Source of the DNA: a virus
Direction: 5' to 3' (one strand)
Virus record (IMG/VR): IMGVR_UViG_3300030430_002235
Coordinates: 27,441-58,248 of that record
DNA length: 30,808 nt
A model generated the notes under the pieces. The model was not told the DNA's origin. It searched no databases and saw nothing but the letters and a program-made list of their open reading frames with translations. The translations under genes and the position numbers were made by a program. Shown in pieces: positions 1 to 30,808 of the stretch (positions are counted from its first letter, which is position 1; the number at the start of each line of letters is the position of its first letter).

Positions 1-204
1 ATTATTAATAAAGTAAGTAGAGATACGGGTATTAGTAAGAGTAAGGTAAAAGATATTCTTACTAAAACCTTTTCTCAGATACAAGTTAATCTTGAAGATG
101 ATAAGAATGTTATGTTAAGAGGTTTTGCAAAGTTTGTAAAAGCTAAACGAAAAACAAAACAAGAAGAAACTAATTGGAATAAATTTAAAACAAAACTAAA
201 ATGA
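1..204 (+). CDS. HU/IHF-like DNA-binding protein, 5'-truncated by window edge
   Basis: The first base begins an open frame that runs to TGA at 202-204 and encodes the last 67 residues of a small basic protein. The visible part follows the HU/IHF pattern: an N-terminal helical stretch containing DTGISKSKVKDIL, then a segment ending in the GFAKF motif, which corresponds to the GFGTF turn before the DNA-binding arms, then a lysine-rich tail. HU/IHF proteins bend DNA and act in replication, packaging and transcription, and crAss-like phages are known to carry such genes. The start lies outside the window, and the tail looks shorter than a full HU arm. The stop overlaps the next gene's start as ATGA. 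Family assignment is by motif only. Confidence 0.75.
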   Translation: MINKVSRDTGISKSKVKDILTKTFSQIQVNLEDDKNVMLRGFAKFVKAKRKTKQEETNWNKFKTKLK

Positions 205-341
205 CTAAAAACATTTTGATTTTTTTATTGAAGTTAATTGCATCTGATGTAGAGGTAGTTAAAAAGAAAAAGAAAAGAGGTAGACCATTCGGTAGTAAGG
301 ATAGTAAACCAAGAATAAGAAGAAAAAAAATAGTAGCATAG
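201..341 (+). CDS. AT-hook micro-protein (46 aa)
   Basis: The ATG at 201 overlaps the previous stop as ATGA, and the frame ends with TAG at 339-341, one base before the next ATG at 343. The protein has a short hydrophobic N-terminal part (ILIFLLKLIA) followed by a highly basic stretch centred on KKRGRPFGSKDSKPR, a classic AT-hook core (RGRP) flanked by lysines and arginines. AT-hooks bind the minor groove of AT-rich DNA, which suits this AT-rich genome. Next to an HU-like gene it may act in nucleoid organisation or regulation, but that is inference. The hydrophobic N-terminus could alternatively be a membrane or helix-packing segment. Confidence 0.65.
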   Translation: MTKNILIFLLKLIASDVEVVKKKKKRGRPFGSKDSKPRIRRKKIVA

Positions 342-342
342 T

Positions 343-978
343 ATGAAACCTAATATTATTATTGTTGGTAGAAGTGGCACAGGTAAGTCCACGTCGCTAA
401 GGAATTTAGACCCTGCAACTACTGCAGTTCTAAATGCCGAAAGAAAACAGTTACCTTTCAAAGGTGCTAATGAATTTCTTAACGTACCTATAGCAACTGT
501 CAAAGAGTTTCACGCTAGTCTTGAAAAGGCTATGGAAAGTGAAAAGGTTCAGACGATAGTTATAGAATCATTCACATCTCTTATAGAAATGATATATAGA
601 GAATCTGATATTAAGTATAGAGGATTTGATGTATGGAGTGCTTATAATAAAGAGATAGATAATATACTAAACAAGAGCAAGAATACTGATAAGCATATTA
701 TATTCCTTGCTATAGATGGTGTATATGAGGATGAGAATGGCGTATCTGAAAGGTATGTAGCTGTTGATGGTAATCGTTGGAAGAAACGAGTAGAAAAAGA
801 ATTTGTGGTATGTTTGTACACAGACCCTAAGAAAGATGAAGAAGGTATGAAATATAGATTCAGAACAAACAGTATTGGTACAGATAGTGCTAAGTCTCCT
901 ATGGGAATGTTTGATGATATGTATATTGATAATGACCTTCATCAAGTAATCGAAAAATGTAATGAATATTATAATTAA
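343..978 (+). CDS. Sak4-type RecA-like recombination ATPase
   Basis: This 211-residue P-loop ATPase has Walker A GRSGTGKST at residues 9-17 and a Walker-B-like beta strand TIVIESF at about 71-77, with glutamate where aspartate is usual. The size, the short RecA-core architecture and an SSB-like gene immediately downstream match phage Sak4 (AAA_24) single-strand annealing ATPases. Sak4 proteins are remote RecA homologues that pair complementary single strands, helped by a cognate SSB. ATG at 343 is the only reasonable start, one base after the preceding stop. It probably loads on single-stranded ends made by the PD-(D/E)XK nuclease encoded at 3711. A generic phage P-loop protein is the main alternative. 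Confidence 0.8.
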   Translation: MKPNIIIVGRSGTGKSTSLRNLDPATTAVLNAERKQLPFKGANEFLNVPIATVKEFHASLEKAMESEKVQTIVIESFTSLIEMIYRESDIKYRGFDVWSAYNKEIDNILNKSKNTDKHIIFLAIDGVYEDENGVSERYVAVDGNRWKKRVEKEFVVCLYTDPKKDEEGMKYRFRTNSIGTDSAKSPMGMFDDMYIDNDLHQVIEKCNEYYN

Positions 979-989
979 AATTAAATCGT

Positions 990-1511
990 ATGTTTAACTT
1001 AAAATCAGTTGAAGTAAGTGAAGGCTCTAAGTATCTTGGAGCAGGAGTTCACAAAGTAAAAGTAATTTCTTGGGAAGACAAAGGAGACTTTGTAGAGTAT
1101 GTTCTTAAGAATAAATCAGGAGAGAAAGGTATCCGATTCTACAAGGTAAAGGATACCGATAAAGACATTGTAAAAGAAATCAAAGCTAAACAGCTTAAAG
1201 GTTTCTTATTAGATTGTGGAGTGTCTAACTTTAGTTCAGACCAGGCAGCAATAGCATCAGCAGTAGACGCTGTAGTAAATGTTATATTGCGAGATAGAGA
1301 GTATTGGACTAATGACAGGGATACAGGTATGCCTGTAATTAAAACTGCTACAGAATATTTTAGCTCTCGTAAGCCTGAAGTATCTGTAGAATTTAAGGAT
1401 AGTTTTAACAAGCCTCTTTCGGAAGAAGACAAGGCTGCATATGAAGCTGCATTAGCAGCTCATAATGGAATGCAGACTGCTAAAACTGTTGAGGATAATT
1501 TACCATTCTAA
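990..1511 (+). CDS. SSB-like protein (DUF669-type) with acidic C-terminal tip
   Basis: This 173-residue protein begins MFNLKSVEVSEGSKYLGAGVH, a pattern I associate with DUF669-type phage single-strand-binding proteins, and is predicted to be beta-rich in its first two thirds. The decisive feature is the C-terminus, TVEDNLPF: an acidic stretch ending in Pro-Phe like the tip of bacterial SSB (DDDIPF), which recruits partner proteins. It lies 11 bases after the Sak4-type ATPase, the usual pairing of annealase and SSB. Its TAA overlaps the next ATG as TAATG, indicating translational coupling. It probably coats single-stranded phage DNA during recombination and replication. The tip is visible directly; the DUF669 assignment is from memory of the family. 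Confidence 0.75.
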   Translation: MFNLKSVEVSEGSKYLGAGVHKVKVISWEDKGDFVEYVLKNKSGEKGIRFYKVKDTDKDIVKEIKAKQLKGFLLDCGVSNFSSDQAAIASAVDAVVNVILRDREYWTNDRDTGMPVIKTATEYFSSRKPEVSVEFKDSFNKPLSEEDKAAYEAALAAHNGMQTAKTVEDNLPF

Positions 1512-1759
1512 TGGCTAAGAATAAGAAAAAAGAAATGAAAGAGATAGAAATTGACGGAGTTAAATACTCCGTTCAATTACCTATCGCAGATTTTATACAA
1601 AAGCTTCATGTAGAAAAGAACCAGCTCGGTGCGCTGGTAGCGGATTGGGTTAAGATACAAGACGCTATGCAAAGTGTAGGTAAAAAACTAGGTGAATATT
1701 TTGAAGAAATGGCTAAAGCTAATGAAACATCTGGCAACAGTACAAAATCAGACGCTTAA
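1511..1759 (+). CDS. Hypothetical small charged protein (82 aa)
   Basis: I do not recognise this gene. It starts on the ATG that overlaps the SSB stop (TAATG) and ends 38 bases inside the next reading frame. The protein is lysine-rich at its N-terminus (MAKNKKKEMKEIEIDGVKYS), followed by a short beta-like segment and a long amphipathic helix (IADFIQKLHVEKNQLGALVADWVKIQDAMQ) that could form a coiled coil, with a polar tail. No catalytic motif or membrane segment is visible. Its place inside the recombination cluster suggests a role in DNA metabolism, but nothing in the sequence proves it. Confidence 0.65.
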   Translation: MAKNKKKEMKEIEIDGVKYSVQLPIADFIQKLHVEKNQLGALVADWVKIQDAMQSVGKKLGEYFEEMAKANETSGNSTKSDA

Positions 1760-2111
1760 GTTTAATAATGAAACTATATTTAAGTCTGACCTGATTGCAA
1801 GGGAGGGTAAGTTAGTAGTTATCAGTGTTGATAATTACAAAACAAAGCGAAGTCTTGACTTAAATAAGTATTATTGGGGAGTAGTCGTAAGGCTACTTTC
1901 CGATTTTACTGGCTTTGATAAAGACGATATGCACGAAGTATTAAAGCGTAAGTTTTTATTTGCAAAGAAAAAGATTAATGATGAATGGGTAGAGTATACA
2001 TTGTCAACAACTAAACTCAGCAATACAGATATGGTAGAGTTTATAGAAAATGTAAAACGCTGGGCTGCTGAACACCTAGATGTTTATATACCTGACCCTA
2101 ACGAAATATAA
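1722..2111 (+). CDS. NinB-like recombination protein
   Basis: The protein contains KRSLDLNKYYWGVVVRLLSD, close to the RSxDQNxxxW pattern of NinB-like phage recombination proteins, followed by an all-alpha region (DKDDMHEVLKRKFLF) and an acidic C-terminus. NinB (lambda Orf family) proteins bind single-stranded DNA and mediate recombination with SSB, which fits the neighbours on both sides. ATG at 1722 gives 129 residues and overlaps the previous gene by 38 bases; a GTG at 1692 in the same frame would add 10 residues but lies deeper in that gene, so I prefer 1722. The stop overlaps the RusA-like gene as TAATG. Confidence 0.7.
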   Translation: MKHLATVQNQTLKFNNETIFKSDLIAREGKLVVISVDNYKTKRSLDLNKYYWGVVVRLLSDFTGFDKDDMHEVLKRKFLFAKKKINDEWVEYTLSTTKLSNTDMVEFIENVKRWAAEHLDVYIPDPNEI

Positions 2112-2476
2112 TGAAACAAATATACATTAAAGGTAATGTGTCTTCGTCTAAGAATAGCAAACAATGGACAGGTAAATTCTTAGTACATAGCAAGACTGCA
2201 GCTAGATATATTAAAAATACTAAACAAGATTATATATCTAATAAAGAAAACTTTCTAGAGATGATTAAAGATAAAGAGAAACCTTATAAGATTTCTTTTT
2301 ATTTTATTAGAGACACCAGAAGAAAGTTTGATTATGTAAATGCAGCACAGCTACCATTAGATTTAATGCAAAAGTACGGCTGGTTAGAAGATGATGACTG
2401 CCACAATGTAATACCTGTGTTTGAAGGATACGAAGTAGATAAAGAAAATGCAGGAGTAATAATAAAAATTTTATGA
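2111..2476 (+). CDS. rusA: RusA-like Holliday junction resolvase
   Basis: At 121 residues this matches the size of RusA resolvases, dimeric endonucleases that cut four-way junctions symmetrically. The family signature is visible: a basic strand (FIRDTRRKFDYVN, about 65-77) giving the first acidic residue near D74, a helix with the next acidic position (PLDLMQKYGWL), and the DDDC cluster at 94-97, equivalent to the conserved aspartate after 'g.l.dDs'. The usual D-x-D-N reads F-D-Y-V-N here, so one acidic ligand may be shifted. It starts at the TAATG overlap with the NinB-like gene and its stop overlaps the next start as ATGA. It would resolve recombination or replication intermediates before packaging. 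Confidence 0.75.
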   Translation: MKQIYIKGNVSSSKNSKQWTGKFLVHSKTAARYIKNTKQDYISNKENFLEMIKDKEKPYKISFYFIRDTRRKFDYVNAAQLPLDLMQKYGWLEDDDCHNVIPVFEGYEVDKENAGVIIKIL

Positions 2477-2955
2477 GTAACACAGACAAAACATTAGAAC
2501 AATATATAAACGATTATTGTCAAACTTTAGATGTTAAGTTTACAGAGATAACATCTAGTAAAAGAACCAGACACCTAGCAGATTGTAGAGCTATACTAGG
2601 TTACATTCTAATAACTAAATTTCATATATCATTAACTAATGCTGGTAAGGTTCTTAACAGGCATCACAGTTCTATTATACATTATAGAAAGTTAGTTCCT
2701 GAAACTGCTAAATATGATATAGTATTTAAAGAAATGTTAGATAAAGCTATATCACTACATAAATCTTATCAAGATAGCGGTGTACGATTTCAAGGATTAC
2801 AAGATAGGTTTTTAATTTCTAATAAAGAATTAAGAAATAAATTATTAAAGTTGCGAGAAGAAATGAATATAGATAGAGTGACTATAATTAAGTTACAAGA
2901 AAAGATAGAATCTCTAGAGCAAGAATTAAGATGCGTTAAATATAATTACGCATAG
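2473..2955 (+). CDS. DnaA domain-IV-like DNA-binding protein with C-terminal coiled coil
   Basis: Residues about 30-75 follow the DnaA domain IV pattern: a TRHLADCRAILGYIL helix corresponding to the R-x-aRqiamyl element, then SLTNAGKVLNRHHSSIIHYRK, matching the signature helix in which the invariant D-H-S/T reads H-H-S-S. The AAA+ ATPase domain of DnaA is absent. Residues about 110-158 form a heptad-rich coiled coil (LLKLREEMNIDRVTIIKLQEK), likely for dimerisation. It probably binds specific duplex sites, perhaps DnaA-box-like, at an origin or promoter. Translation is coupled to the RusA-like gene by a 4-base overlap. The DNA-binding fold is well supported; its target is unknown. Confidence 0.75.
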   Translation: MSNTDKTLEQYINDYCQTLDVKFTEITSSKRTRHLADCRAILGYILITKFHISLTNAGKVLNRHHSSIIHYRKLVPETAKYDIVFKEMLDKAISLHKSYQDSGVRFQGLQDRFLISNKELRNKLLKLREEMNIDRVTIIKLQEKIESLEQELRCVKYNYA

Positions 2956-2991
2956 TTGTATATTAAATAAATTTAATTTAACTTGCCGTAC

Positions 2992-3201
2992 ATGGCAATA
3001 GATAGACAAGAGGTTGTATTCTATAAAGTGGAGGATGATATTGATACTAAAGAGATTAGAATACCCAAGATAATAAATACAGATGTTTCTTTTGAGTTAA
3101 TGTTTGGTATTAAAACGCCCAGACAAAATTGGACTAATGATAACAAAAGAAGAGAAAAAATAGAGTATTTAAACATATACGAAACTTATTACAGAAGTTA
3201 A
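2992..3201 (+). CDS. Hypothetical protein (69 aa)
   Basis: I do not recognise this protein. I place the start at ATG 2992; a TTG three codons upstream (2983) is possible but less likely. It follows a 36-base gap of almost pure A/T, one of the few gaps in the rightward block. The N-terminal half is acidic and probably beta-stranded (EVVFYKVEDDIDTKEIRIPK); the C-terminal half is basic and aromatic (KTPRQNWTNDNKRREKIEYL). No membrane segment, cysteine motif or catalytic motif is visible. Tight packing with the gene at 3206 suggests a shared transcript. Confidence 0.6.
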   Translation: MAIDRQEVVFYKVEDDIDTKEIRIPKIINTDVSFELMFGIKTPRQNWTNDNKRREKIEYLNIYETYYRS

Positions 3202-3205
3202 TATT

Positions 3206-3418
3206 ATGGAACAAAAAATCAAATTAACAAGAGAAGAAGTATCACTTTTAATACATTCAGTTCAACGTATGTATATCAAGTTAGAACAATACAAGGATAA
3301 TAAGAGTGAGTTAATGAGAAAACACAGACTATTAATAGGAACATTACTAGAGTTAGAAAAACAAATAATTGATGATAGTAATTCAGTAAAACAAACTGCT
3401 GTAGAATGGCTAAAATAA
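3206..3418 (+). CDS. Hypothetical helical protein (70 aa)
   Basis: I do not recognise this protein. It begins four bases after the previous stop and overlaps the next gene by 13 bases. Nearly the whole chain looks helical with heptad-like leucine and isoleucine spacing (LTREEVSLLIHSVQRMYIKL and LLIGTLLELEKQII), so it is probably a small helical hairpin or coiled-coil dimer. There is no signal peptide or transmembrane stretch. Small helical proteins in phage early operons often modify host enzymes, but no partner can be named here. Confidence 0.6.
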   Translation: MEQKIKLTREEVSLLIHSVQRMYIKLEQYKDNKSELMRKHRLLIGTLLELEKQIIDDSNSVKQTAVEWLK

Positions 3419-3696
3419 GTAAAAAAGAAACAACTAATCGTATTGAGTTAGCTGTAGATAAAGTTAAGAATCTTTTAATAGATAAGAATAAAAGCTATGG
3501 AGACTCTGCTTTAAATCCTGCTAACATATTTGCTAAAGGAACTGCTGTAGATAATCTTACAGCAAGGATAGATGATAAGTTAATGAGAATTAGAAACAAA
3601 GGTATAAACGACAAAACAGAAGATACTATAGATGACCTTATAGGTTATTTAGTTTTACTAAAGCTAGCATTACAAGACGAAGAAGAATCAAAATAA
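3406..3696 (+). CDS. DUF1599 (Nmad1) family protein
   Basis: This 96-residue protein carries the motif run I associate with DUF1599, also named nucleotide modification associated domain 1: a KNKSYGDSALNPANIF segment (about 28-43), then LTARIDDKLMRIRNKG and a helix with DTIDDLIGYLVLLKLAL. Conserved acidic and lysine residues on long helices suggest an all-alpha nucleotide-handling fold. The family occurs widely in phages and has been linked by comparative genomics to nucleotide or base modification; its reaction is not established. ATG 3406 overlaps the upstream gene by 13 bases. The family assignment is fairly secure; a role in DNA modification is inference. Confidence 0.75.
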   Translation: MAKISKKETTNRIELAVDKVKNLLIDKNKSYGDSALNPANIFAKGTAVDNLTARIDDKLMRIRNKGINDKTEDTIDDLIGYLVLLKLALQDEEESK

Positions 3697-3710
3697 TTAA
3701 GAAGAATAGT

Positions 3711-4526
3711 ATGAAACAAAACAATATTTACTCTGAGCCTATAATAGACTTAGAGATAACTGACGCTACCTATTATGGTGATGATAGGTATATGTCACAA
3801 AGCATGTTGTCGTATGTCGAAAAAAGTATGCGACACTATATAGAATATATATCTGGTAATATAGGTGTCTATGAAACCGAGGCTATGAAGTTTGGAACTG
3901 CATATCATCATTTTGTTTTAGAACCTGAAACATTTGATGATGTATATTTTATATTAGATTTACTTGAAAGACCAGAGCCTACCAGGAGCATGAATCTGGC
4001 AGCCAATAAAAGATGGAAAGAAGATATAATGTTAGCTAACGTTAATAAACAATTAATTAACTCTAATGATTTTGATTCAATAAAATGTATGGCTAAAGAA
4101 CTATCTACAAATAATAACATACAAGATTTGTTTGTTGGCTCAGAATTTGAAAAGATTATCCTATGGAAAAATAGAGAGTCAGGTGTGTTGTGTAAAGGTA
4201 AAATAGATATTATTAATGAAGACAAAGGATTTATTTGTGATTTAAAAACCTGTCAATCGGCTAATCCAAAAGTTTTTAAAGACACTATAGTTAATAGAAA
4301 CTATCATAGGCAAGCAGCTTTCTATTTAGATGCTGTTGGTATGAAAGACTACTATATAATAGCTCAAGAAAAAGTTTATCCGTTTGCATATTGCACATAT
4401 AAACTATCAGATGAGTTAATAGAAGAAGGAAGAAAAGAATATCAAATGCTACTTAATAAGTTTAAATCTTTAAATGATGGCATTAACTTTAATCATTACA
4501 ACAATGGCAAAGTATATGAAGTCTAA
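3711..4526 (+). CDS. PD-(D/E)XK exonuclease, RecE/Cas4-like
   Basis: This 271-residue protein has the motif order of phage PD-(D/E)XK exonucleases of the exodeoxyribonuclease VIII type: SQSMLSYVEKS and FGTAYHHFVLEP near the N-terminus, then GKIDII with D166, DLKT with D177 and K179, and a QAAFYLDAV helix (the Q-xxx-Y motif). These residues bind metal and cleave the phosphodiester bond. Such enzymes resect double-stranded ends to give single-stranded tails for an annealase, here probably the Sak4-type ATPase encoded at 343. I see no iron-sulphur cysteine cluster of the kind found in many Cas4 proteins. It starts 14 bases after the DUF1599 gene, and its end overlaps the next gene. Confidence 0.85.
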   Translation: MKQNNIYSEPIIDLEITDATYYGDDRYMSQSMLSYVEKSMRHYIEYISGNIGVYETEAMKFGTAYHHFVLEPETFDDVYFILDLLERPEPTRSMNLAANKRWKEDIMLANVNKQLINSNDFDSIKCMAKELSTNNNIQDLFVGSEFEKIILWKNRESGVLCKGKIDIINEDKGFICDLKTCQSANPKVFKDTIVNRNYHRQAAFYLDAVGMKDYYIIAQEKVYPFAYCTYKLSDELIEEGRKEYQMLLNKFKSLNDGINFNHYNNGKVYEV

Positions 4527-4914
4527 TCACATATTTGTGTATGGTACATTAAGAAAGGGAGGAAACAATAACTCTCTATTAAGACATGCAAAGTTTATTG
4601 GCTCAGGTAAAACTAAAAATCTTTATAGTTTATATACTGCAGGAATACCATACTTAAATCCAAATGAAGAAGTTTGCCAGATTGTTGGAGAAGTATATGA
4701 AGTAGATGAAGATACCTTTATGGCTATTGATATGCTAGAAGGACATCCTAGATGGTATTATAGATACCCTGCTGAAATAGTATTAGAAGATGGAACTGAT
4801 ACTATAGCATGGGTATATTTTAATAATCATAAAACTAACCACAGATTAGATGATGGCGACTATATTAAATACATAAACAGATATGACAAGAGTAGAATAT
4901 CTCAGGAGGTATAA
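4516..4914 (+). CDS. Gamma-glutamylcyclotransferase-like (AIG2/GGCT) protein
   Basis: The start chosen, ATG 4516, gives 132 residues beginning MKSNHIFVYGTLRKGG, which places the family hallmark YGTLRxG at residues 9-15 as in most GGCT-like proteins; ATGs at 4504 and 4474 are in frame but add an atypical leader. The second hallmark, DMLEGHPRWYYRYP, has the presumed catalytic glutamate at about E75. The fold is a small beta-barrel that releases 5-oxoproline from gamma-glutamyl amines or acts on related substrates. In phages the substrate is uncertain; one idea is trimming of glutamyl groups in DNA hypermodification. It overlaps the nuclease gene by 11 bases. Confidence 0.8.
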   Translation: MKSNHIFVYGTLRKGGNNNSLLRHAKFIGSGKTKNLYSLYTAGIPYLNPNEEVCQIVGEVYEVDEDTFMAIDMLEGHPRWYYRYPAEIVLEDGTDTIAWVYFNNHKTNHRLDDGDYIKYINRYDKSRISQEV

Positions 4915-5011
4915 AAGATACCTAGAAAAAATGTTAAAGAAGGTGAACTCTTTAATAACTAGAGAACATAGTAAAGCTTCTGCTATACAAAAGAAGATTG
5001 AAAGAAGATAG
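4883..5011 (+). CDS. Small basic protein (42 aa), last gene of rightward block
   Basis: An ATG at 4883 inside the end of the GGCT-like gene opens a 42-residue frame ending with TAG at 5009-5011. The product is very basic and helical (RRYKRYLEKMLKKVNSLITR, then KKIERR at the end). It fills what would otherwise be a 97-base gap and ends exactly where the stop codon of the opposing gene begins (5012). An in-frame ATG at 4931 would give a 26-residue version. No homologue is recognised. The arguments for coding are tight packing and an uninterrupted, compositionally biased frame, so confidence is moderate. Confidence 0.45.
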   Translation: MTRVEYLRRYKRYLEKMLKKVNSLITREHSKASAIQKKIERR

Positions 5012-5623
5012 TTATTTAGCTATTAAAACTCCTCCTACAAAACCAGCTCCGATAAGAAACCACTTGGTCTCATACCATTTTTTCTCGTCGACTATTTTAT
5101 AGTTTTGTATATTAACAGTATTAACATAAGGGTTAGATGAAGATACATCTATTGTATATTCTTTCCCTTTTGTTATACCTGTCCATCCTTTGATTTTTTT
5201 ATCACCTACTACTATACTAAGTTTGTTTGGTATAGATAGTTTGTTTATAGTAAAGTCTTCCTGAGTGTATGTAAAGTCAAAAGAATAAAATGTAGTATCT
5301 ATAACTAATTGTGATACAAAATTGCAGGCTGAGTCGATACTAGTGTTAGGAACGCTAAATACAACAGTATCAATAACAGTATTTGTTTGTATAATAGTAA
5401 CTGCTTCGACATCTTTAAACTCTTTAATTTGTTTTTTAAGTTCATCATTCTTATTAGTTAATGTTTCTATTTGTTCTGTAGTAATATTAAAAGCTTTGTT
5501 AGCTTCATCTAAATCTTGTAAAGCTAAATCATACTTATATTGATAAGACTTTTTTTGGTGTGCGAGTATAAAGATGCTTATGCCTAGCAGAAAGAATATA
5601 GTATATTTAAGTTTATCTCCCAT
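5012..5623 (-). CDS. Two-anchor coiled-coil membrane protein, spanin-like candidate
   Basis: This 203-residue protein has an N-terminal transmembrane helix (YTIFFLLGISIFILA, about 7-21), a long charged coiled coil (residues about 30-75), a beta-rich middle (about 80-170) and a second hydrophobic segment at the extreme C-terminus (WFLIGAGFVGGVLIAK). The membrane-coil-membrane plan and its place at the distal end of the late block suggest an envelope-spanning lysis protein (spanin-like), but no lipobox is present and classical Rz proteins have only one anchor. It might instead be a membrane-anchored accessory protein. It overlaps the metallophosphoesterase gene by 11 bases. Confidence 0.6.
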   Translation of the reverse strand: MGDKLKYTIFFLLGISIFILAHQKKSYQYKYDLALQDLDEANKAFNITTEQIETLTNKNDELKKQIKEFKDVEAVTIIQTNTVIDTVVFSVPNTSIDSACNFVSQLVIDTTFYSFDFTYTQEDFTINKLSIPNKLSIVVGDKKIKGWTGITKGKEYTIDVSSSNPYVNTVNIQNYKIVDEKKWYETKWFLIGAGFVGGVLIAK

Positions 5624-6371
5624 TCCAAGTATATTTAGAACCTAAATCCATAGGAACAAACAAAGCAATCCTGCCGCCATCTAATACCACTCCACATCCT
5701 AATGTAGGTTTTTTAGGAAACCCTTTACCATAAGCCATTGCATACGAATCTACATCAATCCCACAACCCACATTCATTCCAAATATTAAATCATTACGAG
5801 AAGCCATATAAGATACTCCACCGAAGCTATGGCTATGACCTACTACAGTAGACTGTCTATTAGCTATAGCTCTATTTCTATGACCATTAGGGCCACTGCT
5901 TCCAGTACCGTGTTCATATAAAACATTATCTATTTCCCAATGCATTTCCCACTTCCATCCTTTAGGTGCACTCCATATATCTTCATATGATTTCATAAAA
6001 CGTTTAGGTATACCATAAGTCATAGCCTTTCTAAAAGGTAGTGCTGAGTGATTACCTACGCATACCTTTACTTCTGGAAATGTTTTATACCACTCTTCCA
6101 TTCTAGCTTGTGCAAGCTCTGCTTCTCTTGATGCTCCAAACCCATCTGGGTCGTGCTCGTGATAAGATAGTGCGTGATTATCTACCTCATCTCCTATATG
6201 AACTATAGTGCTACATCCAAATCTATTGAATGTTTCATAACAAAAATTTAAATAATCAGGATGACAAAACGGTTCGTGTGTATCTCCTATAATACCAACA
6301 TTGTTTCCGTTTCTAAAGTTTTGTATTAATTCATATTCTTGTTCAGTTAATCTTGGTCTATACTTCGACAT
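5613..6371 (-). CDS. Metallophosphoesterase (calcineurin-like)
   Basis: With the start at ATG 6371 (252 aa) the five metal-binding motifs are in order: GDTH with D30 and H32, GDEVD with D61 and D64, GNH with N107 and H108, a histidine in HGTG near 154, and GHSH with H179 and H181. This is the complete dinuclear active site of calcineurin-like phosphoesterases, so the enzyme should be active. Likely substrates are phosphate mono- or diesters of nucleotides or nucleic acid; the sequence does not say which. An ATG at 6398 is in frame but would lengthen the overlap with the upstream gene from 14 to 41 bases. An enzyme of this kind is unusual in a late structural block. Confidence 0.85.
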   Translation of the reverse strand: MSKYRPRLTEQEYELIQNFRNGNNVGIIGDTHEPFCHPDYLNFCYETFNRFGCSTIVHIGDEVDNHALSYHEHDPDGFGASREAELAQARMEEWYKTFPEVKVCVGNHSALPFRKAMTYGIPKRFMKSYEDIWSAPKGWKWEMHWEIDNVLYEHGTGSSGPNGHRNRAIANRQSTVVGHSHSFGGVSYMASRNDLIFGMNVGCGIDVDSYAMAYGKGFPKKPTLGCGVVLDGGRIALFVPMDLGSKYTWNGR

Positions 6372-6615
6372 AATCAAATTCTTTTGGGCCATAACCATGT
6401 TGTGATATAAGTCGTATAGACTTTATAGTTAGGCTGTCTAATAATTTCTTGCCACCCCTTATAGATTTTTTGCATCTTGATAAAACTTCTGGGTTGGCCA
6501 TCAGTTCAGTTTCATTATTCCCCTTGCAAACTATTCTTTTTACAGTAAATATTTTACCATTTTTAGATACAACTTTTATATCCGCTAACCATATAGGAAC
6601 TTTTATATTAGTCAT
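6358..6615 (-). CDS. Hypothetical protein (85 aa)
   Basis: I do not recognise this protein. It is basic, with a beta-like N-terminus (IKVPIWLADIKVVSKNGKIF), a cysteine-containing middle (IVCKGNN, SRCKKS) and a polar C-terminus. It overlaps its neighbours by 8 bases (upstream) and 14 bases (downstream), indicating coupled translation with the metallophosphoesterase. No transmembrane helix, signal peptide or catalytic motif is seen. The pairing with the phosphoesterase suggests a related role, but this rests on position alone. Confidence 0.6.
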   Translation of the reverse strand: MTNIKVPIWLADIKVVSKNGKIFTVKRIVCKGNNETELMANPEVLSRCKKSIRGGKKLLDSLTIKSIRLISQHGYGPKEFDYVEV

Positions 6616-6937
6616 CTATTATTTGTACATTTAAATCTACAGCACCAGACACACTTTTTAGTACTAAAGGACTACCTGCTACAATTCTATCTTCAATACA
6701 TAAAGAGGCTCCTTTTGGAATTTCTACATCTCTAATATAATAAAACTCTATAGCTCTATCTTCATCTACATTATATAAACTTACCGTGCTAGTAGCTGAT
6801 GCATTTGTATTAGCAATAACTACTTTAAAATTATAACTTCGTTTAGGGCTTACTATATAGTCCGAAGGAGATATTATATCTTGTTCTCCAGTAGAAGCTA
6901 TACTAAATTGTTTGTATTCTATATTTTTATTTATCAT
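6608..6937 (-). CDS. Small beta-rich virion-type protein (109 aa)
   Basis: This protein looks like a compact beta-sandwich: alternating hydrophobic strands (YNFKVVIANTNASATSTVSL, then REYYIRDVEIPKGASL-like pattern in the second half, ending LNVQIIDD). The 'IPKGASL.LED' turn is a pattern I associate with small structural or fibre-accessory proteins of marine phages. It starts on an ATGA overlap with the fibre-like gene upstream, which supports a shared function at the virion surface, for example a fibre cap, chaperone or decoration protein. No catalytic residues are visible. The function is inferred from composition and position. Confidence 0.55.
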   Translation of the reverse strand: MINKNIEYKQFSIASTGEQDIISPSDYIVSPKRSYNFKVVIANTNASATSTVSLYNVDEDRAIEFYYIRDVEIPKGASLCIEDRIVAGSPLVLKSVSGAVDLNVQIIDD

Positions 6938-7689
6938 GCTATGTATCCAAATACGGTTATGTTAAATCTCATTTGTGGTCTTCCATTAGTGCATGCTACT
7001 CCAACATATAACATTTCTCCTTTACTTACAGAACCTATATCTGTTATAGGGCCTACGTCTTGAAAAGATGCTTGAGTTATATTTGTCACAGTAGCTTCAC
7101 TACCTAAATAAGTTACACTAGTAGTGCTTGTTAAATTACTAGCTGTTTTAAAAGCTCTAGTTACTATATTTTTATTAGCATCATTAACTCTTACATTAAC
7201 ATATACTTCTACTTTAGCTAAGTCAACAGGAATTAACCAACCACAATTTAATTGGTTTTTTGTTATAGTACCACTAGTTCTTGCTACACTAACTGTTTCC
7301 CAGTTAAAATGATAGTTACCATATAAACTATTACCTATATGTAATTTATCTTGAACAGATGTGCCTACATATCCATTCGTAGACCACGATATAAAGTTAG
7401 TTCCAGAGCTACCATTAGTTGTTATCTCTCTACCTTCAATAGTTACTTTACCAGCAGCAGACCTAGTTAATGTTGTATCTGAAGCATGACCAAGCTCTAT
7501 ATTACCACTTACTTCTAGATTACCTGTTACTGTACCAGAGCTTACAGTTTCTTTAACTATTTTATTGTTAGCATCTAATCCAAGAAACTTATCATCAACA
7601 ACAGTTCCGTCTGCTATATTTTCTAAATAAACATCGGAGCGAAACCTTGCTATTAAATCTACTATATGTTGACCTATCCATTTAAGCAT
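6934..7689 (-). CDS. Tail fibre / adhesin-like structural protein
   Basis: The 251-residue protein begins MLKWIGQHIVDLIARFRSDV, an N-terminal anchor pattern I recall from fibre-like proteins of many marine phages. It continues with fibre-type repeats (GNLEVSGNIELGHASDTTL, AAGKVTIEG), rich in Gly, Thr, Ser and Asn, and a beta-rich C-terminal domain (about 125-251) that could be the receptor-binding head. It probably forms a trimeric surface fibre or spike. It overlaps the DUF5675 gene by 8 bases and the small beta protein downstream by 4. Evidence is composition plus the N-terminal motif; the receptor is unknown. Confidence 0.65.
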   Translation of the reverse strand: MLKWIGQHIVDLIARFRSDVYLENIADGTVVDDKFLGLDANNKIVKETVSSGTVTGNLEVSGNIELGHASDTTLTRSAAGKVTIEGREITTNGSSGTNFISWSTNGYVGTSVQDKLHIGNSLYGNYHFNWETVSVARTSGTITKNQLNCGWLIPVDLAKVEVYVNVRVNDANKNIVTRAFKTASNLTSTTSVTYLGSEATVTNITQASFQDVGPITDIGSVSKGEMLYVGVACTNGRPQMRFNITVFGYIA

Positions 7690-8149
7690 AATCTATATAA
7701 GTTATAGTAACTTCTTCACCTTTTTGTAAAGCTCTAGCAATAGGAGGATAAATCCTTTTATAAGAGGCCGTAGAACGACCAATGAATCCGTCTTCTTCGA
7801 CCACGTTATTATGTTGGGTATCCCCCACCAAGAGACAACCAGCGGTATGCTCGTCTGTGTTTCCGCAATGTATAAGCACATACTTAAAATTAGGAACGTC
7901 AATAATGTGTAGCATTCCTTTGTGTATATCGTAAAACCTTTTAGAGTACTTAGCGTGAAAGCCACCCTCAGTCCTAAAGCGTATCTTATAAGTGCCACAA
8001 GGTATACGAGTTTCACTATAAACCTTTGTGTCTCTATACTCATCTTCGAGAGTGTAACATAAAAAATGTTTCTCCCCATCAATCACTTGGTATAAAGCTC
8101 CACTAGTAGAATCTCTACCAGAGCTAAACCTTAAAACTTCTAATTGCAT
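7682..8149 (-). CDS. DUF5675 family protein, possible cell-wall-active enzyme
   Basis: The 155-residue protein matches the DUF5675 pattern: an N-terminal LEVLRFSSG strand, CYTLEDEYRD, RIPCGTYKIRFR, and the core VLIHCGNTDEHTAGCLLVGD with H94, G96, N97, T102, G104 and C105. The H-x-G-N...T-x-G-C arrangement recalls the His-Cys dyad of L,D-transpeptidase (YkuD) enzymes. It lies beside small membrane proteins in the late block, so a peptidoglycan-active role in lysis is plausible; this is inference, since the family activity is not established to my knowledge. Start and stop overlap both neighbours by 1 and 8 bases. Confidence 0.75.
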   Translation of the reverse strand: MQLEVLRFSSGRDSTSGALYQVIDGEKHFLCYTLEDEYRDTKVYSETRIPCGTYKIRFRTEGGFHAKYSKRFYDIHKGMLHIIDVPNFKYVLIHCGNTDEHTAGCLLVGDTQHNNVVEEDGFIGRSTASYKRIYPPIARALQKGEEVTITYIDYA

Positions 8150-8619
8150 TATTCAGTTACTGCAAATATTGTACAAGATACGTCAGTAGAGCCACCTCTT
8201 TTAATCATAACACCTTCTACGCCACCACTTGCTGTAGCAATTTTAGATGAACCTAAGGTTACACTAGCACTAGCTGTTTCAAACTCTACGCCATTAGTAG
8301 CATCTGTAAAAAAGTAATGACTAGTTCCTGGAAATAAAACATGGTTAACTGCAAAGTTACCTGTAGCATCCATATACTGTACTATTACCTCTTCTGTTGA
8401 ACTATTATTTGTTATTCTAAAATACAGTAAAGATGCTTCTGCTACCTGACCTAATCCTGCAGCAGCTCCTACGCGGAACACTTCAGTCATAGCAGATGGA
8501 GCAGTTACATTTTGTTTGAATACAGCATTAGCTCCTGTAATAGTTTTATCTAATGAGAAGGAGTGAGTATCCGAGCCTACTGTTAAAGACTCTGTTAATG
8601 TTACTGTTAAATTTGCCAT
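8149..8619 (-). CDS. Beta-rich virion-type protein (156 aa)
   Basis: I do not recognise a named family. The protein is almost free of lysine in its core and is rich in Thr, Ser, Ala and Val, with alternating strands (LTVTLTESLTVGSDTHSFSL, ASLLYFRITNNSSTEEVIVQ, GSKIATASGGVEGVMIKRGG), typical of small phage surface or tail proteins. Acidic and hydroxylated composition fits an extracellular, SDS-stable beta structure. It begins 11 bases after the holin-like gene, and the ATG is preceded by an A-run rather than a Shine-Dalgarno sequence. Its stop overlaps the DUF5675 start as TAATG. A decoration, fibre or baseplate-like role is likely. Confidence 0.55.
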   Translation of the reverse strand: MANLTVTLTESLTVGSDTHSFSLDKTITGANAVFKQNVTAPSAMTEVFRVGAAAGLGQVAEASLLYFRITNNSSTEEVIVQYMDATGNFAVNHVLFPGTSHYFFTDATNGVEFETASASVTLGSSKIATASGGVEGVMIKRGGSTDVSCTIFAVTE

Positions 8620-8630
8620 TTTTTAATTAT

Positions 8631-8858
8631 TTATTTTTTTAATACTTTTTCTAATCCTGATATACCAAATGCTCCCAGAACTACAATTAAAAACGAGTTA
8701 TATATAAACTCATTAATTACTAAATCTTTACCGAACCAACCTGATATAACATCAGCCAATATAACAAATATCATAATAACAAATGCACAAAAACCTACAA
8801 TAGCTTTTTCATTCCATTCATTATCATCTTTAAATATTTCAAAAAATTTAGTAAACAT
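8631..8858 (-). CDS. Holin-like two-TM membrane protein (75 aa)
   Basis: Two hydrophobic helices are visible, AIVGFCAFVIMIFVILADVI (about 19-38) and FIYNSFLIVVLGAFGISGL (about 51-69), separated by a short loop with charges, with a charged N-terminus (FKDDNEWNEK) and a basic C-terminal tail (EKVLKK). Length and topology match class II holins, which form membrane lesions and time lysis. It sits with two other small membrane proteins and the DUF5675 protein, a plausible lysis cluster. It overlaps the gene upstream by 11 bases. Holin function is inferred from topology, as holins share little sequence. Confidence 0.65.
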   Translation of the reverse strand: MFTKFFEIFKDDNEWNEKAIVGFCAFVIMIFVILADVISGWFGKDLVINEFIYNSFLIVVLGAFGISGLEKVLKK

Positions 8859-9081
8859 CTTTTAGTTTTTTTAACTCACTACACTTTTCATACTCTTCAT
8901 AATAAATATAGTGGTCTATTAAATCATCAATTATATTTTTTTCATTATCAACATCCCCTGGTACGTGTGCTAAATAAACTTTATATGGATGTTTAACAAA
9001 CAATTCTTCTAAAGTAATCTGACCTGTAAGAACTAAATAAGAATTTTCTAAACCTATCTCTGCATTATTTTTAAAATTCAT
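8848..9081 (-). CDS. Hypothetical acidic protein (77 aa)
   Basis: I do not recognise a family. The protein is acidic and tyrosine-rich, with a C-terminal helical stretch (DDLIDHYIYYEEYEKCSELK) that resembles short conserved helices seen in small Bacteroidota phage proteins, but the meaning of that motif is unknown. It contains no transmembrane helix although it lies between two membrane protein genes, so a cytoplasmic partner such as an antiholin or timing factor is conceivable. It overlaps neighbours by 4 bases (ATGA, upstream) and 11 bases (downstream). Confidence 0.6.
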   Translation of the reverse strand: MNFKNNAEIGLENSYLVLTGQITLEELFVKHPYKVYLAHVPGDVDNEKNIIDDLIDHYIYYEEYEKCSELKKLKDVY

Positions 9082-9290
9082 TTCTCTTGTTGTTTGATAA
9101 ACTCTAATATAATATCTATTTTATTTTTTATGTATTGCATATCCTTTGCATTATTTTCGTGATATTTGCTAAACTGCCCTTTCACCTCATAAATCGAAAA
9201 CACAAAAAATTTGTAAAGAGCATAACAACTACCTAGCAATAATACTAATGTTATACCATATGTTTCTACTAATTTTAAAATATCTTCCAT
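9078..9290 (-). CDS. Single-TM small membrane protein, BhlA-like holin candidate
   Basis: The 70-residue protein has one transmembrane helix near its N-terminus (YGITLVLLLGSCYALYKFFVF, about 10-30) followed by a charged helical tail (MQYIKNKIDIILEFIKQQEK). This N-terminal-helix plus charged-coil plan is that of BhlA/UviB-type holin-like proteins. It is preceded by a 14-base A/T gap and coupled downstream through an ATGA overlap. Several holin-like genes in a row are common in phages, and which one controls lysis cannot be decided from sequence. Confidence 0.6.
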   Translation of the reverse strand: MEDILKLVETYGITLVLLLGSCYALYKFFVFSIYEVKGQFSKYHENNAKDMQYIKNKIDIILEFIKQQEK

Positions 9291-9304
9291 AGTTTTATAT
9301 TTAA

Positions 9305-9550
9305 TTATTTACCAAAAAAATAAGTAGCTAATGCAGTTAATACAATAATATACAAAGACCATATAGCACGGCTTATAATTTTTCTAGCCGCAGTATTTTG
9401 ATTAACACGAGAAACTACACCAGTATCAGGGTCTAACAGCTTCTTAGTTAAGTTATCTAGCTTCTTATCCATATTATCTAACTTATCCTCCATAGAGTCC
9501 ATTCTTTGTTTCATAAGTGCTATTTCTTGTGCTGTAGATACTCGTGCCAT
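9305..9550 (-). CDS. Coiled-coil protein with C-terminal TM helix (XhlA-like)
   Basis: The first 45 residues form a regular coiled coil with heptad spacing (MKQRMDSMEDKLDNMDKKLD repeats), followed by a linker and a C-terminal transmembrane helix (AIWSLYIIVLTALATYFFG, about 62-80). The plan matches XhlA-type haemolysin/holin-accessory proteins and small phage tail-anchored coils. It lies in the cluster of small membrane proteins, five bases from the gene upstream. It may oligomerise through the coil and assist membrane lesion formation. The function is inferred from architecture. Confidence 0.6.
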   Translation of the reverse strand: MARVSTAQEIALMKQRMDSMEDKLDNMDKKLDNLTKKLLDPDTGVVSRVNQNTAARKIISRAIWSLYIIVLTALATYFFGK

Positions 9551-9555
9551 TATAA

Positions 9556-10092
9556 CTACACGTTTAGTGTTATTGTTTGTTTTCTACCGCCAAACCCTGC
9601 TGAATATACTATGACATTATATGTTCCGCTTCTAGGTATTATAGTTTGTATTGAATTAGCAGTAATGTTTGATGGTCTAAATATTTTCCAACTTCCTGTG
9701 TCAAATAAAAATTTTGTTTTTTCAGTTCCTGTAGGAGATGCAGCAGTCCAAGTTACGGTATCTCCTTCTCTAAACTTTTTTAGATTTGCTTGTAAGACTA
9801 TTGTTCCCGTTCTAGTGTATGACACTTTGCCGTCTACATGTTTAGAAAAAACTTTTTCATTTTTTAAATAAGTTATCTCAGCATCTTCTTGTGCTAACAC
9901 TTTATTTTTTTCAGATGTAGTTAGTGAATTTTTTTGTGTTGAACCATCAATGACACACATATATATATCGTTTGCGGCATCTAGTTCTGTAGGAAAATCT
10001 ATACTTTCTCCACTTAAACCTAATGCTGTATTAACTCTATTTATTGCAGCTTGACATTCTGCTTGTGTTCCTTTAAATAATTCTCTTGCCAT
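9556..10092 (-). CDS. Virion-type protein with C-terminal Ig-like beta domain (178 aa)
   Basis: The N-terminal half is helical and polar (LFKGTQAECQAAINRVNTAL; SEKNKVLAQEDAEITYLKNE). The C-terminal half (about 95-178) looks like an immunoglobulin-type beta-sandwich: a GTIVLQANLKKF strand, FREGDTVTWTA, and a final SGTYNVIVYSAGFGGRKQTI hairpin, resembling bacterial Ig-like domains. Such domains on phage structural proteins help weak binding to cell-surface glycans. It overlaps the lectin-like gene upstream by one base (TAATG), so both probably serve the virion surface. No named family is recognised. Confidence 0.6.
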   Translation of the reverse strand: MARELFKGTQAECQAAINRVNTALGLSGESIDFPTELDAANDIYMCVIDGSTQKNSLTTSEKNKVLAQEDAEITYLKNEKVFSKHVDGKVSYTRTGTIVLQANLKKFREGDTVTWTAASPTGTEKTKFLFDTGSWKIFRPSNITANSIQTIIPRSGTYNVIVYSAGFGGRKQTITLNV

Positions 10093-10853
10093 TATATTCC
10101 TACTCTTGTTTTTATATCATCTATTACCGTATCAAAATCAGAATCAGAAAGAGATGAATTATAAATTGCTACTTCTGCTATACTAACATTACTTCCTCCA
10201 GCAGCTTTAGTTCCTAATGTATTTAAATCTACTGTAGCAGTTGTATTAGATTTTGTTGCAGTAGTTATTACATTCGACCTACTATTTCTCATAAAGGTTA
10301 TTGATGTACCAGTTCTTCTAATTGCAAAAACAAAAAGTTGATTGTTTACATGAACGTGTGTTTGTTCTGTACTATCTGCTAAAGAAAGATTTTGGTCAGA
10401 ACCATTTCCATTAAAAGCATAATAACTATTGTCTCCTGGTATAAAAGCAAGATTACCTACAGTAAAACTATCAAGTGTAGTTGACCCTACAACTATAGGA
10501 TTTACTTTAGTAGTTGATGTATTGTAAGGTATTCTTACTGCTAAAAATGCTGTAAACTCATTTGAATTTGGAAAATCAGTATTTGTACCATATGAGCTAC
10601 CTAGTTCTAAATACCTATCAGTAGCAAATCCAATCGTACTATCACTTCCATTTACAACAGGTCTTTTGTTAGTAGCAGTAATATTACCCATATGTCTATT
10701 ATTACCACTACTATCATTCCACAAACTTACAACTGAACTACTACTAGTTACCCCTTCATTATACTTATACCAAGCAGTTAAGCCTGATATATCAGTAAGG
10801 CTAAATGCTGTAGCAGGTGTGCTGTTATATAAGGAAACATTAGCTCCAATCAT
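10092..10853 (-). CDS. LamG/concanavalin-like adhesin (253 aa)
   Basis: The protein contains the typical LamG-like start LTAWYKYNEGVTSSSSVVSL, then WNDSSGNNRHMGN, an R-Y-L-E-L-G segment and FTAFLAVRIP, which together indicate a concanavalin A-like jelly roll of about 200 residues. Such domains bind glycans and are common on phage tail fibres and secreted Bacteroidota proteins. The composition (high Ser, Thr, Asn, low Lys) fits an extracellular virion part. The ATG overlaps the upstream stop by one base. It could be a receptor-binding or head-decorating adhesin; the ligand is not deducible. Confidence 0.7.
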   Translation of the reverse strand: MIGANVSLYNSTPATAFSLTDISGLTAWYKYNEGVTSSSSVVSLWNDSSGNNRHMGNITATNKRPVVNGSDSTIGFATDRYLELGSSYGTNTDFPNSNEFTAFLAVRIPYNTSTTKVNPIVVGSTTLDSFTVGNLAFIPGDNSYYAFNGNGSDQNLSLADSTEQTHVHVNNQLFVFAIRRTGTSITFMRNSRSNVITTATKSNTTATVDLNTLGTKAAGGSNVSIAEVAIYNSSLSDSDFDTVIDDIKTRVGI

Positions 10854-11092
10854 TACTTGCAGGTAAATATATTAGTAGCTGTAGTAGATGTACTATGTAC
10901 TCTCTTAACATATATAGGATGAACAATACCCTGTACCATATTTTTTAATATTACAGTATCGCCATCTAATAAATCAACCTTTACATCACCTGCTACTCCT
11001 ACATATAACAATCCAGGTTTACAATCTACTGTATCGCTTGGTGTTACTGCTGTAGATTTAGTTACATATGATGCCGTTTTATCTAGTGCCAT
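10853..11092 (-). CDS. Small beta-rich virion-type protein (79 aa)
   Basis: I do not recognise a family. The protein has short strands (LLYVGVAGDVKVDLLDGDTV, IVHPIYVKRVHST) and ends ATNIFTCK, with composition and size like small phage head or tail accessory proteins; the pattern 'y.GtaGdvkV...dGd.v....v..G.h.p...krV..tGT.a..i' is shared by many small phage spike-base or head-fibre proteins. It is followed by the lectin-like gene with a one-base overlap, suggesting the two are made together. The structural role is inferred. Confidence 0.55.
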   Translation of the reverse strand: MALDKTASYVTKSTAVTPSDTVDCKPGLLYVGVAGDVKVDLLDGDTVILKNMVQGIVHPIYVKRVHSTSTTATNIFTCK

Positions 11093-11095
11093 AAT

Positions 11096-11596
11096 TTATA
11101 TTTTAAATGTATTACAATCTTTAATTAATTCTTTTAAGTACTCTCTTATAATAGTTGTACCTTGGTCTGAGTTAGAAACATAATCATACTCAGCTACTGT
11201 TGTTAGTGTACAACCAGTAGAGTTACCATAAACTTCTAGGCCTGTAGTAGATGCAGTTCTATCTACCATGCCTGTAAAAAAATATTCTCTTATTAAGCTA
11301 AGAATATATATTTTTTTTAATAATTTTTTATTTCTTTTTTTATTGCCTAGCTCATACTTTAATAACTTAGATAGTTTAACTATCTCACATGTTATAACAG
11401 CATCTCCTATTCTAGATACATTAGTTAAATCTGAGGGCGTATCTAAACTAGGAAATGCATACGAGCTAATAGTATTAGTATCATAATAATTATTAGCACC
11501 TTGATTAGATAGTGTAGTAGCGCAACCCGCTTGTTCTGTAGCTAAAGGGTCTGCGTATTCTCCGACAGCAAATGTTGTGCTTATAGTATGTGCCAT
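11096..11596 (-). CDS. Hypothetical virion-associated protein (166 aa)
   Basis: I do not recognise this protein. ATG 11596 is chosen because it forms a TAATG overlap with the upstream stop; an in-frame codon four residues earlier is possible. It has Ser/Thr/Asn-rich outer segments around a basic helical core (LSKLLKYELGNKKRNKKLLK, then KIYILSLIREYFFTG), a mixture that suggests a small domain binding another virion protein. Cysteines occur at several positions. It lies between the Cys-rich gene and the small beta protein, all on one probable transcript from the candidate promoter at 12223-12250. Confidence 0.55.
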   Translation of the reverse strand: MAHTISTTFAVGEYADPLATEQAGCATTLSNQGANNYYDTNTISSYAFPSLDTPSDLTNVSRIGDAVITCEIVKLSKLLKYELGNKKRNKKLLKKIYILSLIREYFFTGMVDRTASTTGLEVYGNSTGCTLTTVAEYDYVSNSDQGTTIIREYLKELIKDCNTFKI

Positions 11597-12204
11597 TAGT
11601 CGCAACAATTTTTAGAGGTTACTGATGCATCTACAGCTTTTTCAAACAATTCTCCTGCACAAGCATAATGTTCTTCGCTACCATTAACTAAAGATGCTGT
11701 AGCATAAGCTGCTTCTAAATAACTTTTAGCAGCTTGTATTTGACAAAATATTTCATCTTTACTACTGCTATTACAATCATCACAATTATTAGCTAAATCA
11801 ATTAGCAATGATTTTATTTTACATCTTAAATCACCTTGAACTACAAACCCTACTTTAAAATGATAATCCTGTGCAGTTCCACTTTCAGTTGCAGATATAT
11901 CTACATCTAACATATATACACCATCAGGCATAGTGCTAGTAAAATCAAAAACATTTGCCCCAAGAGTAACACTAGCAGGGCTATTTGTAGGAAAAGCACT
12001 AGTAATAGCACTCAATGCAGCTAATTCTTTAACATCAGCAAATGAACTACCATCGTATTTTTTTACTAAAAATTTATTTATAGTCACACTACTAGGACTA
12101 GTAGCCCAACCACCCACTCTACTTGAACTAGAGTTAGTATTATCTTTAAAGACTAAACCAGTTTCGTTAGTATTTACTGTAACTGTGAATAAAAGACTTG
12201 CCAT
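11596..12204 (-). CDS. Two-domain protein: beta domain plus Cys-rich helical tail (202 aa)
   Basis: The N-terminal two thirds are beta-rich (LLFTVTVNTNETGLVF, GVYMLDVDISATES, YHFKVGFVVQGDL). After residue 130 the protein becomes helical and carries seven cysteines: one in DLRCKI, a pair in NNCDDCNS, one in IFCQIQ, one in HYACAGELF and two in the final KNCCD. The arrangement could bind a metal or form disulphides. The helical part (KSYLEAAYATASLVNGSEEH) may pack against other tail proteins. The gene is the first after the 33-base gap holding a Bacteroidota-type promoter element. No family is recognised; a tail or adhesion role is likely from context. Confidence 0.6.
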   Translation of the reverse strand: MASLLFTVTVNTNETGLVFKDNTNSSSSRVGGWATSPSSVTINKFLVKKYDGSSFADVKELAALSAITSAFPTNSPASVTLGANVFDFTSTMPDGVYMLDVDISATESGTAQDYHFKVGFVVQGDLRCKIKSLLIDLANNCDDCNSSSKDEIFCQIQAAKSYLEAAYATASLVNGSEEHYACAGELFEKAVDASVTSKNCCD

Positions 12205-12222
12205 ATTAATAACTTTATTTTA

Positions 12223-12250
12223 CAAATATAATTTAATTTACTTAAACAAA
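12223..12250 (-). promoter_or_regulatory. Candidate Bacteroidota-type promoter for the distal late genes
   Basis: Read on the minus strand, the gap before the gene starting at 12204 contains TATATTTG (12223-12230), an exact match to the Bacteroidota -7 consensus TAnnTTTG. A TTTG (12247-12250) lies 16 bases upstream, in the position of the -33 element though slightly closer than usual. Transcription would begin about 12 bases before the ATG at 12204. The rest of the gap is A/T only. It would let the small late genes be expressed independently of the 16 kb upstream. AT-rich sequence makes chance matches possible. Confidence 0.4.
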
Positions 12251-15200
12251 ACTTCTTGAACATCAAAATCTTGCTGAGACATTAGCTGTCTACTAATTTT
12301 ATTGAATGGTAATAACCTAACTAAAGGTGTAGTACCCTTCCATTCTCCCCTATCTGCATACCTACCTTTTCTTTTCATTTTAGCAAACCCAAATTCTTTC
12401 TGTGATACAGGCACACTATATCTAGCAAGTAACATTGCATTTTCAAATGTTTGTAATGAAGGTGGTAGCATAAAATATGTAAACTTAGGAGTATCAAATA
12501 TTAACAAAGCATCACTTACAGTTCTAGAAACAAAGTGATATAATGGGTCTTCATCATCTTGACCTGCAGCTTTTAAAGAAAATAATATAGCAGTTAATAT
12601 CATTGTCATACCTAGTCCTCGTAGAGCAGCATACGCAGCCTCTCGTTTATATTGAGGCATATTGCGTAGCTGTTCTATAGCCTCTTGTGTAGTTATCTGA
12701 TTATTTAAAACTTGTCTAGCAAATTTTGTAGCTTCTCTAGCATACTCAACTCCAGCTACATAACTACCTATTTCTCTTTCACCATATTTATTTATTTGGT
12801 CTCTACCAAATCTATCCATTATGTATGTAGGCAACCATCTTTTGTGTTGCATAAATGCACGACCTAAAGAATACATTTGTATTAACCTTTGGTCTGTAGG
12901 AGAGTAACCTCTACCATGTACCTTTCTTACTCTATCTTCTATCTGAGATTGTCTTGTTGGTGTAATGCCAGGCATATTTTCTAAAAGATTACCATTTACA
13001 TCATATGAGTTCCACTCTTCTTCTGTAAGCTCTCCTAAAAATGCTGCACCCTGTATCCAATTTTCAGAACCTTGCATTACCATAAATAAAATATCATCTA
13101 TAGATTTACCTGCAAAGTTTAATGTGCCTGGGGTAGAAGGAACTAAATCATATAAACTATGAGTCATAAAAGCTGTCTTCTTTAATATAGCCATAGACTT
13201 TCTAAACGCTGTTTGTGTACCCTCAAAATCTCCTTTTAACATTCTATCTATACCCCAGAATCTAGCTTCACCTTTAGCAAACTTTCCAACACCTCTCTTT
13301 CTTATTTCATTGTACTTACCTACAGCCACGTTAAATATACCAGCAGGTATGTTAAGTGCAAGTGTAATATACATTGTGTATTTAACAAATCCATCAACTA
13401 CAGGGTCAACGCCTTTAGCAACGTCTTGTTTCTTTTGTAGTAACTGTCCCTCTTTATAAAGTTTAGTAAGATACATAACAATATTTTTGTTGCCTTCATT
13501 TTCATTGATACGAATTAAACCATCTACTAATGGCATAAACTCTATCATACCTCCAAACTTACCACCAACTTCTTTAGTTCCAAATGTATAGTATGTAGAT
13601 TTTACATGTTCTAATAAAGCTCTATGTATATTTTTAGTACCAAATGCTTTAGCTTTTACAGAACGACTATTACTATATCTGTAGAACATATCTCCACCCT
13701 GCATAGCATCAGTGTTAGTATTACGTAAATTAAAATATCTGTTAGTAAATTTACCATCTTCAGACATATGCATACCTCTACGCAAACCTTCCTGAGCTAA
13801 CTTCTCTAGTCTTTTATATTCTCTTATAGACTCTATATCTTTCAACACAGAATTATTTACATTACCATAACCATATAGTTTTTGGAATTCTTCAAACGGC
13901 AATAGTACTCTTTCTCCTGTTTCAGGATTTGTACCTAAAACTTCTACTACACCTATATCGTTTATTCCTCTATTAGTTAACATAAACAAACCAAATAAAC
14001 CTCTAGACTGTAATGCTTCAAAAGGACTCATCTTAATATTAGGAATATAATTATCACGCATTTCAGCATTAGATATTTTTCTAGTAGATTCAGTAGTTTC
14101 TTTATACATATTCCAATAATCTCTTTCTTCTTTAGTTAGATTTAATTGATTTATTCCCTGTATAATAGAACCATTTTTATCTCTATAATAAACTATACTA
14201 TCACCATCTTTTCTTTTAATATTATCAAGTGGTCTTAATGCAATACCATCTGGAGATTCATAATATATATTTCCATAATAGTGCTCATAAAACTCATTAG
14301 GTGCAAATTTTGCTCTAACCTTTTGTAAAATACTAAATGATTTGTTTTTAGATTCTACAAGTTTTTGATGAACAGTATTTATTTCTTTTACCTTTTCATT
14401 TAATTCAGATATATATCTTTTATATTCCTCATCAAATTTACGTTGCAAAAATTGTACACCTTCATTTCTGCTATCTATATTATTAGCCAACATATAAGCT
14501 TGTGCCACAGATATATCTCTAGCTCCAGGCTCAGTCTGTTCATAACCTTCTATCTTCTCTTGTATCATCTTATGTTGGTCGTTAGTCGCACGCTGTGCCA
14601 TTTCCTCAACAAGTCTATTATACAAATCTTCTGTAGCACGATAATCCATACCGCCTAATTGTAACACTTGAATATGGTCTCTTAACAACTCATCAGTAAA
14701 CTCTTCTCTTCTTTGATAGTAAGGTATACCTTCTTCATTAACTTCAGCAAACTTTTTTTCTATAGCATTCATTAATCTTTTTTGCTCTACATAATTATTG
14801 TAGTAAGGCGTATATCTATTTATTAATGATTCGTCATTTAATATTTCAGTAACATCTCTATCAAGTAACGCAGACTCTAACCAACCTCTAAATGATTTAA
14901 CATCTTCCGTATTATTTAAATTTTCTATATCTATAGTTTGTTCTGCAGTTAACGGGTCGCCTGGTATTATATCTTCTTCTTTTATTTTTTGTTGTACTTC
15001 TTTTATAGACTTAAGAGTTTCATTACCTACATTTCTTTTAAATCTACCTCTAGGTTTTCTTTCTTGTGTATTTGTTTGATTATAAGTTTCAAAAGATTCT
15101 TCTGTATATGTAGAAGGTTTTATAATATGCTGCTCATTAGTATTGTATTCTTTATAAAACTTATAATCTCCTAAAGTATCTTGAGCTATATTCTCTATAT

Positions 15201-18200
15201 ATATAAATGAAATACCTGTGGTTTTGTCAAATAATTTTACATATTTAGGTGGTGCAGACTTACCTATAACTTGAGTAGATAGTGTTACTGAATTATCTGC
15301 TTCCAAAACATATGAATCTAAATCTTCAGTTATTTCAAATTCATATCTACGTTTACCATCTCTCCATTCTTGTATAGCACCAAACTCAGGCTCAAACAAA
15401 ACACTATCAATCATATCCTCTTCGAATTTTTCAATAGTTTCAGAAGAACTAATGTATCTCGAATATCCTTCTTGTATAGTCTTTAATGTAGAGTCAGGCA
15501 TCATATGTAGTATAGAGTTAGGGCTCGTACCAAATTGATGTGATAGGTAATCATACTGAATAAGTAAGTTTATTTCATCTTGTGTAAGATTATCTTGCAG
15601 TTCTTTACCTATACGCTCAAGTTCTTGTTCAGCTAAGTCTTGTGTATATTCTTGGTTAGATACTAAGCCTATACCTTGTATTACTCTACCATCTTTTAAT
15701 ACTTCATCATTTTGAAATAATGTAGCTTTGCTAAAAAATTCAAGCTCACCATATTTTTCTACAAGCTCTTCTAGTTTAGGTAAATAAGATTTTTCATTTA
15801 TAGAATATAAATTTTGTAATGCAGGTACTGTATTAACTGCAATATACTCTGAGTATCTTCTAGTTATGTTAAGTAAATTGTCTGGTGTTTGCAAATATCT
15901 TCTTGTACCTACAAAACCTTCTACAAATACATCAAATAATTTAGAATGATTTTGATGCCATTTAGTAAGTCTATCTATAATATTTAAATTATGTTGTACT
16001 TTAGGGCTTTGTATAAACTCTTGTACTTCTCCTGATTCTTCATTAAACATTGGTTTAAATGCATTTGAAGATTCTAACACAATTAGTGATGATTGATGTG
16101 GGGATGATTGTATTCCATTGTGTATACCCATATATGCAGTAGTTCCTAGTGCAGCTTGATTTATAGCCTCAAGATTGTACAATAACTTTAATACATCTTT
16201 TTTATTTTTATTTAATACTATATCTCCTAAGTTTACTTTATTTATACCTACAAATAAATCATCTCTAAATTTTTTATAAGCATCATCAAATTTAGGATTA
16301 GGTTTACGCCTACCACCTTGTGTTATAAATGGTTTAATACTTGTAACTTTACCAAACAAAGAACGCATAACAGTACGTTTGTCTGGTTTGTTTTCATATT
16401 GTTGTTCAAATAAACTTAAAGGTTTAGATAGTCTTGAGTATTCTTGATATATAGGCGATTTAAACAATGTTACTATATCTTGAGTAGGTATACCCATATA
16501 TGACAATATAATAGCGTGTGATAGAGTTATTGCATCATATCCAAGCTCCTCAGTCTTTTGATGTGATGGTTCATCTAACACAGTATTTAATATTTTAGCT
16601 ACCTCTATAAAATTAGCTACACCCTGTTCTTTATTGTATATAGTATCAAATTCACTAAATGTTCTTGACACACCATCTATACCTGTTATAGTAAATGTAG
16701 CGGGTAATTTTATATTATATCTTAAAAAATAACTAAATAATCTTTGAGCGTTTGCAGCAAAACCTATTAGAGGACTAGACTCTAAATTTGTTTTAGATGT
16801 AATTTTATTACCTAGTAATCTTAATCTATGAGGAGGTTTTGATTGCTCTGTAGATAATTTAAAAAACTTATTGCTATTATCTATAGCTTTTTGATTGTCT
16901 TCTGCAAATGTACTCATTTGTAGTTTAAGTTCATCCTGCACTTCTTTACTACCAAATAGTTGAACTTCTAAATCAAAACCCTGATTATAAGTATTTTGCC
17001 AGGCTCTAGGATTTGCAAATTTACCATTAAAATATATTTGGTCACCATCTTTATCTGAACCCATTATCTCTGATATATATGGATTAAAGAATGTTTGATT
17101 ACCCATTTCAGGTTGTAATATTTCTTTAACTACAAATAAAACTCTAGTTTGTTTACCATGTGTAGGAATACGAGAGCCAAATATTAAATCACCTTCTTTT
17201 ATACCTACTCGTCTATTCCCAAATGTAGCAGGCAAAGAAACTTCAGACACTCTAATATTGCCATACTTTTGATTTAATAATTGTAGTTTTCTTTTATACT
17301 CGCCTGATGAATTTTTAATCAACTCAGTAAGAGATGTATAAGCTTTCCATTCATTTCCTATGGTAGAAGCTTCTGTACCTATGCCTCCAGGTGTTTGTAT
17401 TTTACTTCCAAATAATCCAAACTTTTTAGCTATAGATTTATCTCGCAAAGGAAATATTCCAGGCAAATCTTTTCCAGCTAAACTAGACAACCTAGATGCT
17501 TTGGAGCCGAATATTTTTTCACTTACATTTATAGCATCATTACCAAATACTTCAAACCTTCCTATAATTTCATTAAACTGTAACATTGTAGCTTGCATAT
17601 ATTTTTTATGCATCTTATCAACTAACGATTTCATTTCATCAGATAAGTTAATTAAATCAAATGCATATGCTTGCTCTGGTCTTTGAGATGAATATCTTTT
17701 TATATCTAAATCTAACTGAACGCCATAGTTTAATCCTGAAAACCCATAGTTACCATCATTAATTAGTATATTATTAAGCTGTGTATTTATATCTTCTATA
17801 GGTGTGTTTCTTCTAAACACAGGATAGCCTTTAGGTAAAACTTTACTTCCTGATTTATGATATACTACTGGTAAAGACATTTCACCTACACCAATATTAG
17901 CATCAGCTATTTGCTCTCTAGCTACAAGTATATCATATATATATTTATATTCAGGATGTTTTGTTACAAACTCCTCTGTTAATACACCAACATTAGATTT
18001 TAAATATGAATCTTCACCAAATATATTTACATTATCTTTTTCGACACCAGCACCAACAAACTTAAATGTACCAGGAGCTATGTTTTCTCCATCTAAATTG
18101 CCATACATATCGCGTATTTTCTTAGCTGTAACATCAGTAATATATGCTCCAGAGTCTGTTGCTATAGATGTTATGCCATCAGCTATTAACTCATCTACGG

Positions 18201-21200
18201 AACGATTTGTAATACGCTCTAATGTAGCCTCACCTACTATTGTACCTTTTAAATATTGACTATTAACATCTTCATTTAATACATAAAAATCTTCTAATAC
18301 AGTAAGGTCTATTCTTGTTTCCTCCCCTAATGGTATATGTTTAGCACCAGCACGTTTTGCTCTTTTTACAAAATCAATACTAGATTTGTTTTTAGTAGCA
18401 TCACCTATAAATATTTCTTGTAATTGAAATTGATTTATAATTTGATTAAACTGAATTCTTTGTACTTGAAGGTATGTCTCTGTACTTATAGAATCAATAT
18501 CTTCAAATATATCAGGTAATTGTTCTTTAATTACATCTAAATTTTCTAAATATTTTTTATTGTCTTGTATATATTTTATTAATTCTTCTTGACCCCGTGT
18601 ATATGAACGAACATCAAGCTCTAACTTACCATCTACTTCTTCTAAAAATGGAAATATAAACTCACCATTACCATACTTTGAACCATTTTTTTGTAACTTA
18701 TCTATAATTCTATTTGTTTCTGTTCTTATTTGTTCATCACTTAAAAATGGAACTTGAAAGAAATAATTATTTTTAGTATCACTTAATTGTCCTGCTGATT
18801 GTAAATATACTTGTTGGTCTTCTGCCAATGCATTTATCTGCATTAACATTTGCATTAATGTAAAATCATTAGCAGATAACTTGTTGTAGTTTTTCTTTAT
18901 TTTATTTCTTAACCTAGACTGTCCACCTGATATAGGCATGGGTACTAAATTTATTTCCCCTTCTAACAATGCATCTATCAAATGATTATCTTTATATAGC
19001 TCCTGTATAAGTTCATCATTTTCTACAGATTGTAATATTTCACTTATTTCAAATATAGAATTGTGTTTAGACACCGTATTTAATGATTCATTTTCAGCAG
19101 ACATTGTAGTAGCTTGATACCTTTCATCTACAGTAGCATCAAATATTTGTTGAAGTATTGGTCTAAACGCAGATTTAATATTTGGATTAATAAACTTACC
19201 TTGTTTGCTTGATGTTTTATTTAATTGTAAATCAAATACTTCACCCATAGACAATAGCTTACCATCTATTTCAAATAACAATCCTTCAAATTCAGGCTTT
19301 AATATATCTTCTTCAAATAAATTTATATTGTATATATCTAGCTGATTACCAAATAAAGCTTCTAATACTGTGTAAGCTAAATCAGTATTTGTTTCTACTC
19401 CTTTTAAAGAATCGTTAATTACTTTTCTAACCGCCTGCATTTCAGGTGTTCTATTTTTAGTATAATAGTTTCCTGCTGCTACAGCTAACATATGACTAAC
19501 AGATTGATATGTGTAGCTATTACGTGATACTCTAGAGTTTACTTTTATATTCGTTATATTGCCTTCATCATCTACTATAGGGTCTATAGTAAACATCATA
19601 AACTTTTGAAATCTTTTATTTCTATTTTCTTGATGTATAAATCTTAATGCAGGTATAGGATTTTCATTATATTTAAATGTAACATAATCCATAAACTCTG
19701 CAGCTAATGTATCTTCAGTAGATTGCATAAAATCTACAAAACCATAAAAGTCATCTTTATATTTTTGTGTAGTAGAATATAACATAGACAATACTTCTCT
19801 CTGGTATATAGGTCTTTCTTCTGTAGAAAAAGTTTCTAAAAAATCTGTCACCATATCTGACATTCTACTACTTATAGATTCTTCTTCATTACCACCAGCA
19901 TATTCAGTATTTATATCTTCTTCTCTACCATACAAAAGCTCTGCCTCTTGTTCTTGTAATACTGCAAAGTCTTTTATAAGTTTCTTTATTCCTGTTTCTT
20001 TTATAGGATAAAATAATGAGCCAAGTATTCTATTTTTTATTTGACTTTCAGTTAATATATCAATGCCAGGTATTTGTAATACAGCATCTAGTATTTTGTT
20101 ATAGTAATCTTGCACAGATTCAGTAGATATATCAAAAGTAGAATTGTTAATAATATTTTTAATCTGCTCTATTATTTTCTTTTGATTATCTTTACTTCGA
20201 CTAAATCTTCCTCTAGGATGATGAGCTTGTCGTATATTAGGGTTCTCTCTAAAGTTATTTATTATTCTTCTAATAAATCTTTCAGCAGGCACACCTTTTG
20301 TATTAGCAGTTTCATTTAATATTTCTACTGCTTTATTTCTTTCAGGTGCAGAACGATTTACTAAATCAAAAAAATCTTTTATTCTTGATATAATATTAGG
20401 TTTTTGTGCACCAAATACTTGACCATACTTTTCTAACAGTGGGTCTTCTAATAAAGCTTGCATAGCTTCATCAAGTATTATTTCTTGTTCACTATCAGGT
20501 AATACTTCAAGTCCTAATGAATTTATAAATGAATCATACTCTGCTTTATTGTTGGGATTTCTTTTATTTGTTTCAAAAAATATGTCTGCTCCTGTTTTGT
20601 TTCCTTTAGGAGTAGCATATAATATTTGGTCAAAGTATCCGTTCTTTGTATTTTCAAATAATGATGTGCCAGGCAATAATTTAAGTAAAGCTTGTACTTC
20701 TTCTGAGTTTATATGTATATCTCTAAAAAAATGTCCAAACTCATGCATTATAGCTTTTTGTACACTTTTATCTACAAGCTCTCCATTTTCGCCAACTTTA
20801 TAATTTACATACGCACTAGTACCTATTGCATATCCAGTAGTATTTAAACCAAACCTTTCTTGTAATATATCAACAAAACGTAACTCTCTACTAGGAAACT
20901 TTGATTTCAAATAATCTCTCAATGCTATCTCTGTACCTGCTCTTCTATAACTATATTTAGGTTTGTATTGTAATGGAGCTTTTTCTCTAAAATCATCTGC
21001 AATACTTTTTCTACCTTTCTGTTTACGCTTAGTAGTATTAGTTCTTTTAGGTTTTAATATTTTTTTAGTTTTTTCAAACAATGATAGTTGAACTGGAGTG
21101 CCCTCTAATAATCCTTGTTGTTTTTGTATTTCCTCTAAAACTAATTTTTTTGAAACAACACCTTTTCTAAATTGGTCTGCTATAGATTTTGCTAAACCTT

Positions 21201-24015
21201 TTTCTTCTATCTGTTGTTCTGTTTCTTTACCTCCTCTTTTAAGATATTCTTTTGCAAACTTAGCAGCAGACTCTTCTGCTGTTTGATTTTCTAAACTACC
21301 TTCAGGAGTTTGTAACCATGCAGAAACTAAATCTGATAATGAACCTTTTTTACTTACAGCTTTGCTTTCTGACTCTACAGTAGAAACTTCTTGACTTTTA
21401 TAAACTCTATTAAATTGGTCTTCAGATAAATCAGCTTTCATCTTTGGATTCATAATAGCATCAGGGCCTTCAGTTTGGTCTGTTGTGACTACACCCCCAG
21501 CTTCTTCAAATATGTCTAGTTCTTGTCTAGTAGATAAATTATCTCTTTCAATAACATTTTTATCAGCTATTTTACCATTGTTAAAAGGCACATACCTATC
21601 ACCATCCAATATTTCCCAGTTACGTGAGCCATCTAAACGTGTTGTTACTCTAAATTTTTGAACACTTCCATCGTTATTTGTTACAGTAAAGTATTCTCTT
21701 TTAACAGGAATTTGACTATCTTCAAACCTAGGTTTAGCAGATTTTTTTAAAATAGCTTTACCTGTAGAACTAGTAGGTTTAATTTTCCTATTAGTATTTT
21801 GATTAATTATAGTTCCATCACTAGTTATTGTATAGCTTCTTCCTTTATATTGAACTACTCGTGGTTTAGTTTTTGGTTCTTCTTTTTGCTCTACCTTTTG
21901 TGTTTGTGATGTAGGAGTAGGAGTAACTTGTTGATTAACATAATTCTGAGCTTCTTCAAATGACATATTATTATCTATAACAAATTGTGCTATATCATTA
22001 GCTCTATCATTAGTTATATTACCATCTTCAATACTTTGGTCTAGTATATCATTTATTACATTTTCTTCATCAATAGACATAGTAGGGCCAAATGTAGGCT
22101 CTACACCTTCTGGTGGTTGTGGAGTAGGTGCTTTAGGAGCTTCAGGTGTAGGAGCTGTTTCAAACTCTTGTCTTTCTTGTTCCCTTTGCTCTTGTGCTTG
22201 TCTTTGTTCTTCAGCTCTTTGTTGTGCTTGTTGCTCTCTTCTTTGTTGAAAATAAATACCTGACTGCATAGAAACAATATCTTCATTAACTTGATTTAGT
22301 TGCTGTCTTTCTATTTCAAGCTGTTCTATTGTGTCAGGTTCTAAAGAATATAACTCTTGTATTTTTTGTTCTTTTTGTTCTTGAGATATATCTAGATTAT
22401 TTATTTTATTTATTTCATCAGCAAATACAGACTCTAAATCTTTAATTTTATTTTCTGATTCTTGTCTTTTTAAATATGCAGCAGCCAACTCTCTTTTTTC
22501 ATTTGGCTTCATTCTACTTAAATCTACAGAAGGTGTTTCATTAAATGCTTTATTAACTTGTTTAGCTGTTTGAAAAACTAATTTAGCATCTTCTTGACTC
22601 ATTACCCCTGCATCAACTAATTCATTTGTAAGTTCTTCTGTGTTGCCTAATCTTCCATCTATAGCATTATCTAATATTATAGAGCGTATTCTTTCTTGTT
22701 TATTAACAGTAAGGTCAGTAGCAGAAGGGTCTATTTTAGCTGCAAGTAAATCATAATCATTTGCTAGTAAAGCTTTTCGTTCTGCTACATTGTTAATTAC
22801 TTGACCTACACTACCAAATAATAATCCACTAGCAAAAGAAATACCTCTAGTTTCTTGTGCCTCCTCGCTATTAAAGAAATCTAAATAAGACATATAGTCT
22901 TCGCCTTTAACCTCAGCTCTTGCTTTACCTTTTATCCACTCTTGATATGTTTCTTGAAACATTTCAGTAGTAGCTTCAATACCTCCTGCACTAGTTATTG
23001 CTGCTGCTTTTATACCAAATTCTTTTGCTGTATTCCTAGCTCCAAAACCTAAAGTTCTTCTTAAACCTCTACCTGTAACTCCACCTACAACTGTAGCATA
23101 CGATATTGATTCTATTAAAAACGATGCTTGATTATCTATATATACAGAAGATGCTACTTCTGCTGCCATATTTTGTGCTTGTTCTGGAGTATAACCTTCT
23201 TGTATAAATTGATTATAAGACGTTTCAAGCGTCTCTCCTGCAATAACTGCTCCATCTATAGCAGTCATAGCAGTACCAGCTCCTAAAAAGCCTCCTGTTG
23301 CACCTAATGCTCTAGTTCCAATTTGTTTTGCAGTAACACCTTGCAAAGCTTTTAGTCCAGGTAATTTAGTTAAACCTTTAGACGTTATAGCTTTACCTAA
23401 ACCATTAGCTAATGTTGGAGCATATTTAGCTAATGTTGTTGCCATTTTAGTACCTACCTTAGCTCCAGCAGCACCAGGAATAAATAATGATAATGTAAAT
23501 GGAATAGTTCTAGCAACAGAGGTAGCCCAAAATTCTGGATTGGCTAAATCGTCCCAACTAAAATCTGCTATTTCTGGAGATTTTTCTACAGTATATTTTT
23601 CAGCTATTGAACCACCAAGCTCTGTTAATGTATCTCCTATCTTATTAGAATACCAACTACCACCTGTAAGTGCTCCAATAGCATTAGCTCCAGTTGTTAA
23701 TCCTATAAAATTAATAGCATCACCAAAACCTTCTATAGTATCACCAACACCTGCTAATAAACTTCTACGAGTTTTTCTAAATAAACCCATACCTGTTCCT
23801 GAAGCTACCTCTACAGGTGCTATTAAATCTGCTTCTTGTGCATCTATAGGAGAAACTTTAGCTATTTGTATAGCTGCAGTTTCTGTTTCTTTATAACCAG
23901 AACCACCATCTATAGGTGGAAATAAAGATTGTTCTTGTGCTTGTTGTACAGGAGATGTTTCATCAACACCTGGCGTACTAACATTATCTATAGGTGGAAA
24001 TAAATTATCAGACAT
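12238..24015 (-). CDS. Giant virion RNA polymerase / ejection fusion protein (3925 aa)
   Basis: Visible regions in order: two LFPPID repeats (5-10, 31-36); Gly/Ala-rich amphipathic and hydrophobic helices (about 75-365) as in phage ejection proteins; a glutamine-rich coiled coil (about 560-630); a Pro-rich linker; a zincin motif HEFGH (1091-1095) with a possible third ligand E1183; and an RNA polymerase-like part. There, SGSK (ending K2058) may belong to the beta-like barrel; RIPTHG (R2282) parallels the R-x-P-T-x-H of beta', and DKDGD (2321-2325) is the DxDGD Mg-binding signature of two-barrel polymerases such as YonO and the crAss-like virion enzyme. The last 400 residues include hydrophobic helices (about 3535-3565 and 3802-3817). 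It is probably packaged and injected to transcribe early genes. The start overlaps the upstream stop (TAATG). Confidence 0.8.
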   Translation of the reverse strand: MSDNLFPPIDNVSTPGVDETSPVQQAQEQSLFPPIDGGSGYKETETAAIQIAKVSPIDAQEADLIAPVEVASGTGMGLFRKTRRSLLAGVGDTIEGFGDAINFIGLTTGANAIGALTGGSWYSNKIGDTLTELGGSIAEKYTVEKSPEIADFSWDDLANPEFWATSVARTIPFTLSLFIPGAAGAKVGTKMATTLAKYAPTLANGLGKAITSKGLTKLPGLKALQGVTAKQIGTRALGATGGFLGAGTAMTAIDGAVIAGETLETSYNQFIQEGYTPEQAQNMAAEVASSVYIDNQASFLIESISYATVVGGVTGRGLRRTLGFGARNTAKEFGIKAAAITSAGGIEATTEMFQETYQEWIKGKARAEVKGEDYMSYLDFFNSEEAQETRGISFASGLLFGSVGQVINNVAERKALLANDYDLLAAKIDPSATDLTVNKQERIRSIILDNAIDGRLGNTEELTNELVDAGVMSQEDAKLVFQTAKQVNKAFNETPSVDLSRMKPNEKRELAAAYLKRQESENKIKDLESVFADEINKINNLDISQEQKEQKIQELYSLEPDTIEQLEIERQQLNQVNEDIVSMQSGIYFQQRREQQAQQRAEEQRQAQEQREQERQEFETAPTPEAPKAPTPQPPEGVEPTFGPTMSIDEENVINDILDQSIEDGNITNDRANDIAQFVIDNNMSFEEAQNYVNQQVTPTPTSQTQKVEQKEEPKTKPRVVQYKGRSYTITSDGTIINQNTNRKIKPTSSTGKAILKKSAKPRFEDSQIPVKREYFTVTNNDGSVQKFRVTTRLDGSRNWEILDGDRYVPFNNGKIADKNVIERDNLSTRQELDIFEEAGGVVTTDQTEGPDAIMNPKMKADLSEDQFNRVYKSQEVSTVESESKAVSKKGSLSDLVSAWLQTPEGSLENQTAEESAAKFAKEYLKRGGKETEQQIEEKGLAKSIADQFRKGVVSKKLVLEEIQKQQGLLEGTPVQLSLFEKTKKILKPKRTNTTKRKQKGRKSIADDFREKAPLQYKPKYSYRRAGTEIALRDYLKSKFPSRELRFVDILQERFGLNTTGYAIGTSAYVNYKVGENGELVDKSVQKAIMHEFGHFFRDIHINSEEVQALLKLLPGTSLFENTKNGYFDQILYATPKGNKTGADIFFETNKRNPNNKAEYDSFINSLGLEVLPDSEQEIILDEAMQALLEDPLLEKYGQVFGAQKPNIISRIKDFFDLVNRSAPERNKAVEILNETANTKGVPAERFIRRIINNFRENPNIRQAHHPRGRFSRSKDNQKKIIEQIKNIINNSTFDISTESVQDYYNKILDAVLQIPGIDILTESQIKNRILGSLFYPIKETGIKKLIKDFAVLQEQEAELLYGREEDINTEYAGGNEEESISSRMSDMVTDFLETFSTEERPIYQREVLSMLYSTTQKYKDDFYGFVDFMQSTEDTLAAEFMDYVTFKYNENPIPALRFIHQENRNKRFQKFMMFTIDPIVDDEGNITNIKVNSRVSRNSYTYQSVSHMLAVAAGNYYTKNRTPEMQAVRKVINDSLKGVETNTDLAYTVLEALFGNQLDIYNINLFEEDILKPEFEGLLFEIDGKLLSMGEVFDLQLNKTSSKQGKFINPNIKSAFRPILQQIFDATVDERYQATTMSAENESLNTVSKHNSIFEISEILQSVENDELIQELYKDNHLIDALLEGEINLVPMPISGGQSRLRNKIKKNYNKLSANDFTLMQMLMQINALAEDQQVYLQSAGQLSDTKNNYFFQVPFLSDEQIRTETNRIIDKLQKNGSKYGNGEFIFPFLEEVDGKLELDVRSYTRGQEELIKYIQDNKKYLENLDVIKEQLPDIFEDIDSISTETYLQVQRIQFNQIINQFQLQEIFIGDATKNKSSIDFVKRAKRAGAKHIPLGEETRIDLTVLEDFYVLNEDVNSQYLKGTIVGEATLERITNRSVDELIADGITSIATDSGAYITDVTAKKIRDMYGNLDGENIAPGTFKFVGAGVEKDNVNIFGEDSYLKSNVGVLTEEFVTKHPEYKYIYDILVAREQIADANIGVGEMSLPVVYHKSGSKVLPKGYPVFRRNTPIEDINTQLNNILINDGNYGFSGLNYGVQLDLDIKRYSSQRPEQAYAFDLINLSDEMKSLVDKMHKKYMQATMLQFNEIIGRFEVFGNDAINVSEKIFGSKASRLSSLAGKDLPGIFPLRDKSIAKKFGLFGSKIQTPGGIGTEASTIGNEWKAYTSLTELIKNSSGEYKRKLQLLNQKYGNIRVSEVSLPATFGNRRVGIKEGDLIFGSRIPTHGKQTRVLFVVKEILQPEMGNQTFFNPYISEIMGSDKDGDQIYFNGKFANPRAWQNTYNQGFDLEVQLFGSKEVQDELKLQMSTFAEDNQKAIDNSNKFFKLSTEQSKPPHRLRLLGNKITSKTNLESSPLIGFAANAQRLFSYFLRYNIKLPATFTITGIDGVSRTFSEFDTIYNKEQGVANFIEVAKILNTVLDEPSHQKTEELGYDAITLSHAIILSYMGIPTQDIVTLFKSPIYQEYSRLSKPLSLFEQQYENKPDKRTVMRSLFGKVTSIKPFITQGGRRKPNPKFDDAYKKFRDDLFVGINKVNLGDIVLNKNKKDVLKLLYNLEAINQAALGTTAYMGIHNGIQSSPHQSSLIVLESSNAFKPMFNEESGEVQEFIQSPKVQHNLNIIDRLTKWHQNHSKLFDVFVEGFVGTRRYLQTPDNLLNITRRYSEYIAVNTVPALQNLYSINEKSYLPKLEELVEKYGELEFFSKATLFQNDEVLKDGRVIQGIGLVSNQEYTQDLAEQELERIGKELQDNLTQDEINLLIQYDYLSHQFGTSPNSILHMMPDSTLKTIQEGYSRYISSSETIEKFEEDMIDSVLFEPEFGAIQEWRDGKRRYEFEITEDLDSYVLEADNSVTLSTQVIGKSAPPKYVKLFDKTTGISFIYIENIAQDTLGDYKFYKEYNTNEQHIIKPSTYTEESFETYNQTNTQERKPRGRFKRNVGNETLKSIKEVQQKIKEEDIIPGDPLTAEQTIDIENLNNTEDVKSFRGWLESALLDRDVTEILNDESLINRYTPYYNNYVEQKRLMNAIEKKFAEVNEEGIPYYQRREEFTDELLRDHIQVLQLGGMDYRATEDLYNRLVEEMAQRATNDQHKMIQEKIEGYEQTEPGARDISVAQAYMLANNIDSRNEGVQFLQRKFDEEYKRYISELNEKVKEINTVHQKLVESKNKSFSILQKVRAKFAPNEFYEHYYGNIYYESPDGIALRPLDNIKRKDGDSIVYYRDKNGSIIQGINQLNLTKEERDYWNMYKETTESTRKISNAEMRDNYIPNIKMSPFEALQSRGLFGLFMLTNRGINDIGVVEVLGTNPETGERVLLPFEEFQKLYGYGNVNNSVLKDIESIREYKRLEKLAQEGLRRGMHMSEDGKFTNRYFNLRNTNTDAMQGGDMFYRYSNSRSVKAKAFGTKNIHRALLEHVKSTYYTFGTKEVGGKFGGMIEFMPLVDGLIRINENEGNKNIVMYLTKLYKEGQLLQKKQDVAKGVDPVVDGFVKYTMYITLALNIPAGIFNVAVGKYNEIRKRGVGKFAKGEARFWGIDRMLKGDFEGTQTAFRKSMAILKKTAFMTHSLYDLVPSTPGTLNFAGKSIDDILFMVMQGSENWIQGAAFLGELTEEEWNSYDVNGNLLENMPGITPTRQSQIEDRVRKVHGRGYSPTDQRLIQMYSLGRAFMQHKRWLPTYIMDRFGRDQINKYGEREIGSYVAGVEYAREATKFARQVLNNQITTQEAIEQLRNMPQYKREAAYAALRGLGMTMILTAILFSLKAAGQDDEDPLYHFVSRTVSDALLIFDTPKFTYFMLPPSLQTFENAMLLARYSVPVSQKEFGFAKMKRKGRYADRGEWKGTTPLVRLLPFNKISRQLMSQQDFDVQEVLFK
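23908..24004. repeat. 19-base direct repeat encoding the LFPPID motif twice
   Basis: The plus-strand sequence ATCTATAGGTGGAAATAAA occurs at 23908-23926 and again at 23986-24004, 78 bases apart, in the same frame. It encodes LFPPID at residues 5-10 and 31-36 of the 3925-residue protein. The identical DNA suggests a recent duplication or selection for a repeated short peptide. The two motifs sit in a disordered, acidic N-terminal leader, a typical place for a docking or packaging signal. Confidence 0.75.
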
Positions 24016-25787
24016 TAAAATGAAGGTGATATAGTTGAATAAATTTCTTTTATCTTGTTAGCAGTAGCTTGCCCTGAATTTTTAGCTATATATTTATAAA
24101 AAGCGTCTAAATTACCAGATTTCATAATAGATAAAAGCTCTTGGTTTCTAACCATATTTCGTATTGCTGTGTGTGCTAACTCAGAACCTTTTCCAATACC
24201 ATTCTTTTCGCTATACATAACTTGTATAGCTTTTAATTGTTGATGCATAATTTTTGGCATTTCTATCATACCATATTCCATATCATAAGTCTGACTAAAT
24301 TCATTTGCTAAATTTAATCTTGTAATTTGTACTTTAGACCTATCATCAGATTGTCTTTTTTGCGTACTAGTCACTGTGGATAGTTCATCTTCAATATCTA
24401 ATTCTTTATCTCTAAGGGCTGCAGTAATAGCATTTTGTTGTATTTCTTTATAATAATATTCACCATCCTCACCTTCTATTTGTATTACCATAGTAGGTTT
24501 ATAGTTTACATCTTGCATTGCATTATTATATTCTGCTCTTTCACTATCAGACATATCAGGATAATCTACAAGTAGTGCAGGCCCTGTATAATCTCCATTT
24601 GTTATATTATCTGTTTTATAAGATAAGAATACGCCAGTTGGTGTACCTGTAATCATACCACCTTCTTGTACTTTAGTACCATCTTGTGTATACATTCCTT
24701 GAAGATTAACACCAGATACTTGCATTACACCAGGATTATCTGATGAAGCTAATGACCTAGCATATTTACCACCAAATGTACTTTTATAAAATGATTCATG
24801 TAAAGAAGGAGCTATACCATAACCTTGCACTCTACTTGTTTCACTAAACCAACTACCATCATTATAAGATGTTTGATTAGATGGGTCTAGTCCTAATGTT
24901 TTACTTAATATAGCAACACCTTGATTAGTTTCTAAATCATTATATATATCATATCCTGCTTTAACTGTAGGCATATTTGCTATAGCTAAATTTAAATGTT
25001 GTGATGGAGACATAGAAGTACTACCAGTCATTTTTTTAGGGTCAGCGATTCCTCTTATTCCACCATAATTATCATATGCATATTTATATAAAGTAGTTTG
25101 AAATCTCATTCTTTGCTCTGGAGTCATTTCATCTAAACTTTTTCGACTATAACCATTTTCTAACATATAGTTATTTAAAATTATAGCTGCATTATTACCA
25201 GACATAATTTCTTCACCTGTTAATTCTCTACCCATCTCTACAGATTTAATAATCTCTTTTGTATCTACCTCGCCCAATAAACCATTATATTGAATTAAAT
25301 CAGTTTCTCCATTTTTATAATCTACTAAACTATTTAGAGTGCTTTTAGGTATTAAATGGCCTAAGCCTTCATCTTGTGCTTCTTTTATTTTTGTTAAATT
25401 AGCTTTACTTATACTATGATTTTTATATTCTTGAGAACCTATAATAGCTTGTTTATATTGATTTAGTTTACCATAACCACCACGAGATAACCATCTACTA
25501 TAATTATTATTATATCTAGCTAGGTCTTCTCTCATTTCCAATTGTAAAGTATTAGCTTTTTCTTGTATAGCTTCTTTACCCTGGACAGTCATTCCATCTA
25601 CTAATTCATTTACGCTACCAACATAATCCTCATATTGTTTAGCATATTGCAGGTTTATTTGTTCGCGTTGCTGCATCAATTGCTCCTCTTGTCGAAGAGC
25701 ATTTGCTTCTTGTTCTGCTTGTCTTAACTTTCTCTCCCCTGTACCAAGAAAGCCTCGCATTGATTGATATAAACCAAAGTCTGCCAT
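24015..25787 (-). CDS. Internal virion / ejection-type protein (590 aa)
   Basis: I recognise no named domain. The N-terminal 130 residues are a long glutamine- and glutamate-rich helical region (RKLRQAEQEANALRQEEQLM onwards) likely to form coiled coils; the middle and C-terminus are mixed alpha/beta with many Asn, Gly and Tyr (for example GIAPSLHESFYKSTFGGKYA). Its position between the GH108 protein and the giant polymerase protein matches the order of internal core proteins in T7-like and crAss-like phages. There is no signal peptide or transmembrane helix. It starts five bases after the upstream gene and is coupled to the giant gene by TAATG. Confidence 0.65.
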   Translation of the reverse strand: MADFGLYQSMRGFLGTGERKLRQAEQEANALRQEEQLMQQREQINLQYAKQYEDYVGSVNELVDGMTVQGKEAIQEKANTLQLEMREDLARYNNNYSRWLSRGGYGKLNQYKQAIIGSQEYKNHSISKANLTKIKEAQDEGLGHLIPKSTLNSLVDYKNGETDLIQYNGLLGEVDTKEIIKSVEMGRELTGEEIMSGNNAAIILNNYMLENGYSRKSLDEMTPEQRMRFQTTLYKYAYDNYGGIRGIADPKKMTGSTSMSPSQHLNLAIANMPTVKAGYDIYNDLETNQGVAILSKTLGLDPSNQTSYNDGSWFSETSRVQGYGIAPSLHESFYKSTFGGKYARSLASSDNPGVMQVSGVNLQGMYTQDGTKVQEGGMITGTPTGVFLSYKTDNITNGDYTGPALLVDYPDMSDSERAEYNNAMQDVNYKPTMVIQIEGEDGEYYYKEIQQNAITAALRDKELDIEDELSTVTSTQKRQSDDRSKVQITRLNLANEFSQTYDMEYGMIEMPKIMHQQLKAIQVMYSEKNGIGKGSELAHTAIRNMVRNQELLSIMKSGNLDAFYKYIAKNSGQATANKIKEIYSTISPSF

Positions 25788-25792
25788 ATTAT

Positions 25793-28546
25793 TTACGGAT
25801 TTGTTATAATAGTATTTTCGCCACCAGTATTTTCATAATCAGTAGCATTATTATCATTAATTTCATTATTTAATTCGTCAATCTGATTTTCCTCATCTAT
25901 AATTTGATTAGCTGCATTAGCGTCTCCACCAGCATCATTTAAAGCATTATCATTTCTTGTATTATTTTTTTGTTTGTCTTGTAAATCTTTTTCTTCATCA
26001 GTTAATAAAATACCATCATCTACTGGATTACCATTAGCATCAACACCATACATATCTATAAGTCTTCTTTCTTTAATTGTATGATTAATACTACCTGGCC
26101 CATATTGTCTTTGATATTGTATTTCATCCAACATATTTTCAAATGCTTCAGATGCAAAAGTAGCAGCAGAAGCTTTGTCCCTTAACTGCTCTTGTATTTT
26201 TTCTGTACGAAGAGTCATTTTATTTTTAGCATCATGCTCTTCTTTATAAGTTAAAACCTTACCATAATTCTGTAAGTTAATCCTATTCATTTGTGCATCT
26301 TTAGCTGCAAAATCTAATAATGCTCTACTTCTATTTGCATCCACCTGTCCAGACATAGCTAAAAATCTAGCTCTATCTCCTGCAGTTCCTCTAATTAAAT
26401 TTTCTACACCAAGTTTATATGATGCATTTATATCACGCATAGCCTTAGCTTCTTCTGCTACAGAAAAACCCCTGTCTGCTAACTCTCTATTTTTTTCTAA
26501 GTAATCTAAAAATGCATCACTTAATTGCGGCAAGTCATCTTTCTCTAACGGTTTAGTTGCTTTTCGCATAGCTGCTGCTCCAAGTATACCAGATATAATA
26601 GCAGTAGCTCCACCTAATCCTCTTTCTAAAGATTGTAGTGTAGATATACTTTTATCTTGAATATCCTTTATATCTTCTTGCTCTTCAACATCACCTTCGA
26701 TTACTACTTCATCTATTTCAGTAGGTATTTTTTTATCTTCTTCAACATATTCACCTGGAACCGTTTGTACATCAGTAACTTTAACATCTGCTAAAGGGTC
26801 TTCTGGAGTATCTACAGGGTCACCATCACCTGCAGTTTTTATTTCACTTAAATCATCTTGAGTAATAATAACATCCTTAACCTGCTCTGCTGTTAAATTA
26901 AATGGTAGGTCTGTTCTAGGATTACCTTGAACAACAGAAATATCATAAGCTGTTTTAGCTATTTGTGCTTGTACCTTTTTTATTTCATCTACAGAGAATA
27001 ACTCAGGATTTTCTTGCATCTGAGCTAACTGCTCTCTTAATTGTTTTTCAGTAGCAACTAAATTAGGCAATACTTTTGCTTGTTCTTCTTTTGCTAATTT
27101 TTGTTTATAAGCATCTAATTTATTTTGTGCTTGTTCTACTTTAGATTTACTAGCTTGGTCTTGTCTTGCTTGATATGCTTTTTTTGCATCAGCAAGTTCT
27201 TTTTCTAAAACAGCAAGAAATTCATCAGGTTTTTTTGCATCTTCTGCATCTCGTTGTTGAAGACTTTCTTTACTTTCTTGTAGATTTTTTTCTTGCTCTA
27301 TTTGAGTATATTTTGCTAATACTTTTGGGTCAGTAGTTAACTGTGCAGGTTTATTATCTACAAAAGAAAATCGTTTTTGAAAATCACTTTGGGTTGTAAG
27401 TGCTTCGTCAAAATAAGCTTTATAGTATTTACTACCATCTGCAAACTCTTCTTCGCTAAAAAAACTACTTGTACCTCCAGGTGTATCGCCACCTATAGTG
27501 GTATACATAGTACCTATTTCATTTATCTCATCTTGCGTATATAAACCTTCATTATCTTGAGCTTCGTGTGTCCAAGTTTTTGTATCAGGATTATAAGAAG
27601 AAATTATTTTAGTATACTTCTGAGTTCTTTCATCATATACTCGATATACATTATCAAGCATAGATTCATTCTTTACAGTTAAGTCTTCAGATTCTTGCTC
27701 TGATTCCTCGCTCCCTTCTAAATTTCTTGTGGTTGTAGTTTCCTCTTGATTTGTTTCTTCTTGATTTGCATCTGCTGTAACTTCTACTTCATCTAAAGTA
27801 TTATCTGCAACATCTTGTCTTTCTTCAGAGTCTTGTTGTTCTGAACCAGTTAATTCAAACTGTGTAGTATAATCTGTAGAATTAGTTCTTAATGTTTTTA
27901 AATCTACATCTTTTGTCCACTTATCTAAATCAATTTTAAATTTATCAGTACGAAATTGATTTAATCTTTTTAACCAACCCTTACCATGTTTACTATATGT
28001 TCCTGAACGAGTATATGAATCTTCTCTAGTTAAAGAATATGCATCATTTACTACATCAGCTCCTTTTTCATCTATTGCTTTATTTAATGCATCAATAGCT
28101 TCTTTATTAGTAAATGTAGCATTATCACCATATCCTAACCTATTAAGTGTTCTTGCAAGTGTAACATGTTTACCAGGGCCACCTAAAGTATAGGTTTGGT
28201 TAATCATAGCATCATATATATTAGCTGCTAATTTATCATCCTTTATATCATCTAAATTATTAGCATCCCAATAATGCTTTTTAAAATGACTATTAACATT
28301 ATCTTTGGTATATTTATTAAACTTTTTTACTTCTGCATCAAATGTAGCCTTATCGCTAATTTTAATTTTATTCTTAGTTATATAGTCATAAAATGTTAAG
28401 CCATATCTTGTTGGTATAAATTTCTTTTGAGCACCAGCATACTTAGGCTTGAAATAATTACCTGTATCGTTTTTATCTGTAGATATGCCGCCTTCATTTT
28501 TAGCAACAATGTTTTCAGCATTTTGATAAGATGTTAATTTTGCCAT
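25793..28546 (-). CDS. Ejection-type protein with N-terminal GH108 lysozyme-like domain (917 aa)
   Basis: Residues about 8-205 form a glycoside hydrolase family 108 domain with its PG-binding partner: NEGGIS has the catalytic glutamate E18, followed by NDTGN, RYGLTFYDY, KKHYWDANNLDDIKDDKLAA and NIYDAMINQTYTLGG. This enzyme class cleaves peptidoglycan glycan strands. Then come an acidic, Glu/Thr-rich linker (about 225-290), a mixed region, long coiled coils (about 420-500), one Gly/Ala hydrophobic segment (LGGATAIISGILGAAAM, about 640) and a helical C-terminus ending in an Asn/Asp-rich tail. The fusion fits a virion-carried lysozyme that opens the wall for DNA entry, as T7 gp16 does. It begins one base after the end of the frameshifted frame. 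Confidence 0.8.
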   Translation of the reverse strand: MAKLTSYQNAENIVAKNEGGISTDKNDTGNYFKPKYAGAQKKFIPTRYGLTFYDYITKNKIKISDKATFDAEVKKFNKYTKDNVNSHFKKHYWDANNLDDIKDDKLAANIYDAMINQTYTLGGPGKHVTLARTLNRLGYGDNATFTNKEAIDALNKAIDEKGADVVNDAYSLTREDSYTRSGTYSKHGKGWLKRLNQFRTDKFKIDLDKWTKDVDLKTLRTNSTDYTTQFELTGSEQQDSEERQDVADNTLDEVEVTADANQEETNQEETTTTRNLEGSEESEQESEDLTVKNESMLDNVYRVYDERTQKYTKIISSYNPDTKTWTHEAQDNEGLYTQDEINEIGTMYTTIGGDTPGGTSSFFSEEEFADGSKYYKAYFDEALTTQSDFQKRFSFVDNKPAQLTTDPKVLAKYTQIEQEKNLQESKESLQQRDAEDAKKPDEFLAVLEKELADAKKAYQARQDQASKSKVEQAQNKLDAYKQKLAKEEQAKVLPNLVATEKQLREQLAQMQENPELFSVDEIKKVQAQIAKTAYDISVVQGNPRTDLPFNLTAEQVKDVIITQDDLSEIKTAGDGDPVDTPEDPLADVKVTDVQTVPGEYVEEDKKIPTEIDEVVIEGDVEEQEDIKDIQDKSISTLQSLERGLGGATAIISGILGAAAMRKATKPLEKDDLPQLSDAFLDYLEKNRELADRGFSVAEEAKAMRDINASYKLGVENLIRGTAGDRARFLAMSGQVDANRSRALLDFAAKDAQMNRINLQNYGKVLTYKEEHDAKNKMTLRTEKIQEQLRDKASAATFASEAFENMLDEIQYQRQYGPGSINHTIKERRLIDMYGVDANGNPVDDGILLTDEEKDLQDKQKNNTRNDNALNDAGGDANAANQIIDEENQIDELNNEINDNNATDYENTGGENTIITNP

Positions 28547-28547
28547 A

Positions 28548-29653
28548 TTAATCTGTATTATATTTTGCCCAAGTTTGTTCAGCTTTTATTATAGCTTCAC
28601 CTAACTCTTTTAAATTTCTAGCTTTGTCAATTCTTTCTCTTTGTTTAGGGTTAAATATTAAAGAACCATCACCCATATTTTTTGTTTTAGATTTACCATT
28701 CTTTAAATACATAGTATCTCCAATAATAGGTATATCATTTTCACCATGTTTATACTTTCCAGGAGTAACAAATTTATCTGCCTCCGTATAAAGTATTGCT
28801 TTTATTATAGGAGATTTAGCTTTAGTAATGGCCTTGCCATGGGCAGCATCTGTTATCTCCTCTTGACCTGTTACTATCGCATCTGCCCTATCGAATACTT
28901 TCCCGCAAGAGTACCCCCATGCTCTCTAATATCTAAAGCTCTATTTGTTTTTACAAGATTACCGTTTTTATCATACATAAATCCTGGAGGTGGTGGTGGC
29001 ATATTAGTTTTTTTACCACCCATATTAAATTTACCACCATATTTTCTCATCATAGGAGTGGTAGAAAGACCTTCAGAACCCATAGGATTCATATCTTGTA
29101 AAGCCATAGTAGACCTTTCAAGTCTTTCTTTCTCTTCTAGTTCTTCTGCATCCTCTATGCTTTTTTTAATGTTATTTCTAGTCTCTTCACGTTGTTTACT
29201 TAACTGCTCTTCTTTTAATCTTTTTTCTTCTTTACGAGCTTTATTTCTATTTATTAATCCAGTAGCTAAAGCTGCACCACCACCAACTATTGCACCAATA
29301 GGGCCAAATGAAGCACCTGCTGCAGCTCCTTTAGCAACATCTCCTAATACTTCACCACCTTTATAAGTAGTAGCATCATTATCATCTGCTAATTGTCCTA
29401 TAGTAGCACCAGCCATTCCTGCTAAACCAGCACCTTGAGTTAATTCATCTGAAGGAGTAGTTAATTCTTCAAACTTACTAACGCCACCTTCTTCTTTATA
29501 CTTCTTTTTTCTCTTGCGATACTTACCGCCCTTTAAATACATTTCTGCAAGTTCTGGATTCATTTCTTGCTGAACATCTTCAGGCAACATACTGAAGCCT
29601 TTAAACTTACTAGGAACTTTTCCTCCTGGTTTTCTATATCTATTTCTTACCAT
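28548..29653 (-). CDS. Frameshift-extended ejection-type protein (368 aa, predicted -1 fusion)
   Basis: Reading the first frame to Lys252 and then slipping back one base at GGGAAAG continues into a second open frame ending in TAA at 28548-28550, giving 368 residues. The extra 116 residues begin VFDRADAIVTGQEEITDAAH and contain KYKHGENDIPIIGD and a helical end (KARNLKELGEAIIKAEQTWA); they look like normal protein sequence. Its stop lies one base before the next ATG, whereas without it there would be a 327-base gap in a block whose other gaps are at most 33 bases. Expected amounts are minor relative to the short form. The alternative is an assembly or sequencing indel in one 368-residue gene. 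Confidence 0.7.
28841..28888 (-). other. Candidate stimulatory stem downstream of the slippery site
   Basis: In the mRNA, GGGCAG begins 9 bases after the heptamer and is perfectly complementary to CTGCCC 36 bases further on (arms at 28883-28888 and 28841-28846). Six base pairs with five G-C are notable in an AT-rich genome. A small ATGGC-AAG-GCCAT hairpin follows directly. The spacing matches that of frameshift-stimulating structures, but the long loop makes this a candidate only. Confidence 0.4.
28874..29653 (-). CDS. Glycine-zipper ejection-type protein, unshifted product (259 aa)
   Basis: Ordinary translation from ATG 29653 ends at TAG 28874-28876. The protein has a basic N-terminus (RNRYRKPGGKVPSKFKGFSM), a Gly/Ala-rich hydrophobic zipper (about 82-140, with GAAAGASFGPIGAIVGGGAA) typical of pore-forming internal virion proteins such as T7 gp14, a charged helix (NRNKARKEEKRLKEEQ), and a C-terminal part with a run of five prolines followed by GFMYDKNGN. 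It probably inserts into the host envelope during DNA ejection. It starts three bases after the upstream gene. The final seven residues (YSIGQMR) are unique to this form. Confidence 0.7.
   Translation of the reverse strand: MVRNRYRKPGGKVPSKFKGFSMLPEDVQQEMNPELAEMYLKGGKYRKRKKKYKEEGGVSKFEELTTPSDELTQGAGLAGMAGATIGQLADDNDATTYKGGEVLGDVAKGAAAGASFGPIGAIVGGGAALATGLINRNKARKEEKRLKEEQLSKQREETRNNIKKSIEDAEELEEKERLERSTMALQDMNPMGSEGLSTTPMMRKYGGKFNMGGKKTNMPPPPPGFMYDKNGNLVKTNRALDIREHGGTLAGKYSIGQMR
28898..28904 (-). promoter_or_regulatory. Programmed -1 frameshift slippery heptamer GGGAAAG
   Basis: On the coding (minus) strand the codons read gcG GGA AAG, so the heptamer is in the correct X-XXY-YYZ phase. It is the same heptamer used at the lambda G/GT tail gene junction. 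Both tRNAs can re-pair after a one-base slip (GGA to GGG, AAG to AAA). It lies inside the short window (28877-28925) where both frames are open. Site function is predicted, not shown. Confidence 0.7.
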
Positions 29654-29656
29654 ATC

Positions 29657-30808
29657 TTATCTATTAGATTGTCTGTATTTATACCCTATTGCAAATATAT
29701 TATATTTTCTAGTCATATTTACATTCTCAAGTATTGTTGTTGTTATATAAGTCCCTCTTAATCTGTTAGTAGCAGTTTGATTTCTTATAGGCAATTTTAA
29801 AACTCCATACCTATAACTTTCTACATCACCATTAATATAACTTACAGTTTGTGTAGTATCCATTTCAGGAGAATCAAAAGTTATACTTGTAAATTTAAAT
29901 GGATTGGGATTACCTGCTGTAGCTCCTGCTTGATTTTCTCCTTCATATATTATATCTAAATTATCAAATATTTTAGAAATACTAGGAGCTTCATTTAAAA
30001 TTAACTTTATACTAAATTCTTGTGCATTATTTTCAAAAGTACATAATGGAGCTAATTCATCATCCCAAAGATTTAAGTTCTTACTCTTCATAGAGTATGA
30101 CTTTGTACTAGAGTTACTTATTGTATATATTCTATTGTCATGTGAAATCCAATAGCTTGGCTTATAACTATATCTAGAAGTAATAAGTTTTAATTGTTCA
30201 TTGTATGCTATTGTATTATATATTTCATTTTTTTTATTAGTTGCAACTGAATTAGTATTTCTTAATTTATATGAATCAAAAAATGTAAATATAGCCTCAT
30301 TATTTTTATGGTCATATACCGAATGTATACCTTCATTAACTAATGGTCTATCAAATTTTTTCAATGTATTAACATAATCATATCCACTCAATTGTACGCC
30401 TAAACTATTTATATAGCTATATCCTCCTATTATATCTCTAAGAAATTTCTTATTGGCTGTTATATCTCCTATAGATGTTAGCTTTCTTCCATCAAAAGAA
30501 AATAACTCATCGTGTATAGCATCCGCCCAATAAGCCATATTATCACTTACACAAACACTATGTTGATGTATTGTACCAAACTCTGTACTTGCATAAGAAT
30601 GGTCTTGCACTGTATCTCCTGTTCCTGTAAATATTTGTCCACCTGAGCTATCTGTAATAACTGTTCTTGGATTTACTAACAAATTACCTACACCTCTTTC
30701 TTGTAAAAAATATAAATTATCTCTTATTAAAAATAAAGAATTAATTTCTCCTAAATTACCATCTACATCATGAAAGTTTGCAGGTGGGAATGTATCCCAT
30801 GCATTATA
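29657..30808 (-). CDS. Large tail/connector protein, N-terminal part beyond window edge
   Basis: The frame is open from the right edge to TAA at 29657-29659, showing the last 383 residues; the true start lies beyond 30808. An in-frame TTG at 30682 is not a credible start because coding-quality sequence continues upstream (ANFHDVDGNLGEINSLFLIR). The visible part is beta-rich with many Tyr, Asn and Ser (YLQERG-like turns, GTGDTVQDHSYASTEFGT, ISHDNRIYTISNSSTKSYSM), resembling the large propeller-like 'stabilization' or tail-tube proteins of crAss-like phages as I recall them. Position immediately upstream of the ejection genes fits a tail or connector component. It ends three bases before the next ATG. 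Confidence 0.65.
   Translation of the reverse strand, partial: YNAWDTFPPANFHDVDGNLGEINSLFLIRDNLYFLQERGVGNLLVNPRTVITDSSGGQIFTGTGDTVQDHSYASTEFGTIHQHSVCVSDNMAYWADAIHDELFSFDGRKLTSIGDITANKKFLRDIIGGYSYINSLGVQLSGYDYVNTLKKFDRPLVNEGIHSVYDHKNNEAIFTFFDSYKLRNTNSVATNKKNEIYNTIAYNEQLKLITSRYSYKPSYWISHDNRIYTISNSSTKSYSMKSKNLNLWDDELAPLCTFENNAQEFSIKLILNEAPSISKIFDNLDIIYEGENQAGATAGNPNPFKFTSITFDSPEMDTTQTVSYINGDVESYRYGVLKLPIRNQTATNRLRGTYITTTILENVNMTRKYNIFAIGYKYRQSNR

Follow-up and report, generated by a model that had tools for sequence, protein, structure and literature searches.

The question raised by this locus is whether a minus-strand gene, which appears to end at an ordinary stop codon, also encodes a second and longer protein. 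The analysed window is a stretch of 30,808 nt that comprises bases 27441-58248 of a virus record of 58,248 bases. The gene located directly upstream, of which the window contains the C-terminal part (29657..30808, minus strand), codes for a crassvirus muzzle protein (PF25731, E 1.1e-34), and the virus was therefore assigned to the crAss-like phages. We conclude that the gene is very probably subject to programmed −1 ribosomal frameshifting on the heptamer G_GGA_AAG, which would produce 259-aa and 368-aa forms of a homologue of cargo protein 1.

The 0-frame ORF (28874..29653, minus strand) extends from the ATG at 29653 to the TAG at 28874 and encodes 259 amino acids, the putative short form. 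The −1 frame of the same strand is open from 28925 to the TAA at 28550-28548. The two frames overlap over 16 codons (28877..28925), and the heptamer (28898..28904, minus strand) is placed inside this overlap. The next gene starts with an ATG at 28546, 1 nt past the stop of the −1 frame; it encodes a 917-aa protein (25793..28546, minus strand) with an N-terminal GH108 lysozyme-like domain (PF05838, E 5.8e-9). This layout agrees with the first-pass annotation, which had described an in-phase heptamer within an overlap of about 16 codons and a second frame that runs to 28548 and stops one base before the following gene. The extension of 116 residues given there had to be qualified. The −1 frame indeed supplies 116 new residues, from VFDRADAIV to the TAA (28548..28898, minus strand), which together with 252 shared residues make up the 368 aa, but the long form exceeds the short one by 109 residues and not by 116. 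The predicted shifted product reads ...GGTLAGK-VFDRADAIV.... In the 0 frame, the TAG is directly followed by TAA (28871..28876, minus strand), and even if TAG were read as a sense codon, the short form would terminate at this point. A reassignment of the TAG codon is therefore irrelevant to the short form.

The 0-frame codons of the overlap include GCG GGA AAG TAT, which puts G_GGA_AAG, a heptamer of the X_XXY_YYZ type, in phase for tandem −1 slippage. In E. coli, this heptamer is among the three most efficient ones, and bacterial −1 cassettes are characterized by an SD-like sequence 6-17 nt upstream and/or a hairpin 4-10 nt downstream with G-C as the first pair (PMC4066793). Candidates for both stimulators are present here. 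An SD-like GGGGG of the GGNGG type (28914..28918, minus strand) is located 9 nt before the heptamer, within the distance given in PMC4066793. A candidate stimulatory stem begins 9 nt after the heptamer and consists of the 5′ arm GGGCAG (28883..28888) and the 3′ arm CTGCCC (28841..28846), both on the minus strand; this is the GC-rich 6-bp stem that had been noticed before. Beside it, a small hairpin ATGGC-AAG-GCCAT (28828..28840, minus strand) was predicted that could stack on the stem, and a possible pseudoknot joins TAGTAA (28876-28871) with TTACTA (28828-28823).

The rarity of these elements was assessed over the minus-strand genes of the window, which offer 7,813 in-frame positions. G_GGA_AAG occurs in phase only once, inside the 16-codon overlap, and any X_XXA_AAG occurs in phase at 8 positions. 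Only 0.05% of in-frame positions have, 4-10 nt downstream, the start of a perfect 6-bp stem that opens with a G-C pair and contains at least 5 G/C; an SD-like site lies 6-17 nt upstream of 12% of positions. With a GC content of 47%, the region 28925-28806 ranks in the top 0.2% of 120-nt windows (mean 31%), and the cassette uses codons that are rare in the phage (GGG, GCG, and GCC, with 5%, 2%, and 2% of their families, respectively). Such raised GC and rare codons are as expected if the RNA sequence is constrained. The folding energy of the cassette, including the small hairpin, was not better than that of shuffled sequences (z −0.14 to −1.08); it is therefore the position of the stem, and not its stability, that makes it a candidate. 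A search of Rfam gave no match.

The same arrangement was found in one more genome, the IMG/VR contig IMGVR_UViG_3300037991_002384, which stands behind the entries L002, L003, L004, and L010 and shares 91.5% identity with the window over 2.27 kb. Overlap, heptamer, stem, and stops all recur there; the overlap and the cassette are unchanged, and the gene contains no indel. Past the 0-frame stop (107 codons), the −1 frames of the two genomes differ by 6 synonymous changes and a single D-to-E replacement. Read in the other two frames, the same changes would be nonsynonymous in 5 of 6 cases for one frame and in 6 of 6 for the other. The probability of observing at most one nonsynonymous change among 7 is about 0.0009 if a fraction of 0.77 is expected to be nonsynonymous. 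This pattern of substitutions indicates selection on the protein encoded in the −1 frame. Over 242 codons of the 0-frame part upstream, which changes much faster, there are 45 nonsynonymous codon changes and 21 synonymous ones. Amino-acid identity between the two genomes is 99% in the −1 domain compared with roughly 81% elsewhere in the gene. The zipper half is thus changing fast, while the −1 domain is almost invariant and better conserved than any other part of the gene. The −1 frame contains no ATG, GTG, or TTG before 28712 (first 71 codons), and the synonymous changes at 28790, 28751, 28748, and 28715 are all upstream of this position. Therefore, this stretch is translated, and ribosomes must enter it either by frameshifting or from a highly unusual start.

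The recoding cassette lies entirely within a block of 172 nt (28789..28960, minus strand) that is identical in the two genomes, the longest such run in the aligned 2.27 kb. Only 49 nt of the block are dual-coding. For its single-coding parts, the lack of any synonymous change has a P of 0.0015-0.055, depending on the reference rate, which gives modest support to a constraint at the RNA level; local recombination could be part of the reason why the block has diverged so little. Protein, profile, and DNA-pattern searches of IMG/VR, GTDB, and INPHARED revealed no further carriers of the arrangement beyond the window and IMGVR_UViG_3300037991_002384, and the observed conservation, both of the site and of the protein encoded in the −1 frame, refers to these two genomes only.

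More distant crAss-like contigs show what the −1 frame encodes. In three of them (L005, L006, and L011), the gene that directly follows the muzzle gene and precedes a homologue of the 917-aa gene is one open frame, encoding a protein of 622, 547, and 497 aa, respectively. The −1 domain was aligned with the C-termini of these proteins with Smith-Waterman scores of 80, 74, and 63, compared with means of 32-35 (sd about 5.5) for shuffled sequences, and none of the 1000 shuffles in each case reached the respective score. The −1 domain is thus homologous to these C-termini, and what the −1 frame specifies is therefore the C-terminal domain that this gene ordinarily has. The three relatives resemble the gene studied here in the glycine-zipper region, the homologous C-terminal domain, and the interval between the muzzle and lysozyme-domain genes, but they differ from it in having neither a frame break nor a strong in-phase heptamer at the junction. 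A comparable split with a strong junction heptamer was also not found in the 15 genes at the same position in named crAss-like phages and L018. As to the presence of both frames and the heptamer in relatives, which the first-pass annotation had put forward as a check, the close contig retains both, but the three distant ones do not. The uninterrupted frame in distant relatives points to a lineage-specific innovation and not to an artefact. Judged from these comparisons, the frameshift is an innovation of one lineage that has been kept over at least 8.5% nucleotide divergence.

The single frames of the three distant relatives would also fit the view that an indel has split the gene and left the −1 part as a remnant, or that a sequencing or assembly error obscures what is truly one 368-residue frame or a dead tail. 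We regard this as very improbable, since the independent contig has the same break at 91.5% identity with no indel, 6 of the 7 changes in the −1 frame are synonymous, the longest homopolymer at the site is GGGGG, and one of the most efficient slippery heptamers is positioned exactly in the overlap. The chance is just as small that ribosomes terminate and then reinitiate at a non-canonical ATA overlapping the stop codon (ATAG, 28877-28874), so that the −1 frame would yield a protein of its own. The ATAG overlap is present, and weak AUA initiation after SD-like sequences has been observed in E. coli reporters (PMC4066793). However, no suitably spaced SD-like sequence precedes the ATA, and no usual start codon follows in the −1 frame before 28712. 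Moreover, the domain is fused to the zipper protein in relatives, and reinitiation would leave the in-phase heptamer unexplained.

Slippage of RNA polymerase, giving rise to mRNAs in the other frame, could be suggested by the run of five G in the overlap. Stretches of five G or three A fall short, however, of the lengths known for efficient slippage, and the combination of stem and heptamer would again have no explanation; we consider this the least probable of the alternatives, with hardly any weight. Programmed −1 frameshifting, which the first-pass annotation had proposed, is supported by the conserved arrangement, the selection on the −1 frame, the lack of an early start codon, and the homology of the domain.

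The identity of the protein was approached through its position and its N-terminal part. In phiCrAss001, the gene in the same position is gp45, cargo protein 1. This protein is found inside the capsid and the tail, has a predicted transmembrane helix at 136-158, and has been proposed to be ejected first (PMC10172136). As in phiCrAss001, the gene in the window is directly 3′ of the muzzle gene, and it encodes an N-terminal glycine-rich transmembrane segment homologous to that of gp45. A profile of the zipper group (the window and its relatives) matched the N-termini of cargo protein 1 with an hhalign E of 1.5e-7 and a probability of 94%; the score was 59.7, compared with at most 17.4 for shuffled columns. 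In contrast to this likeness, gp45 is encoded by an uninterrupted frame of 842 aa, and no significant similarity was found between the −1 domain and the portal-bound domain PF25725 of gp45. The label of an ejection-type protein, given in the first-pass annotation, is backed by the position after the muzzle gene and the zipper homology with cargo protein 1, and on these grounds it is a fair one; from the same evidence we infer that the protein is present in the virion.

The nature of the −1 domain was examined separately. Neither frame gave any Pfam match, PF25725 included. A direct assignment of the −1 domain to PF25725 was tried and remained unproven, as the likeness was limited to a motif and the hhalign scores of 18-22 did not exceed the shuffled maximum of 22.7. 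AlphaFold prediction from two starting sequences gave mean pLDDT values of 43 and 41.5 and no confident fold, and profile and sequence searches of the PDB gave no credible match. Comparison of the next two genes (917 and 590 aa) with the C-terminus of gp45 and with gp46 did not reveal significant homology. In the 917-aa protein, the C-terminal region is conserved in L005, L006, and L011, and the N-terminal part differs in L005. In L018 (4110-8353), a separate 445-aa glycine-zipper gene is followed by a 964-aa gene, the middle of which (..EGQTHDEGGIMMDSQTEVEDGE..) is like the motifs of cargo protein 1. It seems that lineages differ in how the modules of cargo protein 1 are separated or fused. 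The gene in the cargo-protein-1 position of phage cr53_1 (L016:9028-10914) has four in-frame stops under table 11. Stop-codon reassignment is known in some crassviruses, and these in-frame stops are as expected for that.

Programmed frameshifts are known in tailed phages for tail chaperones, capsid proteins, and tail proteins. The tail chaperone pair G/GT of lambda relies on the same heptamer and the same −1 logic, and gpG/gpGT resembles the present case in the C-terminal extension obtained by a −1 shift. Unlike the lambda pair, which is encoded between the major tail protein and the tape measure protein, the gene in the window is not a tail chaperone and adjoins no tape measure gene; its neighbours are the crassvirus tail muzzle gene upstream and the gene of the GH108-domain protein. 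Kuraviruses and Privateer use GGGAAAG in the major capsid gene (PMC9965538, PMC7881722). In these phages (phiEco32 and Privateer), as in the major capsid protein of T3/T7 (gp10A/10B type), a −1 shift near the end of a virion gene leads to a short and a C-terminally extended form, which is similar to the arrangement proposed here. The difference is that their target is the major capsid protein, whereas here it is a cargo-type protein encoded behind the muzzle gene of a crAss-like phage. No report of a programmed frameshift in Crassvirales or in a cargo or ejection protein was found in the searchable literature, whose coverage is incomplete. The mechanism is a known one, and the kind of target is new.

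According to the mechanism that we propose, most ribosomes would halt at TAG-TAA and release the 259-aa glycine-zipper protein. A fraction would slip back by one base, with the Gly-tRNA and Lys-tRNA on GGA-AAG, presumably aided by the upstream SD-like GGGGG and the downstream GC-rich stem. The slipped ribosomes would then append the conserved C-terminal domain of 116 residues and complete the 368-aa form. Both forms may enter the virion, where a fixed ratio between them could matter for packing or ejection. Our guess is that the extra domain probably tethers a subset of the copies to a virion partner. We put forward more tentatively, as an idea that is rather doubtful at present, that many short copies constitute the membrane or channel part and that a few long copies are tethered by the C-terminal domain to a defined partner, e.g., the portal, so that translation would meter the ejection apparatus. 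If the frameshift is real, one gene gives two forms of an ejection protein in a set ratio, and the stoichiometry of the crassvirus ejection apparatus becomes directly testable. It would also show that gene callers can miss a conserved domain of 116 residues.

Other genes of the window were noted in the course of the analysis. A single ORF of 3925 aa (12238-24015, minus strand) has no match in Pfam or PHROGs; its position is that of the genes for giant virion RNA polymerase proteins in crassviruses. On the plus strand, a small protein (2473-2955) contains a DnaA C-terminal helix-turn-helix domain (PF08299, 2.6e-8), and its gene is located near Sak4-like (343-978) and exonuclease-like (3711-4526) genes.
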